A stretch of 64,000 bases of DNA from Bacteroidota bacterium (GTDB taxonomy: Bacteria; Bacteroidota; Bacteroidia; 2-12-FULL-35-15). Location: the NCBI GenBank assembly GCA_947504725.1, contig CANNHN010000001.1, positions 248,001 through 312,000 on the forward strand, in the 5' to 3' direction. Below are positions 1-64,000 of the stretch, piece after piece. The notes under the pieces are model-generated. The model ran no database searches and was not told the DNA's origin. It saw nothing but the letters and a program-made list of their open reading frames with translations. The position numbers were made by a program, and so were the translations under genes. The stretch's first letter is position 1, and each line of letters opens with the position of its first letter.

Positions 1-556
1 TGTTTTTATCAATTTGTTGAAAAGCGTCTACCTGTCTTAGTGCAATTTCAGAAAGAAGGCGAGTGCTAGGTGTTATTTCAACATCATCAAGAAGTTCAAT
101 AAATTCTTCCTTATTAACGAATCGTTGATGCTTACCTTCAAAATCGTTTGTCAAAAGTTGAAATCGGTCTGTTGGTTTGTAAGCAGAAACAATTTCTAAA
201 GCACGTCTTTTGGCATCGTCAAACAATGTTCCATTTTTATTAATGGCTTCCATACTGAAAGAGTTGTCGATGAAGATACTAATGGTTTTGTCACCAACAG
301 AATTCGGGCTGCTTTTTGAAGGAATGAATGGTTGTGAAAATGCGAGTACAAGTAAGCTGATTGCTAATATTCGTGCAGCAAGGACCAATAAATGTTTTAG
401 TTTGGACTTCGCTTGTGTTTCTTGTTTTACTTCTTTTAGAAAGCGAACATTACTGAAGTAAACTGTTTTAAATTTTCTAAAATTAAATAAATGAATAATG
501 ATTGGAATTGCGATTGCTGATAGTGCAAAAAGAAATGCAGGGTAGGTGAAGCTCAT
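1..556 (-). CDS. batA: BatA-type N-terminal membrane region plus start of VWA domain (partial)
   Basis: Incomplete gene running off the left edge; the 185 visible residues read from ATG at 554-556. Residues 6-23 form a membrane segment followed by HLFNFRK, and a second membrane segment covers about 55-75. This is the layout of the aerotolerance-regulator N-terminal domain (BatA/TIGR02226 family). The chain then enters a von Willebrand A-like fold with the metal-site motif DNSFS at 97-101. In Bacteroidota, Bat proteins sit with MoxR and are envelope proteins of poorly defined function. The moxR and batB-E genes, if present, would lie outside the window. The assignment rests on the N-terminal pattern; most of the protein is missing. 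Confidence 0.8.
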   Translation of the reverse strand, partial: MSFTYPAFLFALSAIAIPIIIHLFNFRKFKTVYFSNVRFLKEVKQETQAKSKLKHLLVLAARILAISLLVLAFSQPFIPSKSSPNSVGDKTISIFIDNSFSMEAINKNGTLFDDAKRRALEIVSAYKPTDRFQLLTNDFEGKHQRFVNKEEFIELLDDVEITPSTRLLSEIALRQVDAFQQIDKN

Positions 557-594
557 CAAAGGACAAATATAATGAATTTTCTAATATCTTCAAG

Positions 595-1374
595 TTAAAA
601 CTTCTCAAAAACGCCCAATCCAAACAAAGCAAAATCGTACTTAACAGGATCTTTAGCATCAAATTTCTTAAGATTACCTGTTAATTCCTCCACTGCTTTC
701 CAATCGTTTTGAGTTCGTTTTAATAGTCCCAGTTTTCGAGCTACATTTCCAGAATGAACATCAAGCGGACACATTAAGTGGGAAGGGAGCAATGAAGTTT
801 TCCATATTCCAAAATCTACTCCTTGATTATCATTTCTAACCATCCAGCGTAAATACATACACAAACGCTTTGCAGATGAGTTTTCACTTGGATTGGAAAC
901 ATGCTTTCCTGTTCTATAAGGATGCTCAATTGAAAAAAAAATCTTTCTAAAATTCATTATCGCTTCTAGTGTATGGTCTGATTTAACATTTGAATTAGGA
1001 GAGAAGGCATTTTGTAAACCACCATGATTTTTATAAATATTTTGTATCGATTTAATAAAAAATGCAGCATCAATACCATTAAATGTTCGATGTACGAAAT
1101 TATCGAAGCGGGAAACATCTTTTTTCTTGGCGGACATAATAAAATCGTGCGGATTATTTCCCATCAATTTCATCATTTTATTCGCATTGTTTATTATTGT
1201 TACTCTTTGCCCCCAAGCAATAGTGGCCGCTAAAAAACCGGCAATTTCAATATCTTCCTTTTGGGTAAATTGATGAGGAATGCAAATTGGATCGCTTTCA
1301 ATGAAGCTAATACGATTGTATTTATCGTACTTCTCTTCCAGAAAATCTTTTAGATCAATCTTGAGTAATTTCAT
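595..1374 (-). CDS. TIGR02757 (DUF2400) family protein
   Basis: Protein of 259 aa, the usual length for TIGR02757, a conserved Bacteroidota family of unknown biochemical role. Recognisable blocks are SDPICIPHQF (28-37), the FLAATIAWGQR stretch (about 47-57), YLRWMVRND, and PLDVHSGNVARKLGLL near the C-terminus. The last block recalls the helix-hairpin-helix region of DNA glycosylases, so a nucleic-acid role is possible but is inference. No signal peptide or membrane segment. It lies 38 nt upstream of batA on the same strand and may be co-transcribed with it. Confidence 0.8.
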   Translation of the reverse strand: MKLLKIDLKDFLEEKYDKYNRISFIESDPICIPHQFTQKEDIEIAGFLAATIAWGQRVTIINNANKMMKLMGNNPHDFIMSAKKKDVSRFDNFVHRTFNGIDAAFFIKSIQNIYKNHGGLQNAFSPNSNVKSDHTLEAIMNFRKIFFSIEHPYRTGKHVSNPSENSSAKRLCMYLRWMVRNDNQGVDFGIWKTSLLPSHLMCPLDVHSGNVARKLGLLKRTQNDWKAVEELTGNLKKFDAKDPVKYDFALFGLGVFEKF

Positions 1375-1409
1375 TTGTAATTCGGAAGGTGTTTTCTAAA
1401 AAATATCTT

Positions 1410-1468
1410 CCGCTTCCCTTCCTTCTCCATTTGGAAAAGGTGTCCCGCTTTTAGCGGGGCGGATGAGG
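1410..1468 (-). repeat. Dispersed double-hairpin repeat, copy 1
   Basis: Starts one base after the stop codon of the HTH gene. Read on the minus strand it holds CCTCATCCG, a CCCGC/GCGGG hairpin and a CCTTxTCC/GGAGAAGG hairpin. The same sequence, clearly homologous over about 59 nt, follows the stop codon of gyrA at 14482-14540 in the same orientation relative to its gene. It is probably a 3'-UTR/terminator-like dispersed element. Confidence 0.7.
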
Positions 1469-1469
1469 T

Positions 1470-2495
1470 TTAATCGTTCTCGATTTTATGAACCAGTTTT
1501 TTCAAGGAATCATCCATGCGTTTAAAGAAACGATAACGCTGTTTTTCAGCAACTCCACTTATAAGATTTGATTTTCGTATTAAGTTTTTTAACCACAAGT
1601 CTGTTTCATTGCAGAAGCCAGGATTTGTTGTTGGCATTACATTGAAAGTATGATAAGATATATAAGCTGCTTTCATTGTTCCCATTTGCGACATAACACA
1701 ATTGTTACCGATCATCACATCACTATGGTACAATTCATAGTTGTTTCCGGAGCTGGCTGGTTTATCGTTCGAATCAAATTTGACATTTGTTTCTGCTTGC
1801 TTATTTATCCTTGCAAACAATAAGCTAAGTTCTCCACATACTTTCAATGCATCTTCCTTACTGTGAAAAGCTCCGGCATCCCAATAAAACTCTATTTGTT
1901 TCAATGTGCTGGTTGCCGTATCATCCGACCAGATTTCTATAGAAGATATTTGCGAATACATATCATAGATATCCTTTGCAATGTTTATTAATTCTTCATC
2001 AACATGTATCGTATCAAATTTTTTGTCTTCATAGCCTGGTGAATTTAAAATAGACCTATTCCAATAAAATATTTTGAATGCTGTCAGAAAAGGATGAGCA
2101 AAATGTTGAAATACTGGAATGTCTTCTGCTGCATATATAACAGAACGATCGTTTTCGGGGAATTTCACAACATTCGAAATATCCCTTTTCATCCCTTCAA
2201 GATATTCGTGAAATGAATTTACATGGCTACTTAGCTGTTTGTAGGCGAAACTAACGGTGCTAATGCCACTACTGTTGCCTATAAAAGCATCAAACGAAAT
2301 TTTAAAATGCTTGCATATAAGAGCAATCTCTTCAATACTTAGAGTTGTTTCTCCTCTAATCCTTCTGTAAGCACTGTCATTACTTACGCCCAGCAAGTCC
2401 GCCATTTCGTCAACCAAAGAAATGTTTGCTGGAAGAGCAGCCTTAATTCGTTGCATTAAAATATTCTGTGCGCTTTCTTGATCTTTTTTTGCCAT
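1470..2495 (-). CDS. Helix-turn-helix (XRE/BetR-like) transcriptional regulator
   Basis: Protein of 341 aa if translation starts at ATG 2493-2495, whose N-terminus MAKKDQESAQ fits family members. A frame open further upstream would add 28 residues encoded by sequence that looks regulatory. Residues about 25-75 form an XRE-type helix-turn-helix (LVDEMADLLGVSNDSAYRRI, then a TTLSIEEIALICKHF helix). The remaining 260 residues are a conserved Bacteroidota C-terminal region with no recognised catalytic motif, probably sensing or oligomerisation. It is divergent from the secreted-protein module that begins at 2719. Four copies of GATTTGC lie between them, so autoregulation or control of that module is plausible but unproven. 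Confidence 0.75.
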   Translation of the reverse strand: MAKKDQESAQNILMQRIKAALPANISLVDEMADLLGVSNDSAYRRIRGETTLSIEEIALICKHFKISFDAFIGNSSGISTVSFAYKQLSSHVNSFHEYLEGMKRDISNVVKFPENDRSVIYAAEDIPVFQHFAHPFLTAFKIFYWNRSILNSPGYEDKKFDTIHVDEELINIAKDIYDMYSQISSIEIWSDDTATSTLKQIEFYWDAGAFHSKEDALKVCGELSLLFARINKQAETNVKFDSNDKPASSGNNYELYHSDVMIGNNCVMSQMGTMKAAYISYHTFNVMPTTNPGFCNETDLWLKNLIRKSNLISGVAEKQRYRFFKRMDDSLKKLVHKIEND

Positions 2496-2513
2496 TTTTC
2501 TTTTGTGTTTATC

Positions 2514-2568
2514 GCAAATCAACCAATTAAGATTTGCAATTTTTACTAAATGTATGAAATCGATTTGC
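2514..2568. promoter_or_regulatory. Cluster of GATTTGC heptamers (candidate operator)
   Basis: GCAAATC (2514-2520) and GATTTGC (2531-2537) form an inverted repeat with a 10-nt spacer. A third copy is at 2562-2568 and a fourth at 2684-2690, overlapping the -7 box of the next gene. The cluster sits just upstream of the HTH regulator start, where autoregulators commonly bind. Confidence 0.35.
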
Positions 2569-2681
2569 AAAAAGTGCAAATTTCCCGTTTTTTTTCATTT
2601 TGACATTCTTTTTTTGCGACAAACAAGTCTACACTCATTGCCTGTCGCGGAAAGCCGTTTTTCTACCTGTTATTCCCGACC

Positions 2682-2689
2682 TAGATTTG
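2682..2689 (+). promoter_or_regulatory. -7 promoter box TAGATTTG for 2719-3039
   Basis: Matches the Bacteroidota -7 consensus TAnnTTTG. The predicted start of transcription is near 2694, giving a leader of about 25 nt. No good -33 TTG is visible. It overlaps one of the GATTTGC heptamers. Confidence 0.4.
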
Positions 2690-2718
2690 CTTCAGAAATA
2701 AAACAAATACCGTTCAAA

Positions 2719-3039
2719 ATGAAAAAAATGCTACTAATACTGATTCAAATCCTAATCTGCTCACAAATGATAGGTCAAACAAAGAAAAACGCTTGTTTTT
2801 TAACGAATAACAGTTCATTTAATCAATCCAATAGAAGCATTAAGAGCTTATCACTTAAAAGCTATTTAGTTACTCGTAAAGAATACAAAAAAAGCTCAAA
2901 GGAAACTTTTACTCCAAAACTTTCTATTGACTTATTGGATGGTTCAGGAATTCATTTGTTCACAACTCCTAAAATTGGACCAATACCTACAATAAATGTA
3001 GGAGCAAGAATTAATGCAGGAATCAAAATTTCAATTTAA
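2719..3039 (+). CDS. Small secreted protein of unknown function
   Basis: Protein of 106 aa starting at ATG 2719 (MKKMLLILIQ...). An upstream in-frame ATG would place 72 extra residues inside the intergenic and regulatory region and before the -7 box, so it was not used. Residues 1-19 are a signal peptide (IGQ/T cleavage). The mature part is lysine- and serine-rich and ends in a short glycine-rich amphipathic strand (GARINAGIKISI) like the last beta-strand of small outer-membrane proteins. The family is not recognised. It is the first gene of a co-directional module reaching 6365, probably secreted or envelope-associated. Confidence 0.55.
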   Translation: MKKMLLILIQILICSQMIGQTKKNACFLTNNSSFNQSNRSIKSLSLKSYLVTRKEYKKSSKETFTPKLSIDLLDGSGIHLFTTPKIGPIPTINVGARINAGIKISI

Positions 3040-3058
3040 TCTATAAACCAAAATAACT

Positions 3059-3187
3059 ATGAAAACAGAAATTCAAACTTTATCAAAAAAAGAAGCTTTA
3101 CTAAAATGTATCATCTTTCTTTTCATTCTTTCTTTAGCAGTGTGTGTGTTTGAAAACATTGACACTATAATAAATAATTTTCTATAA
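3059..3187 (+). CDS. 42-aa single-span membrane mini-protein
   Basis: Short frame ATG 3059 to TAA 3187, 19 nt after the previous stop. It encodes MKTEIQTLSK, then KEALLK, and a strongly hydrophobic segment (residues 17-31, IIFLFILSLAVCVF-like), then ENIDTI. Positive residues precede the membrane span, giving an N-in topology. Its MKT start in an AAA-rich context and tight spacing match its neighbours. No homology is recognised. It could be a small inner-membrane protein of the operon, or a non-functional frame. Confidence 0.4.
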   Translation: MKTEIQTLSKKEALLKCIIFLFILSLAVCVFENIDTIINNFL

Positions 3188-3225
3188 ATAATTAATAAAA
3201 ATCTAACCCCCTAAAAACAAAAACA

Positions 3226-4341
3226 ATGAAAACAAAATTAACAATCTTAGTAGTTAGTGCAATAGCTACTTCAACCTTCGCACAAGATGTAATTACATTT
3301 AAAAGCGGCAACGAAAAAAATGTAAAAGTTATAGAAGTGACTCCTACAGAAATAAAATACAAAAGTTTTGATAACCTAGAAGGACCTACTTATGCTGAAC
3401 AAAAAACAAACATATTTATGGTAAAATATCAAAATGGCATGAAGGATGTTTTTAATAATGGAGCCACTCAATCAACTCCTACTACTTTTGTAGCGAAGTC
3501 CCCTGAAAAAGCAGTTGCAATTAACAACAGTCTTAGTTCAACAGATTATCGTCAATATCTAAACGAAGATCTTATCATTACTACAGCAGGTGATAGTATT
3601 AGATGTATCATTGACGGAATAGGGGTCGCAAACATCTCTTACCATATTTTAAAATCTGGTATGGATACCCAAAGTTCCATTCCGTTAACCAGTGTTTCGA
3701 AATTCTATAATAATTCTACAACTAAAAGAGAAATTGTTTCAGTTTTAGAAGTTCCTCAAAAAACAGAATTAAAGAGCACAACAACAGATACAACCGATCA
3801 AGATGAGTTTTTACCTGAATCTAGAAGATATGGTGGACCAAGAATAGGTGCAACATTGGTTGGTCCAGGTGTTTTTAGAGATGCTTTAACATATGAAGGA
3901 AAAAATAGCCTTTATTCTCAATTCGGTTGGCAATTTGAAAAACGTTTATTCACAACAAAAACGGGAATATCTGCAGTTGTGGAACTTGTACCATTGATAG
4001 GTGGTTTGGATATGGGAAAGTTTATTCCGTCTGTTTCTGGGCTAATTGGAATTAGATCAAAAAAAGGGTACGAGTTTGGAGCAGGACCAAATATGGCAGT
4101 TTATGGTTACAAAAATGCACAAGGAAATTATACTACGAATACAAGTTTCGGAATTGTAATAGCTGCTGGAATGTCATTTAAATCTGATAAAGTTTATTTT
4201 CCAATCAACATAGCATACATTCCTTCTGTAGGGAAAACAGCAAACGTTACTGATCCAACTACAGGTGTTAAAACAAGAGTAAAATACGAAACAGGTCACA
4301 AAGTTAGCTTGTTGATAGGATTTAATTACAGAAAAAAGTAA
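3226..4341 (+). CDS. Secreted two-repeat plus beta-barrel outer-membrane protein
   Basis: Protein of 371 aa with signal peptide 1-19 (cleavage after TFA). Residues about 20-76 and 112-162 are two divergent copies of a short beta domain of the pattern D-x-I-x-x-x-x-G-x, ...I-x-Y-x, ...V-x-x-F/Y. The first copy (DVITFKSGNE...EGPTYAEQK) closely matches the single copy in the next gene. Residues about 200-371 are beta-rich with alternating aromatics (GPRIGAT, FGWQFEKR, VELVPLIGG, FEFGAGPNM-like) and match the C-terminal half of 5091-6365, consistent with an outer-membrane barrel. Function unknown. The family resembles widespread Bacteroidota hypothetical envelope proteins. Confidence 0.6.
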   Translation: MKTKLTILVVSAIATSTFAQDVITFKSGNEKNVKVIEVTPTEIKYKSFDNLEGPTYAEQKTNIFMVKYQNGMKDVFNNGATQSTPTTFVAKSPEKAVAINNSLSSTDYRQYLNEDLIITTAGDSIRCIIDGIGVANISYHILKSGMDTQSSIPLTSVSKFYNNSTTKREIVSVLEVPQKTELKSTTTDTTDQDEFLPESRRYGGPRIGATLVGPGVFRDALTYEGKNSLYSQFGWQFEKRLFTTKTGISAVVELVPLIGGLDMGKFIPSVSGLIGIRSKKGYEFGAGPNMAVYGYKNAQGNYTTNTSFGIVIAAGMSFKSDKVYFPINIAYIPSVGKTANVTDPTTGVKTRVKYETGHKVSLLIGFNYRKK

Positions 4342-4381
4342 TTACATAACGTAGCATTAACCCCCATAAAATAAAACTAAA

Positions 4382-5065
4382 ATGAAAACTTTAAAAAATA
4401 AAATATACAAAATCATGTTGTCGGGAATGTTATTATCCTCTGTAATAATTCCCAATCGTTCATCAGCACAAGATACGATGCACTTCCGAAACGGGGATGT
4501 TTTGATTGGTAGTGTTATTGAAATAACCTCTGATATTGTTAAATATAAAAAGTCGCAAAACCTTGACGGACCTGACTATTCAGACTTTAAAAATGACATT
4601 TCTTCCATTCATTTCAAAAATGGAATAGTAGAAAATTTTGAATATCAAATGCCTGTTCAATCGGTTGTTCTAAACATGGAAGTAAAAAAAGAAGATTATT
4701 TTGTTGAACCCAAAAAACATCCATCCGTTAAGAAATTTGGAAAAACGAAATTTCTTTATGATGGTGCACTTATCGGTAACCATGATTTTCATTCAGTAAT
4801 GCTTGGTGTTGACGACAAAAGGATTACGAATCACATTACGCTAGCAAAAAAGCAGGAGCGTGGACAATATATTGGGTTTGCTTTTTTTCCTTGCGCAATT
4901 GCTGGAATTGCAATTGCTGGCATGAACTCCGCTGAAGCACCAGCGCTGGGTGCGTTCATGGGTGTTCTTGGTGTAGCTTGCTTTGCAACTTCCATCACGC
5001 TAAAAGTGAAACGAAACCAAAATGAAGCCGCTGCATTAAAATTATATCAGCAACATTTTAATTAA
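4382..5065 (+). CDS. Secreted protein with short beta domain and C-terminal membrane hairpin
   Basis: Protein of 227 aa with a signal peptide of about 29 residues (SSAQ end). Residues 31-87 (DTMHFRNGDV...NLDGPDYSDFK...HFKNGIVENF) are homologous to the first repeat of the preceding protein. The rest differs: a basic linker, then two glycine/alanine-rich hydrophobic helices (about 158-205, with GIAIAGMN and ALGAFMGVLG) resembling a glycine-zipper membrane hairpin, then a short polar tail. It lies 40 nt after the previous gene and 25 nt before the next, so probably the same operon. Biochemical role unknown. Confidence 0.55.
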   Translation: MKTLKNKIYKIMLSGMLLSSVIIPNRSSAQDTMHFRNGDVLIGSVIEITSDIVKYKKSQNLDGPDYSDFKNDISSIHFKNGIVENFEYQMPVQSVVLNMEVKKEDYFVEPKKHPSVKKFGKTKFLYDGALIGNHDFHSVMLGVDDKRITNHITLAKKQERGQYIGFAFFPCAIAGIAIAGMNSAEAPALGAFMGVLGVACFATSITLKVKRNQNEAAALKLYQQHFN

Positions 5066-5090
5066 GTAAACTTTTAAAAATTCATACATC

Positions 5091-6365
5091 ATGAAAACAA
5101 AAAATAAAAACCAAAACTTGAATTCGTCAACTCTCGAGTCATTTCATTCAATGAGGATTTCTACAGAAAATTTATTGCTTTTCTTGAATCTTAACATACT
5201 TGAGAAATACACTCAAAAGTCTTTCGACATTTATTCATCTTTAGTTGGAATAAAAAAATGGTCATTATTTTTCTTCTTTAGTATACTATCAATAGGTGTT
5301 TTTTCACAAGAAACGAAGCTTGCTAAAAGCTCTATCAAATCAAGTGTCACTGTTCTAAATATTGATACAAAAGGTTTTAATCTTGATCCTAGCCAAATGG
5401 GAAACATGGTTCGAATTGAATTAGAAAAACTTGACACATTTGAAGTGATGGATCGGTACGATGTTTCATATGTTGTAGAAAAGAATAAAATAAACATAAA
5501 TAATTGTTATGGTAAAATATGTTTATTAGAAGTTGGCTCAGTAATTAATTCAGAGAAAATGTTTACTGGGAATGTTGAATTGATTGGAGAAACTGTAGTC
5601 GTTAACTTTAGATTGATTGATGTAAAATCCGGAAAAATTGAAATGGTTAGAGTTGATGAATATCTTAATTTACCAAAAGAATTACAATCAATGGTGAAAA
5701 TATCAATTCGTAAAATGTTTAACAAAGATGTGGAAGAACCTTTGGTAACTTATTTAACTAAGAAAAACAATTTTGAAAGTTCAACAAGCAATCCTTATAA
5801 AACAAGTGTAAATTTATCAGGGCCTAGAAGTGGGTTTACTTATTTTACAGGAGAAACAGGACAACGATTGCAAGATTCTCGAAATGAAGGAGGGTATGGA
5901 TCATATCCGTTAATGTTTCAATTCGGGTATCAATTTGAAGTACAATATCTGAATGAAGGAAACTATCAAGCATTGTTCGAATTCTTGCCTACGATTACAG
6001 GCTTTAATCAAAATGTTTTTATTCCAAGTCTAACAATTATGAATGGATTTAGAAATAATAAGCATGGGTGGGAAATTGCATTTGGCCCTTCGTTTAGTGT
6101 AGTAACAAAAGCAGACGGATATTTTGATGCAGAAAGCAATTGGCATCTGGAGAAAGATTGGACAGATTCAACATCAAATCCATTCAGCATAGAAAAGCGT
6201 TTAGACAGCAGAGGTTCGTATGAATTGCAAGCAGGATTCATCGTAGCAGTAGGTAAAACATTTAAGTCTGGAAAATTAAATATTCCTGTAAACATTTACG
6301 TTGTTCCCAATAAAGATGGGATTAGGATGGGGGCCTCTTTCGGATTTAATGCGAAGAGGGTATAA
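5091..6365 (+). CDS. CsgG-like N-terminal domain fused to a beta-barrel
   Basis: Protein of 424 aa. Hydrophobic segment 58-72 (SILSIGVFSQ/E) looks like a signal peptide with an unusually long 55-residue lead; an in-frame ATG at residue 21 is an alternative start, but neither gives a normal signal peptide. Residues about 85-215 follow the CsgG/FlgO-like pattern: LDTFEVMDRYDVSYVVE, then NCYGKICLLEVGSV, then FTGNVELIGETVVVNFRLID, seen in lipoproteins that assemble at the outer membrane. Residues about 240-424 match the barrel of 3226-4341 (GPRxG, FQFGYQFE, FIPS, GFR, GWEIAFGP, TFKSGKLNIPVNIYVVP). The gene is followed by a strong terminator and closes the module. Confidence 0.6.
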   Translation: MKTKNKNQNLNSSTLESFHSMRISTENLLLFLNLNILEKYTQKSFDIYSSLVGIKKWSLFFFFSILSIGVFSQETKLAKSSIKSSVTVLNIDTKGFNLDPSQMGNMVRIELEKLDTFEVMDRYDVSYVVEKNKININNCYGKICLLEVGSVINSEKMFTGNVELIGETVVVNFRLIDVKSGKIEMVRVDEYLNLPKELQSMVKISIRKMFNKDVEEPLVTYLTKKNNFESSTSNPYKTSVNLSGPRSGFTYFTGETGQRLQDSRNEGGYGSYPLMFQFGYQFEVQYLNEGNYQALFEFLPTITGFNQNVFIPSLTIMNGFRNNKHGWEIAFGPSFSVVTKADGYFDAESNWHLEKDWTDSTSNPFSIEKRLDSRGSYELQAGFIVAVGKTFKSGKLNIPVNIYVVPNKDGIRMGASFGFNAKRV

Positions 6366-6385
6366 AAAGCCATAGTGCTTTTTTT

Positions 6386-6417
6386 GCCCCGTCACGCTTT
6401 GTGAACGGGGCTTTTTT
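6386..6417 (+). terminator. Rho-independent terminator of the secreted-protein module
   Basis: GCCCCGT stem (6386-6392), loop, ACGGGGC (6405-6411), then six T. It lies 20 nt after the stop of 5091-6365. Confidence 0.85.
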
Positions 6418-6456
6418 AATGTCTCTTGCTTTTAAAAAAAAAGCTTAGAGACATTT

Positions 6457-6476
6457 ATCCCGATGAATATCGGGAT
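6457..6476. repeat. Perfect 8-bp palindrome ATCCCGAT/ATCGGGAT
   Basis: ATCCCGAT, 4-nt loop, ATCGGGAT, just downstream of an imperfect hairpin at 6421-6452 (GTCTCT/AGAGAC). Both lie between convergent genes and may form 3'-end structures for the MFS transcript, although no T-run follows on that strand. Confidence 0.4.
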
Positions 6477-6490
6477 CTGTTTCTAAAAAA

Positions 6491-7741
6491 CTACTCAATG
6501 CTCTTCAAATTTAATTTCCTCAGTTTAGGGGCTATTTTATATGTCCCAGCAACAATCAAAATGGTCATCGCTCCACCAAAAACAACAGAGCGCACTAAGC
6601 CCATTGCGTTAGCTGCAACACCCGATTCAAACGCGCCAATTTCATTGGAGGAACCAATAAAAATACTATTAACTGCTGAAACCCTTCCACGCATTTCATC
6701 AGGTGTTGATAATTGTAAAATAGTGTGACGAATAACAACACTCACATTATCGAATGCACCAGTTAAGAATAAAAAGAAAAGTGATAAATAGTAATTGGTG
6801 GAGATAGCAAATAAGATTGTCGCAACACCAAATAGTGCGACATTAATAAACAAACTCCTTCCTGCATTTTTTGTAATTGGCTTATATGCAAGAACAATTG
6901 CTGTAAAAATAGCACCTACGGCTGGAGTTGCTCTTAAGAATCCAAGTTCCATTGCTCCAACATGCAATATCTTATCAGCGAATGCAGGAAGCATAGCAAC
7001 AGCACCACCGAATAATACTGCAAATAAATCCAATGAAAGTGCGCCCAATACTAATTGGTTGCTAAACACAAACTTTATTCCCCCAGACAAACTTTCTTTT
7101 AAGCTCTCTTTTTTTTCTTTTGAAGGAAGTGGTTTTGAGGCAATGAATAGAAAAGAAAAAATAGACAAAATGATAAAAACGATGTTAACCGTGTATGCTG
7201 CAGAAAAACTTATCGTACAAATTATGCCTGCTACAGCAGGACCAATAACTGCTCCAACATGCCATACACTGCTATTCCATGTTGCAGAATTTGCGAAGTG
7301 TTCTCTTGGAACTATTTGAGCCATAAATGCAGGAAAAGCAGCTGAAATAAAGCCTCTTACAATGCCAATAAAACCAAAAACTAAGTAAATGGGTAGTGTG
7401 CCATATGTACTTAGTACAGTAGAAGTCTCTAAAGAAAAATAGAGTAGGGCAGAAGTAGATAATATAAGAAAAGATACAGAAATTAAAATTATTCGTTTTC
7501 TGCTAAAGACATCAGCCACATGGCCTGAAAAGAAAGAGACAAGGATAAAGGGAATTGCTTCTGAAAGACCAATGATTCCCAATGCTAATTCATCTTTTGT
7601 AATAGCATATATTTGCCATGCAACAATAACACTTTGCATTTGAATAGCTAATGTTAAAAAGAATCGAGTATTTAAAAAAAACAAGAACTCTTTTATTCTT
7701 AAAGCAGCATAAGGATCGTGAGCAGTTTTATTTTGTGTCAT
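6491..7741 (-). CDS. MFS transporter, EntS/MFS_3-like exporter
   Basis: Protein of 416 aa, hydrophobic throughout with about 12 membrane helices, the standard MFS length. It shows the loop 2-3 signature GHVADVFSRKR (about 74-84) and a second-half DEMRGRVSAVNSIFIG motif of the MFS_3/EntS group. This group contains exporters of siderophores and lipophilic compounds, so efflux is the likely role; the substrate cannot be read from sequence. A -7 box at 7751-7758 would give a nearly leaderless mRNA. It is transcribed alone, converging on the upstream module. Confidence 0.85.
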   Translation of the reverse strand: MTQNKTAHDPYAALRIKEFLFFLNTRFFLTLAIQMQSVIVAWQIYAITKDELALGIIGLSEAIPFILVSFFSGHVADVFSRKRIILISVSFLILSTSALLYFSLETSTVLSTYGTLPIYLVFGFIGIVRGFISAAFPAFMAQIVPREHFANSATWNSSVWHVGAVIGPAVAGIICTISFSAAYTVNIVFIILSIFSFLFIASKPLPSKEKKESLKESLSGGIKFVFSNQLVLGALSLDLFAVLFGGAVAMLPAFADKILHVGAMELGFLRATPAVGAIFTAIVLAYKPITKNAGRSLFINVALFGVATILFAISTNYYLSLFFLFLTGAFDNVSVVIRHTILQLSTPDEMRGRVSAVNSIFIGSSNEIGAFESGVAANAMGLVRSVVFGGAMTILIVAGTYKIAPKLRKLNLKSIE

Positions 7742-7750
7742 AATACTTCA

Positions 7751-7769
7751 CAAATTTATTATAATTTTG
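7751..7769. promoter_or_regulatory. Back-to-back -7 boxes of the MFS and PepSY-like genes
   Basis: Minus strand TAAATTTG at 7751-7758 faces the MFS gene (ATG at 7741, leader only a few nt). Plus strand TAATTTTG at 7762-7769 faces the gene at 7795 (leader about 21 nt). Both fit TAnnTTTG. The close packing means the two transcripts may compete. Confidence 0.5.
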
Positions 7770-7794
7770 CAGAAACAATCTTTAAACTCATAAA

Positions 7795-8259
7795 ATGAAA
7801 AAAACACTATTTGCTATAATAGCCACAATTGTTGTTTCGTCATCATCTGCCCAAAAAATTGCTTCTGAAAATGTTCCAGCTGCAGTTACTAGTGCATTTA
7901 AAGCAAAATTTTCTATTGCAGAAAAAGCAACATGGGAAATGGATTATGATAATTATGAGGCGGATTTTGTTGTTGGCAAGAGTCCGTTTACCGCAAAATT
8001 TGATAAAGATGGAAAATGGATAGAGACTTATACTTACTTAAAGTCAGCGGAACTTCCTAAGGTTATTAAAGAAGCACTTGCTTCTAAATATGGTGAATTA
8101 AGTGGATACAAGACACAAGAGGCTAGGAAGGTTGAAAAAGAAAAGGGTACATTCTATGAAATGGAAACCATCAAAGGCGAGAAAACATATGAACTGGTGT
8201 TTAATGAAGCAGGCGAATTATTGGAGGATGATATTAAAGCTCCAAATTTAAAAGACTAA
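7795..8259 (+). CDS. Secreted PepSY-like (DUF2874) protein
   Basis: Protein of 154 aa with signal peptide 1-19 (SSSA/Q). The mature part is two alternating alpha/beta PepSY-like units: VPAAVTSAFKAKF...ATWEMDYDNYEADF...FTAKFDKDGKWIE and ELPKVIKEALASKY...FYEMETIKGEKTYELVFNEAGELLE. This is the pattern of DUF2874/BLIP-fold periplasmic proteins, common in Bacteroidota and usually of unknown ligand. Monocistronic with its own -7 box and terminator. Confidence 0.8.
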   Translation: MKKTLFAIIATIVVSSSSAQKIASENVPAAVTSAFKAKFSIAEKATWEMDYDNYEADFVVGKSPFTAKFDKDGKWIETYTYLKSAELPKVIKEALASKYGELSGYKTQEARKVEKEKGTFYEMETIKGEKTYELVFNEAGELLEDDIKAPNLKD

Positions 8260-8267
8260 TAAAAAAC

Positions 8268-8297
8268 GCCTCTGCTAAAAAGCAGAGGCTTTTTTTT
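8268..8297 (+). terminator. Bidirectional terminator between convergent genes
   Basis: GCCTCTGCT (8268-8276), loop AAAA, AGCAGAGGC (8281-8289), then eight T. A run of A precedes it, so it also serves the minus-strand gene ending at 8296. Confidence 0.9.
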
Positions 8298-8886
8298 ATT
8301 TCTTAGCGCCTTTCTTAAGCTTCGGCACGGCCTCATTGTACTTCTTTAAATACAACATTTGTTTATTAATAAATTCTCCATAATTATCTTTATCGGACTG
8401 ATATTCTTTTAAGATGAGCTTTTCGTCAGCTATCATTTTTTCAAATGTTGCTTGTGTTTCAGGGTCAAGCCCTTTCATGAAATAAAAGTTTAATTTCCCA
8501 TCTTTCGTTTTGTTGAAAACATATTTTCCATCAGTATCAATTTTAAAACTTGCCTTCGGACTTATCAATAAATCAATCCTTCCAAGAAGTACAATTTTGG
8601 CAAAAAAGCCATCCATATACATATAATCTAAACCATCGATGTATCTAAACCCCCAATACTTTTCTTTCAAACAACTGATTTTATGTTCTACATTTTTTTT
8701 GTCTTTATAAATTAGTTCTCCAACATTATAATTTTCGCTTTCTTCCATATTTTGAATGATGGTGATTTTCTTTTTTAGATAATCGTCTTTCGTTGTGTAA
8801 TAGCCAAATTCATTATTGATGTCGGCTTTTGAATTAATAAAAAGTAACAGAAATAGAATTGCTAGATGGGTTGTGATCGTTTTCAT
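8296..8886 (-). CDS. Secreted protein of unknown function
   Basis: Protein of 196 aa from ATG 8886 (MKTITTHLAI...), giving a regular signal peptide of about 22 residues; an ATG six codons upstream is less likely. The mature chain is lysine- and tyrosine-rich with no cysteine pair or metal motif. A central ...DTDGKYVFNKTKDGKLNFYF stretch suggests a beta-sandwich-like segment followed by a C-terminal helix (ATFEKMIADEKLILKEYQ). I do not recognise the family. Monocistronic, between two terminators. Confidence 0.55.
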   Translation of the reverse strand: MKTITTHLAILFLLLFINSKADINNEFGYYTTKDDYLKKKITIIQNMEESENYNVGELIYKDKKNVEHKISCLKEKYWGFRYIDGLDYMYMDGFFAKIVLLGRIDLLISPKASFKIDTDGKYVFNKTKDGKLNFYFMKGLDPETQATFEKMIADEKLILKEYQSDKDNYGEFINKQMLYLKKYNEAVPKLKKGAKK

Positions 8887-9000
8887 AGCTATGCGTATTA
8901 ACATTTTGGGATGTATTCAAATATGCAAAAACCAATGAAGAATAAAATTCAAATCTTTTAAAAGGTAGTATTTTTCTATTGAGCGGTTGTGTAAAGAAAA

Positions 9001-9030
9001 AGTCCCGCTCTGTTTCAGCAGAGCGGGACT
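9001..9030 (-). terminator. Terminator of clpC
   Basis: AGTCCCGCTCTG (9001-9012) pairs perfectly with CAGAGCGGGACT (9019-9030) around a 6-nt loop. On the minus strand it is followed by a T-rich run. It lies 8 nt past the clpC stop. Confidence 0.85.
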
Positions 9031-9038
9031 TTAATTAT

Positions 9039-11573
9039 TTATTCCTCTTTTTTACTTTTTTTCGGTTTTGATTCCTTTGGTTTATTGATTTTAATTTTGA
9101 TTTCGTCTTTTGTTTTATCAAAATCTACTTCAATAATATCACCTTCTGTCAAATTTGATTTGATGATTTCTTCTGCCAATGGATCTTCCAAATACTTCTG
9201 AATAGCACGTTTTAAAGGACGAGCGCCAAATTGCACATCATAACCTTTATCAGAGATATAATCTTTCGCTTCTTCAGAAACTTTTATACTATATCCTAAT
9301 CCGTTGATTCTACCATATAAACTGTTTAATTCAATATCAATAATTTTATGGATATCTTCTCTAGAAAGAGAGTTGAACATCACAACATCATCAATACGAT
9401 TTAAGAATTCAGGAGCAAATGCTTTTTTCAAAGCACCTTCAATAATTCCTTTTGAGTTTTCGTCTTCAAATTCTTTTTTAGCACTTGTGCTGAAACCAAC
9501 ACCTTGCCCAAAGTCTTTCAACTGACGTGCACCAATGTTAGAAGTCATGATGATGATCGTGTTTTTGAAATCAATTTTACGACCTAAACTATCGGTCATC
9601 ATTCCATCATCCAATGCTTGCAACAACAAGTTAAATACATCAGGATGCGCTTTTTCAATCTCATCTAACAATACAACTGCATAAGGTCTTCTACGAACTT
9701 TTTCCGTTAATTGTCCACCTTCTTCATAACCAACATATCCCGGAGGCGCTCCAACCAAACGTGAAACAGCAAATTTCTCCATATATTCACTCATATCGAT
9801 ACGAATTAATGCATCGTCATTATCAAATAAATATTTAGATAAAATTTTTGCGAGTTGCGTTTTACCAACACCTGTAGGGCCTAGAAAGATGAATGAACCA
9901 ATTGGTTTATTTGGATCTTTCAATCCAGCACGGTTACGTTGGATTGCTTTTACAACTTTCTTCACAGCTTCATCTTGTCCGATAACTTTCCCTTGTAAAA
10001 GTTGAGCCATTTTAATAAGCTTGTCGCCTTCGTTTTGTGCAATACGCTGAACAGGCACACCTGTCATCATTGCAACCACTTCAGCAACATTGTCTTCACT
10101 TACCATTTCACGGTGAGTTTTGCTTTCTTCTTCCCACGTTTTTTTAGCAGCATCTAATTGCTCTAGCAAAGTGCGCTCTGTATCACGTAAACGAGCAGCT
10201 TCTTCATATTTTTGAGAACGAACAACTTTGTTCTTTTCCTCTTTGATGTCTTCTAATTTTTTCTCGATATCAACGATGTTTTGAGGAACATTGATATTTG
10301 TAATGTGAACACGAGAACCAGACTCATCTAATGCATCAATTGCTTTATCTGGCAAGTGACGATCAGTGATGTAACGTGCAGTCAATGAAACGCAAGCTTT
10401 GATTGCTTCATCTGTATAAGTTACATTGTGATGATCTTCATATTTGGATTTAATATTATTTAATATTTGAATTGTTTCTTCTTGTGTAGCAGGCTCAACA
10501 ATTACTTTTTGAAATCTTCTTTCTAAAGCTCCATCTTTTTCAATGTATTGACGATACTCATCCAACGTAGTAGCACCTATACATTGTATTTCTCCACGTG
10601 CTAATGCCGGTTTAAACATGTTTGAAGCATCTAAAGAACCAGAAGCGCCACCAGCACCAATGATTGTATGAATCTCATCAATGAATAGGATAACATCAGG
10701 TGATTTTTCCAACTCATTCATAACAGCTTTCATTCGCTCTTCAAATTGCCCACGGTATTTTGTACCAGCAACTAAAGAAGCCAAATCAAGCGTAACAACA
10801 CGCTTGCCGAATAAAACACGGGAAACTTTACGTTGTACAATGCGCAATGCCAAACCTTCAGCAATAGCGGACTTACCAACACCTGGCTCACCAATTAAGA
10901 TGGGATTGTTTTTCTTTCTACGAGATAAAATTTGAGAAACGCGTTCTATTTCTTTTTCACGACCAACAATCGGGTCCAATTTTCCTTCTTCAGCAGCTTT
11001 TGTTAAATCTCTTCCGAAATTATCAAGAACAGGCGTTTTTGATTTACTATCAACTGGTTTTTTTGCACTACTAGCACTAAACGAATCCTCATCCGCATCA
11101 TCATCAGATGGTGTTCCAGGGAATTCAGCTTTAGGGTCTGATTTTGATAATTCTAACTCACTTTTCATAACTTCATAATCTACTTTAAATTTTTGCAATG
11201 ATTTTGTTGCCACATTGTCTTCGTCTTTTAAAATAGATAAAATCAAGTGTTCTGTTCCGATAACTGCACTTTTAAACAGTTTTGCTTCCAAATAAGTGAT
11301 TTTTAAAGCTCGCTCAGCTTGTTTCATTAATGGAATATTTGCAAGATTGGTTGCCTTGTGATTACCTGTGCCTATAGATTGTTCAACAGTTTTACGCAAC
11401 TCTTGCAAATCTACATTTAATGATTTAAGCAAACGAACAGCAGTTCCTTCGCCTTCACGGATAATACCTAATAACAAATGTTCTGTTCCAATATAATCAT
11501 GCCCTAAGCGTAAAGCTTCCTCTCTGCTGTATGTGATTACATCTTTAACTCTTGGTGAAAATTTAGCTTCCAT
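9039..11573 (-). CDS. clpC: ATP-dependent Clp protease ATPase subunit ClpC
   Basis: Protein of 844 aa; AAA+ unfoldase that feeds substrates to ClpP. Order: two Clp N-terminal repeats (about 1-140), an acidic and serine linker (150-180), AAA-1 with Walker A GEPGVGKS (228-235) and Walker B ILFIDE (295-300), a short middle domain with a UVR motif (about 440-470), and AAA-2 with Walker A GPTGVGKT near 565 and [22 protein letters not shown] loop is the probable ClpP contact. The short M-domain plus UVR separates it from ClpB, and the two N-repeats and VGF loop support ClpC over ClpX-like ATPases. Basic tail [14 protein letters not shown]. clpP is not in the window. The promoter region has a palindrome, see 11631-11669. 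Confidence 0.95.
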
Positions 11574-11630
11574 AATTCTTAGTTTTAATTAATTACTTAA
11601 ACGTTTTTGTTTATACAAGAGTTACTTTTC

Positions 11631-11669
11631 TCACGATTAATAATAGTTTCGTGAAGATAATCAAAAGTA
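11631..11669 (-). promoter_or_regulatory. clpC -7 box with overlapping start-site palindrome
   Basis: Minus-strand TACTTTTG (11662-11669) fits the -7 consensus and predicts transcription starting near 11657. TCACGA (11631-11636) and TCGTGA (11649-11654) form a 12-nt-spaced inverted repeat right at the predicted start, inside an outer imperfect repeat (GAGTTACTTTT at 11619-11629 against 11663-11676). It is not the CIRCE sequence. A stress-repressor site or a 5'-UTR hairpin would fit. The rest of the 334-bp clpC-gyrA gap (to 11907) is AT-rich; for gyrA I see only a weak TATTTTCG near 11790, no clear -7 box. Confidence 0.4.
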
Positions 11670-11907
11670 ATTACTCCTTTTAAAATTGCCTTAACTCTGA
11701 GCTTAATTTTATCAACAAAAAAGTGTCAATAATGTTGATAATTTATAGCTAAAAACCGATTTTATCTTCTACTAAATAAGTATTTTCGAACCTCCTTAAA
11801 ACAACAGGGATTTATCAATTATTGTGCTAAAAATAATTTATGACATTCTCGCAGGTTTAAGACAAAAAAAAGAAAAAAAATAAGTAGAAAAATAGAAAAA
11901 AGAAATT

Positions 11908-14481
11908 ATGGCAGACGGAGAAAAAATCATCCAAATCAACATTGAAGAAGAAATGAAATCGGCTTACATCGATTATTCGATGTCAGTTATTGTGTCAAGA
12001 GCATTGCCTGATGTAAGAGATGGCTTAAAACCTGTTCACAGAAGAGTATTGTTTGGCATGCTTGATTTAGGTGTCATGTCGAATAAGGCGCATAAAAAAT
12101 CTGCACGTATTGTTGGAGAAGTATTAGGAAAGTATCACCCTCATGGTGATACCTCTGTATATGATGCAATGGTTCGTATGGCTCAACATTGGAGTTTGCG
12201 ATACCCACTAGTAGATGGACAAGGTAACTACGGCTCTGTTGATGGTGACAGTCCGGCTGCAATGCGCTACACTGAAGCTCGCTTGAAAAAGATAGCGGAA
12301 GAAATGTTAAATGACATAGAAAAAGATACCGTTGATTTTCGTCCAAATTTTGATGATTCTTTGGAAGAGCCAACCGTTTTACCAACTCGTATTCCCAATT
12401 TATTAATCAATGGAGCTTCCGGGATTGCAGTAGGTATGGCTACAAACATGCCTCCACATAACTTAACGGAGATTTTAAATGCTACAATGGCTTATATTGA
12501 TAACAGAGAAATCGACATTGCTGGATTGATGCAATTTGTGAAAGCGCCAGATTTCCCAACTGGAGGTATCATTTACGGTTACGAAGGTGTGAAAGATGCT
12601 TTTGAAACTGGTAGAGGAAGAATTGTAATGCGCGCAAAAACCACAATGGAAACAACTGATGCAGGAAGAGAACGCATTATTGTGAATGAAATTCCATATC
12701 AAGTGAATAAAGCTGAGATGATCCGCAAAACAGCAGATTTGATCAATGATAAAAAGATTGAAGGCATTTCTGACATCCGTGATGAATCAGATAGAGATGG
12801 GATGCGTATCGTTTATGAAATTAAGCGCGATGCGATTACCAATGTTGTATTAAACAACCTTTTCAAATATACAGAACTACAAACATCATTTAGTGTAAAT
12901 AACATTGCTTTGGTGGGTGGCCGCCCGATGATGCTTAACTTAAAAGATATGATTGTGCATTTTGTGGCTCACCGTCACGAAGTGATTGTTCGAAGAACAA
13001 AGTTTGAATTGGCACAGGCAGAGCGAAGAGCACATATCTTACAAGGTTATTTGATTGCTTTGGATCACATGGATGAAGTAATTAAATTAATTCGTGCATC
13101 TGCTACACCTCAAGAAGCGCAAGATGGATTAATTACAGGCTTTGGATTAAGTGAAATTCAAGCTAAAGCAATTCTTGAAATGAGATTGCGTGTACTTACT
13201 GGTTTAGAGAGAGATAAGATAAAAGAAGAGTACGATACGTTGATGGAATTGATTAAATATTTGAAAGAAGTATTAGAAGATGAAACGCTAAGAATGGCAA
13301 TCATCAAAGATGAGTTGAGCGAAATAAAAGAAAAATACGGTGATGAGCGCAGAACAGAAGTTGTTTATGCGTCTGGTGATTTCCGTATGGAAGATATGAT
13401 TGCTGATGAAGATGTTGTTATTACGATTTCTCACATGGGTTATATTAAACGTACGCCATTAACTGAATACAGAACGCAAGGAAGAGGAGGAAAAGGTGCA
13501 AAAGGAAGTACTACGCGTGATGAAGACTTTATCGAACATTTATTTATTGCATCTACACATAACTATTTATTGTTATTTACTGAGCAAGGAAGATGTTTCT
13601 GGATGCGTGCATTTGAAGTGCCTGAAGGAACAAGAGTGTCTAAAGGACGTGCAATTCAAAACATGATTAACATTCCAAGTGACGATAAAGTAAAAGCGTA
13701 TATCAATGTGAAAGACCTTACTGATGCTGATTATATCGCTAATAATTTCATAATCATGTGTACAAAGAATGGTATCATAAAGAAAACGACTTTAGAAGCA
13801 TATTCTCGTCCACGTCAAAATGGTATCAATGCAATTACAGTAAGAGAAGGTGATACATTATTAGAAGTATTATTAACTAACGGAACCAACGAAATTATGT
13901 TGGCGTCAAAAGCTGGTAAAGTAGTACGTTTTAACGAAGCAAACGTTCGTCCAATGGGCAGAAACGCTTCTGGAGTTAGAGGTATCAACTTGGGTGAAGA
14001 AAAAGGAAACGAAGTAATTGGAATGATTGCAATGCCTGATCAAACAAGTAACGTAATGGTGGTTTCTGAAAAAGGATATGGAAAACGGTCTGAAATTGAA
14101 GAATATCGTGTTACTAAGCGTGGTGGAAAAGGGGTTAAAACAATCAACATTACTGAAAAGACAGGTAATTTAATTGCGATCAAAGATGTTACCGATAAGG
14201 ATGGTTTAATGATTATCAATAGATCAGGAATTATTATCCGTTTAGCGATTTCAGAATTAAGAGTAATTGGCCGTGCTACACAAGGTGTTCGCTTAATTAA
14301 CATGAAAGAAAGCGATGAAATTGCAGCCGTAAGTAAAGTGGAAGTAGAGGAGGAGTTGGAAATAACTGAAGAACCAACAACAGAATCGCCAACTACTGAA
14401 TATGGAAATGACGGTACCGATGCGTCTTCTGACAATACAGAAATTGATGGCAAGGAACTTGATAATCCTCCAACTGAATAG
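11908..14481 (+). CDS. gyrA: DNA gyrase subunit A
   Basis: Protein of 857 aa; breaks and rejoins DNA in the A2B2 gyrase that introduces negative supercoils. N-terminal topoisomerase IV/gyrase A domain with [16 protein letters not shown] (31-46) and catalytic Tyr121 in [10 protein letters not shown]. The C-terminal six-bladed pinwheel carries the GyrA-box QGRGGKG near 524-530, which marks gyrase rather than ParC. An acidic, Glu/Thr-rich tail of about 45 residues ends the protein. In the quinolone pocket the position equivalent to E. coli Ser83 is Thr82 and that of Asp87 is Asp86; Thr occurs naturally there in other lineages and is not by itself evidence of resistance. Divergent from clpC. Confidence 0.97.
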
Positions 14482-14540
14482 GCCTCATCCGTCCCGCGAA
14501 AATGCGGGACACCTTCTCCAGGGTGGAGAAGGAAAAGCGG
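14482..14540 (+). repeat. Dispersed double-hairpin repeat, copy 2 (after gyrA)
   Basis: Begins directly after the gyrA stop. Two perfect hairpins: GTCCCGC/GCGGGAC (14491-14510) and CCTTCTCC/GGAGAAGG (14512-14532). Homologous to 1410-1468. It probably ends or protects the gyrA transcript, but has no T-run of a classic terminator. Confidence 0.7.
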
Positions 14541-14575
14541 AAAAGAGTTTTTAATAAATAAAAATGAATTACTTT

Positions 14576-16009
14576 ATGAAAAAAATAGCAATCTTGTTCA
14601 CAGCAACAGCCTTTGTAATTAATGGCTTTGCACAAAACGTAAAAATTGTAAACGCGAAAAATTATTTACGCGATTTTTCTGAATCAAAGGACGTTGAATC
14701 ATTAAATAAAGCGAAAGAAAACATCGACATGGCAAGCACTCATCCTGATACAAAGGATTTGGCTAAGACACAAACGCTAAAAGCACAAGTGTATATGACG
14801 ATTTATGATAACAATAGACGATTAGAGATTGAAAAGCGTACACTTATTGGCAAGAAAAAAGAGGTTGTTGTAAGCCAACTTGGACAACCTAAAAATACTG
14901 TAGCTACTACAGATGTATCTGGCGCCACCGAATTATTAGAATATCCTAATCTCTTTATTTATTTGGGAAATAAAGGAACAGTTGTTTCGATACAAGAAAT
15001 TACTGCAAATGGTAAAAAACAAGAATTTGGTCCAGCTCAAATTGAGCTGGCAGCATATCAGGCAACTCCTTCTGAACCTTTGGCCGAAGCATATACTGCT
15101 TGTTTGGCTTCCAAAGCTTTGGATACAAAAGGGAATTACACTTCTGAAGTCGCTAGTTACTTGTCGAACATTGTTATTCATTATGAAAACAAAGCCGTTG
15201 CCGACTATAATGCAAAAAAGTATGCTGATGCGCTTCCTTCTTTTGAAAAGGTATATGAAATTAAAGGAGCAAAGGATACGACAACACTTGCAAATTGCGC
15301 TTTAGTATCTGACAGAGCTGCTATTTACGATAAAGCTAAAATGTATTATCAGAAGATGATTGACAACAAACAAGGTTATGGCAATACCTATTCATCTTTA
15401 GTAAACGTTTACTTAAATATGAAGGATAGCGTTGGCGCAATGGACGTTTTAAAAAAAGGACGTACAACATATCCTAACGACATAAATTTGGTAATTACTG
15501 AAACGAATTACTTTTTAAAGACAAACAATAGCAAGGAAGCTTTAAATAATTTAAACATTGCGTTGGCAGCAAAACCGACAGATGCAAATTTGTATTTGGT
15601 AAGAGGAAATATCTACGATAATCTTGCAAATCCCAAAGATGCTGCAAATAAAGACATTGAGAAGCCAAAAGATTATGAAAAGTTGATTGGACAAGCAGAA
15701 GCAGATTATAAGAAAGCAATTGAGATTAAACCTGATTATTTTGATGCTTTATACAACTTAGGTGTTTTGTACAATAACCATGGAGTAGCTTTAAATAAAT
15801 TAGCGGATGTTATTACAGACAATGCTAAATACAAAGCAGCAAATGATCTTGCTACAGCAGAATTCACAAAAGCATTACCAATTTTAGAAAAAGCATTAGA
15901 AGTTAGTCCGAAAGACAGAAACACGATGTTTGCCTTAAAACAAATTTATGCTAGAACACAGCAACCAGAAAAGGTGAAGGCAATTAACGAGAGATTGAAG
16001 AACAACTAA
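14576..16009 (+). CDS. Periplasmic TPR protein with a BamE-like insert
   Basis: Protein of 477 aa from ATG 14576 (MKKIAILFTA...); an ATG four codons upstream is also open. Signal peptide to about residue 19 (GFA/Q). Residues about 85-145 (KKKEVVVSQLGQPKNTVATT...EYPNLFIYLGNKGTVVSIQEI) have the pattern of SmpA/BamE-type domains. They are followed by TPR-like helical repeats to the end (clear units around EAYTACLASKAL, YADALPSFEKVYEIK, NLNIALAAKP, AEADYKKAIEIKPDYFDALYNLG, ALPILEKALEVSPKD). TPR proteins are scaffolds; the partner is unknown. Separated from gyrA by the repeat, it may still be read from the same transcript. Confidence 0.7.
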   Translation: MKKIAILFTATAFVINGFAQNVKIVNAKNYLRDFSESKDVESLNKAKENIDMASTHPDTKDLAKTQTLKAQVYMTIYDNNRRLEIEKRTLIGKKKEVVVSQLGQPKNTVATTDVSGATELLEYPNLFIYLGNKGTVVSIQEITANGKKQEFGPAQIELAAYQATPSEPLAEAYTACLASKALDTKGNYTSEVASYLSNIVIHYENKAVADYNAKKYADALPSFEKVYEIKGAKDTTTLANCALVSDRAAIYDKAKMYYQKMIDNKQGYGNTYSSLVNVYLNMKDSVGAMDVLKKGRTTYPNDINLVITETNYFLKTNNSKEALNNLNIALAAKPTDANLYLVRGNIYDNLANPKDAANKDIEKPKDYEKLIGQAEADYKKAIEIKPDYFDALYNLGVLYNNHGVALNKLADVITDNAKYKAANDLATAEFTKALPILEKALEVSPKDRNTMFALKQIYARTQQPEKVKAINERLKNN

Positions 16010-16036
16010 GGCTTCCACCTAGTTGCAATTTAATAG

Positions 16037-16068
16037 GCGAGAGACAGCAATGTTTCTCGCTTTTTTTT
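16037..16068 (+). terminator. Terminator after the TPR gene
   Basis: GCGAGA (16037-16042) pairs with TCTCGC (16055-16060), followed by eight T. The remaining 220 bp to 16288 are AT-rich with nothing recognisable beyond a small TATCC/GGATA palindrome near 16232. Confidence 0.8.
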
Positions 16069-16288
16069 ATGGCATATATTTGTTACGTATAGAATAGCGT
16101 CAAAATAGTAGGCAGTACAGAATATGCTTATTGTCAATCAATTACTACTTAACATAATATTAATTATAAGACAAGTATACATATATAGTATTGATTAATA
16201 AACAGTTAAATGGTTTTGTTGTAAAATAAGCTATCCTAGGGATACTTGAGACTAAACAAGAGAGATTTCTAAGTTGCCAAGATGACAT

Positions 16289-17824
16289 TTATTCTTCTAC
16301 TGAAACAGAAGTAAATTTCTTATTCAGGCTCAAGTTCAACTTTCGTTTGTATTCATCTTGAAGCCATTTTACATAATTGTCGGTGCTCGAACAAATACAA
16401 TAAGAGTATTTTTTAACTCGACCTTCAATATCGTTTTCGAGAAGTTTAGCAAGCTCAGCGGCTTCAAAATAATCCGCACTATTTTCAAAAATAATTCGTG
16501 TGTGATGTTCAATTGATCTATCAACTGCAGTCATTGGTCTTAACCATTGTTTTGCAACCAAGGCGTATTCCTCTTTCATATTAAAATCAATATTTTCTGA
16601 CTTGCTGAATCTGGCTCTTAATTCGGCCGGCATTTTATAGGTAAAGTTGCGTTCAATGTCTCGGTCGTTCCACAAGCTCTCCAAATAAAAATCAGGGGCA
16701 CGAAATATATCATGCCAGTTTACAAAAGAATCCCATAAACCAAAACGAGCCGCATTATTTCCTAAGTCAATTACTGTGAATGTTGACTTATTTGGCAAAA
16801 TACGAGAGCCTCGGCCAATCATCTGATGATAAAGTGTTAGCGATTTAGTAGCTCTATTAATGATAATTGTTTCAACTGTTGGTTCGTCAAAACCTGTAGT
16901 TAAAATTCCAACTGAAGTTAAAATTGCATCTGGTTTGTTTTTAAACCAAGCTAAAATATCTTTTCTTTCTTGTTCAGAATTGGTATTGTCTAAATGTCTT
17001 ATATCGTAACCTGCGTTGGTAAAAAGAGAATGAACATGAACAGATGTGTTTATCCCGTTATTGAAAATTAAGGTCTTTTTTCCTTTTGATTGCTCTTCAT
17101 AAGCTCCTACCAACTTCTCTTGCATCAAATAATTCGTATACAGTCTGTCTGAAGAACTTACCGTGTAATCACCATCGATACCAACTTTCAAAGAACCTAA
17201 GTTTACATCATAACCATGCGTTGTTGCTTTAGATAAAAAACCTTTTTCGATTAAAGAAGCAATAGAATCTCCTACGATTAATTCATTGTAGGTTTCTTTC
17301 ATTGGCAACTTGATGTTTGAACTTAGCGGAGTTGCTGTAACACCAAGTATTACGCTGTTTTCTAAAAATTTAAATAATTTCTTGAAAGAGTTGTAATGTG
17401 CTTCATCAATAATTACTAATCCAACTTGAGCGACTTCTAGCTTTTCATCTTGCAAGCGATTATTTAAGGTTTCCACCATTGCCACAAAGCATTTATAATC
17501 ACCTTGATCAGGAAGTGTTTTTACTTTGCTATCAATGATTTTATTTTCAACACCAAATTCGTTAAGCATGTTGGAAGTCTGCGCACAAAGCTCAATGCGG
17601 TGCGTAAGTATTAAGACTTTTTTGCCTGTTTCGCTAATATAACGTTTGGCTATTTCTGAGAAAATAACTGTTTTCCCGCCACCTGTAGGCAGTTGATAAA
17701 GGAGATTGTATTTTTCGGTGTGGTTGTTTATACGATTGAAAATTTTATCAATCGCTTCTTGCTGATAGCCATAAAGCTTCTTCCCTATTTTCTTTTCTTC
17801 AATATCAAAAGTCTCTAGACTCAT
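16289..17824 (-). CDS. SF2 (DEAH, ResIII/UvrB-like) helicase
   Basis: Protein of 511 aa from ATG 17824 (MSLETFDIEE...). The frame is open to an ATG at 17851, but the -7 box at 17849-17856 overlaps that codon, so it would not be transcribed. Helicase motifs: Q-tip YGYQQEAID, Walker A PTGGGKT, IIDEAH, VTATP, and QMIGRGSR (motif VI), typical of the ResIII/SSL2 branch acting on double-stranded DNA or RNA. The C-terminal 140 residues have no known nuclease motif. There is no adjacent restriction or methyltransferase gene, so it is not an obvious restriction subunit. Role likely in DNA repair or RNA metabolism; unspecified. Confidence 0.8.
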   Translation of the reverse strand: MSLETFDIEEKKIGKKLYGYQQEAIDKIFNRINNHTEKYNLLYQLPTGGGKTVIFSEIAKRYISETGKKVLILTHRIELCAQTSNMLNEFGVENKIIDSKVKTLPDQGDYKCFVAMVETLNNRLQDEKLEVAQVGLVIIDEAHYNSFKKLFKFLENSVILGVTATPLSSNIKLPMKETYNELIVGDSIASLIEKGFLSKATTHGYDVNLGSLKVGIDGDYTVSSSDRLYTNYLMQEKLVGAYEEQSKGKKTLIFNNGINTSVHVHSLFTNAGYDIRHLDNTNSEQERKDILAWFKNKPDAILTSVGILTTGFDEPTVETIIINRATKSLTLYHQMIGRGSRILPNKSTFTVIDLGNNAARFGLWDSFVNWHDIFRAPDFYLESLWNDRDIERNFTYKMPAELRARFSKSENIDFNMKEEYALVAKQWLRPMTAVDRSIEHHTRIIFENSADYFEAAELAKLLENDIEGRVKKYSYCICSSTDNYVKWLQDEYKRKLNLSLNKKFTSVSVEE

Positions 17825-17848
17825 ATTTTTCTCGATTTCGAAATCTGG

Positions 17849-17856
17849 CAAAAATA
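17849..17856 (-). promoter_or_regulatory. -7 box TATTTTTG of the SF2 helicase gene
   Basis: Matches TAnnTTTG on the minus strand. The predicted start of transcription near 17844 lies inside the longest open frame and favours translation from ATG 17824 (leader about 20 nt). Confidence 0.5.
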
Positions 17857-17899
17857 GTCAATAGTTAGGTTGGAAAAAAATTTAATGTTACTTAAATTG

Positions 17900-19024
17900 C
17901 TATCCTCTCCGAATTTTATGAATCGTAATTTTTAACTCGTTTTCAATTGTCTTTAGTCGATCCATTTCTGAACTTGTAACCAAACTAATCGACATACCTT
18001 TTTTACCAGCACGACCAGTTCTTCCGCTCCTATGCGTATAATATTCAAGTTGTTCCGGGAGTTGATAATGGACTACATATTGAAGATTATCTACATCAAT
18101 TCCTCTAGCTGCCATATCTGTAGCAATCAAAATTTGAACCTTTTCGTTTTTAAAGGCGCGCATCACCTTTTCGCGATCGCGTTGCTGTAAATCACCATGA
18201 ATAGCTTCAGCAGAATGGTTTCTGGCAATAAGTTGTTTTGCCAACGATTGAGTCCCATCTTTGGTTTTACAGAAAACAATGCCTCTCCCCTTTCCTTGTG
18301 TTTTTAAAAATTCCAACAATGTATTCAACTTATCCTTTGTATCAATACACTGTACATATTGGTGTTCGATGTTTCTATTTACTACATTTTTTACATCAAC
18401 AACAACCTTAAATGCATCTTCCTCCATATACTCTCGAATAATCTCATTTAATGAATCGGGTATTGTAGCTGAAAACAACCAGGTAAATCGTTGACCGTTT
18501 GTTTGTTCTAAAATAGTATCAATACTAGCCTTAAAACCCATGCTTAGCATTTCATCTGCTTCATCCAATACAATAGTTTTGACATCAGTTAAATCAATTG
18601 CTTTGCGTTCCAGCAAATCGATTAATCGTCCAGGAGTTGAAACTACAATATGAGTAGGCCTTGTTAAATTACGGATTTGAATCTCAATTGGTTCTCCGCC
18701 ATAAACTGCCTCAACAAATATTCTTGAAGGATTATATCTCGCAACTCGAAACAATTGTTTCGCAATTTGTTGTCCAAGTTCACGAGTAGGACATAAAATT
18801 AATGCTTGAACTTTCGGATTGGTTGTATCAATTTTCTGAAGAATGGGTAATCCGAAAGCAACTGTTTTTCCAGTACCCGTTTGAGCTTGACCAATAAAAT
18901 CAAACCCTTCTTTTAATAAATAAGGAATTGATTTGGTTTGAATTTCTGTTGGGTCAAAAATATTATTTTCAACAAGACCTTTAATAAGCTCTTCGGTTAC
19001 GCCTAATTCTGAGAAAGTGGACAC
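17900..19024 (-). CDS. DEAD-box RNA helicase, RhlE/DeaD-like core
   Basis: Protein of 374 aa if started at GTG 19022-19024 (V/M-STFSELGV...). An ATG 13 codons upstream at 19063 lies before the -7 box at 19047-19054 and so is probably not in the mRNA. All motifs are present: Q-motif (FSELG...PTEIQ), AQTGTGKT, PTRELGQQ, TPGRL, DEAD (VLDEADEM), SAT, ARGIDV, HRSGRTGRAGK. The protein stops soon after the helicase core with only a short KIHKIRRG tail, so it lacks RNA-binding extensions. Likely role in ribosome assembly or RNA turnover. It is 48 nt upstream of the SF2 helicase gene. Confidence 0.88.
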   Translation of the reverse strand: MSTFSELGVTEELIKGLVENNIFDPTEIQTKSIPYLLKEGFDFIGQAQTGTGKTVAFGLPILQKIDTTNPKVQALILCPTRELGQQIAKQLFRVARYNPSRIFVEAVYGGEPIEIQIRNLTRPTHIVVSTPGRLIDLLERKAIDLTDVKTIVLDEADEMLSMGFKASIDTILEQTNGQRFTWLFSATIPDSLNEIIREYMEEDAFKVVVDVKNVVNRNIEHQYVQCIDTKDKLNTLLEFLKTQGKGRGIVFCKTKDGTQSLAKQLIARNHSAEAIHGDLQQRDREKVMRAFKNEKVQILIATDMAARGIDVDNLQYVVHYQLPEQLEYYTHRSGRTGRAGKKGMSISLVTSSEMDRLKTIENELKITIHKIRRG

Positions 19025-19046
19025 AGTTTTTTTGTTTAATGTGGTG

Positions 19047-19054
19047 CAAAGATA
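19047..19054 (-). promoter_or_regulatory. -7 box TATCTTTG of the DEAD-box gene
   Basis: Minus-strand TAnnTTTG match; predicted start near 19042, giving a leader of about 18 nt to the GTG at 19024. The dispersed hairpin repeat at 19064-19116 begins directly upstream. Confidence 0.55.
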
Positions 19055-19063
19055 CATAAACAC

Positions 19064-19116
19064 TTCGACTCCGCTCAGTGTGACATCTCGATTGTCACCC
19101 TGAGCGGAGTCGAAGG
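19064..19116. repeat. Dispersed CTCCGCTCAG inverted repeat, copy A
   Basis: TTCGACTCCGCTCAGTGTGA, short loop, then its near-complement TCACCCTGAGCGGAGTCGAA, forming a long hairpin. Related copies are at 41305-41360, 51043-51113 and 52502-52642. Confidence 0.75.
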
Positions 19117-19183
19117 GCGCAATCTCTCATGATGATGAGAATAGTTACCATTAAGCAATTCCTTAAAATGCTAACACATCTCA

Positions 19184-19215
19184 ATCCCCCTAACCCCCTT
19201 TTCAAAGGGGGAATT
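19184..19215. repeat. C-rich/G-rich intergenic hairpin
   Basis: A CCCCCTAACCCCCTTT run followed by AAAGGGGG, forming a short stem. It looks like a common dispersed intergenic element of this genome type; one copy only is visible here. Confidence 0.5.
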
Positions 19216-19284
19216 GACTCGGCTCCGTAATATTGTTCAAGCATTCTATATTTCGTACATTTACAGATAGAAAAAATAAAAAAA

Positions 19285-21978
19285 ATGAAATCAAAAAAAC
19301 ACATCGTATCAACTATCATTCTAATATTCAGTTTTTCTTTTCTGAATGCACAACATTTTATTAGAAAGCAAAACGGAAAAGCATTAACATTTGTCGAAAT
19401 GCAACGTCAGTTTTCTGATTTTAAAAGAACGCATGATTTAGCAAAAACAAAACATTGGAAATATTATAAACGCTGGGAACATGACATGCAGTTCAAAACC
19501 AATGGACATGGGGAGTTAGCAAATCCTGCAATATTTATTGATGAAGCCGTAAAAGCGGCCAATGCAAAAAGCGCGAGCCCTCCCTCCTCTTCTTTTGCTG
19601 CTGGAACATGGTCGCCTTTTGGTCCATACAACTTACCAGCTAATCTAACAGGCTATTTAGAAACAGGAATGGGAAGAATCAATTGTATTGCTTTTCATCC
19701 AACTGTTGCAACTACTTATTTTGTTGGTGTTGCTCAAGGCGGGTTATGGAAAACTACAAATGATGGAGTAACATGGACTCCTTTAACGGATAATTTACCG
19801 ATCACAAGAATAAGTGACATTGTTATTGATCCAACCGATGTCAACACGATGTATATTTCTGTTTGTGATTTCGAGTACATTGATGTGGCATTGAATATTG
19901 ATGCTCGAAAAAGAAATACACATTATGGATTAGGCGTTTATAAAACAACTGATGGTGGATTGACATGGACCCCAACAGGATTAAGTTTTCAATTAACTGA
20001 TGGCGATGCTTCTTTAATTAGAAAAGTATTAATTAGTCCTACAAACAGCAATAATTTAGTAGCATGTGGTGTAAGTGGAATGTATACTTCAGCAAATGCA
20101 GGAACAACGTGGACACAAGTATTGGATTCGCTTTGTTGGGATTTAGTTCAAGACCCTACTTTACCAAATACATTGTATGCAACTTCAGGCTGGCTTGCTG
20201 GTTCTGGAAGAGGATTTGCAGGAGTTTATAAATCAACAAACTTTGGTGCATCTTGGGTTGCTCTTCCTACAGGAATTCCTGGAACTGGAGTTGTACAAAG
20301 AATAAAACTTGCAGTTGCTCCTACTGACAATAATTATATTTATGCAATGACAGTTGGCTTAGATGAAGGCTCTGCAGGAATATACAAATCAACCGATGCA
20401 GGTGTCAGCTGGACTTTTATTGATCCAGGAGTGAATATGTTGGAATACGATGGCGGTTCTGGTACTGGCGGACAAGGAACATATGATTTAGGATTTACAG
20501 TTAGTAAACTTGATAAAAACATTGTTTATGTGGGCGGAGTAAATGTTTGGATGTCGATAGATGGTGCAAACACCTTTAATCCTGCCAGTCACTGGACTTT
20601 ATTTTATGGAACTACTTTGCATTGCGATATTCACTTTATAGAAATGCATCCATTAACGAATGATATTTTTGTTTGCAGCGATGGAGGTGTTTACAAAACC
20701 GACAATGTGATTCCGCAAGACTGGGCAACCACAACAGGTGGTGCTCCATGGCCAACTGCTTGGACCAATTTAACCAACGGTATGAATATTACCTCTTTTT
20801 ATAAATTATCAAGTTCAAGAAATTCAACAGGAAGAATTTCTGCTGGAGCGCAAGACAATGCAACATTTTATTATGATGGGACATCTTGGAGTACAATTTT
20901 TGGCGGTGATGGAATGGATAATTATTTAGATCCTATTGACAATAACATGATAGTTGGTTCAAGTCAATATGGTGGATTTTATGTGTCGAATGATGGCGGT
21001 ATTTCAAACATTGGTGCAACCGTTAATGTGAATGGTGAGCCTGGCGAATGGGTATCTCCTGTGGTTGCAGATTACAACACACCGGGAACAATATACGCAG
21101 GTTTCCAAAATGTTGTAAAATCAACGGATGCTGGATTTACTTGGTCGGCATTAAATCCAATGCCAAGTCATCCGATAAATGATAACGAATTGTGCGCGCT
21201 AGCAGTTGCAAATTCAAATAGCAATGTGCTTTATGCTGCACGAAGAATTCGTTTCGAATTGGGTGCGAATTCTACAATGTATACAACTATTGATGCAGGA
21301 AATACCTGGACAGACATAACGAGTAATCTTCCGGACACATTGTACTTTACGAGTTTAGATGTAAGTCAAACCGATGCAAACACAGCATATGTTTCGCTAT
21401 CTGGATTTGAAGCAGGAGAAAAAATTTACAAAACAATCAATGGAGGCACAACGTGGACAAACATTTCCTTTAACCTACCAAATATTCCAGTTAACTGTAT
21501 TAAAACAGTTCCAGGAAGCAATAAAAAAATGATTGCAACGGATTTAGGAATTTACATGTTAGATGAAGGAGCAAGTTTATGGGTTAGTCAAAGTGCAGGA
21601 TTACCAAATGTAATTACTACTGATTTAGATTTTAATTCTGTTCTAGACAAAATTTATGTTTCTACTTTTGGCAGAGGAATTTGGGAAACGAGTTTATCGT
21701 CAATGGTAGGAATCACTGAGGCAAAACCAACAGAAATTGGAATAGAGCTGTTCCCATCTGTTAATAATGGCTCATTCACCATTCAATTTACAAATACAAC
21801 TCTAGCAACTGAAGTTTTAAATCTTGAGATTGTGGATATAACGGGAAGATTGGTTTATCAATCAAAATTGACTGGCAAGATAAGTTATCAGCAAACATTA
21901 CAATTGCCTTCTGGGATGTATTTTGCAAGAATAAATGGAGAAAAAATAAATGGTGTAAAGAGTTTTATTGTGAAGTAA
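19285..21978 (+). CDS. T9SS-secreted BNR/Asp-box (sortilin-like) repeat protein
   Basis: Protein of 897 aa with signal peptide 1-22 (FLNA/Q). The body is a beta-propeller-like series of Asp-box motifs S/T-x-D-x-G-x-T/S-W, at least eight visible (TTNDGVTWT, TTDGGLTWT, SANAGTTWT, STNFGASWV, STDAGVSWT, STDAGFTWS, TIDAGNTWT, TINGGTTWT), as in BNR/Vps10-type folds. The last 80 residues form a T9SS type A sorting domain (IGIELFPSVNNGSFTI ... GRLVYQSKL ... LPSGMYFARI ... KSFIVK). The product is exported across the outer membrane and anchored or released. Catalytic activity cannot be inferred, because Asp-boxes are structural. Terminator at 22001. Confidence 0.88.
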   Translation: MKSKKHIVSTIILIFSFSFLNAQHFIRKQNGKALTFVEMQRQFSDFKRTHDLAKTKHWKYYKRWEHDMQFKTNGHGELANPAIFIDEAVKAANAKSASPPSSSFAAGTWSPFGPYNLPANLTGYLETGMGRINCIAFHPTVATTYFVGVAQGGLWKTTNDGVTWTPLTDNLPITRISDIVIDPTDVNTMYISVCDFEYIDVALNIDARKRNTHYGLGVYKTTDGGLTWTPTGLSFQLTDGDASLIRKVLISPTNSNNLVACGVSGMYTSANAGTTWTQVLDSLCWDLVQDPTLPNTLYATSGWLAGSGRGFAGVYKSTNFGASWVALPTGIPGTGVVQRIKLAVAPTDNNYIYAMTVGLDEGSAGIYKSTDAGVSWTFIDPGVNMLEYDGGSGTGGQGTYDLGFTVSKLDKNIVYVGGVNVWMSIDGANTFNPASHWTLFYGTTLHCDIHFIEMHPLTNDIFVCSDGGVYKTDNVIPQDWATTTGGAPWPTAWTNLTNGMNITSFYKLSSSRNSTGRISAGAQDNATFYYDGTSWSTIFGGDGMDNYLDPIDNNMIVGSSQYGGFYVSNDGGISNIGATVNVNGEPGEWVSPVVADYNTPGTIYAGFQNVVKSTDAGFTWSALNPMPSHPINDNELCALAVANSNSNVLYAARRIRFELGANSTMYTTIDAGNTWTDITSNLPDTLYFTSLDVSQTDANTAYVSLSGFEAGEKIYKTINGGTTWTNISFNLPNIPVNCIKTVPGSNKKMIATDLGIYMLDEGASLWVSQSAGLPNVITTDLDFNSVLDKIYVSTFGRGIWETSLSSMVGITEAKPTEIGIELFPSVNNGSFTIQFTNTTLATEVLNLEIVDITGRLVYQSKLTGKISYQQTLQLPSGMYFARINGEKINGVKSFIVK

Positions 21979-22000
21979 GTTGAGAGAATCCAAATAAAAA

Positions 22001-22036
22001 AATCCCGTTCTAATCAAATAGAACGGGATTTTTTTA
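22001..22036. terminator. Bidirectional terminator
   Basis: AATCCCGTTCTA (22001-22012) and TAGAACGGGATT (22019-22030) with six to seven T/A on both sides, between convergent genes. Confidence 0.88.
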
Positions 22037-22047
22037 CAACTCAAATT

Positions 22048-22470
22048 TTATTTGAATTGAAAAAAGAAGAAACAAACAGCTGCTTTTTCTTTAGAAACAC
22101 CTTTTGCGCTTCCAATGCTGCTTCCTGAACTATTTCTTACTGTTCCATCAGAATCAACTTTTCCAACGCTGCTTCCAGAGCTGTTTCTAACTGTTCCATC
22201 TTTGTCAACTTTACCAATGCTGCTTCCTGAACCGTTTCTGATTGTTCCGTCTGAATCAATTTTACCAATACTGCTTCCTGATCCATTTCTGATTGTTCCA
22301 TCTGAATCAATTTTACCACAGCTGCTTCCAGAACCATTTCTGATTGTTCCGTCTGAATCAATTTTACCTGTGCTGCTTCCGCTAGAACTTCTTAAGTCTT
22401 GCGCTTGAAGGTTCGACATACCAATAAACATTAAAAACATAACGCCTAGGCTAAGAGTGATTTTTTTCAT
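22048..22470 (-). CDS. Secreted five-repeat protein (5-fold beta-flower type)
   Basis: Protein of 140 aa with signal peptide 1-23 (LQA/Q). After it come five tandem 17-residue units of the form S-G-S-S-x-G-K-I/V-D-x-D-G-T-I/V-R-N-G/S plus a partial sixth. This matches proteins named 5-fold beta-flower in Bacteroidota, where each repeat forms one petal. The DNA repeats are 51 nt and still similar, so copy number could change by slippage. The C-terminus ends in a hydrophobic VCFFFFQF run, unusual for a soluble protein. Extracytoplasmic; function unknown. It has its own -7 box at 22509-22516. Confidence 0.75.
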   Translation of the reverse strand: MKKITLSLGVMFLMFIGMSNLQAQDLRSSSGSSTGKIDSDGTIRNGSGSSCGKIDSDGTIRNGSGSSIGKIDSDGTIRNGSGSSIGKVDKDGTVRNSSGSSVGKVDSDGTVRNSSGSSIGSAKGVSKEKAAVCFFFFQFK

Positions 22471-22508
22471 ATTTCTGATTTTTTTTAGTTTATACAGTTT
22501 AGTTCTAA

Positions 22509-22516
22509 CAAATATA
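22509..22516 (-). promoter_or_regulatory. -7 box TATATTTG for the beta-flower gene
   Basis: Minus-strand TAnnTTTG match, about 39 nt before the start codon at 22470. Confidence 0.5.
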
Positions 22517-22526
22517 AAGAAATGAA

Positions 22527-22982
22527 TTATAAAATCTCTAGTATTTTATAAACAATATTATTCATTTCAAATGCGTCCTTTTTGGTTAAATTTTTAACCT
22601 TTACACCAATTGGAGAGCTTAAGGAAATAGCATAATACGTTTGACTGTCTAAAATAAGCTTGCCAACAGGAATAGAAACGAAAAAATTGCCTTTATCAGT
22701 AATTACAATACTACCAAGTTGAACGGATTTAGAAACAGTATTGATATTGATTTTTTCAAGATTGTTTTTTAATTCTTGTGCTTCTTTTAATTGATATCCA
22801 CTTTTTTCCTGTTCCAACTGAGCCATTGCCCTGCCTGTTTCATGCTTATCTCCTGCACTGCTTTTGGAATCATCGTTCGCTGATTCTTTAGCCACTAAAA
22901 TAGCGCCTTGCAAGTTTGATATACGTTTTTCAACATAATCCATGCAAAGTAAATAAAGCTGTTCTTTTAGTTTTTTTTTCAT
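22527..22982 (-). CDS. GreA/GreB-like C-terminal-domain protein
   Basis: Protein of 151 aa. Residues 1-75 form a helical coiled-coil with the conserved ANDDSKSSAGDKHETGRAM block. The second half (VQLGSIVITDKGNFFVSI ... YYAISLSSPIGVKV ... YKILEI) is the FKBP-like fold of GreA/GreB. Close relatives in Bacteroidota databases are often mislabelled 3-oxoacyl-ACP synthase; there is no thiolase fold or catalytic Cys-His-His here. The role is probably RNA-polymerase secondary-channel binding, but the acidic coiled-coil tip is not confirmed. It starts 6 nt after the broken YfiR-like gene, so co-transcribed. Confidence 0.7.
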   Translation of the reverse strand: MKKKLKEQLYLLCMDYVEKRISNLQGAILVAKESANDDSKSSAGDKHETGRAMAQLEQEKSGYQLKEAQELKNNLEKININTVSKSVQLGSIVITDKGNFFVSIPVGKLILDSQTYYAISLSSPIGVKVKNLTKKDAFEMNNIVYKILEIL

Positions 22983-22988
22983 CTGATG

Positions 22989-23716
22989 TTATTCAGAAAA
23001 ACGCATAAGTTCTTGACTTACCTTTAAACCAATTTTTTCGATGATTGGTTTGTTTAACGTATATCTAATTTTATCATCGTCCATGAGAAAAGAAATGTGG
23101 GCACCTTGAGCATACAAAGCATCATCGTCTGTCACTAATAATGTTTTATTCTTTTTTGATTCGGCCTTGATGGTGGCAAACGAGTTTGAATTTGAGGAAG
23201 TAACATAGACAATATGGTAGTTTGTTACTTTGTTATATTTTTCAATTTTCATCGTTTTCCCTCCTACTTTTTTACTTCCAATCGTTTGTTTTATTTTATT
23301 CACAACATCTTGTTCGCCTACTACTCCAATCACAAAGTCTGTTCCGTTGAAAATGACAGGCCATTCAATATACGCAGCGAAATTGTAAACAAATTGTGAT
23401 TTTCTTTCATACTCAAGTTCTTTGGGAATAGCAGTAGATTTTTTTGAGAATACACTTTAGGCTTTTCTTTCTTTGCCTGAAACGCTGAGATTATCACTGC
23501 TAACGAATCAATAATTGAATCTCGTTTTATCAACTCCGTTTTCAAAGAATCGTTTCCAGTACTCAGTTTTGCTAGCTCGATATTCCCTTGCGCCTCTTTA
23601 GTAACAACTTGAGTGTAACTCTTTTCTAATCCGACATACTTCTTCTTACTAACACAAGACGTGAAGCAGAAAAATAAAATGCAATAGAATAGATTGTGGA
23701 GCAATCGGAGTTTCAT
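22989..23716 (-). pseudogene. YfiR/DUF4154-like lipoprotein gene with a frameshift
   Basis: Two overlapping frames encode one protein. The 5' part (from ATG 23716) has a lipoprotein signal (FFCFTSCVSKKKY, Cys21) and a coiled-coil. It runs into wrong-frame sequence after KVYSQK, where a run of seven A (minus strand, 23439-23445) occurs. In another frame the same DNA reads KSTAIPKELEYERKSQF, then VYNFAAYIEWP and FVIGVVGEQ, a typical YfiR/DUF4154 domain that continues to the stop at 22989. One more or two fewer A would give an intact protein of about 242 aa. YfiR proteins are periplasmic regulators of diguanylate cyclases in other phyla. This could be a real mutation, a slippage site or an assembly error. 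Confidence 0.75.
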
Positions 23717-23736
23717 TCTGTTTAATTTTGCGAGTG

Positions 23737-23744
23737 CAAATATA
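23737..23744 (-). promoter_or_regulatory. -7 box TATATTTG for the YfiR-like gene
   Basis: Minus-strand TAnnTTTG match, 21 nt before the ATG at 23716. The intact promoter suggests the broken gene is still transcribed, along with the Gre-like gene. Confidence 0.55.
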
Positions 23745-23776
23745 AAACAATCAACCTATCATATATTAAGAAGAAA

Positions 23777-24481
23777 TTATTTTTTCTTCTTTACAAAACT
23801 GTAATAGAAACCAAAACCAAAGCTTAAAAATTGTGTAGAAACAGCATTTTCGGTATCAAACTTTGCGTATTCATTCAAAACTAAATCGTAAGGGTCGAAA
23901 TTAGCGTCAAAGACTGTATAAGAAAGGGTTGCTCCAATTCCAAAATTAGCTTCAATCAAGAAGAATAAATTCATTTCTGGTTCAAAATATGGAGTTGTAA
24001 AACCATTTAATATCGGCTTATTGTTTTCGTTTTTGTTTTTTATACCAGAATATTCTGTCCAATTTTGCCCATAAGCTAAAGACATAGAAAAAATGGTTCT
24101 GTTTTTCTCTCCCATATACGTATCAAAACCAACTTTTCCTGCAACATTATTGATTCTCATGTTAGCATTATAATCAACTATTTTATTCTCAGTAATTTTC
24201 AATAACCCATTCTTTGCAGATGCTCCAACAAAGAAGCCTTTATAAACCATAATATTTAGTCCGCCCGCAACTTCATAAATACCTACAAAACTCTGCTTAA
24301 ATGATTTATTCCCCATTGGATGCGGAACTGTAACAGAAAGACGAGGGCTCAATAAATAATATTGTTTTTTTAAAGGAGGACGGTCAACAGTTGTTGAAGG
24401 TGCTTCAGGTAAAGGATCATCCTGACTTATTGCATTCAACGACAAACAAAATAATAAGAGTAAGGTAGAAAATATACGCAC
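23777..24481 (-). CDS. Outer-membrane beta-barrel-like protein
   Basis: Protein of 234 aa with signal peptide 1-19 (AIS/Q). The mature chain has a proline-rich start and then alternating hydrophobic/polar strands with aromatic girdles (YYLLSPRLSVTVPHP, FFVGASAKNG, FSMSLAYGQNWTEY, FFLIEANFGIGATLSYTVF, FLSFGFGFYYSFV). It ends in an aromatic strand followed by KKKK, where a porin-like barrel would usually end in F or Y. Likely an 8-10-stranded outer-membrane protein; no specific family recognised. Confidence 0.65.
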   Translation of the reverse strand: MRIFSTLLLLFCLSLNAISQDDPLPEAPSTTVDRPPLKKQYYLLSPRLSVTVPHPMGNKSFKQSFVGIYEVAGGLNIMVYKGFFVGASAKNGLLKITENKIVDYNANMRINNVAGKVGFDTYMGEKNRTIFSMSLAYGQNWTEYSGIKNKNENNKPILNGFTTPYFEPEMNLFFLIEANFGIGATLSYTVFDANFDPYDLVLNEYAKFDTENAVSTQFLSFGFGFYYSFVKKKK

Positions 24482-24623
24482 TGTCGAAATATTATAAATT
24501 ACACTACTATGACGCTTTTAAACAAAATTGGTTGCTTTGATAATGAATTCTAATTAATACAACCAAAATATCGTCAACTTGTTTTGTTTTACTAGGCAAT
24601 TCTGTATATCCCCAAAACCGATA

Positions 24624-24643
24624 TTTTATGAGTTCTCATAAAA
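24624..24643. repeat. Perfect 9-bp palindrome near tRNA-Arg
   Basis: TTTTATGAG, 2-nt centre, CTCATAAAA. It lies just beyond the tRNA terminator. No flanking direct repeat or integrase supports an attachment site. Confidence 0.45.
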
Positions 24644-24669
24644 CAAAAAACCTCGCTAAAAGCAAGGTT
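24641..24669 (-). terminator. Terminator of tRNA-Arg
   Basis: On the minus strand AACCTTGC pairs with GCGAGGTT (one mismatch) and is followed by TTTTGTTTT. It lies 15 nt beyond the tRNA 3' end. Confidence 0.75.
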
Positions 24670-24684
24670 CTTTGTTGTTATCAG

Positions 24685-24758
24685 TGACCGCGAAGGGATT
24701 CAAACCCCTAACCTTCTCATCCGTAGTGAGACACTCTATTCAGTTGAGCTACGCAGCC
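24685..24758 (-). tRNA. tRNA-Arg(ACG)
   Basis: 74 nt cloverleaf on the minus strand: acceptor GGCTGCG/CGCGGTC (two G-U type pairs), D-stem GCTC/GAGT, anticodon stem TCTCA/TGAGA with loop CTACGGA (anticodon ACG, normally deaminated to ICG to read CGN codons), T-arm AGGGG/CCCTT with TTTGAAT loop, discriminator A. CCA is not encoded. The 423-bp gap 24482-24904 holds this gene, its terminator, a palindrome and two -7 boxes, and nothing else recognised. Confidence 0.95.
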
Positions 24759-24781
24759 ATTTAGCTTCCTAAAAAGCGATG

Positions 24782-24789
24782 CAAATATA
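24782..24789 (-). promoter_or_regulatory. -7 box TATATTTG for tRNA-Arg
   Basis: TAnnTTTG match about 23 nt upstream of the tRNA 5' end; no clear -33 TTG at the usual spacing. Confidence 0.5.
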
Positions 24790-24869
24790 CAAATAATTGT
24801 AGCATTTAAAAGGCTTTAGGCAAATTTTATTTTAATATTAACAATTTATATTCCGCTATCTTTTTATAA

Positions 24870-24877
24870 TACATTTG
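24870..24877 (+). promoter_or_regulatory. -7 box TACATTTG for the SPFH gene
   Basis: TAnnTTTG match 27 nt before the ATG at 24905. Confidence 0.5.
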
Positions 24878-24904
24878 TAATCAAACCAATAAATTCAAAT
24901 AAAT

Positions 24905-25846
24905 ATGCCAATTTTTCAAATAGTTATGGTGGTATTAGTAGTGCTGATACTATTTTTATCGTTTGTAACCGTTTCGCAAGGAACTATTGCCGTTGTTACA
25001 ATTTTCGGTAAATACAGACGAATTTTGAGTCCGGGATTAAATTTCAAAGTACCTTTTATTGAGGTGATTTTCAAGCGTGTATCTATTCAGAATCGTTCAG
25101 TAGAATTAGAGTTTCAAGCGATTACAATTGATCAGGCGAATGTTTATTTTAAAGCGATGTTACTTTATTCTGTTATCAATACAAATGAAGAAAGCATTAA
25201 AAATGTTGCCTTTAAATTCATTGACGACCGAAATTTTATGCAAGCATTGGTTCGTACGATAGAAGGTTCTATTAGAGGCTTTGTGGCAACTAAAAAACAA
25301 TCGGAAGTACTTTCTCTTCGTAAAGAAATTGTGGAAGATGTTAAGGGACAAATTGATCAAAACTTAGAAGAATGGGGTTATCACTTAATCGATTTACAAT
25401 TAAATGACATCACATTTGATGAAGCAATTATCAAATCAATGGCGCAAGTGGTAGCTTCTAGTAACTTAAAAGCTGCTGCTGAAAATGAAGGACAAGCTTT
25501 ATTAATTACTAAAACTAAAGCTGCTGAGGCAGATGGTAATGCAACAAAAATTGCTGCTGAAGCAGAAAGATTAGCAGCACAGTTACGTGGACAAGGTGTT
25601 GCGTTGTTCCGTGAAGAAGTAGCTAAAGGTATGAGTCAAGCTGCAAAAGAAATGGAACAAGCGAATTTAGATACATCCGTTATTCTTTTCAGTATGTGGA
25701 CAGAAGCAATTAAAAACTTTGCAGAATATGGAAAAGGAAATGTTATTTTCTTAGATGGTTCTAGCGAAGGTATGGAGCGCACTATGCGTGAAATGATGGC
25801 AATGAATAAATTGATGGATCCGAAAGCACCGATCACTAAAAAATAG
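24905..25846 (+). CDS. SPFH/stomatin (band 7) family membrane protein
   Basis: Protein of 313 aa. One N-terminal membrane segment (4-24) is followed by a band 7 domain: VSQGTIAVVTIFGKYRRIL, SPGLNFKVPFIE, VDFQAITIDQANVYF-like strand, and ALVRTIEGSIRGFVATK. An alanine/glutamate-rich helical region (KAAAENEGQALLITKTKAAE) resembles QmcA and stomatin. These proteins form oligomeric cages or microdomains in the inner membrane, often with an NfeD or FtsH partner. No NfeD gene is adjacent, so the partner is unknown. Monocistronic between its own -7 box and terminator. Confidence 0.88.
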   Translation: MPIFQIVMVVLVVLILFLSFVTVSQGTIAVVTIFGKYRRILSPGLNFKVPFIEVIFKRVSIQNRSVELEFQAITIDQANVYFKAMLLYSVINTNEESIKNVAFKFIDDRNFMQALVRTIEGSIRGFVATKKQSEVLSLRKEIVEDVKGQIDQNLEEWGYHLIDLQLNDITFDEAIIKSMAQVVASSNLKAAAENEGQALLITKTKAAEADGNATKIAAEAERLAAQLRGQGVALFREEVAKGMSQAAKEMEQANLDTSVILFSMWTEAIKNFAEYGKGNVIFLDGSSEGMERTMREMMAMNKLMDPKAPITKK

Positions 25847-25883
25847 TATCCGATATTTAGGATCAAGAGTTAAGACAAAAAAA

Positions 25884-25910
25884 ATCCCCCGATAACTCGG
25901 GGGATTTTTT
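25884..25910. terminator. Bidirectional terminator
   Basis: ATCCCCCGA, loop TAAC, TCGGGGGAT, then six T; preceded by A-run. Between the convergent SPFH and DEAD-box genes. Confidence 0.9.
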
Positions 25911-25930
25911 TATTTTATAAACGTACAAGA

Positions 25931-27928
25931 TTAAAATTGTTTTCTAGGACGTCTTTCTCTTGAGAAATTACTTTTTCTATCTCCTCCTCCGCTCGATTCG
26001 TTTTTTGAGTAGCTTTTTTCTGAAGAAGAATTTTCATTTCCTTTAGAAGAACTTCTTTCACGGTCGCTATACGATTTGCGCTCCGTTGAAGGTCCTCTGT
26101 CTGAACGATCACCATAAGATTTACGCTCTCCTGAAGAGTTTCCTCCTCCATATGATTTGCGCTCACCTGAACTTCTGCGTTCTCCAGATCCACTATTTCC
26201 TCTGTATCCACCTCTTTCAGAACGATTTCCTCCACCGTATCCACCTTTGCGTTCTCCACCGCCAAATGATCTTCTGTTTCCACCACTTCCGCCACCTTCA
26301 TATCCACCACGAGAAGATGATCTTCCTTCACTCGCTCCACGAGATTCAATACGTACATTACGATTGTTGTATTGTACATTTTTGAATGTCCCTTGAATAA
26401 CTTCGGCTGCTTCTGTTTTTACTTCAATAAAAGAGAAACTTGATTTAATTTCAGCAGATACGATTGATTCCATATCCACTCCTGAAACTTCAGAAATATA
26501 TTGCTTCATTGCTGTGCTATCCAAACTATCTAATTCACCTAAGTTGATAAATAATTTAGTAAGACCTGGAGTTGAAGAAGAACGTTGTTCTCTATCTCTT
26601 CCACCTGCATTTAAATCAGGAGCATTTTTATAATAATCTAAGAAACGATTGAATTCAGTTGAAACAAAACGTTTAATGATATCTTCTCTTGTTAAGTCTT
26701 TTAATTCTTCATAAATGCTTGGTAAATATGCTTCAATAGCATTTTCATTTACTTCAACATTGTGAATTTTTTTGACTAAGCTGAATAATTGTTTTTCACA
26801 AGCTTCAAATCCTGTAGGAATAGTTCCTTGAGTAAATTTTTTCTTGATGATACGTTCAATGATTCTGATTTTTCCAACTTCTTTCATATTGATAATACAG
26901 ATAGAAGTACCTGTTTTACCAGCACGAGCAGTACGACCAGAACGGTGCGTATAGTTTTCGATTTCGTCTGGTAAATTATAATTAATAACGTGTGTTACAT
27001 CATTCACATCAATTCCGCGAGCAGCAACATCAGTTGCAACTAACATTTGCAATGAACGAGAACGGTAACGTTTCATAACGTGATCACGTTGTTGTTGAGA
27101 TAAATCACCGTGAAGTGAATCCGCTCCGTAACCATCTTTAATTAATTTATCAGCAATTTCTTGTGTTTCGATACGTGTACGACAAAATACGATTGCAAAA
27201 ATATCTGGATTTGAATCCGCGATACGTTTTAATGCAGCATATTTATCACGAGCTTGAACAACATAATAAATGTGTTCGATATTTTCGTTACCAGCATTTT
27301 TTGTTCCAGCAGTAATTTCTACTGGTTTTTCCATGTAGTTTTTAGAGATACGCAAAACTTCATCTGGCATAGTTGCAGAAAACAACCATGTGTTTTTTTC
27401 TTCTGGAGTTTGAGATAAAATGGTATCCAAATCTTCTTTGAATCCCATGTTTAACATCTCATCAGCCTCGTCCAATACAGCATAACGCACATTACTAAAG
27501 TTTACACGTCTGCGATCAATCATATCACACAAACGACCAGGAGTTGCAACAACAATTTGTGCACCTTTTTTAATGTCGCGTGATTGATTATCGATACTTG
27601 CTCCACCATATACAGCAACGATGTTTGCACCATCAATGTATTTTGTATAACTCTGTAAGTCACGTGTAATTTGCATACACAACTCACGAGTAGGACAAAT
27701 AATTACTGCTTGCGTATCACGAGAAGTGAAATCAATCAGATGAGTTAAAGGCAAACCAAAGGCTGCCGTTTTTCCAGTTCCCGTTTGTGCCAAAGCAACT
27801 AAATCGGTATTACCAGTTAATAATACAGGAATTACTTTTTCCTGGATAGGAGTTGGACTTTCAAAACCCAATTCTGTTACAGCCTTAACAATAGCATTGT
27901 TAAAGCCTAACGCTTCAAATTTGTTCAT
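25931..27928 (-). CDS. deaD: DEAD-box RNA helicase, DeaD/CsdA type with RG-rich tail
   Basis: Protein of 665 aa. The helicase core (1-370) holds all motifs: Q-motif (FNNAI...PTPIQ), AQTGTGKT, PTRELCMQ, TPGRL, DEAD (VLDEADEM), SAT, DVAARGIDV, HRSGRTARAGK. An extension (about 370-545) contains a DbpA-like RNA-recognition fold (LFINLGELD...SFSFIEVKTE...). The last 110 residues are low-complexity Gly/Arg/Ser (RGG-type boxes such as GGYGGGNRSERGGYRG), expected to bind RNA non-specifically. Likely role: cold adaptation, ribosome assembly, mRNA decay. A long structured 5' leader supports temperature control. The repetitive tail creates open frames on other strands that are not genes. Confidence 0.92.
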   Translation of the reverse strand: MNKFEALGFNNAIVKAVTELGFESPTPIQEKVIPVLLTGNTDLVALAQTGTGKTAAFGLPLTHLIDFTSRDTQAVIICPTRELCMQITRDLQSYTKYIDGANIVAVYGGASIDNQSRDIKKGAQIVVATPGRLCDMIDRRRVNFSNVRYAVLDEADEMLNMGFKEDLDTILSQTPEEKNTWLFSATMPDEVLRISKNYMEKPVEITAGTKNAGNENIEHIYYVVQARDKYAALKRIADSNPDIFAIVFCRTRIETQEIADKLIKDGYGADSLHGDLSQQQRDHVMKRYRSRSLQMLVATDVAARGIDVNDVTHVINYNLPDEIENYTHRSGRTARAGKTGTSICIINMKEVGKIRIIERIIKKKFTQGTIPTGFEACEKQLFSLVKKIHNVEVNENAIEAYLPSIYEELKDLTREDIIKRFVSTEFNRFLDYYKNAPDLNAGGRDREQRSSSTPGLTKLFINLGELDSLDSTAMKQYISEVSGVDMESIVSAEIKSSFSFIEVKTEAAEVIQGTFKNVQYNNRNVRIESRGASEGRSSSRGGYEGGGSGGNRRSFGGGERKGGYGGGNRSERGGYRGNSGSGERRSSGERKSYGGGNSSGERKSYGDRSDRGPSTERKSYSDRERSSSKGNENSSSEKSYSKNESSGGGDRKSNFSRERRPRKQF

Positions 27929-28110
27929 TAATTTTTTATTAAGTTAATTTATACAGTCGTCACTTACAAGGAAGTACATGTGAGTTGAATCCGACAACTG
28001 TTTTATAAGGAGCCCACCATCATTGGTTTTGGGGCTTTTTCGGCAATGTTCTACAGTCGTAAATTCGTCTCAGCAAAAATCCTATTTTGACTAAAACTTC
28101 GGCAAATATA
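27929..28110 (-). promoter_or_regulatory. deaD promoter and structured 5' leader
   Basis: A -7 box TATATTTG (28103-28110) lies about 175 nt before the start codon, so the mRNA has a leader of roughly 170 nt, long for this genome. It contains a hairpin at 28011-28036 (AGCCC-ACCA, 4-nt loop, TGGT-GGGCT) and two identical ACGACTGTA copies exactly 100 nt apart (27952-27960, 28052-28060). Long leaders like this are characteristic of cold-shock helicase genes. Confidence 0.45.
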
Positions 28111-28165
28111 CTTTAATTAATTGAACTTGAGCTCTTTTCAGAAAATAAAAATGAATATTACTGCC

Positions 28166-28744
28166 TTATTTATTGTAAAAGTCAAATAAGTTTTCATTTA
28201 TAGTGGTTACCATTTCGTTGTTAGACCTAGTACTGACGCCATATTCCGTCTGTTTTACAAAAGATGGAAAAGGCTTTTTAAGTTGTACGTAATTTTTATC
28301 CTTTATAATAAAAGCATCTATCTGCGTATTTTGACTCTCATCAAACTCGCCTACTAGGTAATCCTGACCTGTGAAAGAAGAATCTGGCAGCATTTCAAAG
28401 TTTAGTAAATATCCTTTATGAGCACCTTCTTTTATTTTATTGGAATGACTAGAATAGAAAAAATACACCTTACTAAATTGATAATCTTGTCTGAAAGCAG
28501 CCACAATCTTCTTATTGGTAACTTCTTGTGCTAATCTTATTTCTTCTGCTTCCTTTTCCATCCCTTTACTTTTCAATGCGTTTATTTTTAAGTCGGAGGT
28601 TTTTAAACGAACAAGCAATGCTCCTGTTTTAAGCATAACAATGTTTGCACGTGAAGTTTCTTTCGGTTTTACTTTTTTTTGAGCGAAGGAACCAGAAGAG
28701 ATTAAAAGAAGAAAAATAATAAGGTTGCGATTAAGTATTTTCAT
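28166..28744 (-). CDS. Secreted protein of unknown function
   Basis: Protein of 192 aa with signal peptide 1-21 (GSFA/Q). The mature part begins with basic KKVKPKET, then LKTGALLVRLKTSDLKINALK and a helix rich in Glu/Ala (MEKEAEEIRLAQEV). The C-terminal half looks beta-rich (YFFYSSHSNKI, GYLLNFEMLPDSS, VQLKKPFPSFVKQTEYG). The phrase TGALLVRLKTSDLKI suggests a conserved Bacteroidota domain, but I cannot name it. Not obviously enzymatic. It lies downstream of RNase P RNA on the same strand, separated by a hairpin repeat. Confidence 0.6.
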   Translation of the reverse strand: MKILNRNLIIFLLLISSGSFAQKKVKPKETSRANIVMLKTGALLVRLKTSDLKINALKSKGMEKEAEEIRLAQEVTNKKIVAAFRQDYQFSKVYFFYSSHSNKIKEGAHKGYLLNFEMLPDSSFTGQDYLVGEFDESQNTQIDAFIIKDKNYVQLKKPFPSFVKQTEYGVSTRSNNEMVTTINENLFDFYNK

Positions 28745-28757
28745 TTCTAATGATAAG

Positions 28758-28778
28758 ATCCCGTGTCGTGCACGGGAT
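28758..28778. repeat. Dispersed ATCCCGTG hairpin
   Basis: ATCCCGTG, 5-nt loop, CACGGGAT, followed by TGACGG. Resembles the genome's other GTCACCC-type intergenic hairpins. Confidence 0.5.
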
Positions 28779-28830
28779 GACGGTTAATTAATTATAATTG
28801 TCACCCTAAGTGTAATTAGTAGAAAAAAAA

Positions 28831-29203
28831 GCAGGCCTATAAGCCGGGTTCTGTCGAGTTCTATCATTTATCTAGATTTTACATCGCTGTAAAACTCAAG
28901 CAACCTACCCTCCGAATAGAGCGAGCAGCTCTTATGCTTCGGTTTATTTGGTCTTTCAACTCCCAAGGTTTACCCGCTACAACTATTGCTAATTATAACC
29001 GTGAGCTCTTACCTCACATTTTCACCCTTACCTTTTAGGTATTTTGAGTTTGCAAGCAAACTCGAAAAAACCTAAAAGGTGGTTTTTTTCTGTGGCACTT
29101 GCTATTACTTATTTCTAAGTATCTTCCAGTTAGGAAGTGGGATGCTCTGTGTTGCCCGGACTTTCCTCTTCATATTACTATGAAGCGATAGAACGGCCTG
29201 CTT
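28831..29203 (-). ncRNA. rnpB: RNase P RNA (class A)
   Basis: The 3' end on the minus strand carries the hallmark ACAGAACCCGGCTTATAGG (P4/P1-J region) and closes with GGCCTGC, which pairs with GCAGGCC at the 5' end to form helix P1. The 5' end also has the conserved GGAAAGTCCGGGCAACACAG-like block (28940-29170, minus). Length about 373 nt. A long internal hairpin GAGTTTGC/GCAAACTC (29046-29063) is probably P12 or a variable stem. A T-run after 28830 serves as terminator. It trims 5' leaders from tRNA precursors. Confidence 0.95.
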
Positions 29204-29205
29204 AA

Positions 29206-29213
29206 CAAAGATA
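29206..29213 (-). promoter_or_regulatory. -7 box TATCTTTG for RNase P RNA
   Basis: TAnnTTTG match immediately upstream of the RNA, predicting the 5' end near 29203-29200, in agreement with the P1 helix. Confidence 0.6.
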
Positions 29214-29289
29214 GATAAATAAGTGATAGGGTTATGGAGTGATTGATTATAGTAATATGGAAATTCGATTTACTTCTATTGCTTTACCA

Positions 29290-29847
29290 CTACAAATGGA
29301 CTTCTGTCGCTCCGTAACCATACTTAGCATAAGAACCATCATAGAAACGCATATTTTCGTTATCAAGGATCGCTCTTACTTCTTGTTTTAATCGCCCATT
29401 CCCTACTCCATGAATAACTATTAGTTTTCTGAACCGACCAGTAATTGCTTTGTCTAGGGCTTTTTGAAAATGGCGTAATTGCACATTTATGATTTCCGCA
29501 TTGCTCATTCCTGAATAATTATCAAGTAGTTCTTCGATGTGTAAATTGATTTCCATCTCCAACATTCCATTGTTTTGAGCGTGTGGCTTTGATTTTTTTG
29601 GTTTATCGGAATGATTTAGTTTTTGACTGAATAGTTTTGATACATCTATTTTCTCTTCTTCTTTTTCTGGAATAGGTTCGGCTTCTCTCTCTGCAGCCTC
29701 AATCATTACAAGCTCAGAAACAGCATACGGAAACACAAAGCCATCATCAATCGTTACTTCAACCATTTTTTTATTAATGACTTTAGTAATTATTCCTCCA
29801 CCTTTTTCATTTAAAAAATCAACCTTATCTCCTATTCCAAATTTCAT
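29290..29847 (-). CDS. Short Smr-domain protein
   Basis: Protein of 185 aa, cytoplasmic. Residues 1-55 look like a small beta-barrel (FGIGDKVDFLNEKGGGIITKVI...VTIDDGFVFPYAVSELV), the N-terminal part of Bacteroidota DUF2027/Smr proteins. A charged linker follows (EPIPEKEEEK ... KKSKPHAQ). Residues about 98-185 are an Smr domain: MEINLHIEELLD, LRHFQKALDKAI, LIVIHGVGNGRLKQEVRAIL, where the HGxGxGxL motif is the nuclease-like signature. No MutS ATPase is present. Related proteins are often longer, so the middle may have been shortened. DNA or RNA binding is likely. Confidence 0.8.
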   Translation of the reverse strand: MKFGIGDKVDFLNEKGGGIITKVINKKMVEVTIDDGFVFPYAVSELVMIEAAEREAEPIPEKEEEKIDVSKLFSQKLNHSDKPKKSKPHAQNNGMLEMEINLHIEELLDNYSGMSNAEIINVQLRHFQKALDKAITGRFRKLIVIHGVGNGRLKQEVRAILDNENMRFYDGSYAKYGYGATEVHL

Positions 29848-29883
29848 CTTGTAAAAGTAGAAAAGATTCTGCTGTTTTTTTCT

Positions 29884-29891
29884 TATATTTG
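29884..29891 (+). promoter_or_regulatory. -7 box TATATTTG for 29902-30852
   Basis: TAnnTTTG match ending only 10 nt before the ATG, predicting a nearly leaderless mRNA. Confidence 0.5.
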
Positions 29892-29901
29892 TTAAACAAG
29901 C

Positions 29902-30852
29902 ATGAAACTCAAGCTAAAACTCCTACTAATCATTTTAGCGACACCAATACTCTTTATGTATTGTGGTTGTAGCAAAGATGTGCCCGCTACATTATACAAA
30001 ACCCAAAATGTAATTATTGTAGTAGTGGATGGTGCGCGTTTAACTGAAACATGGAATTACCCAACCCGCCAATTTATTCCTCACCGCGCCTCTATGTTAT
30101 CGAAGGGTGTTTATTGCAGTCAGTTTTATAACAACGGAACCACTTCCACTAATCCTGGACATACAGCAATTTGCACTGGCGTGTATGAAAATATAAATAA
30201 TGGTGGTGCGGAATATCCTACCAACCCTTCAATTTTTCAATATTGGCTAAAAACATTTAACCGTCCAAAATCTGAAGCGTGGGTAATTGCTACAAAAGAT
30301 AAACTAGAAGTTCTTTCTGACTGTAAGGATTTGAATTGGAAAGGAACATACCGCCCGTCTACAGATTGTGGAAATTTAGGATTAGGAACTGGATATAGAG
30401 ATGACAATACAACATTCATTAGTGTAGCTACTAAATTAACTACGAATCATATTCGCTTAGCAATTGTCAATTTTAAACAACCCGATGCCGCTGGGCATAG
30501 TGCAGATTCAGCAGCATATATCCAAGGCATTTTAGATACCGATAATTATATATATCAATTATGGCAGCAACTGCAAAATGATAATTTTTACAAAGACAAA
30601 ACAACTTTAATTGTTACGAATGATCACGGAAGGCATACTGCTGGCTACCTAGACGGATATGTTTCTCATGGAGATTACTGTGATGGTTGTAAGCATGTCG
30701 AGTTTTTTGCAATTGGTCCTGATTTTAAAGAGGGCTTCACTTCTACTGCTCCATATGAGCAAATTGATATCTCCACAACTATTGGCGAATTGATGGGGTT
30801 TTCTATCCCTACTTCAAACGGAAAAGTGATGAAGGATATATTTAAGAAATAA
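29902..30852 (+). CDS. Alkaline phosphatase superfamily (phosphodiesterase/sulfatase-like) lipoprotein
   Basis: Protein of 316 aa. The N-terminal hydrophobic segment ends at CGCSKD, so acylation at Cys21 or Cys23 is likely, although the lipobox is imperfect. The core has the superfamily metal-site pattern: VIIVVVDGARLTE (Asp), the nucleophile region TTSTNPGHTAICTG (Thr or Ser), KQPDAAGHSADSA (Asp-His), TNDHGRHTAG (Asp-His) and the late SHGDYC/KHVEF. This fits nucleotide pyrophosphatase/phosphodiesterases or sulfatase-like enzymes acting in the envelope. The C-rich SHGDYCDGCKHVEF is unusual and could be a structural disulfide. Substrate unknown. Monocistronic. Confidence 0.8.
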   Translation: MKLKLKLLLIILATPILFMYCGCSKDVPATLYKTQNVIIVVVDGARLTETWNYPTRQFIPHRASMLSKGVYCSQFYNNGTTSTNPGHTAICTGVYENINNGGAEYPTNPSIFQYWLKTFNRPKSEAWVIATKDKLEVLSDCKDLNWKGTYRPSTDCGNLGLGTGYRDDNTTFISVATKLTTNHIRLAIVNFKQPDAAGHSADSAAYIQGILDTDNYIYQLWQQLQNDNFYKDKTTLIVTNDHGRHTAGYLDGYVSHGDYCDGCKHVEFFAIGPDFKEGFTSTAPYEQIDISTTIGELMGFSIPTSNGKVMKDIFKK

Positions 30853-30957
30853 AATTGAATTAAATTTTCTAAATCTATCTCAAAACACATCTTATCTTTC
30901 ATCTTAAACTTCCAATCTTTCAAAAACCCCAAAATTCAACTTATCTAAATAATTATA

Positions 30958-30965
30958 TATATTTG
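30958..30965 (+). promoter_or_regulatory. -7 box TATATTTG for 30997-31599
   Basis: TAnnTTTG match 32 nt before the start codon. Confidence 0.5.
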
Positions 30966-30996
30966 CAAAAAAATTAAATAATTAAAACCTTAATCT

Positions 30997-31599
30997 ATGA
31001 AATTCAAAAATTACATTCTCGCAATTTGCATTCTTATTAGTTCTTCATCTCTTGCTCAAATAGATGTTAATTTATCAGTCTGTGGAACTGAATCGTTTTC
31101 TGTTGTTGGTACTGATGGCACTGGAAGAAATATTTACAACAATGGAACAGTCAGTTTTGCTATTCAATGGAATAATACAGCAAGCCAGTGGGAAATAGTT
31201 CAGCTTCCATCTACAGTTTGGTTTACTAATTCATTTGCTTCATCACCAAATCCTCCTTGTTTTGGAACGGGAACATGGATTACGGTAAATGCTTCTTGTG
31301 GAAATATTGATGCGACAACTGGAACTTGTCAAACTGTCCTTACAGGAATTGATGTTGCTTATTACAATTCGCTTATTAATGTTTATCCAAATCCAAGTTC
31401 TGGTATATTTAGTTTTGAAGGTATCTCCATTGGGAATACAATTGAAATTTTTAATGTTTTAGGAAAACTGGTTGCGACATCCTATTCAGAAAATAGTTTA
31501 TCAACAATCGATATGACTGGTTTTGAAAGAGGAGTTTATTTTTACAGTGTAAAAAACAAAACTGAAATTGTTAAAAAAGGAAAGTTGATATTGCAATAG
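30997..31599 (+). CDS. Small T9SS type A cargo protein
   Basis: Protein of 200 aa with signal peptide 1-20 (SSLA/Q). The mature domain (20-120) has four cysteines (CGTES, PPCFGTG, ASCGN, TGTCQT) that could pair, and aromatic beta-strands; the family is not recognised. The C-terminal 75 residues are a T9SS type A domain: INVYPNPSSGIFSF, IEIFNVLGKLV, GFERGVYFYSVKN, GKLILQ. So it is secreted through the type IX system. Own -7 box; terminator at 31653. Confidence 0.8.
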   Translation: MKFKNYILAICILISSSSLAQIDVNLSVCGTESFSVVGTDGTGRNIYNNGTVSFAIQWNNTASQWEIVQLPSTVWFTNSFASSPNPPCFGTGTWITVNASCGNIDATTGTCQTVLTGIDVAYYNSLINVYPNPSSGIFSFEGISIGNTIEIFNVLGKLVATSYSENSLSTIDMTGFERGVYFYSVKNKTEIVKKGKLILQ

Positions 31600-31652
31600 T
31601 ATTTCTCAATTGTTCACTTTTATTTTTTTAAAATAATAAACAGGCATAAATA

Positions 31653-31689
31653 AAGCATAAATTTTGGCTTTTTTTATGCTTGTTTTTTT
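31653..31689 (+). terminator. Terminator of the small T9SS cargo gene
   Basis: AAGCATAAA (31653-31661) and TTTATGCTT (31673-31681) followed by TG and seven T. Confidence 0.75.
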
Positions 31690-31726
31690 GTTTATGCGTT
31701 ATTACAAATAGCGAATACTATCAAAC

Positions 31727-33829
31727 TCAATCAAGATTCATCTCCAAAGCACCATTATCCATTGTTGAACAATAGTCCTGATTGAGCTCTTCACATTCTG
31801 CTTTCCATTGCTTTATCTTGTATTCCGAATTAGAAGAATCAAAAATGAACATTTTTACTCTAAACATTTCAGTAATATCGCCTATACTCATCTTCGCATT
31901 GCTTGAGACTATTAAATAATCCAAGTTCAATTTTTTAGAATTGTTTTCAGAAAACTGAATTGCTTTGTCTAAAACTAGCAAACGTTTATCTAAAAATTGA
32001 ATGAATTTACTTTTTACTTTTAAATCATTGAAACTATAATCATTTGATATTATTTTCGAATCGTTTAACCCTAAGTCCCACCAGTTGTGTTTAATATGAA
32101 ATAGCAATCTGCTTTTATTGACAGCAAAAACAGAATCGGTTAATAATACATTTTGTTTAGAATGAATAAAATCAATGGCAGTAGTTTTGGGAACATTGTA
32201 CACCACAATTTTATTTTGATTGAACTGATTGGCTTGTTCAAAAACTTGACTAATTAAAATAGCAATACAAAATGCTAATGCATATACCAGATACTTGTAT
32301 TTACGGTTGTACAAATAGAAAAGAAAAAGAACTATTAGTCCATACAGTAGCCATGTTTCAAGTACAGATATCGAAATCCCTTCTAATAAAGAAAATGGCA
32401 GCGATTCAATCCATTTTACAGAATAATTTAAAATCCAAATTAACCAAGTAAATACAATTGATAAATATTTTGCTAAAAACGAAATATGTGAAAATGTAAA
32501 AAGTGCAATACCAACATATAAAATGAAAGTAGAAATTGGAATAACAATTAAATTAGAAAGTAAAAAATAGTTTGGGAATTGATGAAAATAATGCAATCCT
32601 AAAGGGAAAGTAGCAATCTGGGCAGCAATAGAAACAGCAGTAATCATCCATACTTGATCCAAAAGCCAATTATCAAATTCAAATCCTTCATAAATTTTTG
32701 GTTGTATGTATACAATTCCAATGACCGCTAAATATGATAACTGAAAACCAACCTGCATAATTAAGTAAGGATTGATTAGCAACAATAAAAAAGCTGATGC
32801 TGCAAGTGTATTATAAATATTTGTATGCTTGTTAGTTGATTTTGCAATGACAATAAAGCTAAACATTGTCGCAGCTCTCAATACAGAAGGCGACAAGCCA
32901 GTAAGTGCAGCATAAAACCATAAAAACAAAATCAATAAAATAGCTTTAAAGAATTTCCCGTTTTTGCTTTTATCTAAAAAGAAAAGCATCCAATTAAAAA
33001 CCACATAAACAATTGCCACGTGTAACCCCGAAACAGAAAGCACATGTAAGGCACCAGTACTTGAATATGAAGAAATGATATCAGCATCTAATTTGTCGGT
33101 ATACCCTAATAACAAAGCAGCGCCAACTGAAAGCTCATCTCCACTTAAGTGATTGTTTTCAAGCACTTGCAACAATGAATTTCTAAGTCCAATGGCAAAT
33201 TTTAAAATAGTGTTTCCTGAATTTTTATTTAATGCAAGCCAATCGTCATTTTTTACATATGCTTGACTATAAATATTGTGAAAAGACAAAAACCGTTTAT
33301 AGTTAAATTCTTCAGGATTTTGTGGTGGCAAAACATCTTTGAAGTGTGTTTGAAGTATAATCTCATCACCATATTTAAGGTTTTTAGCCAGCAAATCGGT
33401 TTTAAAATACACCATTGCTTTTCCGTTACATTTTCTCCATTTCTCATGATCTTTGATAGCAATTATTTCTATAACTGTTTTTAATGATTTCTCTTTTTCG
33501 ATATAGGAACCATCTAAACGTGCGTAAACAAAAGTGTTTTCAGTACAATAATTTGAAAAATGGGAAGGAGAAAATTTCTCAGTTTTAAAAATGGTTAATT
33601 GGTAAGCAAAAATAAAGAGAGAAACATTTATTAAGAATCCAAACCAAAAAGATTTACGATACGAAACATTAAAATTAGGAATGAGAACAATAGCTGAAAT
33701 TATAACGAATAAGATCGATGAATAAAAAAGAATATTGTAAAAAAAGTAAGGTTGATAAACAGCAACAATAATTCCTGTTATATAAGGGATAAATAAACGA
33801 ACTAAAGGCGCCTGATTCCAGACTTTCAT
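31727..33829 (-). CDS. comEC: ComEC/Rec2-type DNA channel protein
   Basis: Protein of 700 aa from ATG 33829 (MKVWNQAPLVRLFIPYI...); an ATG eight codons upstream is less typical. N-terminal DUF4131-like region with helices and an OB-like periplasmic part, then the Competence domain (about 225-490) with the signature GALLLGYTDKL, TGALHVLSVSGLHVAIV and ALTGLSPSVLRAATMFS. ComEC forms the inner-membrane channel for single-stranded DNA uptake. I see no HxHxDH motif, so the C-terminal metallo-beta-lactamase domain found in many ComEC proteins is absent or has lost its metal site. No other competence gene is near. Confidence 0.85.
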   Translation of the reverse strand: MKVWNQAPLVRLFIPYITGIIVAVYQPYFFYNILFYSSILFVIISAIVLIPNFNVSYRKSFWFGFLINVSLFIFAYQLTIFKTEKFSPSHFSNYCTENTFVYARLDGSYIEKEKSLKTVIEIIAIKDHEKWRKCNGKAMVYFKTDLLAKNLKYGDEIILQTHFKDVLPPQNPEEFNYKRFLSFHNIYSQAYVKNDDWLALNKNSGNTILKFAIGLRNSLLQVLENNHLSGDELSVGAALLLGYTDKLDADIISSYSSTGALHVLSVSGLHVAIVYVVFNWMLFFLDKSKNGKFFKAILLILFLWFYAALTGLSPSVLRAATMFSFIVIAKSTNKHTNIYNTLAASAFLLLLINPYLIMQVGFQLSYLAVIGIVYIQPKIYEGFEFDNWLLDQVWMITAVSIAAQIATFPLGLHYFHQFPNYFLLSNLIVIPISTFILYVGIALFTFSHISFLAKYLSIVFTWLIWILNYSVKWIESLPFSLLEGISISVLETWLLYGLIVLFLFYLYNRKYKYLVYALAFCIAILISQVFEQANQFNQNKIVVYNVPKTTAIDFIHSKQNVLLTDSVFAVNKSRLLFHIKHNWWDLGLNDSKIISNDYSFNDLKVKSKFIQFLDKRLLVLDKAIQFSENNSKKLNLDYLIVSSNAKMSIGDITEMFRVKMFIFDSSNSEYKIKQWKAECEELNQDYCSTMDNGALEMNLD

Positions 33830-33969
33830 AAGAGAATAACGATATGGAGCCAAAATATAAAACTCCTTTTGAACAGGGTAAGTATAAGCGCTTATTATCG
33901 GATAATAAATAGCTTACAAATTCACGTTAATTTAACTTGGTAAAAAATTTCAAAAATCAATAATTATTA

Positions 33970-33977
33970 TATATTTG
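33970..33977 (+). promoter_or_regulatory. -7 box TATATTTG for 34019-34450
   Basis: TAnnTTTG match 42 nt before the ATG at 34019. Confidence 0.5.
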
Positions 33978-34018
33978 TTAAGCAGATAAACAAACTATAA
34001 ACCCCTAACATTTTTATT

Positions 34019-34450
34019 ATGGAAAACTTAGAGTATTATTATCAAATGGTGGATAAATGCATCAGCGACTTAGGTGTTGATCCAGCAGTATGTCGCGGAG
34101 AAAAAGCCGGACAATGGAGTTTAAAAAAAGGCTCAGCATCAGTATGGATTGATGTTTGGCATATTGAAGCAGAAAACAGAGGTTACTTTCAAGTATTAGC
34201 TCCAGTGATGGAAGTTCCAGCAACAAATCAACAAGCATTTTTTCAAGATTTACTCGAAATAAACTACACCCTTTATGGAGTAGGTTTTGTGAAATTCCAA
34301 AATTGGATTTATGTGAAATTAATTCGTGAATGTGATGGGCTGGAGCAAAAAGAAGCTGCAGCAACAATTAACCGTGTTGGTTGGTATGCTGATGAGTACG
34401 ATGATAAATTAAAAGTGAAGTACGGAGTTGTTGTTGGCGGAAGAGGATAA
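34019..34450 (+). CDS. YbjN-like (type III secretion chaperone-fold) protein
   Basis: Protein of 143 aa, cytoplasmic and acidic. It follows the alpha/beta YbjN/chaperone-like pattern: N-terminal helix (YYQMVDKCISDLG), strands (GQWSLKKGSASVWIDVWHI, GYFQVLAPVMEVP), helix (NQQAFFQDLLEINYTLYG), strand pair (GFVKFQNWIYVKLIREC) and a final helix (EAAATINRVGWYADEYDD). Such proteins are small chaperone- or sensory-like factors in many bacteria; the target here is unknown. There is no type III system in the window. Single gene with its own -7 box and terminator. Confidence 0.65.
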   Translation: MENLEYYYQMVDKCISDLGVDPAVCRGEKAGQWSLKKGSASVWIDVWHIEAENRGYFQVLAPVMEVPATNQQAFFQDLLEINYTLYGVGFVKFQNWIYVKLIRECDGLEQKEAAATINRVGWYADEYDDKLKVKYGVVVGGRG

Positions 34451-34470
34451 TACCTATCGTTTGAAATTAC

Positions 34471-34506
34471 AAAAATCCCAATCAAATTTTTGATTGGGAT
34501 TTTTTA
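34471..34506. terminator. Bidirectional terminator
   Basis: AAAATCCCAATCAAA pairs with TTTGATTGGGATTTT, then more T. Between convergent genes. Confidence 0.85.
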
Positions 34507-34525
34507 TTTGACTAAAATGTGGACA

Positions 34526-35245
34526 TTATTTCCATCGGTATTTAAAACTTTCATACTTCCCCTTAATCGCCATTACTAGTTCAAACTGGCTCGCGTTTTT
34601 AATAAACTCATCGTTCAAATTCAAATACTTGATAAAAGCATCAAACTCGTCATCCTTCAAGTCGATCACTTCATTTTTTACATACAAACGAAATAAATCT
34701 CTTAGGATATCTCTTTTTAGATCTTCATTCTCCCACTCCGCTACTTTTCGTTTAGACTGCTCAAACTTGCTAAATCGCTCGTAAAGTGCTGTAATTGGAC
34801 TTTCCAATGCATTCGCACCTGTTGTGTTGTACGATTTTTTAACACCTAATTTATCAATATCGTTTTGAATTTCATTTAAACCGCGATTAGCAAATACACT
34901 TACTTCTTTTAATTCGAAATACAGCTTTGACAAAGCAATTTGAAAATTCGAATTTCCATTTGATAAGGAATCTTTAAAACAAATGCTTTTTACTTTAAAA
35001 CCAATTGCTGAAAATATAATTGTATCACTTGGGAAAATTGAAAAAGAAAATTGACCATCAGCGGCTGCAAATAAACCGTGACTAGTTCTTTTATTTATAA
35101 TCATTAATCTGGTAAGAGGCAATTTGCTATTCTCTTTATCGTATACTTTTCCAGTAATTGTAGTTATTGTTTGAGAGAAGCCTTTAAATGAAATAAAAGG
35201 AGTAGTAAACAGGATAAGAATAATAAAAGTGAGCCTAAAGTTCAT
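34526..35245 (-). CDS. Secreted carboxypeptidase-regulatory-like domain protein
   Basis: Protein of 239 aa with signal peptide 1-24 (GFSQ). Residues about 27-105 are a CarboxypepD_reg-like beta-sandwich (ITGKVYDKENSKLPLTRLMI, DGQFSFSIFPSDTIIFSAIGFK, FQIALSK), the domain that begins TonB-dependent receptors, but here without plug or barrel. The rest is a helical, charged region (NEIQNDIDKLGVKKSY, LYERFSKFEQSKRKVAEWENEDLKRD split by short gaps). It is probably a periplasmic or envelope protein; relatives are often found next to other envelope genes. Last gene of the leftward run. Confidence 0.7.
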   Translation of the reverse strand: MNFRLTFIILILFTTPFISFKGFSQTITTITGKVYDKENSKLPLTRLMIINKRTSHGLFAAADGQFSFSIFPSDTIIFSAIGFKVKSICFKDSLSNGNSNFQIALSKLYFELKEVSVFANRGLNEIQNDIDKLGVKKSYNTTGANALESPITALYERFSKFEQSKRKVAEWENEDLKRDILRDLFRLYVKNEVIDLKDDEFDAFIKYLNLNDEFIKNASQFELVMAIKGKYESFKYRWK

Positions 35246-35262
35246 TATTTAATAAACGAGAT

Positions 35263-35949
35263 TTAATTTGATTTAGTATCAATCGGTTCCAAATCTAATA
35301 AACTATCTGTTTTAGCTTTTATCTTTTTTTTTATAAATTTTGCTTTTGATTCTTCTTTTCGAAGCAATCTTTCTATGTTTTTCTGATGAGTTATTAAAAC
35401 CATTATAGCTATCAATATTGAAAATATTATAAGAGAAGGCACAGTTGATTTAAAGATAAAAATGACGATAATCGGAAAACAAATAGCAGATAGCATTGAT
35501 CCTAATGAGACATACCCGGAAATTATTAAGATGATTATAAAAATTGCCATACATATAAGTGCTCCGAAAAGATGAACACCCAAAACTATTCCCAACAGTG
35601 TTGCAATTCCTTTTCCGCCTCTAAAAGAAGCAAACAAAGGAAAAATATGACCCACTAACGATGCAATTCCGAGAACCAGCTCCAAATTTATAAATTGATT
35701 TCCACCTACAACGTAAGGACTGAAATAAGCTAGATTAACAGCTAAATATCCTTTTAAAACATCAATAAGCAAAACTGGAATTCCTGCTTTTTTACCTAAA
35801 ACTCTAAATGTATTGGTAGCACCTGCATTACCACTACCGTATTCTCTGACATCAATTTTATAAAAAAACTTGCCTATCCAAACAGCAGTTGGAATGGAGC
35901 CCAAAAGATATCCTGTAATAAGTAATAATATATTTGTACTATTTATCAC
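35263..35949 (-). CDS. plsY: Acyl-phosphate:glycerol-3-phosphate acyltransferase PlsY
   Basis: Protein of 228 aa with five to six membrane helices. PlsY transfers acyl groups from acyl-phosphate to glycerol-3-phosphate, the first step of phospholipid synthesis, at the inner membrane. Visible motifs are GSIPTAVWIGKFF, REYGSGNAGATNTFRVLGKK and FRGGKGIATLLG, the conserved substrate loops. The basic C-terminal tail (about 25 residues, KAKFIKKKIKAKT) is longer than usual. It begins 1 nt after the stop of the 1493-aa gene, hence one operon. Confidence 0.95.
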   Translation of the reverse strand: MINSTNILLLITGYLLGSIPTAVWIGKFFYKIDVREYGSGNAGATNTFRVLGKKAGIPVLLIDVLKGYLAVNLAYFSPYVVGGNQFINLELVLGIASLVGHIFPLFASFRGGKGIATLLGIVLGVHLFGALICMAIFIIILIISGYVSLGSMLSAICFPIIVIFIFKSTVPSLIIFSILIAIMVLITHQKNIERLLRKEESKAKFIKKKIKAKTDSLLDLEPIDTKSN

Positions 35950-35950
35950 T

Positions 35951-38900
35951 TTACTCTTTAGTTTCTGTTTTACGCAAGAACTGCGTTTTCTTAGCAGTAG
36001 TTGTTATGTTGAAGTTGTAATTTGGCTCTTTCTTCTCTTTGTCTCCATCCTTTTGACGCTTCTCCGGTTTTAACTCTTTAATTGCAGTATTGAATACTTC
36101 ATTTGAAGATACAGCTAACATCGTTCCTCTTGTATAATTAAAATAATACCAGTTGTTACCATCAAGTTCCAAATAAATATTTAAGATATCGCCACCACGT
36201 TTTTTAATTAGCTCAATTCTTCCATCAACGTATTTATTTATTTGCGTCTTATTGATATTTCCAATTCCAATTTTCCCGTAAGAAGTATATGAGCGAGTCT
36301 CTTTATTCCATTTCATCTTTAGGTCAGTAATAAACAGAGTTTTCTTTAATTCATCTGGAAATTTCTTATAAGAACCATATAAGTTTAATTGTGTAATCAA
36401 TTTATCGGCTTGCTCTTTACCTAACATTTCACGCAACCCTTTTTCAAAAATAGGTCGCCCAAAGTCTGTCGCTTTTAAGTCAATATTTGCAACAAGTGCA
36501 TCCGACATTTTATCAATTGCTCCATCATCAAAGAAGAAATCTACTGACATAATCATATCGAAAATAGTTGAATCAGGAATCAATAAATGCACAGCGCTAC
36601 CAAAAGATTCTATTTTTAATTGTCCGAAATCACCCCCTAAATCAACTCTTCCTTCTCCATACATTTTACATTGAGACGTGTTTAAGCTTAAGTAATTCCC
36701 TGGCAAAGATCTTTCCACCAATTTCTCTTTGTTAGATATTCTGTATTCTCGTGAGCTTTTATCAAAAAACAAAAAACCTTCAGCCGGCAAAACGTATGCG
36801 TCATTTGATGATTCTTTTGGTGAAAGAAATGCAGAGTAAAAATGTGTTGAATCGGTTGTAACCATCATGGATGCCGCAATAGATTTCCCGAATGCATCTA
36901 CAGGATTTTTAGCAATAGGTATGTAGATGTTGTTTGGGTTAATTTCAGATTCAAACTTAAACCACGTTTTTGGAATTGATTTGCAATCATGAGAAATGCG
37001 AGCAGCACCATCAAACACCAAATAATTTGCCGTAGCTTTTAACTTCACTTTTCCTGCGTATTCAAAATTTGGGCTCAATCTAAACTTTGCAGAATCTGGA
37101 ATATTCGTTTCTGCATATGTCTGGAATGTAGTGTCCACGCTCACATTACTAAAATAGAACGTTTGTTTTGTTTTAATCTCGTCTACATAATCATAAAAAC
37201 CAGAGCCTTGGTATTTTTTTCTAGCAAATACGTTTGCTGTACAGTTATATAAGTTATGATATTTTGTAATTGAGTTAGCTACAATTTTTGCATTTGTAAA
37301 TGTTCGCATAACAGCATCCTTTTCAATGATTACATCTCCTTTATCAGGATATATACGCGCATCTGCAACATTAATATATTTTACTTCTTTAGCAGTGATG
37401 ACATATTTTTTTAAATCGTATTTAGCAGCAGGAGATTGAAAACGAAGTGAATCTTGACTTGGGTGAACAGAAATAAATTCCGGACCAACCAAATCTAAAT
37501 CTTCATTTGCAGCTTTTTTAACTGCGTTTTTACTCGTACCTAATTCAATCTGGCTATCATCCATGTACCATTTAAAATTATCCATAAAACAGATGTACTG
37601 ATTTACTGGAAATTTAACAACAGAGCCTTTCCCATTCGAAGTAAACTCACCTATACGTTTATCGAAATCAATTTTTGCATTCACGTTATCCGTTGAAAAA
37701 GCTTCTAATGTTGTTGATTCTTCAATCGCTTTTAAACTAAAATTGGACGTATCAGAAACAAAGGAATTGAATTTAAATTTAACAAGTTTACCGTCTAGTT
37801 TTGCATTTGAAAAATCTGCTCTACCACTACCGAAAAGTTGAACAGGAGTCATGGACAAACGGCCATTAAATTGAGATTGACCGTTATAATTTTGAAATTT
37901 TTTATCCTTGTGATTCCAAACATTCATTACATCTTTTTTAGGATACCAAAGTACACGAGCATCTTCACCATGCATTTGTGGAAATTCGGGTTTGATTTTT
38001 TGTTCAGTTACATCATACGATTGAGCTATGCACTTTGTTGAATCTGGAAAAAACAGAAAGTCGTTGGATTTGGAAATAGACGTTATATATTTCAGTACTC
38101 CATCACCATGCAAACCTTGATTGCTCAATTTAATTGCAGCATTGAACGTTCCTTTACCGCCATACATTGGATAACCATTGGCTGGAGTTTGAGTAATAAA
38201 ACCCAAAGAATAATCTTGTTGTAATGTGAGAGATTCTTTAAATGTTGGAAATATGCCAGCGCTCTCCATTGTCCCTTTAAAAACTAACCCTTCGTTTGAA
38301 AAGTTATCCAAACTATCTATAATAAAAGGGTCGAGTTTAAAGTAAAAGTTTTCCTTTTTATACTTACCATTTTGAATATATTTTTTATCGTAATACGCAT
38401 ACGATTCTTTAAAACTATTAAAAACAGGATAAACGGGGAACGGTTTCCGGCCGGATTTATTAGCAGGATTATCTATTTCCAAATCACCATTGATACTTTC
38501 GACAACTGTACGAACTTTAACGAGTGGATATTCTCCATAAGCATCTGGTTCACGAGATCTAACCATGATACGCAATGAATCCACGTTTTTTAAATCAATT
38601 TTAAATTTCGTATAATCAAAAGAAAATTCCTTTCCGAAAAAATCAAATCGACCAGCATGAACAATTCCTGCAAATGTAAAATCGCGATTTTTCTTTAAAA
38701 TAATTTTTTGCTCCAAAGGATATATAACAACATTTTGAGAATCACTCATGTATATTTGACGAACTCCCATTATCGTCATATCAAAATTCAACAAGTTTAT
38801 TGACGCATTACTAGAGCCAAGAATGGATGAAGGAAACTGAATAACATCATAATCTATGTGGGCTGCACGAGCCGCGATAAAAGTATATAGCTTTTCATTT

Positions 38901-40432
38901 ACGATAACTTCATCATCAATTGGATCATATGTAATGAATCCTTGTGAAGACAACCGAATTAAGTTTGGTCGCACATCATTAGGAGAAAATTTTAAATATT
39001 TTGCATATTGGTCTCCGGAAAATTCACGAGAATCACCATTTTTTTTAACAAAATCACGCATTTGAATCAAGGGGTTTATCTGGTCAATACCTTGAATTCT
39101 ATCATACCTGTCTGTTCTGAAATAATTAGCTGATTCGAACATCGCATCTTCCTGCGAATTTCCAACTAACATTCCTAAATCAATTTTAGGATCATCAATC
39201 TTCCACGTTAATTCTTCGAAAAACATATCTACTTTATGGAAGGAATTTAAAAATGGTGATTTAGAAACACCATCTGTTGTTCTAATGAGCGATAGCTTTC
39301 GATCGTTTACAGCAAATTTCATGTTTACACTTGGGTGCGTAATGGAATCTTTGTCGAAGTAAAATTTAACGTTTGACGATTCAGCTGTTAACTTATCTTT
39401 TGTAATGCCAATCAATTTAGCTCCAATAATTAAAAAAGGTTTCCCTTCTCTTTTAAATATTAATCTAGCATCTTCTTCTTTGCTACCTGAACCAAGAACT
39501 TTTGCGCCTCGTTGCGTAAATCCACCGTCATAGTCAACATCTTTAGCAATGTTAGAAATTGGCATACGTTTATTATAGGAATCGAAACGCGGATAAGTGA
39601 TATTCCCTTCTTTTTCAGAAATAATTTTCTCATTTAACTGACCGATTAAAGGTTTTTGAAAATAATTTTTATTGTAAAATATTACAGAATCTGCAACGTA
39701 GCCGCTCGTTTTTAAGGTGATTTGGTATTTTTTCAATTCTGCCCATACAACATTGTCTTCCTGACCAGATTTCTTCCAATTTACCTTTCCTCCTTCTCCA
39801 ACAAAAATACCTTTATAAGGATAATAAACTCCTTTAGTATTATAAATGATTCCTGTGTCGTTCTGGTTATTGGCTATTCGAAGGTTTAAACTCGGAAATA
39901 TTACTTTTGGAACACTATCGTATTCGAAAATGTATTTATTACTGTTCGCACTATATCTGATAACTGCAGAGTTATAAAAGGAGTTAGTTGAAAACAAATT
40001 ATCGCTCATCTCAAGATAATCATTGAAATTTTTGATTGCTTTTCCGGCTAAGATCTTATTAATGCACTCTTGCCACATTAGAAAATTGTCCTCGCTATGA
40101 GTTGAATTTATAAAGTTCATTACAGAAGACAAATAACTTTTATACTCAGGGAGAATTCTCAACTTCTTTTTAATCATCAAATTGCAAGATCCCACAATCG
40201 ATTTTTTTAGCTTCTCGTTACATTTAGGATTATTCCAAGCTAAAGTAAACACTTCCATGAATTCTTTAATTTCTTTTTTATCCATGTTGGTTACATCAAA
40301 CATGGTTTTCACTTCTCCTAAAAACAAAAGTGGGTCTTCTGAAAATTGTTTAATTGGATTTAGCTGTGAATAAGATTTCTCAGAAAGAAAAAATACCGCT
40401 AAAAAAAGGAATGTATATTTTAATATTCTCAT
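35951..40432 (-). CDS. Very large conserved envelope protein, function unknown
   Basis: Protein of 1493 aa with signal peptide 1-22 (SYS/Q) and no membrane helix afterwards. The first 150 residues are helical; the rest is dominated by beta-strand repeats with periodic phrases such as FAGIVHAGRFDFFGKEF, KGDVIIEKDAVMRTFTNAKIVAN and IDFDKRIGEFTSNGKGS. This pattern recalls the OstA/LptA or AsmA-like long beta-structures that bridge envelope compartments. That comparison is by eye only. The position just before plsY and after prmA in a leftward run hints at a role in lipid or outer-membrane biogenesis. It ends in a basic, lysine-rich tail. Confidence 0.6.
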   Translation of the reverse strand: MRILKYTFLFLAVFFLSEKSYSQLNPIKQFSEDPLLFLGEVKTMFDVTNMDKKEIKEFMEVFTLAWNNPKCNEKLKKSIVGSCNLMIKKKLRILPEYKSYLSSVMNFINSTHSEDNFLMWQECINKILAGKAIKNFNDYLEMSDNLFSTNSFYNSAVIRYSANSNKYIFEYDSVPKVIFPSLNLRIANNQNDTGIIYNTKGVYYPYKGIFVGEGGKVNWKKSGQEDNVVWAELKKYQITLKTSGYVADSVIFYNKNYFQKPLIGQLNEKIISEKEGNITYPRFDSYNKRMPISNIAKDVDYDGGFTQRGAKVLGSGSKEEDARLIFKREGKPFLIIGAKLIGITKDKLTAESSNVKFYFDKDSITHPSVNMKFAVNDRKLSLIRTTDGVSKSPFLNSFHKVDMFFEELTWKIDDPKIDLGMLVGNSQEDAMFESANYFRTDRYDRIQGIDQINPLIQMRDFVKKNGDSREFSGDQYAKYLKFSPNDVRPNLIRLSSQGFITYDPIDDEVIVNEKLYTFIAARAAHIDYDVIQFPSSILGSSNASINLLNFDMTIMGVRQIYMSDSQNVVIYPLEQKIILKKNRDFTFAGIVHAGRFDFFGKEFSFDYTKFKIDLKNVDSLRIMVRSREPDAYGEYPLVKVRTVVESINGDLEIDNPANKSGRKPFPVYPVFNSFKESYAYYDKKYIQNGKYKKENFYFKLDPFIIDSLDNFSNEGLVFKGTMESAGIFPTFKESLTLQQDYSLGFITQTPANGYPMYGGKGTFNAAIKLSNQGLHGDGVLKYITSISKSNDFLFFPDSTKCIAQSYDVTEQKIKPEFPQMHGEDARVLWYPKKDVMNVWNHKDKKFQNYNGQSQFNGRLSMTPVQLFGSGRADFSNAKLDGKLVKFKFNSFVSDTSNFSLKAIEESTTLEAFSTDNVNAKIDFDKRIGEFTSNGKGSVVKFPVNQYICFMDNFKWYMDDSQIELGTSKNAVKKAANEDLDLVGPEFISVHPSQDSLRFQSPAAKYDLKKYVITAKEVKYINVADARIYPDKGDVIIEKDAVMRTFTNAKIVANSITKYHNLYNCTANVFARKKYQGSGFYDYVDEIKTKQTFYFSNVSVDTTFQTYAETNIPDSAKFRLSPNFEYAGKVKLKATANYLVFDGAARISHDCKSIPKTWFKFESEINPNNIYIPIAKNPVDAFGKSIAASMMVTTDSTHFYSAFLSPKESSNDAYVLPAEGFLFFDKSSREYRISNKEKLVERSLPGNYLSLNTSQCKMYGEGRVDLGGDFGQLKIESFGSAVHLLIPDSTIFDMIMSVDFFFDDGAIDKMSDALVANIDLKATDFGRPIFEKGLREMLGKEQADKLITQLNLYGSYKKFPDELKKTLFITDLKMKWNKETRSYTSYGKIGIGNINKTQINKYVDGRIELIKKRGGDILNIYLELDGNNWYYFNYTRGTMLAVSSNEVFNTAIKELKPEKRQKDGDKEKKEPNYNFNITTTAKKTQFLRKTETKE

Positions 40433-40443
40433 TATTCAGTTTT

Positions 40444-41274
40444 CTAATTCGTAAAATGAAGTGCAGCCCACTGGTTGCTAACTTTGCTACCTTCATATTT
40501 TAAGCCAAGATTTTCTGCCTTTGCTTTTAATTCATCAATATCCGTTTCAAAAAAACCACTCAAAATTAAATTTCCACCTTTTTGTAAAGCTTTTTTGAAT
40601 ACTGGAATGTCTTCTAACAATACATTCTTATTAATATTAGCTAATATCGTATTAAATATTTTTCCTTCCAAAATTTGAGCATTCCCTTTATGAACAAGTA
40701 CATTGTTGATATTATTTTTCAACAAATTCTCAATGGTGTTCTCGTAACTCCAATCGTCTATATCAACTGCTTCAATTGGATTTGCGCCCAACATAGATGC
40801 CACAATTGCTAAAACGCCTGTTCCACATCCCATATCTAAAAGCGACTCATTTTTAACATTTAATAACATTAAATACTGAATCATAAGCTGAGTAGTATCG
40901 TGGTGACCAGTACCAAAAGACATTTTGGGTTCAATGATTACATCCAATAAATAGCCTGCTTTTTTCTCATGAAATGGTGCTCTGATATAACATTTACCCA
41001 AAACATCAATTGGTTGAAAGTTACTTTCCCATTCTTCATTCCAATTCTGTTTTGGAATTATTTTTGTTTTAAATTCAATTTTAAAAATGTCTTCAAAATC
41101 ACCCAATGCTAATTGAACTTCCTCTTCACTAAATTCTTCTTCTGTTATATATGCATTAAATCCTGTTTCAGTTTCTACAAAACTTTCGAATGCGAGTTCG
41201 GAGAGTGTAGCAATTAATACGTCTGAACCTTCCAGTTTGGGCTCTACTTTTACTGCGACTTCGATATAGTTCAT
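40444..41274 (-). CDS. prmA: Ribosomal protein L11 methyltransferase
   Basis: Protein of 276 aa that trimethylates L11 using S-adenosylmethionine. N-terminal alpha/beta domain (MNYIEVAVKVEPKLEGSDV) followed by the SAM-binding fold: motif I LLDMGCGTGVLAI (145-157), PKMSFGTGHHDTT (117-128) typical of PrmA, and ILANINKNVL (the N-x-x-x catalytic-loop region). Length and motif order match PrmA. It lies between tpiA and the 1493-aa gene, 99 nt after tpiA (gap holds hairpin repeat 41305-41360). Confidence 0.95.
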   Translation of the reverse strand: MNYIEVAVKVEPKLEGSDVLIATLSELAFESFVETETGFNAYITEEEFSEEEVQLALGDFEDIFKIEFKTKIIPKQNWNEEWESNFQPIDVLGKCYIRAPFHEKKAGYLLDVIIEPKMSFGTGHHDTTQLMIQYLMLLNVKNESLLDMGCGTGVLAIVASMLGANPIEAVDIDDWSYENTIENLLKNNINNVLVHKGNAQILEGKIFNTILANINKNVLLEDIPVFKKALQKGGNLILSGFFETDIDELKAKAENLGLKYEGSKVSNQWAALHFTN

Positions 41275-41304
41275 CGTTCTGTTGTCTTATTTGTTATTAC
41301 TAAA

Positions 41305-41360
41305 CACTTTGACTCTATTCAGTGTGACAATTGAAATGTCAGTCTGAATGGAGTCGAAGA
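41305..41360. repeat. Dispersed CTCCGCTCAG-type inverted repeat, copy B
   Basis: TTTGACTCTATTCAGTGTGACA and its near-complement TGTCAGTCTGAATGGAGTCG, a diverged copy of the 19064 family, in the tpiA-prmA gap. Confidence 0.65.
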
Positions 41361-41373
41361 CATTATTTAGCAT

Positions 41374-42126
41374 TTAAAATGAATTAGTAATTGCTGTGTA
41401 GTCATCAGCTTTTAAAGATGCCCCGCCAATTAAGCCACCATCAATATCTGCACATGAAAAAAGTTCCTTAGCGTTTTGTGCATTACAACTTCCTCCATAG
41501 AGTATGGTAACATTCTCTGAAATGCCTTTTCCGTATTTTTTATTTATTTCGGTACGAATATAATCGTGAACGCCTTGAGCCTGATAGCTCGTAGCTGTTA
41601 GACCTGTACCTATTGCCCAAACTGGCTCATAAGCAATGATAACTTTTTCAAAGTCTGTGGGTGACAATTGAAATAAAGCTTCTTTTAGTTGCGCTCTTAT
41701 TTTTTCCAAATGTGTATTCGCATTGCGTTCTTCAATACTTTCACCAATACAAAAAATGGGTGTTAGATTCGAAGCTAAAGCACAATTTAATTTTTGAATC
41801 AAAATTTCGTCTGTTTCTCCTGCATATAATCTTCTTTCTGAATGGCCAATGATTACATATTGTGCACCAGTGGAAGCAATCATATCTGCAGAAATCTCAC
41901 CTGTATAAGCACCTGAATTTAAATGGTGGCAATCTTGTGCAGCAACAGCAAAATCTGTTTTTGATTTTAATTTTTCTGCAACAGCGGTTAAGTGTGTGAA
42001 AGGTGGTGCAATAATTTTTAAAACTGAAGAATTTGATGAAGCTGATATAATCTCTTCTATCAAATCTAACCCTTGAGATAGGGTTTTATTCATTTTCCAA
42101 TTTCCTGCTACAATCTTTCGTCTCAT
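41374..42126 (-). CDS. tpiA: Triose-phosphate isomerase
   Basis: Protein of 250 aa that interconverts dihydroxyacetone phosphate and glyceraldehyde-3-phosphate in the cytoplasm. Active-site residues are intact: Lys11 (GNWKMNKT), His95 (IIGHSERR), Glu167 (AYEPVWAIGTG), with the phosphate loop LYGGSCN near the end. Typical TIM-barrel length. It sits in the leftward run, 26 nt downstream of the DUF6624 gene. Confidence 0.97.
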   Translation of the reverse strand: MRRKIVAGNWKMNKTLSQGLDLIEEIISASSNSSVLKIIAPPFTHLTAVAEKLKSKTDFAVAAQDCHHLNSGAYTGEISADMIASTGAQYVIIGHSERRLYAGETDEILIQKLNCALASNLTPIFCIGESIEERNANTHLEKIRAQLKEALFQLSPTDFEKVIIAYEPVWAIGTGLTATSYQAQGVHDYIRTEINKKYGKGISENVTILYGGSCNAQNAKELFSCADIDGGLIGGASLKADDYTAITNSF

Positions 42127-42152
42127 GGCGTTTAGTTTTCTAAATTGCTTAA

Positions 42153-43127
42153 TTAATAGACTACCTTTTCCTTTTCTAAAAGTAATAAATCTTTCTTATA
42201 TTTATTTATATCCCAATTAATCCCCCAATTCTTCAGGTACTCATTCATAGGCTTTAAACCCAATGCAGTTCTTCTTTTGTTTAAATTTTCTACATCTTCA
42301 ATTGGTGCAACATAATTCTTATTTCCAACTGTCACAACTACACTTCCGTACAATTGTTTCTGACCTTTTCTTAATGCCACTTTATCTTCTACGAGAGCTA
42401 AATCTTGTGATTCAACATTTTTATTCTCAAAAGCAGTTCTCATTTTAACTAAATACTTTTCTTGAACATTCAATTCAGCTTGCTGAATAATCAATGCAAG
42501 TGAATAATTTCCGATAAATCCAACAGATCCTCTTCCCAACCAACCATAAGTATCAATAACATTTGTTACAATTAATAGATTTACAGAATCTCTTTTATTG
42601 ATTGTTTTTTTTATATCATTCAGTTCATTCGAATTGGTTCCAAATTCATTTTTAATACTCACTTCTTTAAGTCTATTCGAGTGGTAGTCGCGATAAACGC
42701 TATCCAAAAGCAAAACCAAACCTTTGTTTAAATTAGCATCCGACTTAGCTATATTCAACTTTACTTTATCTTCAAGCTCTTTCCAACGTTTATCAGCGTG
42801 AAGTATTGAAAATGATTTCTCGTTAATAATTTCAGCATAATTGATGTAATCAAAAAGAGTTGTTACTTTAAAAAGTTGCACAAAAGCTGAATCACTATTT
42901 TTTGCTAAAGACCAAGAACACGCAGCATTGTAACGGTCTTCTAAATAGCCTTTCCCACTATTTTGTTTAAATGCTTTCGAGTATAATTGTCCTGATTTTT
43001 TATATTCCTTTTTAGCAAAACTATTTTTTGCCTCATTAATTGACTCGAAATATTGGGCCGAAGGTTGAGCAACAGAAAACTGTAAAGAAAAAAGGATTGA
43101 GAGAATAAAAAAAATATTTTTTTTCAT
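42153..43127 (-). CDS. Secreted TPR and DUF6624 protein
   Basis: Protein of 324 aa from ATG 43127 (MKKNIFFILS...; another ATG three codons upstream). Signal peptide to about residue 20 (SVAQ). A short TPR-like region (YFESINEAKNSFAKKEYKKSGQLYSKAF ... split) precedes a C-terminal domain with DTYGWLGRGSVGFIGNYSLALIIQQAE, DLALVEDKVALRKGQKQLYGS and PIEDVENLNKRRTALGL, the DUF6624 pattern (a family of unknown activity). It sits between the permease and tpiA in the same run. Confidence 0.75.
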   Translation of the reverse strand: MKKNIFFILSILFSLQFSVAQPSAQYFESINEAKNSFAKKEYKKSGQLYSKAFKQNSGKGYLEDRYNAACSWSLAKNSDSAFVQLFKVTTLFDYINYAEIINEKSFSILHADKRWKELEDKVKLNIAKSDANLNKGLVLLLDSVYRDYHSNRLKEVSIKNEFGTNSNELNDIKKTINKRDSVNLLIVTNVIDTYGWLGRGSVGFIGNYSLALIIQQAELNVQEKYLVKMRTAFENKNVESQDLALVEDKVALRKGQKQLYGSVVVTVGNKNYVAPIEDVENLNKRRTALGLKPMNEYLKNWGINWDINKYKKDLLLLEKEKVVY

Positions 43128-43150
43128 TAGAAACATAAATGGAAGTACAA

Positions 43151-44230
43151 CTACTGAACTCTTACACGCGGATCTAAAATTCCATAAACGATATCAACAC
43201 CAATATTTATTACAACAAATATCATGGCAAAAACTAGGGTAGCTCCCATTACAACTGGTAAATCATTTTTATTCAATGCATCCACCACTTCATAACCAAT
43301 TCCTTTCCAGTTGAATATAATTTCCACAAATACTGCTCCAGCCATCAAACCTGCAAACCAACCAGAAATAGCAGTAATAACAGGGTTTAATGCGTTTTTT
43401 AAAGCATGTTTGAATACGACATTATAAAAGCCTAATCCTTTTGCCGTTGCTGTTCGAATATAATCCTGAGAAAGTACGTCCAATAAAGAACTACGTGTTA
43501 ACTGAATAATAATTGCCAATGGACGTAATCCCAATGTGATCGTTGGAAGAATCAAGTTTTTTAAATCTAAATGTTCGTCACCGAAATCATCGATGGCATA
43601 AAGCGAACCAACGTTGTTTAAACCTGTATAATCACGCAATACAAATCCAAAAAACCAAGCAATTAATAATCCCATGAAAAAGGATGGTAAGGCCATTCCG
43701 AAAATGGCAAAAATCAATGAGCTTTTATCGAACCAAGAATTCTTTTTAATAGCAGAAAATATTCCGAGTAATATTCCGAAAATTGCACCAAACGTAATGG
43801 ATGAGAAAGCCAGAATTGCAGTCTCTGGAAGTGTTTCTATCACAATATCGGAAACTTTTCTCTTAGTGATGTATGACCTTCGCAAATAAGGATATTTAAG
43901 TACCATTATTTTTGAACTTGAAACAGGAAATAGTTTTACGTAAGAAGAATATTTTTCGCGACTTAAATATAAATAATGTTCTTTGTTTGTTGATTCGTGA
44001 ACAGAAAGAGGAGAAAGGTCATTCAAGTACATGAGAAATTGAGTTGTCATGGGCTTATCTCTTCCTAAATCTTTGTTAATTGCATCTATAGATGCTTGAT
44101 CAGCACGTTGACCTAACATCATACGCGCTGGATCACCGGGTAAAACATTGAATAACAAAAACACCACAGTGATTACACCCAGCAAAACAAGGAATCCGTA
44201 AAATAATCGTTTAACAATAAATTTTATCAC
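43151..44230 (-). CDS. OppB/DppB-type ABC transporter permease
   Basis: Protein of 359 aa. N-terminal VIVKRL-like FIVKRLFYGFLVLLG helix and FNVLPGDPARMMLGQRA are hallmarks of peptide/nickel permease component 1. After a periplasmic insert of about 80 residues (60-135, charged and tyrosine-rich), six helices follow with the EAA-type loop (YIRTATAKGLGFYNVVFKHALKNA split). Normally this permease works with a second permease, two ATPases and a binding protein; none is in this window, so partners must be encoded elsewhere. It overlaps neighbours closely (4 nt from the BT_3928 gene). Confidence 0.85.
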   Translation of the reverse strand: MIKFIVKRLFYGFLVLLGVITVVFLLFNVLPGDPARMMLGQRADQASIDAINKDLGRDKPMTTQFLMYLNDLSPLSVHESTNKEHYLYLSREKYSSYVKLFPVSSSKIMVLKYPYLRRSYITKRKVSDIVIETLPETAILAFSSITFGAIFGILLGIFSAIKKNSWFDKSSLIFAIFGMALPSFFMGLLIAWFFGFVLRDYTGLNNVGSLYAIDDFGDEHLDLKNLILPTITLGLRPLAIIIQLTRSSLLDVLSQDYIRTATAKGLGFYNVVFKHALKNALNPVITAISGWFAGLMAGAVFVEIIFNWKGIGYEVVDALNKNDLPVVMGATLVFAMIFVVINIGVDIVYGILDPRVRVQ

Positions 44231-44233
44231 AGC

Positions 44234-45346
44234 TTATTTCTTTAAATATTTTTCTTTCACATCGTTGTATGATGGAAATGAATGGTAATGCCACATGTCT
44301 ATAACTGTTCCGCCTTTCAAAATCATTAATCCTGGATTGGAACGAATCATTGTTTTTAAAACAGTTCCATCTGTATTATAAAACTGAACATTTGTTTTTG
44401 TTTCCAATTTGAATTTTTCAATTGTTTCTTTTGATGACGAGGTAAGCGCAATGAATGTTACACTATCTTGTTTGCAAAGTGCTTCAAAATCATTAATCTT
44501 TCCAAATGCATCTGCATCAGCTTTATCCAAATCATAACAAATCAACAAGAAATTATAATTGGGATTTTCAATGATGTCTTGTGTGTAATCAGAACCATCC
44601 GCATTTGAAATACTGAAATCTTTAATCTTAGCCTCTACTCCTTTTTTGGTTACTTCTGTTCTGCTATCCACATAGTCATACTGAAGATCCCAACCATCTG
44701 GCCATTTATCAAACTCCTTTTGTTCACCCGTTTTTTTATCTTTCAAAATGTAAAAATATTTCAACTCATCGGGAATACCCTTTTTTTGCTCAGGAATATT
44801 GTTCCCAATCGCATAAGGACGAAAATCTATAATTGGTAAAAAATTATGTGTGTAAATAGGAAATGCAGTAGATGCAGTTAAAACAAGAATCAATAAAAAT
44901 TTCTCGAAACGCTCACCTACTAATGGATTGATGTGTTGTTTGCCAATAAAAAGAAGCAGAATTAAAACAAGTAAAATTAAATCTTTGTAAAACGATTGCC
45001 AAGGTGTAAGTGGAATAGCATCTCCGAAACAACCGCAACTCAAAACTTTTTGGAAATATGCTGAATAAAAGGTTAAGAAAGTAAAAAACACAATCATCAG
45101 CAAGGATAGCCATAGCGTAAGCTTCAGCTTTGCTCCTAACAATAACGTAAATCCTAAAATGATTTCGAAAATGCAGATGAACATCGCAAGTGGCAATGCT
45201 AAAGGAACCATAAAATGTGTTCCAAAAACTTCAAAATACTCAACTAACTTATAGGCAAACCCTACAGCATCATTGGCTTTAATGAAGCCGGAAAATATAA
45301 ATAACAAGCCTACAAATACGCGAGCTATGTTTGTTATTATTTTCAT
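44234..45346 (-). CDS. BT_3928-family protein: DoxX-like membrane domain plus thioredoxin-like domain
   Basis: Protein of 370 aa. Four membrane helices in residues 1-160 form a DoxX/MauE-like unit (FVGLLFIFSGFIKANDAVGFAYK; VLSCGCFGDA with a Cys-x-Cys). An extracytoplasmic thioredoxin-like domain follows (about 235-370: NFLLICYDLDKADADAF, VTFIALTSSS, NPGLMILKGGTVIDMWHYH), lacking a CxxC pair. This is the known BT_3928 arrangement. Possibly linked to redox control in the envelope. Conserved neighbour of DUF1599 and tpiA in many Bacteroidota, as here. Confidence 0.88.
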   Translation of the reverse strand: MKIITNIARVFVGLLFIFSGFIKANDAVGFAYKLVEYFEVFGTHFMVPLALPLAMFICIFEIILGFTLLLGAKLKLTLWLSLLMIVFFTFLTFYSAYFQKVLSCGCFGDAIPLTPWQSFYKDLILLVLILLLFIGKQHINPLVGERFEKFLLILVLTASTAFPIYTHNFLPIIDFRPYAIGNNIPEQKKGIPDELKYFYILKDKKTGEQKEFDKWPDGWDLQYDYVDSRTEVTKKGVEAKIKDFSISNADGSDYTQDIIENPNYNFLLICYDLDKADADAFGKINDFEALCKQDSVTFIALTSSSKETIEKFKLETKTNVQFYNTDGTVLKTMIRSNPGLMILKGGTVIDMWHYHSFPSYNDVKEKYLKK

Positions 45347-45361
45347 GTTTTTATTCTTCGT

Positions 45362-45910
45362 TTAGTTTTTATTCTCTTCCTCTAACTTAATCAATGCGAA
45401 GATGGAGTAATTAATCATATCGTGGAAATTTGCATCCACACCTTCCGAAATAATTGTTTCGCCTTTATTATCCTCAATTTGCTTGATACGTAAGATTTTC
45501 ATTAATATTAAATCAGTTAACGAACTTACTCTCATATCGCGCCAAGCTTCACCGTAATCGTGATTTTTGTTTTCCATTAAGCTTCTAGCTTCAAGAGAAT
45601 GTTTGTCAAACAATTTACTTACTTCATCAGATGGTAATTCCATACGGCTATCCTCCTTTAAATCAAGTTGAATCAAGCCTATGATGGAATAGTTAATGAT
45701 TCCAATGTATTCTGAACGAACATCTTCATTAATTTTTTGAGTACCTTTGTCCTCGATATTTCGGATGCGTTGAGCTTTTATAAATATTTGATCGGTAATA
45801 GAACTGGTTCGCAGAATGCGCCATGCAGTCCCATAATCCTTCATCTTTTTAATAAAAATATCTTTACAAGCGAGTATTGCGGTATTATATTGAGTAAACG
45901 TTTTAGTCAT
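45362..45910 (-). CDS. Tandem DUF1599 protein
   Basis: Protein of 182 aa made of two homologous halves. The pattern KMKDYGTAWRILRTSSITDQ ... IEDKG ... INYSIIGLIQL (about 20-80) recurs as KNHDYGEAWRDMRVSSLTDL ... IEDNKG ... INYSIFALIKL (about 112-175). DUF1599 is an all-alpha family of unknown function; the DYGxAWR and acidic residues resemble nucleotide-pyrophosphatase-like helices, which is inference. It is the first gene of the leftward run and is divergent from folP, a neighbourhood seen in other Bacteroidota. Confidence 0.88.
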   Translation of the reverse strand: MTKTFTQYNTAILACKDIFIKKMKDYGTAWRILRTSSITDQIFIKAQRIRNIEDKGTQKINEDVRSEYIGIINYSIIGLIQLDLKEDSRMELPSDEVSKLFDKHSLEARSLMENKNHDYGEAWRDMRVSSLTDLILMKILRIKQIEDNKGETIISEGVDANFHDMINYSIFALIKLEEENKN

Positions 45911-46002
45911 ATGAAAAAATTAAAGCATTTTTACCATTTATGAATTCATTGAATTTAACCTCAAAATTCCTAAATCTAAAAATCCTAAATCCTTATTAAT
46001 TA

Positions 46003-46857
46003 GTGGCACAAGATACTGATTTTTCTCAAAAAATAGAGCAGATTTTTGACCAAAGGTCTACCACCTTGATAATGGGCATTTTAAATGTTACTCCCGACTC
46101 ATTTTTTGATGGTGGAAGGTACTTGGAGGAGAGCCACTGGTTAGAGCAAACGAATAAAATGGTGGGAGCTGGAGCTGATATCATTGACATTGGAGCGTGC
46201 TCTACTCGTCCAGGCTCCTCGCAACCCTCTGAGGCCGAAGAAATAGAGCGATTGTTACCCGTTGTAAAATCTGTAAGAAAAGCATACCCTCAAACCCTAA
46301 TATCTGTTGATACGTATCGATCAAATGTTGCAATACAAGCTGTTGATTGCGGAGCTAATATTATCAATGATATTTCGGGTGGAACATTGGATCCGAACAT
46401 GTTTGAAACGGTTGCTAAATTGAACGTTCCGTATGTACTGATGCACATCCAAGGAAATCCGCAAACCATGCAGGAAAATCCTGTTTACACAGATGTTGTA
46501 GCCGAAGTGACTGTATTTTTTGAAGAAAACTTAAAGAAATTAAACTCTCTGGGAATAAAACAGGTGATTTTAGATCCAGGTTTTGGATTTGGAAAAACGG
46601 TTGAGCACAACTTTGAACTGCTTAAAAATTTAGATAAATTTCAACAATTTAAGATGCCGATTTTAGCTGGACTTTCCAGAAAATCAATGGTTAATAAGTT
46701 GTTGAATATCAGCTCAAAAGACTCACTTAACGGAACAAGTATACTAAATGCCATTGCTGTTCAAAACGGAGCAAAAATGCTGAGAGTTCACGATGTAATA
46801 GAAGCAGTTGAAGTTGTGAAGATTTGTGAAAAATTAAAAGGGAATTATTTAGCTTAG
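46003..46857 (+). CDS. folP: Dihydropteroate synthase
   Basis: Protein of 284 aa that joins p-aminobenzoate to the pterin pyrophosphate in folate synthesis. Start is GTG 46003 (no ATG lies upstream of the first motif). Motifs: LIMGILNVTPDSFFDGG, IIDIGACSTRPGS, ISVDTYRSNV, IINDISGG, VILDPGFGFGKT, PILAGLSRKSM and the final RVHDV, all catalytic-loop residues present. TIM-barrel of normal length. Divergent from DUF1599. Instead of the diadenylate cyclase gene that often follows folP in this phylum, a DUF808 gene follows. Confidence 0.95.
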   Translation: MAQDTDFSQKIEQIFDQRSTTLIMGILNVTPDSFFDGGRYLEESHWLEQTNKMVGAGADIIDIGACSTRPGSSQPSEAEEIERLLPVVKSVRKAYPQTLISVDTYRSNVAIQAVDCGANIINDISGGTLDPNMFETVAKLNVPYVLMHIQGNPQTMQENPVYTDVVAEVTVFFEENLKKLNSLGIKQVILDPGFGFGKTVEHNFELLKNLDKFQQFKMPILAGLSRKSMVNKLLNISSKDSLNGTSILNAIAVQNGAKMLRVHDVIEAVEVVKICEKLKGNYLA

Positions 46858-46885
46858 CTACATTATATAAATTATATAAAATTTT

Positions 46886-47809
46886 ATGTCTTCAGGTTTT
46901 TTTGCATTATTGGATGATATTTCGGCTTTAGTAAAAGCTAGTGCTGTAAGTTTAAACGATGTGCCTGCACATGTTGTAAAAACGAGCGGAAAAGTTTCGG
47001 GCATAGTGATTGACGATACTGCTGTTACGCCTAAGTATGTGGTTGGGCTTGACCCATCGCGTGAACTTTCTATCATTTACAGAATAGCTAAAAGATCACT
47101 TATTAATAAACTTCTTATTTTAAGTCCAGCCGCCTTGGTTCTTGGATACCTTGCTCCATGGGCAATTACACCTATTCTAATGTTTGGTGGTGCTTATTTA
47201 TGTTTTGAAGGATATGAAAAAGTGCATTCCATGTTTAGCAAACATCCTAACGTGAACACTGAAACAGAGGAAGTAAAAGTTATTACACCAGAAGAACTAG
47301 AACAGGAAAGAGTTACAGGTGCAGTTCGAACAGATATTATCTTATCTGCAGAAATCATGGCGATTGCTTATAGCCAAGTAAGAGACCAGCCCTTCGTAAA
47401 TCAGATTTTGATTATGTTGGCCGTTGCTATTTTTATTACCATAGCCGTATATGGATTTGTTGGATTCATTGTTAAATTGGACGACATAGGCTTACATTTT
47501 GCTCAAAAAAAATATTCACCATTTACTCAAAAATTGGGACGAAGCACCGTTAAATTTATGCCACATTTTCTGAGTATCTTAAGTGTTGTAGGAACAGCAG
47601 CTATGCTTTGGGTTGGTGCCGAAATTATTGCTCATGGTATTCCGTTTACCAATCATTTACTGCACGACTTAGAGCATTCGTTAAACACTTTTCCTGTGAT
47701 TGCTTGGCTCACAAAAGCGGTTGCTTGTGCAATTTGTGGATTGGTTTTGGGTTTTGCAGTTGAGAAAATGGTGATATTGGCGAAGAATATTTTAAAAAAG
47801 AAGAGATAA
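46886..47809 (+). CDS. DUF808 family membrane protein
   Basis: Protein of 307 aa with the DUF808/YedI pattern: SGFFALLDDISALVKASAVS, DDTAVTPKYVVGLDPSREL, SIIYRIAKRSLINKLLILSPAAL. About six membrane helices in three pairs, with a polar loop (TEEVKVITPEELEQE) in the middle. Function unknown; DUF808 members are inner-membrane proteins. It starts 28 nt after folP on the same strand and is probably co-transcribed. Confidence 0.9.
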   Translation: MSSGFFALLDDISALVKASAVSLNDVPAHVVKTSGKVSGIVIDDTAVTPKYVVGLDPSRELSIIYRIAKRSLINKLLILSPAALVLGYLAPWAITPILMFGGAYLCFEGYEKVHSMFSKHPNVNTETEEVKVITPEELEQERVTGAVRTDIILSAEIMAIAYSQVRDQPFVNQILIMLAVAIFITIAVYGFVGFIVKLDDIGLHFAQKKYSPFTQKLGRSTVKFMPHFLSILSVVGTAAMLWVGAEIIAHGIPFTNHLLHDLEHSLNTFPVIAWLTKAVACAICGLVLGFAVEKMVILAKNILKKKR

Positions 47810-47900
47810 AATATAATGAAACCTTATTTTAGAATTTGTTAACTACAAAATTTACCAATAACTTTTAGTATAAATATATCTAGCCAATATTAATCAAAAA

Positions 47901-47928
47901 AAATCCAGACCAATAGGCCTGGATTTTT
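47901..47928. terminator. Bidirectional terminator
   Basis: AAATCCAG (47901-47908) and CTGGATTT (47919-47926) with A-run before and T-run after, between the DUF808 gene and the convergent peptidase gene. Confidence 0.8.
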
Positions 47929-47945
47929 CATTATTTAAAATTATT

Positions 47946-50936
47946 CTATTTCATGATAGCAACTTTTTGCACATGGTCTTTTTTACCAGTTTTAATATTC
48001 AACTGGTAGATTCCTGCTGCAAAAGCATCAGTATCAATTTTTAATGTATGACGACCAACATTACTTTCTTTCACCGCTTGAGAATAAATAACTTGTCCGA
48101 TAGCATTTGTTAAAACGATACTTACATCTTCGCTATTAAGCAATTCATAAGAAACGTTAATTACATTGCTCGCTGGGTTTGGATAAACACTAACTGCAGC
48201 AACAGAAGTATTTTCATCAATTCCAACTCCTGATGCTTCGTACAAATAATAATCATCTAATGCACCTTCAACCAAACTACCACCATTTAAATAAGCACCT
48301 GTAATTAAACTATCAGATGTCATGAAACGCATTTGAACTGTTGCAGAAACTGGAACATAATCAGTAACTCTGAACGCAAATCTTCTCCAACTTTTATCTG
48401 AAACTTGTGTTTGTTCAACAAACACCCAGGTAGCACCACCATCATTCGAGATTTGTGCTTGCCAAAAATCTTGACCAGGATTTGCTCCTGAATTATTACT
48501 CCACCAACGATAATATGTTAAAATTGGATTTGTATAAGATGTCATGTTATAAATAGGAGACTCCAAAGTAGTTATACCAGCATCCACATCATTTGTCCCT
48601 AAACCAGAAGTGATACCCGGTGCATTACCAGTAATGGCACACATACTTCCTCCTGGAGTATTTTGTGAATTCGGTTGAACAATAGTTGAAGGAGTTCCAG
48701 GCGTTCCATAAGAACCTACAGGAACTTCAACCGACCAATTACCAGTAGTTGCATTGTCGGATGCAACACCTTGCCCCCACGCTCCAAAATTAATATCAAA
48801 ATCTTCTTCTACTAATAAAGAAACGCCATTCAAAATATAATATGGAAGGTTTGGATTCGCATTATCGGCAGCAACAGGCTCAACTACACTTAATGTTCCC
48901 GTTGTCCCCATTAGTCCTAAATAATAACCAATAACAGTTGCGTTAGGTTGAGCTGGAATTGTAGCAGTATAATTTATTCCTGTTGTTACAGTCATTGGTA
49001 AGTTTGTCCAAGCACCTAAGCGGTTAATCTTGTAATACAATTGAACAGAACTTAACGCCCAAGGATAAACAACACTTACAGATGCGTTAATAGGAATACC
49101 AGCTGCAGCTACAGAAGACATTACAGGAACGTGAGTAATAACGGCATTTGATAAAAGAGTAATACCATGTAAATCAAATGCATCTACAATAGCGTTATCT
49201 CTTGGTGTTCCATTTGTGATATCATTATCACCACCATTAATAGGTAAATCATCTGTAGTTAATGCTTCAATTAAAATATCAACATACACTTGACCTTCTG
49301 TTCCATTTGGACCAGTAACTGTTGCGTAAAATGTTTCTTTGAATAAATCCATCATTTCTTGTAAATCAGCAAAATTCAAATTGGTGTCCCACCAGCAACC
49401 AGCAATAATTTCACCATCTGCATGTACTTCACCAACTAAATCTTGAGGATAAATTTTCTTATTGATATCATAACGTCTAACTACAACCGTAGGATCCGTA
49501 TCATCAAATCCAATTCCTAAAATCGGACTAGCGGTAATTCCTAATGCCCAAATATCAGCGTACCCTTCTCCCATTCCTCCATTATCAAAGGAAGCTCCTT
49601 GAGAATTATAAAATTTATCATTGATGCCATGCCCGTATTCGTGATATACTACATCTCCAACTTGTGCCAATGAATTGCAACCACCGCCTGCTGCATAAAA
49701 ATTAATGGAAACACCATTATAAAAAGCATTACAAGTACCTGTCTCATCTACATTTGTAAGTAATGGATTATCCATATCTGTAAAAGCAGGGAATTTTGTT
49801 TTCATATAATCGTGAACAATGTTCACGTGATAGTATGCTGATAATTCGCGAATGTTCGCATCGGCATTAAAAGAAAATGTGTTTGTTCCAGGATTTGCAG
49901 TAGCAGTAAACGTAGGAGTTACTCCACTCGTTTCTACTTTTGACCAAAGTCCTTCTAATGAAAAATTAACACTAACTGGAGTTGCACTTGGCAATCCAAT
50001 ATAACCTAATGCATCTGTATTATAAGTGGTAGCACCTTGAACCATTTCCATGTTCACCAAAGGCTTAACTTGAGTTGCAGCATAAGGATTTGTTGGATAA
50101 ACAGTTCCAGTAATAGTAATGTCAGTAGCAGCAGCCGGCACAGGGGTTGGTGTTGGAGTTACTTTTGAATCATAGTGCAATACTTTATTAGTACGAGACA
50201 ATACTTCTCCTGTATTAGCATCTACTAACGTTAAGTAGTTAGCAGGAACACCTGTCAAGTCAACTGTTTCAATAGTAACTTCATAAACTAAATGATAGAT
50301 GTTTTTTTTGAATTCCGGTACAGGTAAAATAAACAAATCACTTTTTACTGATGTATTCACAACTGCATCAGAAATTCCAATCTGTGCAAAAGTGATTGCA
50401 TCCGTACTTGAAATAGTAGGACTAGTTGAAATAGCAATATCGTTATAAACGTCACAACCAAAAGTAATAACACTTCCAGCAGGAGTCATTTTTACGTAAA
50501 CATCGCTATACAATACTTTTAATCCACTGTGAATCTGATTAAAATGTACATATTGAAAATTTTGAGAAACAGCACCACCTGCATAGCTTAGTTCTGATAC
50601 AGGGATATTGAAACCCGAAAGTTTGGAAGTGATAAAGTTCATTGCTTTTGATTGAGGATCCATTCCAAAAACAGGAACAGGCTTACCAAATGCACGATGA
50701 GGCTTTGCGTTTTCTTCATTAAAAACTACATACCAAGTCCCGTTTGCAGCAACAAAATTTTGCCATTCAGCACTTTCGCGCAATGCTTGCTGAAAAGCAA
50801 CATCAGGCAAACGTTTTGTATTTTTAATAAAACGAACATCATTTTTGTTGGCATTAGAAATAATACCTCCTTCAGATGCTGTAAGGCTAAACGATGCTAA
50901 CATCATTAGCGCAAGTGTGTAATTTTTTATTCTCAT
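47946..50936 (-). CDS. T9SS-secreted M36 (fungalysin-like) metallopeptidase
   Basis: Protein of 996 aa with signal peptide 1-20 (LTA/S). N-terminal FTP/PepSY-like prodomain (about 40-260). The catalytic M36 domain has the zinc motif VVYHEYGHGIN near residue 430 (HEYGH) and the third ligand in GGMGEGYADIWA; catalytic Glu present. Then an Ig-like domain, a jelly-roll-like segment (about 735-890, with W-x-W-rich strands) and a T9SS type A domain (VSVYPNPASNVINVSYEL ... GIYQLNIKTG ... KVAIMK). Expected to be an extracellular protease activated by prodomain removal. One of three neighbouring T9SS cargo genes. Confidence 0.9.
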   Translation of the reverse strand: MRIKNYTLALMMLASFSLTASEGGIISNANKNDVRFIKNTKRLPDVAFQQALRESAEWQNFVAANGTWYVVFNEENAKPHRAFGKPVPVFGMDPQSKAMNFITSKLSGFNIPVSELSYAGGAVSQNFQYVHFNQIHSGLKVLYSDVYVKMTPAGSVITFGCDVYNDIAISTSPTISSTDAITFAQIGISDAVVNTSVKSDLFILPVPEFKKNIYHLVYEVTIETVDLTGVPANYLTLVDANTGEVLSRTNKVLHYDSKVTPTPTPVPAAATDITITGTVYPTNPYAATQVKPLVNMEMVQGATTYNTDALGYIGLPSATPVSVNFSLEGLWSKVETSGVTPTFTATANPGTNTFSFNADANIRELSAYYHVNIVHDYMKTKFPAFTDMDNPLLTNVDETGTCNAFYNGVSINFYAAGGGCNSLAQVGDVVYHEYGHGINDKFYNSQGASFDNGGMGEGYADIWALGITASPILGIGFDDTDPTVVVRRYDINKKIYPQDLVGEVHADGEIIAGCWWDTNLNFADLQEMMDLFKETFYATVTGPNGTEGQVYVDILIEALTTDDLPINGGDNDITNGTPRDNAIVDAFDLHGITLLSNAVITHVPVMSSVAAAGIPINASVSVVYPWALSSVQLYYKINRLGAWTNLPMTVTTGINYTATIPAQPNATVIGYYLGLMGTTGTLSVVEPVAADNANPNLPYYILNGVSLLVEEDFDINFGAWGQGVASDNATTGNWSVEVPVGSYGTPGTPSTIVQPNSQNTPGGSMCAITGNAPGITSGLGTNDVDAGITTLESPIYNMTSYTNPILTYYRWWSNNSGANPGQDFWQAQISNDGGATWVFVEQTQVSDKSWRRFAFRVTDYVPVSATVQMRFMTSDSLITGAYLNGGSLVEGALDDYYLYEASGVGIDENTSVAAVSVYPNPASNVINVSYELLNSEDVSIVLTNAIGQVIYSQAVKESNVGRHTLKIDTDAFAAGIYQLNIKTGKKDHVQKVAIMK

Positions 50937-51042
50937 TGTAGCATTTGGGTTATTTGATTAATATGATAAAGAAAGTAAAAAAAACGCTAAAAGACAAATT
51001 ATTTTATCAGAAAGAGTACTCCTGCAAACTATCTGGTTTTAT

Positions 51043-51113
51043 TGTCACCCTGAGCGGAGTCGAAGGGCGACAAAACTAGTCTCCGTTACCCTCATCTCCG
51101 CTCAGGATGACAT
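51043..51113. repeat. Dispersed CTCCGCTCAG-type inverted repeat, copy C
   Basis: TGTCACCCTGAGCGGAG ... CTCCGCTCAGGATGACA arms separated by about 37 nt containing GTCGAAGGGCGACA. Same family as 19064, 41305 and 52502. Confidence 0.75.
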
Positions 51114-51144
51114 TTGTGATTAAATACTAGTCTAATTACAATAA

Positions 51145-52314
51145 TTAACGAATTAGCACCACATGGCCCGTTGTATAAACATAACGTGCATTGTTTTTAT
51201 AGCTTAATTTGTAAACATAAACGCCTTGTTCTACTTTGTGTTGACGGTAAGTTCCATCCCAATGGTCGTAAATACTTGCTGACAAAAAGATTCGCTCGCC
51301 CCATCTATCAAAAATACTGATTTCAAAATCGCTGATATTTTCACCAACCGCTCCGAAAGAATCATTGGTGCCATCGCCATTCGGGCTAAAAGAGTTGGGA
51401 ATAAACAAAGTACCATCTGTTGCATTGTTTGGAATAACAGGGTTTCCATTGCAATTATCGTTGAATACTTCTATAGTATCAAATTGTGAACAAGAACCAC
51501 TCACCTGCTCTACCCAAAATTGTCCAGCCATATTCACAGTTATACTTGCTGTTGTTTCACCTGTATTCCAAAGATAAGAAGTAGCCCCAGCATTCGCATT
51601 TAATGTAATTGTTTGTCCTGCACACAAAGGCAAGTTGGCACCTAAATTCAAAGGAGTCAAAGGATAAACTTCCACAAAATCAATATACATATACACAAAA
51701 CTTGGAGCCCCATTGTTTTGAAAACCTCCTAAAGTCATGTATTGTTAGCCACCACTTGCTGTGTAGGTTCCAGTAATTTTTGTCCATATTGTAGGATCAA
51801 AAGGAACAACGCCTTGAACATGTGCAGACATTCCAGCAGTATATGGATTTGAAGTAATTTCTGAAACAGAAAATCGCGCACCCAATGACGGGGCAATAAA
51901 AGTTGTTTGATCACAAACTGAAACATAAAACGATACGCAATAAGTTGTTCCTGCTATCATTGATTGTGTGAGTTGCACTTGTACATATTCAGAATTCATT
52001 GGCTGACAATCGATACCAATATATTTTGTTCCATCAAATGCAGGAATAGAAGAAGGCGGAAAAAAAACTGCCGTATTAAAACAAAGGTCGGCCGTATTTA
52101 AAGCAGGATTTACTGGAGCAGAATGATCTTTCCAGTCTAGCAAACAATAAATATTTGGCATTCCAGGAAAACAATTCAACGTATCTTCAAAACTTGGATT
52201 AGGGACAAGATTTTGACCTTTCAAGTTGGATGAAATTACGATTAGAAATACTAAAATTATTTTTTTTAGTAATGCTTTTGCGATTACTGAAATTACTATG
52301 GATGACTTTTTCAT
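51145..52314 (-). pseudogene. T9SS type B (CHU_C) secreted protein interrupted by an in-frame stop
   Basis: The two halves are in the same frame, separated only by TAA at 51745-51747, so the gene would encode 388-389 residues if read through. First half (52314 to 51748): signal peptide (to about 34, LKGQ), then a beta-sandwich with LVPNPSFEDTLNCFPG, IGIDCQPMNSEYVQVQL, and TYCVSFYVSVCDQT. The break is at ASGG-stop-QYMTLGGFQ, where Glu (GAA) is expected before QYMT. Second half: Ig/PKD-like segment (ATSYLWNTGETTASITV) and the CHU_C sorting domain IPNSFSPNGDGTNDSF ... FDRWGERIF ... GVYVYKLSYKN ... VLIR. Without the second half the protein could not leave by T9SS. A shared regulatory element precedes it at 52369-52435. 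Confidence 0.85.
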
Positions 52315-52368
52315 AATTAATTGTTTTACTATCTATTTAGAAGTAGGTATTTTGAAATTGTGATGATT

Positions 52369-52435
52369 CAAAATTACAAGCTAAATAAAATGAAGTAAAT
52401 AGATAAAAAACGGCAAGGATGGTACTTTTAACGGC
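52369..52435 (-). promoter_or_regulatory. Conserved operator-like element and -7 box, copy 1
   Basis: Minus strand: CCGTTAAAAGTACCATCCTT core at 52434-52415, then a C-TTTTTT tract and TTTACT, and the -7 box TAATTTTG at 52369-52376. GTACCATC ends exactly 41 nt before the -7 box. The same arrangement occurs at 53528-53593. There is no TTG at -33, as in activator-dependent promoters. Downstream gene is the interrupted T9SS protein, leader about 50 nt. Confidence 0.6.
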
Positions 52436-52443
52436 TATAATAA

Positions 52444-52471
52444 AAAACACATACGTGAACGTATGTGTTTT
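52444..52471. terminator. Perfect 13-bp stem-loop with T-run
   Basis: AAAACACATACGT, 2-nt loop, ACGTATGTGTTTT. On the minus strand a T-run follows, so it likely ends transcripts from the gene at 52658 and insulates the regulatory element. The 343-bp gap 52315-52657 holds this, the operator-like element and repeat 52502-52642. Confidence 0.75.
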
Positions 52472-52501
52472 AAATTAAGTTTTGAGTTAAGATTTTAAAG
52501 A

Positions 52502-52642
52502 TTTCTCGACTCCGCTCGAAAGGACATTCTAATGTTACTTTCTTTTAGCTACCCATTCGATAGTGTCTGCTTCTAAGCAGAATGCTCAGGGTGACACTTT
52601 GAGAATATCGCTTCATCTGTCACACTGAGCGTAGTCGAAGTG
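52502..52642. repeat. Dispersed CTCCGCTCAG-type repeats, copy D (degenerate cluster)
   Basis: Contains TCTCGACTCCGCTCGAAAGG, GCTCAGGGTGACACTT (about 52583) and TGTCACACTGAGCGTAGTCG (52618-52637), partial copies of the family in both orientations. Confidence 0.65.
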
Positions 52643-52657
52643 TAAGGAAGTAAATTA

Positions 52658-53494
52658 TTATTGCTTAATAAACTTTTTAATGATTCTATTTTTATCTGTT
52701 TGTATGTTTAATACATACACACCGCTTTGCAAATCAGCGATATCAATACTTTGGCTTAGCGAAATAGTTTCATAGTTTATTGATTTAATTAATTTTCCAG
52801 TTATATCATACAATTCAAGTGACTTCATCTCAGCATTTGCATCCAACGATTCGATAGTAATTTTATCCGTTGCAGGGTTCGGATATACATTCCAACTATC
52901 AGCATTATTTACAATATCCATAATTCCAGCAGCTAAATTTTCTTGAATCAATAAATTAGTCAAAAACACTTGGTCTCCAGAATTAGTTCCATTTCCATTC
53001 GCAGCTACAAATGCACCGTACAAAATTGAATTTCCACTACCAGCAACTGGAGCAATCCAATTGAATGTCCAAGTTTTCGAACCAGAACCTGATGTACCAG
53101 CTGTTTTATGCGTTATATACTTCCCTGTTGTTCCCAATAGTTTAGTGTTTATTGCATCTATTGCAACCAATGTCCCTTTTTGTGCAGAAGTGGTTCCTTG
53201 AGGAGAAACTTCAAAACCAAACTTATTAACCCCAGCAGCAACAATAGAAGCTGTAATTGTATAGGTTGTTCCAGGAATATAACCTGTAATTGGAACATTG
53301 CTTGTAATTAGCCCTCCAGAGGATGCTGTACCAGCATGGCATCCCGTACAATTTGAGGCGTCACCAGGAGAACCTGTTTTTCCAGAAGGCGCTCCTCCTG
53401 CATTACTGTGAGCTGTAGAAGAAAAATCACTGATACAAATTGTTCCAATTGCTATTACAAATGATGAAACAATGGTTTTTTGATAAATATTCAT
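52658..53494 (-). CDS. T9SS cargo protein with choice-of-anchor V domain and CxxCH motif
   Basis: Protein of 278 aa. The N-terminal signal segment ends about residue 25-29. Then GGAPSGKTGSPGDASNCTGCHAG, which shows the GAP-GKTG-SPGD-C-x-x-C-H pattern of choice-of-anchor V proteins; Cys49, Cys52 and His53 could bind one c-type heme. A beta-sandwich follows (about 65-185), then a T9SS type A domain (SWNVYPNPATDKITIESL ... GKLIKSINYE ... GVYVLNIQTDKNRIIKKFI). Extracellular and possibly heme-binding; electron transfer is inference. Its promoter carries the shared operator-like element, and the adjacent AraC gene is a candidate regulator. Confidence 0.85.
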   Translation of the reverse strand: MNIYQKTIVSSFVIAIGTICISDFSSTAHSNAGGAPSGKTGSPGDASNCTGCHAGTASSGGLITSNVPITGYIPGTTYTITASIVAAGVNKFGFEVSPQGTTSAQKGTLVAIDAINTKLLGTTGKYITHKTAGTSGSGSKTWTFNWIAPVAGSGNSILYGAFVAANGNGTNSGDQVFLTNLLIQENLAAGIMDIVNNADSWNVYPNPATDKITIESLDANAEMKSLELYDITGKLIKSINYETISLSQSIDIADLQSGVYVLNIQTDKNRIIKKFIKQ

Positions 53495-53527
53495 ATGATG
53501 AAATTTAAGTTAAGTTAATTTACTTAA

Positions 53528-53593
53528 CAAAAGTACAATAGAAAAGTTCTATAGTAAAGGGACAAAAAATGCTAATGATGGTACTTTTCACGG
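53528..53593 (-). promoter_or_regulatory. Conserved operator-like element and -7 box, copy 2
   Basis: Minus strand: CCGTGAAAAGTACCATCATT core (53593-53574) overlapping the last codons of the AraC gene, then C-TTTTTT, TTTACT, and -7 box TACTTTTG at 53528-53535, 41 nt from GTACCATC, as in copy 1. An extra perfect inverted repeat ATAGAA-AAG-TTCTAT lies at 53538-53552, just upstream of the -7 box. Confidence 0.6.
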
Positions 53594-54438
53594 ATTTCTT
53601 TTCGAAACCCCTCTGGAGATTGATTTGTATTAGCTTTGAAGAAGCGACTAAAATAGGATGGATCGTTGAAATTAAGGGCGTACGCTAATTCTTTAGCAGT
53701 TATTGAAGAATGCAACAATCTTCTCTTTGCTTCCAAAATCAATCGTTCATGAATAATATCCCCTGCTGTTTTACCTGTCAGCTTTTTTATTGTCTCACTC
53801 AAATGATTAGGAGTTACATTTAATAAATCAGCATACTCATTAACTTTATGGTATTGTATAAATTGCTCTTCTAATAGATTGTAAAAATTCTTATGCAATT
53901 GTTGCGAAGCTGTGTCAATTTTATTTAACGCGATTGATTCAGAAAAAAGATTCTTACATTTTAATAAAAAAATTGAAATAAAGGAACCGAGAATGTTTTC
54001 TTTAAAAGGATTTTCTCTAGAATATTCTTTCAACATAATGATTACCATTTCAAGTAATTCATCGAATACTTCTTTTGAAGGGTTTAATACTGGTGGTCGA
54101 CTTTTATTATAAAAAGGGAAATCATTGAACAAAAACTTATCTCCACTATTTAATACAACAACTTCTTTTGTAAATACAATCACATAACCTTCAGTATTAT
54201 CATTGGAATTAAGAGAATGAATTTGATCTTCAGTAATAAACTGAATAGTATTATCATCAATAGGATAATAATTGAAATCAATCATATGTGTTCCACCACC
54301 CTTTGTAAATAAGAAAATTTGATTCCCATTATGGCGATGTGCATCATCTACTTCATGTCCACCAGAAAAATCTAACCTTGCAATTTTGCAAGGCAAAATA
54401 CTGGTTTGAATGAGCTGATGTTTAGGGATTTCGTTCAT
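53572..54438 (-). CDS. AraC-family transcriptional regulator with cupin sensing domain
   Basis: Protein of 288 aa. The N-terminal half is a cupin-like sensor (HEVDDAHRHNGNQIFLFTKGGG, with a His-rich His-x-x-x-H pattern, and IQFITEDQIHSL). The C-terminal half holds two AraC helix-turn-helix units: EYADLLNVTPNHLSETIKKL and AKELAYALNFNDPSYFSRFFKANTN (split), ending QSPEGFRKEIREKY. It lies 2 nt after the MBL gene (stop/start nearly touching), so one operon. Its 3' end overlaps the operator-like element of the next secreted gene, which suggests it controls the two T9SS genes; that is inference. Confidence 0.9.
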   Translation of the reverse strand: MNEIPKHQLIQTSILPCKIARLDFSGGHEVDDAHRHNGNQIFLFTKGGGTHMIDFNYYPIDDNTIQFITEDQIHSLNSNDNTEGYVIVFTKEVVVLNSGDKFLFNDFPFYNKSRPPVLNPSKEVFDELLEMVIIMLKEYSRENPFKENILGSFISIFLLKCKNLFSESIALNKIDTASQQLHKNFYNLLEEQFIQYHKVNEYADLLNVTPNHLSETIKKLTGKTAGDIIHERLILEAKRRLLHSSITAKELAYALNFNDPSYFSRFFKANTNQSPEGFRKEIREKYHH

Positions 54439-54440
54439 TT

Positions 54441-55202
54441 CTATACTGTAATTTTTAAGCCATCGAAGGCTAATTCAATATTTGCTGGGAGCTCTTTTTG
54501 AACGTCAGCATGCAAACCTAATTGGTGACTAATATGAGTAAAATAAGCTTTTTCGGGCTTCAATTCTTTTACTAATTCAATAGCTTCTTCTAGCGTAAAA
54601 TGAGAAATATGTGTTTCTCTTCTCAAAGCATTTAACACCAATACTTTTGAATTTTTCAATTTCTCTTTTTCGATTTCAGAGATAAAATTTGCATCCGTTA
54701 TGTAAGAGAAATCTCCGAAACGAAAACCAAACACAGGTAATTTATAATGCAACACTTCAATCGGCAGAATTTCTACACCTTCAATCGTTAGCTTTTTATT
54801 TTCCAAAAGATGCATATTCACTTCTGGAATACCCGGATAATTTGAGCCATTAAATATATAGGGATATTCTCTTTTAATTGCATCCTGCACACGCTCAGAA
54901 GCGTACACCTCCATCTTTTTTTTATTAATAAAATTGAATGCTCTTATATCATCAAAGCCAGCTGTATGATCTTTATGTTCGTGCGTAAAAATAATGGCAT
55001 CCATTTGTTTAACATTTTCACGAAGCATTTGTTGGCGAAAGTCGGGACCAGTATCTATAACAAACGTTTTATTATTTATTTCAACGAGCATAGAAGTGCG
55101 TAATCGTTTATCTTTAGAATCAACGGAATTGCAAACATTGCATGGGCATGCGATAATGGGTACACCTTGAGAAGTTCCTGTTCCTAAAAAAGTAATTTGC
55201 AC
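54441..55202 (-). CDS. MBL-fold metallohydrolase (PhnP/Lactamase_B_2-like)
   Basis: Protein of 253 aa, cytoplasmic. Complete metal motif THEHKDHTAG (about 74-83), with further ligands in ITDANF and the late FTHISHQLGLH. The opening TFLGTGTSQGVPIIACPC followed by CNVC resembles PhnP-like phosphodiesterases, including the structural cysteines. Likely substrate a phosphodiester (cyclic phosphate), not defined. First gene of the operon with the AraC regulator. Confidence 0.88.
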   Translation of the reverse strand: MQITFLGTGTSQGVPIIACPCNVCNSVDSKDKRLRTSMLVEINNKTFVIDTGPDFRQQMLRENVKQMDAIIFTHEHKDHTAGFDDIRAFNFINKKKMEVYASERVQDAIKREYPYIFNGSNYPGIPEVNMHLLENKKLTIEGVEILPIEVLHYKLPVFGFRFGDFSYITDANFISEIEKEKLKNSKVLVLNALRRETHISHFTLEEAIELVKELKPEKAYFTHISHQLGLHADVQKELPANIELAFDGLKITV

Positions 55203-55241
55203 GTTATAATACTATTAATGAAAGACTAAGCTGTTTCCGAA

Positions 55242-55274
55242 TTGCTAAATTAACTATAAAAAAACTTATTTTTG
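55242..55274 (+). promoter_or_regulatory. Promoter of the sensor kinase gene
   Basis: -33 TTG at 55242-55244 and -7 TATTTTTG at 55267-55274 with a 22-nt spacer, within the Bacteroidota range. The mRNA leader to ATG 55318 is about 40 nt. Confidence 0.65.
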
Positions 55275-55316
55275 TAATATTATTCTGTAAGTTTAAACCA
55301 AATTAGAATAGGAACA

Positions 55317-56555
55317 ATGTTGTTTTGGAATTACATAACAGAAACGGGCCTTCGGCCAGATTATGACGATCAGCTTGCAAGGCGTATCCGACTGACAAAT
55401 CAATTTGGATTTATTGCTTTTTTTATCTTTTCACTTAGTGGTATAAACTATTTTTTAATAGGTGACATTTTATCTGGCTCAATTACAGAATTCTTTGCAA
55501 TTTTATGTCTCGCTGTTTTTCCTCTAAACAAAAAAGAATTTCACAAATTTGCTACTTCTTTTACTTTAATTTCTTGTGGTACTGCTCTCTTCTATTTCGA
55601 TTCCTACTCAGGACTTGCTTCTGGCACATACTTGTTTCATTTCCCATTAGTTTTTGCAATTTCATTTGTATTTGGCTACAAAGAAAAAAAAGCAATGCTG
55701 TTTCATTTTATTTTTCCAATCCTTCTGCTTGGAATTAACTTTGGTACAAATCGTGAATTATTTGCAAGTACTTTTCTTACAAAAGAATTACAAGAAAGCT
55801 TATTTATAGTTAATCTTTTTTTAAGTATTATCGCTATAAGTCTTTTTATGTATTTGACAATTTCAAACAATAAAAAAGAAAACGAATTGTATGAAAAACG
55901 ACTCAGCGAAAGAAAAGTAAATGAAGCGCTTACAAAGGCTGCATTACAAGAGAAAGAGCTATTACTATCTGAAATTCACCATAGAGTAAAAAACAACCTA
56001 GCAGTAATCGCTAGTTTATTTAACTTACAGATTGGAATGATTGACAATGAAGAAGCGAAATCAATTTTATTGGATAGTAAAAATCGGGTAAAATCAATGG
56101 CTTTGATACATGATAGTTTGTATAAAAGTGAGAAATTGTCAGAAATTGATTTTAAAAAATATACCAAAGAATTAGTTGATGAAATTCATTCTTCTTATCC
56201 CATCTTAGCAAACAGCATAATTATTAACACACACATATCAGGTGTCACTCTAAACGTTAACAATGCTATTCCTTGTGGGTTAATTTTAAATGAATTACTA
56301 ACCAATTGCTTTAAACATGCATTTGAAGGGAGAGAAAAAGGAATAATTGATATTGATTTTTCGAAAAACGATGAGCTTATAAAATTAAGAGTAAAAGATG
56401 ATGGTGTTGGATTGAAAAACGACTACAACAAATCTGATTCACTTGGAATGCTTGTTATCCATTCATTATGCGATCAATTAGATGCAACGTGTACTTTTAA
56501 AGTAGAAAATGGAACATGCTTTGAAATGGAATTCAAGCAAAATCAGCCAAAATAA
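55317..56555 (+). CDS. Membrane sensor histidine kinase (HisKA_2/LytS-like)
   Basis: Protein of 412 aa. Six membrane helices (residues about 35-190) without an extracellular sensory domain, then a coiled-coil, and a HisKA_2-type phospho-acceptor region LLLSEIHHRVKNNLAVIASL (His at about 222). The ATP-binding HATPase part has the N-box LNELLTNCFKHAF, G1 VKDDGVGL and GMLVIHSL. No response regulator gene is next to it, so an orphan kinase. Its signal is unknown, probably membrane-located. Start ATG 55318 or the codon at 55317; frame starts with MLFWNYITETG. Confidence 0.88.
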   Translation: MLFWNYITETGLRPDYDDQLARRIRLTNQFGFIAFFIFSLSGINYFLIGDILSGSITEFFAILCLAVFPLNKKEFHKFATSFTLISCGTALFYFDSYSGLASGTYLFHFPLVFAISFVFGYKEKKAMLFHFIFPILLLGINFGTNRELFASTFLTKELQESLFIVNLFLSIIAISLFMYLTISNNKKENELYEKRLSERKVNEALTKAALQEKELLLSEIHHRVKNNLAVIASLFNLQIGMIDNEEAKSILLDSKNRVKSMALIHDSLYKSEKLSEIDFKKYTKELVDEIHSSYPILANSIIINTHISGVTLNVNNAIPCGLILNELLTNCFKHAFEGREKGIIDIDFSKNDELIKLRVKDDGVGLKNDYNKSDSLGMLVIHSLCDQLDATCTFKVENGTCFEMEFKQNQPK

Positions 56556-56557
56556 AA

Positions 56558-56582
56558 AGTCTCGAGTTTTCACCCCGAGACT
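56558..56582 (-). terminator. Terminator of the cysteine desulfurase gene
   Basis: AGTCTCG (56558-56564) and CGAGACT (56576-56582); the T-run TTTTTATTTT follows on the minus strand. Confidence 0.75.
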
Positions 56583-56605
56583 AAATACATTCAACTCTTT
56601 TTCTG

Positions 56606-57751
56606 TTAATTCGTTATCGGAACTTTAACGCTATAAATTTCTTTTAAAGCATTCACAGCAACATCCACTTCTGATTTTGTATTGTATTTACAAAATGAAA
56701 AACGAACAGAAGGACGAGTAACGTCTGCTCCTATTCCACGAAGAACATGTGAGCCAACATCACTGCCACTGGTACAAGCACTTCCACCCGATGCAGAAAT
56801 CCCTTTGATATCTAAATCGAACAACAACATTTCTGCTTTATCTGTATGTGGTAAGCGAACACTTAAAACTGTATACAAGCAATTATCTATACAAGAACCA
56901 TTAAACTCAACACCGGGAATGCTTTCTTTTAATTGTTCTACAAAATAACTTTTTAATTCGGTGATGTGTTTTTGGTGTTCATTCAAGTCACGCATTGCAA
57001 CTTCCATCGCTTTCCCTAATCCTACAATTCCGTATAAATTTTCTGTTCCTCCTCGCATGTTTCTTTCTTGAGAACCACCATAAATCAACGGGTTAATTTT
57101 TATTTTTCCGTTCACATACAAAAATCCAACTCCTTTCGGCCCATGAAATTTATGTGCAGCGCATGTAATAAAATGAACATTTATTTTTTGCAAATCAATT
57201 TCATAATGTCCCATCGTTTGAACAGTATCCGAATGGAATAATGCATCATATTTTGCGCAAATTTCACCTACTTTTTCAAGTGAAATCAAATTTCCTATTT
57301 CGTTGTTAGCATGCATCAACGAAACTAAGGTTCTTTCATTTTCACTTAGCAATTGGTCGAGGTGATTTAGGTCAACGTGACCATCAGGCGTTGTATTAAC
57401 AAAGCTTAACTTAATTAAGCCATCATGTTCTAATGTTTCCAATGTATGCAAAACAGCGTGGTGCTCTATTTTACTAGTAATTGCATGTTTTATTCCTAAA
57501 TCATGAACACTACAACGAATCGCCATATTATCCGCTTCAGTTCCACCTGATGTAAAAAAGATCTCTGAAGGAGAAACATTCAACGTTTTGGCAACAATTT
57601 TTCTTGCGCCTTCTATGGCAGCACGCGTTTTTCTTCCAAATGAATGTATAGAAGATGGATTGCCATAATGCTCAGTCATGTAAGGAAGCATTGCATCTAA
57701 CACTTCTTTATCTAGAGCAGTTGTTGCCGCATTATCAAAATAAATTTTCAT
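56606..57751 (-). CDS. iscS: Cysteine desulfurase (IscS/NifS family)
   Basis: Protein of 381 aa, PLP enzyme moving sulfur from cysteine to acceptors for Fe-S clusters and tRNA thiolation. Features: MKIYFDNAATTALD, FFTSGGTEADNMAI, the PLP lysine Lys201 (CAAHKFHGPKGVGF), and the catalytic Cys326 in the mobile loop GGSACTSGSD. Loop length fits the class I (IscS/NifS) group. It lies 55 nt after glmM on the same strand; no iscU or suf gene is adjacent. Confidence 0.93.
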   Translation of the reverse strand: MKIYFDNAATTALDKEVLDAMLPYMTEHYGNPSSIHSFGRKTRAAIEGARKIVAKTLNVSPSEIFFTSGGTEADNMAIRCSVHDLGIKHAITSKIEHHAVLHTLETLEHDGLIKLSFVNTTPDGHVDLNHLDQLLSENERTLVSLMHANNEIGNLISLEKVGEICAKYDALFHSDTVQTMGHYEIDLQKINVHFITCAAHKFHGPKGVGFLYVNGKIKINPLIYGGSQERNMRGGTENLYGIVGLGKAMEVAMRDLNEHQKHITELKSYFVEQLKESIPGVEFNGSCIDNCLYTVLSVRLPHTDKAEMLLFDLDIKGISASGGSACTSGSDVGSHVLRGIGADVTRPSVRFSFCKYNTKSEVDVAVNALKEIYSVKVPITN

Positions 57752-57806
57752 TGAATTTTATTTTATAATTAATTCTAAAACAAATATCTCATTTTTGCTC
57801 AAATAA

Positions 57807-59240
57807 TTAAGCTGTAATTTGTTGCATTTTTATGAATTCACGGATGTCTGACATGATTTTTTTAGCTAAATTATCAGCAGTAGTTTCGCTTTCGCTTTCT
57901 GAATAAATTCTAATAATTGCTTCGGTATTTGATCTTCTCAAATGCACCCACTCTTTATCAAATTCAATTTTAACTCCATCTATTGTATTAACAGGCTGTT
58001 TTTTATATTTCTCTTTAATACTTTCTAGAATTGCATCCACATTAATTTCTGGTGTCAACTCAATTTTGTTTTTAGAAATATAATAATCAGGATAACTAGA
58101 ACGAAGCATAGAACAAGTCTTTCCGTACTTCGCTAAATGAGATAAAAACAAAGCAATTCCCACTAAAGCATCTCTCCCATAGTGCAATTCCGGCAAAATA
58201 ATTCCACCATTTCCTTCTCCACCAATAATCGCATTTGTTTCCTTCATCATTTTTACCACATTCACTTCTCCTACTGCCGAAGCACTATATTTCCCATTGT
58301 GTTTTTCGGTTTCATCTCTCAACGCACGCGTAGAAGAAAGATTAGAAACCGTATTTCCTTTTTTGCCTGCTGCTTTTTCTGACGGACTTCTCATATTCAA
58401 AACATATTCTGCGCAAGCAACCAATGTGTATTCTTCTCCAAACATTTCACCATCTTCACAAACTAACGCCAAACGATCTACATCAGGATCAACCACAATT
58501 CCTAAGTCGGCTCCTTCCTTTTTTACAGCTTTAGCGATGTCTCTTAAGTTTTCTGGCAGTGGTTCTGGATTATGAGGAAATTCGCCAGTAGGATCACAAT
58601 ACAATTCTACTACTTGGGTGACACCTAACGCTTTCAGCAATTGAGGTAATACAATTCCACCTGTAGAATTCACACAATCAATTACCACTTTAAAATCTGC
58701 TTTTTTGATTGCTTTTACATCTACTAGCGATAAAGCCAAAATTTTATCGATGTGCTTTTTAAAATAAGTGTCATCTTTTGTTACTTTTCCAAGCGCATTT
58801 ACTTCAACAAATGTGTATTTCTCTTTATCTGCGATCTCTAGAACTTCAGCACCATCTTGTTCATTAATAAACTCCCCTTTTGAATTTAACAATTTTAGGG
58901 CGTTCCATTGTTTCGGATTATGACTAGCAGTTAATATGATTCCTCCATCAGCATTTTCATCTGGAACAGCTATTTCAACTGTAGGAGTTGTTGACAAACC
59001 AAGATCCACAACATCCACACCCATTCCTTGTAAGGTTCCTAAAACTAAATTATTGACCATTTCCCCTGAAATACGGGCATCACGACCAACCACAATTTTG
59101 ATTTTTTTAGATTTAGAGCTTTTAGAAATAAAAGTAGCGAAAGCCGCAGTAAATTTCACCACGTCAATCGGACTCAATCCTTCGCCTGGTTTCCCCCCAA
59201 TTGTCCCCCTGATTCCTGAAATTGATTTTATTAAAGTCAT
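57807..59240 (-). CDS. glmM: Phosphoglucosamine mutase
   Basis: Protein of 477 aa that converts glucosamine-6-phosphate to glucosamine-1-phosphate for peptidoglycan and LPS precursors. Active-site Ser106 in ILTASHNPKQWN, the metal loop DPDVDRLALV near 250, the sugar-binding GGEGNGG (about 337), and the phosphate-binding RRSNTEAIIRIYSES near the end, are all intact. Slightly longer than the usual ~450 aa. It has a complete Bacteroidota promoter upstream (59269-59299) and is followed by the cysteine desulfurase. Confidence 0.92.
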   Translation of the reverse strand: MTLIKSISGIRGTIGGKPGEGLSPIDVVKFTAAFATFISKSSKSKKIKIVVGRDARISGEMVNNLVLGTLQGMGVDVVDLGLSTTPTVEIAVPDENADGGIILTASHNPKQWNALKLLNSKGEFINEQDGAEVLEIADKEKYTFVEVNALGKVTKDDTYFKKHIDKILALSLVDVKAIKKADFKVVIDCVNSTGGIVLPQLLKALGVTQVVELYCDPTGEFPHNPEPLPENLRDIAKAVKKEGADLGIVVDPDVDRLALVCEDGEMFGEEYTLVACAEYVLNMRSPSEKAAGKKGNTVSNLSSTRALRDETEKHNGKYSASAVGEVNVVKMMKETNAIIGGEGNGGIILPELHYGRDALVGIALFLSHLAKYGKTCSMLRSSYPDYYISKNKIELTPEINVDAILESIKEKYKKQPVNTIDGVKIEFDKEWVHLRRSNTEAIIRIYSESESETTADNLAKKIMSDIREFIKMQQITA

Positions 59241-59268
59241 AGTGTTGATTATCTATTTTTTAAGGCCA

Positions 59269-59299
59269 CAAAGATACGGATTTGGCTACTGAGTTTCAA
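59269..59299 (-). promoter_or_regulatory. Complete promoter of glmM
   Basis: Minus strand TTG (59297-59299), 20-nt spacer, TATCTTTG (59269-59276): a near-perfect Bacteroidota TTG-N20-TAnnTTTG promoter, the best in the window. Leader about 25 nt. Confidence 0.8.
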
Positions 59300-59437
59300 T
59301 AATTACTTCTAAACAATCAACCATTAGTTGTTCAAAAGTATAGTGCTTTTTTGAGCATTTTTTAGTATTTTCGCTTTAATTTTAAAAACAGCTAAAACAG
59401 CTAGCCGTTTTATTATGAATTTATAAATTTCTGATTG

Positions 59438-60850
59438 ATGAGTGAAGATTTTGGAGAAAATGAAAATAAAGGCGCACAGCATCTTCTGATATTGGTGGAC
59501 CGCTTTGAGGAAATGATTACCAACAACAAACAATACTTTTTTGATGCAGAAGAATTGGAGGAAGTGATTGATTATTATTTTGAAAAAAACAACTCAAAAA
59601 GAGCCTTATCTGCTATTGAATTTGCAATTGGACAATACCCCTTCTCTACTGTTTTTTTATTGAGAAAAGCACAGATATATGCCGCTACAAACCAAAGCCA
59701 AAAAGCCTTGGAGATACTTTCTTATGTAGAGAGCATGGAGCCTTCTAACACAGAATTGTATATGACCAAAGGTTCTATATACAGCCAAATGGGATTAACA
59801 GATCAAGCGATAGAAAATTTCAAAAAAGCCGCTGAAAATGCTGAAGATATTGATGAAATTTATTTAGCGATGGCTTTTGAGTTTGAAAACACTGCAAAAT
59901 TTGATGATGCAATTTTTTATCTTAAAAAAGCATTAGTATCAAATCCAGAGAATGAAGTAGCCCTTTATGAATTAGCTTTCTGTTATGAATTAAATGGGCA
60001 ATCTGAAGAAAGTGTAAAGTATTATTCTGATTTTGTTGATAAACACCCTTACACTGCAACTGCTTGGTTTAACTTAGGCGTTTCATACAATCGTTTAGGA
60101 ATGTATGAAAAAGCAATTGATGCCTATGATTATGCAGTTGCCATACAAGACGATTTTGCTTCGGCATATTTCAACAAAGCAAATTCATTGGCAAATCTAA
60201 ACCGCTTGGATGAAGCAATTGACGTTTATAAAGACACTTTAAAAGTTGAAGATCCGGATGCTATTACCTTTTATTACATTGGTGAATGCTACGAAAAGAA
60301 AGAAGATTACGATCATGCTTTAGTATATTACAACAAAGCGATTAAATTAAATCCACAACTTGCAGATGCTTGGTTAGGCATAGCAATTGTATTAGATGCT
60401 CAAAACAAACCAAGCGAGAGTTTGCACTATGCTAAAAAAGCGATAGAAATAGATAAAACAAATGCTGAATATTGGTATATCTATGGAGAACTACAACAAA
60501 AAATGCAATTTTATGAAGATGCGGAATTGTCGTTCAAAAAAGTAATTGAACTAGATCCAGAGAATGCTGAAATATGGCTAGACTATGCAAATCTGCTTTT
60601 TGAGCAAGAAAACAAAAATGGATCTTTAGAAATATTAGCAGAAGGAATTAAACACCATCCTCAAAATGCGGAATTGCATTATAGAATTTCTGCTTGCTTA
60701 ATGAGTATCGGTCAAAAACAAGAAGCGTTGAGTTTCTTACAAAGTGCGTTGAAGTTGAACTACGAAAAACACAATGAACTATTTGAATACTTACCTCAAT
60801 TAAAAGAGAATAGTAGCATAACAGATTTAATTGATTCTTATAAAAAATAA
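59438..60850 (+). CDS. Cytoplasmic TPR repeat protein
   Basis: Protein of 470 aa starting at ATG 59438 (MSEDFGENE...); a TTG just before would add one residue. No signal peptide. It is made almost wholly of about ten tetratricopeptide repeats, e.g. AEELEEVIDYYFEKNN, ELYMTKGSIYSQMGLTDQAI, AWFNLGVSYNRLGMYEKAID, AYFNKANSLANLNRLDEAID and AEIWLDYANLLFEQ. A scaffold or chaperone-like role is likely. First gene of a rightward run ending at aroE. Confidence 0.88.
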   Translation: MSEDFGENENKGAQHLLILVDRFEEMITNNKQYFFDAEELEEVIDYYFEKNNSKRALSAIEFAIGQYPFSTVFLLRKAQIYAATNQSQKALEILSYVESMEPSNTELYMTKGSIYSQMGLTDQAIENFKKAAENAEDIDEIYLAMAFEFENTAKFDDAIFYLKKALVSNPENEVALYELAFCYELNGQSEESVKYYSDFVDKHPYTATAWFNLGVSYNRLGMYEKAIDAYDYAVAIQDDFASAYFNKANSLANLNRLDEAIDVYKDTLKVEDPDAITFYYIGECYEKKEDYDHALVYYNKAIKLNPQLADAWLGIAIVLDAQNKPSESLHYAKKAIEIDKTNAEYWYIYGELQQKMQFYEDAELSFKKVIELDPENAEIWLDYANLLFEQENKNGSLEILAEGIKHHPQNAELHYRISACLMSIGQKQEALSFLQSALKLNYEKHNELFEYLPQLKENSSITDLIDSYKK

Positions 60851-60863
60851 ATAGAAACGAAAT

Positions 60864-61643
60864 ATGAATTTCCATTTACCACACATTCCTGAACGTCAAG
60901 CTAAACCTCGCAACAAAGGATTAACGATGATGATGGACAAAGGCTTGAGCATTCGCCAGGCAGAAGATTTTTTGTCTGTTAGTGGGCACTTAACAGACAT
61001 CATAAAACTAGGATTTGGAACTTCTTTCATTACTCCAAACTTAGAGCAAAAAATTAAATTGTATCGCGATGCAGGCATGAAAGTATATTTAGGTGGAACC
61101 CTTTTTGAAGCTTTTATTGTGCGCAATATGTTTGACGACTATATGAAATTGTTAGATAAGCTAAAGTTAGATTGTGCTGAAGTTTCAGATGGTTCAATTG
61201 TAATGGCACATGATAAAAAATGTGAATACATCAATAGGCTATCTAAAAATTTTACTGTTTTATCTGAAGTAGGTTCTAAAGAAGCCGGAATTATTATTCA
61301 TCCAGCAATGTGGACGTCTATGATGAATAAAGAATTACAAGCTGGTTCGTGGAAAGTTATTGCAGAAGCTCGTGAGAGTGGAAATGTTGGAATCTATCGT
61401 GCAAACGGAAGCGCACACACCCTTTTAATCAATAAAATTCTAGCAAAAGTTGACAAGGATTCTATTCTTTGGGAAGCTCCTATCAAAGCTCAACAAGTAT
61501 GGTTTTTGAAACTATTGGGTTCTGATGTAAATCTTGGAAACATTTCTTATGATGATGTAATTCCACTTGAAACTTTACGTTTAGGTTTACGTGGCGATAC
61601 ATTTTTTAGTCATTTGCCTCCCGAATTAAAAGTATCCGAATAA
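60864..61643 (+). CDS. Phosphosulfolactate synthase (ComA) family protein
   Basis: Protein of 259 aa. Characteristic phrases: HIPERQAKPRNKGLTMMMDKGL, DIIKLGFGTSFI, MKVYLGGTLFEAF, CAEVSDGSI, VLSEVGSKEAG, VIAEARESGNVGIYRANG, LIWEAPIKAQQVW-like end, all of the ComA family (PF02679). In methanogens ComA joins sulfite to phosphoenolpyruvate to make phosphosulfolactate for coenzyme M; Bacteroidota have no coenzyme M, so the product may feed sulfolactate or sulfonolipid chemistry, or the activity may differ. The next gene is a rhodanese. Confidence 0.85.
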   Translation: MNFHLPHIPERQAKPRNKGLTMMMDKGLSIRQAEDFLSVSGHLTDIIKLGFGTSFITPNLEQKIKLYRDAGMKVYLGGTLFEAFIVRNMFDDYMKLLDKLKLDCAEVSDGSIVMAHDKKCEYINRLSKNFTVLSEVGSKEAGIIIHPAMWTSMMNKELQAGSWKVIAEARESGNVGIYRANGSAHTLLINKILAKVDKDSILWEAPIKAQQVWFLKLLGSDVNLGNISYDDVIPLETLRLGLRGDTFFSHLPPELKVSE

Positions 61644-61668
61644 ATTTAGCTTGCTAAAAAAAAATAAA

Positions 61669-61983
61669 ATGAAAGAAATAACGGTAACAGAATTAAAAAA
61701 GCTAAAAGATAGTAAAGCAGATTTTCAATTAATTGATGTTCGTGAAGAGCATGAGTTAGAAATTTGTGAAATTGGTGGCACTCACATTGCAATGGGTGAA
61801 GTAATGGATAATTTAGATAAGATATCAAAAGACAAACAAGTCGTGATTCATTGCAGAAGCGGTGCTCGCTCTGGAGCAATTTGTCAGGCACTGGAGGCAA
61901 ATGGATTCAACAATGTGTTTAACCTAAAAGGAGGAATCATTGCCTGGTCATCAGAAATAGACCCTTCAATTACAAAATACTAA
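61669..61983 (+). CDS. Single-domain rhodanese-like protein
   Basis: Protein of 104 aa from ATG 61669 (MKEITVTELKKL...); an upstream TTG is a weaker start. Rhodanese fold with LIDVREEHELEICEIGGTHI, MGEVMDNL, the active-site loop HCRSGARS (Cys intact) and NVFNLKGGIIAWS. Transfers sulfane sulfur or sulfur carriers; cytoplasmic. Between a sulfonate-type synthase gene (25 nt) and dedA (9 nt), all co-directional. Confidence 0.92.
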   Translation: MKEITVTELKKLKDSKADFQLIDVREEHELEICEIGGTHIAMGEVMDNLDKISKDKQVVIHCRSGARSGAICQALEANGFNNVFNLKGGIIAWSSEIDPSITKY

Positions 61984-61992
61984 ATAAATGTT

Positions 61993-62652
61993 ATGTTAGA
62001 ATTATTCAAACACATTCTTCATCTTGATTTTGAATGGTTGTTTCAAAACTATAGTGATGTAGTTTATATTATTTTATTTCTTGTCATATTTATTGAAACA
62101 GGGTTAGTCATTATGCCGTTTTTACCTGGCGACTCTTTGCTTTTTACTGCAGGATTGTTTGCCAACCAAATCAATTCGGTGACTGGTGAACCATTTTTAA
62201 ATATTTTCTTTTTACTAGGACTATTGTTTGCAGCTGCTGTGATTGGTGACAATACGAATTATTGGATCGGAAGAAAAATTGGACTCAAAGCCTTACAAAT
62301 GAAAATTCGAGGCAAAAAATTAGTAAAAGAAGAGTACTTAACTAAAACACATTCTTTTTTCGATAAGTATGGCCCAAAAACAATTATTATGGCGCGTTTT
62401 GTTCCTATTGTAAGAACATTCGCTCCTTTTGTTGCCGGCATCGCTGAAATGAATTATAAAAAGTTTTTATCGTATGATGTTTTGGGTGGAGTTATCTGGA
62501 TTGGCAGCTTAACCTTAGCTGGCTATTTTCTAGGAGAAATCCCTTGGATTAAAAACAACATTGAAAAAGTTGCTTTAGGCATCGTTTTTCTCTCAGTACT
62601 TCCTATTGGTCTTGAGATATTAAAAGCTAAAATGAACAAAACAAAATCATAA
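61993..62652 (+). CDS. DedA (SNARE-associated/VTT) family membrane protein
   Basis: Protein of 219 aa with four to five membrane helices. Signature motifs FIETGLVIMPFLPGDSLLFTAG, GDNTNYWIGRKIG, FFDKYGPKTIIMARFVPIVRTFAPFVAG and MNYKKFLSYDVLGGVIWIGSL, hallmarks of DedA proteins that flip phospholipids or undecaprenyl phosphate. Substrate not assignable here. Confidence 0.92.
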   Translation: MLELFKHILHLDFEWLFQNYSDVVYIILFLVIFIETGLVIMPFLPGDSLLFTAGLFANQINSVTGEPFLNIFFLLGLLFAAAVIGDNTNYWIGRKIGLKALQMKIRGKKLVKEEYLTKTHSFFDKYGPKTIIMARFVPIVRTFAPFVAGIAEMNYKKFLSYDVLGGVIWIGSLTLAGYFLGEIPWIKNNIEKVALGIVFLSVLPIGLEILKAKMNKTKS

Positions 62653-62706
62653 AAATATTTTATTGAATTGAAATAATTTACTGCTTTGAGTACACTACCA
62701 CTTAGT

Positions 62707-63438
62707 ATGTATGGCTTGATTGGTTTTCCTCTCTCCCACTCTTTTTCTAAAAAATACTTTACAGAGAAATTTGAAAAAGAAAATATTTTAGATTCAGAAT
62801 ATCATGCTTTTCCAATTGAAAAAATTGAATTGCTTCCACAATTGATTAAAGACAATCCTTCGCTAAAAGGGCTTAGCGTTACTATTCCTCACAAAGAAAG
62901 TGTTATACCATTTTTAGATGAACTAGACGTTACAGCAAAGAAAATAGGCGCAGTAAATTGCATAAAAATTACAAATGGAAAACTTATTGGTTATAATACA
63001 GATGCATTTGGTTTCAAACAATCGATCAAACCATTTTTAGAATCACAACATGAAAGAGCATTAATACTAGGAACAGGTGGTGCTTCAAAAGCTGTAGAAT
63101 ATGTTTTAAAAGAAATTGGCATTAATTGCTTTTTCGTTACAAGAAATAAAACAGCCGAAAATCAATTTACATACTATGAAGTAAACGAAAACATGCTAAA
63201 TGCATTTAAGCTCATCGTAAATGCAACACCATTAGGAATGTTCCCAAATATTGATTCTTGTCCCGAAATTCCTTATCAATTTATTTCACCTTCCCACCTT
63301 TTGTACGACTTGGTTTACAATCCAACAGAAACTGAATTTTTAAAAAAGGGAAAAGCAAAAGGAGCTTCAATTGTAAATGGTTATTCTATGTTACAACAAC
63401 AAGCTGAAGAAGCCTGGAGAATTTGGAGTACTCATTAG
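62707..63438 (+). CDS. aroE: Shikimate dehydrogenase
   Basis: Protein of 243 aa from ATG 62707 (MYGLIGFPLSHSFSK), which gives the N-terminus typical of the family. An in-frame TTG at 62686 would add seven residues. Reduces 3-dehydroshikimate with NADPH. Conserved SHSFSKKYF, TIPHKE (catalytic Lys), NTDAFGF, the Rossmann LGTGGASKAVEYVL, NATPLGM and YNPTETEF. Last gene of the rightward run, 54 nt after dedA. Confidence 0.93.
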   Translation: MYGLIGFPLSHSFSKKYFTEKFEKENILDSEYHAFPIEKIELLPQLIKDNPSLKGLSVTIPHKESVIPFLDELDVTAKKIGAVNCIKITNGKLIGYNTDAFGFKQSIKPFLESQHERALILGTGGASKAVEYVLKEIGINCFFVTRNKTAENQFTYYEVNENMLNAFKLIVNATPLGMFPNIDSCPEIPYQFISPSHLLYDLVYNPTETEFLKKGKAKGASIVNGYSMLQQQAEEAWRIWSTH

Positions 63439-63506
63439 ACTCCGCTTAAGCAGACAACATAATGTTCCTGCGTTTTTTTTATTTAATTCCCTAAATTTAT
63501 AACTCT

Positions 63507-64000
63507 ATGGAATTTAAAATTGTTTCTGACTTTCAGCCAACGGGTGATCAACCTAGCGCTATCAAGCAATTGGTTGATGGAATAAATAGTAGCATCCCAG
63601 CACAAACGCTATTAGGCGTTACGGGATCGGGGAAAACATTTACCATTGCCAATGTTATACAACAGACAGGAAAACCTACATTAATTTTAAGTCACAATAA
63701 AACATTGGCAGCGCAATTGTATGGAGAATTTAAACAATTTTTTCCAAACAATGCTGTCGAATACTTTGTAAGCTATTACGATTATTATCAACCCGAAGCA
63801 TTTCTTCCTAGCTCAAATACATATATCGAAAAAGATTTAGCAATAAACGATGAAATAGAAAAACTTCGATTGAGTACTACATCTGCTCTTCTTTCCGGAA
63901 GACGTGATGTAATAGTTGTTTCATCAGTTTCTTGCATCTATGGAATAGGAAATCCAATTGAATTTAGAAGTAATGTCATACACATCAAAAAAGGTGAAAT
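63507..64000 (+). CDS. uvrB: UvrABC system protein B (partial)
   Basis: Start of a gene cut by the right edge; 164 residues from ATG 63507. UvrB is the DNA-opening helicase-like damage-verification subunit of nucleotide excision repair. Visible: [11 protein letters not shown], Walker [30 protein letters not shown]-type segment ([10 protein letters not shown]), and the beta-hairpin [21 protein letters not shown]. Very close to known UvrB sequences, so confident despite truncation. Confidence 0.95.

Follow-up and report, generated by a model that had tools for sequence, protein, structure and literature searches.

Gene 3 of a 64,000-nt window from a Bacteroidota genome (the window is the whole stretch of DNA analysed here) has a conserved partner, a divergently oriented regulator gene, and this regulator together with the operon it faces appears to be a widespread, undescribed module of the class Bacteroidia. 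We consider it probable that the locus acts as a local regulatory unit for outer-membrane proteins whose binding domains lie in the periplasm. This reading is built on computed results, namely homology between domains, fold predictions, the linkage of the regulator and the conservation of a palindrome; as judged from sequence comparison, the link from regulator to operon is well supported, and the outer-membrane cargo may act as a tether or sensor. Our literature search found no description of the gene-3 family, the regulator or the module.

The three adjacent genes of the original prediction were all recovered as ORFs on the + strand: gene 1 (3226..4341; signal peptide, two copies of a small beta domain and an 8-strand barrel), gene 2 (4382..5065; signal peptide, one small beta domain and a two-helix membrane hairpin) and gene 3 (5091..6365; N-terminal extension, signal sequence, LpoB/TolB-N-like domain and 8-strand barrel). 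They are separated by 40 bp (genes 1/2) and 25 bp (genes 2/3), and would be the tail of a five-gene run that carries its own local switch. All five ORFs of the run, head genes included, are under purifying selection; dN/dS against the orthologues in a second genome (G035) is 0.26, 0.08 and 0.07 for genes 1, 2 and 3. None of genes 1–3 reaches a Pfam or NCBIfam cut-off, and over all parts of the locus the only above-cut-off family matches in these databases are HTH_3 (the regulator), DUF2400 and PepSY_like (neighbours). The DUF2400 protein (595–1374, − strand) and an MFS-like transporter (6491–7741, − strand) flank the module, with homologues in eight and nine of the 80 named loci, respectively; a secreted PepSY-like protein (PF11396) is encoded at 7795–8259 (+ strand).

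The regulator and the head of the operon

The regulator gene (1470..2495, − strand), which lies outside the coordinates covered by the original prediction, is single copy in the window's genome. It encodes a 341-aa protein with an N-terminal XRE/HTH_3 domain (PF01381; 24.5 bits, above the cut-off of 23) and a C-terminal domain of about 270 aa belonging to no known family; the BetR family (PF08667) scores 19.8 bits, below its cut-off of 21.6. The divergent regulator first surfaced from clustering of gene-3 neighbours (43 of 80 named loci), and a six-frame recheck returned the same 43. A directed check of the 80 named loci gave 43 with a divergent regulator, eight truncated, 29 without a regulator and none with any other arrangement (i.e. 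a divergent upstream regulator in 43 of the 72 loci with enough upstream sequence), counts that are not independent, as the named loci are related to each other and were all collected with one motif pattern. Between regulator and gene 3, ORFs of at least 100 aa lie on the strand of gene 3, the exception being a 110-aa minus-strand ORF in one locus (L122).

A search of 148 genomes recovers gene 3 in 50 at E 1e-3, and in 45 of them the match is strong and covers all or nearly all of its length. Within the genome collection 228 stretches are confirmed to carry it, and it is the same two-domain protein in all 80 kept loci. The regulator was found in 39 of the 45 genomes with gene 3, versus 28 of the 103 without it (p=1e-11, a value that overstates independence because relatives share ancestry). 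The regulator is not specific to gene 3, since 28 relatives have it but lack that gene. What speaks against the module are the 29 named gene-3 loci without an adjoining regulator; in three out of ten genomes of such unlinked loci the regulator was not found at E 1e-8.

The operon starts with a gene for a 106-aa secreted protein (2719..3039, + strand; dN/dS 0.17), with orthologues in seven genomes of the same genus (G035, G016, G018, G024, G010, G009 and G015; E 1e-30 to 1e-37), followed by a gene for a 42-aa single-TM microprotein (3059..3187, + strand; dN/dS 0.27), with homologues in the interval from regulator to cargo in 16 further genomes of the genus. Sizes within the genus are about 106 aa for the secreted protein and 42–53 aa for the one-helix microprotein. 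The genes that follow this head vary within the genus: the microprotein is kept also where gene 3 is absent, with other envelope proteins then following, and in four loci (L191, L192, L195 and L197) the cargo consists of a gene-2-type protein and a protein of about 440 aa that begins with the small beta domain. The regulator resembles XRE-family (HTH_3) local repressors in having an N-terminal HTH and a palindrome near its own promoter, but differs from them in its large C-terminal domain of no known family, in facing an envelope operon and in the membrane microprotein kept beside it in 17 same-genus genomes.

A conserved palindrome upstream of the regulator

The palindrome ATTTGCA-N5-TGCAAAT emerged from a k-mer search of the sequences that precede the regulator gene. 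It is conserved there, lies at 2563..2581 in the window and is our proposed operator for the regulator. The pattern TTGCA-N4..8-TGCAA is present in 43 of 77 such sequences, against an expectation of 1.5, and 42 of these 43 have a spacer of five; over 866 kb of named loci the arms are found 45 times at spacer 5 versus 1–7 times at other spacers. The exact palindrome has one copy in the 3.4 Mb genome of the window (two looser copies, on C10 and C20, are both intragenic and were dismissed as chance occurrences), and across 36 genomes 11 out of 18 exact sites are directly upstream of the regulator gene.

Among the 29 named loci where gene 3 has no adjoining regulator, five have the palindrome upstream of gene 3 (L171, L179, L186, L099 and L106), and all five genomes (G150, G151, G152, G111 and G078) carry the regulator elsewhere, on another contig in the case of L099 and L106. 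L171 and L179 have three copies each, arranged in tandem ahead of gene 3. In three further cases (L102, L130 and L159) the palindrome precedes gene 3, yet no regulator was found in these genomes.

Eight nucleotides after the palindrome, facing the regulator, is TACATTTA (2547..2554, − strand), a −7-like promoter element of the form TAnnTTTR; the Bacteroidota promoter consensus is TAnnTTTG (PMC9723704). TAnnTTTR occurs within 25 nt of 20 of the 43 palindromes (3.3 expected), 19 of them at 8–10 nt from the TGCAA core, and from this spacing the palindrome probably overlaps the promoter of the regulator. An additional putative half site, ATTGCAAAT (2532..2540, − strand), has counterparts at a similar position in many same-genus loci.

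Domains of the envelope proteins

The AF2 model of gene 3 (from 50 homologues; mean pLDDT of 88.9 for the mature part) consists of an alpha/beta domain followed by a barrel with eight long strands; how the two are placed relative to each other is uncertain (pTM 0.57). Foldseek searches against the PDB match the first domain (residues 83–211; 5337..5723, + strand) to TolB, LpoB and GNA1162 (LpoB 4q6l with E 2.5e-5 and a TM score of 0.68 by target), and the barrel (residues 238–424; 5802..6362, + strand) to OmpA (1bxw), Ail, OmpX and NspA; by these predictions gene 3 combines an LpoB/TolB-N-like domain with an OmpA/OmpX/Ail-like barrel. The original prediction had called the first domain CsgG-like, which holds at the level of the CsgG/TolB-N/LpoB fold group, but the domain is closer to LpoB and TolB-N. 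Some gene-3 homologues match DUF3280, FlgO, TolB_N, CsgG and LpoB below the cut-offs, as fits a domain of the same superfamily: LpoB families PF13036 and TIGR02722 have weak matches in one and five of 50 homologues, respectively, none above cut-off, and CsgG (PF03783) has no match in gene 3 of the window and three sub-cut-off matches in the 50 homologues (best 9.5e-4). Sequence searches of the PDB with gene 3, using a single sequence and a profile, matched nothing. Cysteines 139 and 144 of the first domain are both invariant in 33 homologues; in the 50-row alignment one is invariant and the other conserved in at least 90%. At 5091–5313 gene 3 encodes about 55 residues before its signal sequence that are conserved in the genus (ISTENLLLFLNLN..LEKY); this stretch, broken by a stop in G035, is possibly an extended signal region.

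Gene 3 thus has its periplasmic fold in common with the LpoB C-terminal domain (4q6l, 4q6z) and the TolB N-terminal domain (7mx5), but it is not a lipoprotein, its domain is attached to a barrel and contains a CxxxxC pair, and it meets their sequence families below cut-off only. Genes 1 and 3, both predicted to be outer-membrane proteins, have the 8-strand barrel fold of the OmpA transmembrane domain, OmpX, Ail and NspA; unlike those proteins, they have no sequence family match, and their additional periplasmic domain is of another kind. OmpA itself has instead a C-terminal peptidoglycan-binding domain.

The proposal that gene 1 shares a repeat with gene 2 and a barrel with gene 3 was borne out by BLASTP (E 7e-12 and 2e-14, respectively). 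When gene-1 proteins were left out of the profiles and 2000 shuffles served as control, the first small beta domain of gene 1 (residues 20–76; 3283..3453, + strand) scores 79 bits (best shuffle 8.4) and its barrel (residues 201–371; 3826..4338, + strand; Foldseek matches OmpA, Ail and NspA) 56 bits (best shuffle 9.9). The second copy (residues ∼115–172; 3568..3741, + strand) scores 5.3 bits in the window, under the best shuffle, and 14.8 bits in the G035 orthologue; its sequence support comes mainly through this orthologue, and in the AF2 model both copies have the same five- to six-strand order. The gene 1 model has a lower pLDDT (72 overall) than that of gene 3, with the first repeat at 91–98. 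The repeat may be a small beta-barrel (SH3/Sm-like) of five strands with a short turn before the last one: its strand order in the AF2 model would fit, and related repeat proteins have matches to Pfam ROF, Hfq and Tudor, all sub-threshold. Gene 2 has one repeat copy and a hydrophobic hairpin at residues 162–209, as had been predicted; gene-2-type neighbours of gene 3 are found mainly within the genus of the window (several genomes).

The small beta domain belongs to a large paralogous family, with up to 12 matches per genome (in G004 and other relatives). The proteins of about 440 aa that begin with it (in L191, L192, L195 and L197, and at 3435–4718 of L209) have, by eye, two more repeat-like stretches followed by a different barrel-like C-terminal part, and a paralogue is found in the window's own genome (G000:C2).

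Alternative readings and proposed mechanism

The original interpretation of modular envelope proteins, assembled from shared parts and encoded in one co-directional run, stands; its recent duplication, its CsgG-type pore and its fixed three-part complex do not. Genes 1, 2 and 3 occur together in only two of the 148 genomes searched (the window's and G035), which goes some way towards the rarity of co-occurrence that the prediction had named as evidence against itself. That the genes arose by recent duplication and recombination within the operon would account for the domains that neighbours have in common, but is very improbable: a tree of 52 barrels sets the gene-1 barrels (of the window, G035, G071 and G064) apart from every gene-3 barrel, that of the window among them, on a branch with 100/99 support, so the barrel sharing is old and we rejected this origin. 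Other families, too, have gene-1-type proteins, and there they are not neighbours of gene 3 (L085, L108); repeats from other genomes resemble the gene 1 repeat at least as closely as that of gene 2 does. A CsgG-type secretion or assembly pore formed by genes 1–3 is even less credible, and is largely refuted by the predicted fold and PDB matches of gene 3. The superfamily of its periplasmic domain is shared with the CsgG curli secretion channel, and 3 of 50 homologues touch PF03783 below cut-off; however, the model of gene 3 lacks the CsgG transmembrane hairpins and has instead a complete 8-strand barrel in a single chain, the PDB matches are LpoB, TolB, OmpA, OmpX and Ail rather than CsgG, there is no lipobox cysteine (the signal end reads IGVFSQET), no curli genes were seen near the locus, and genes 1 and 2 are usually missing beside gene 3. 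Barrels of eight strands have both termini on the periplasmic side and enclose no wide channel, and for this reason the pore reading fails.

Two other readings deserve more weight, both unlikely in our judgement. Gene 3 could take the part of LpoB in Bacteroidia, activating a peptidoglycan synthase, as LpoB does with PBP1b, from an anchor in the outer membrane, given its match to the LpoB C-terminal domain and an anchoring that would place the domain where LpoB works; but the same fold has other roles (TolB and GNA1162 are matched as well), LpoB families are matched below cut-off only, and the patchy occurrence of gene 3 (45 of 148 genomes) speaks against a core cell-wall role. Slightly less doubtful is that the regulator controls only itself and stands beside envelope genes because that gene order was inherited. 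The position of the palindrome near the regulator start, just before the −7-like element facing the regulator, and its retention in genomes without gene 3 are consistent with this, but palindromes, some of them triple, precede gene 3 in five of the 29 named loci without an adjoining regulator, and the regulator–gene 3 association spans many genera despite changing surroundings.

In the regulatory module that we favour, the divergent XRE-type regulator would bind the palindrome at 2563–2581 and control both its own promoter and the facing operon, limiting its own synthesis and setting the level of the operon; the sign of this regulation is presumed, as is a single transcript for the five genes. 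The operon would deliver the small secreted protein and the inner-membrane microprotein with its one helix, followed by the envelope cargo, which in the window is genes 1, 2 and 3. Gene 3 is the most widespread cargo: its 8-strand barrel would anchor it in the outer membrane, and its LpoB/TolB-N-like binding domain may face the periplasm and contact partners in the peptidoglycan layer or inner membrane, a topology that would suit periplasmic tethering or sensing. Gene 2 (small beta domain and membrane hairpin) may be an inner-membrane accessory, and gene 1 (two small beta domains and barrel) an outer-membrane accessory. More speculatively, the microprotein might relay a signal from the membrane or periplasm to the regulator in the cytoplasm; the regulator would then leave the palindrome and switch on the exchangeable outer-membrane set, including the barrel-anchored LpoB-like tether, making the module an undescribed envelope-sensing switch of Bacteroidia; we hold this to be doubtful, and communication between microprotein and regulator is a guess from their shared neighbourhood.

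The analysis defines a family with an LpoB-like domain on an OmpX-like barrel in at least 228 loci. It also yields a candidate regulator, for which an exact DNA site can be named, and a membrane microprotein that is conserved but of a kind that annotation would normally skip. The module bears on the coordination of outer membrane and cell wall in Bacteroidia, which is poorly known.
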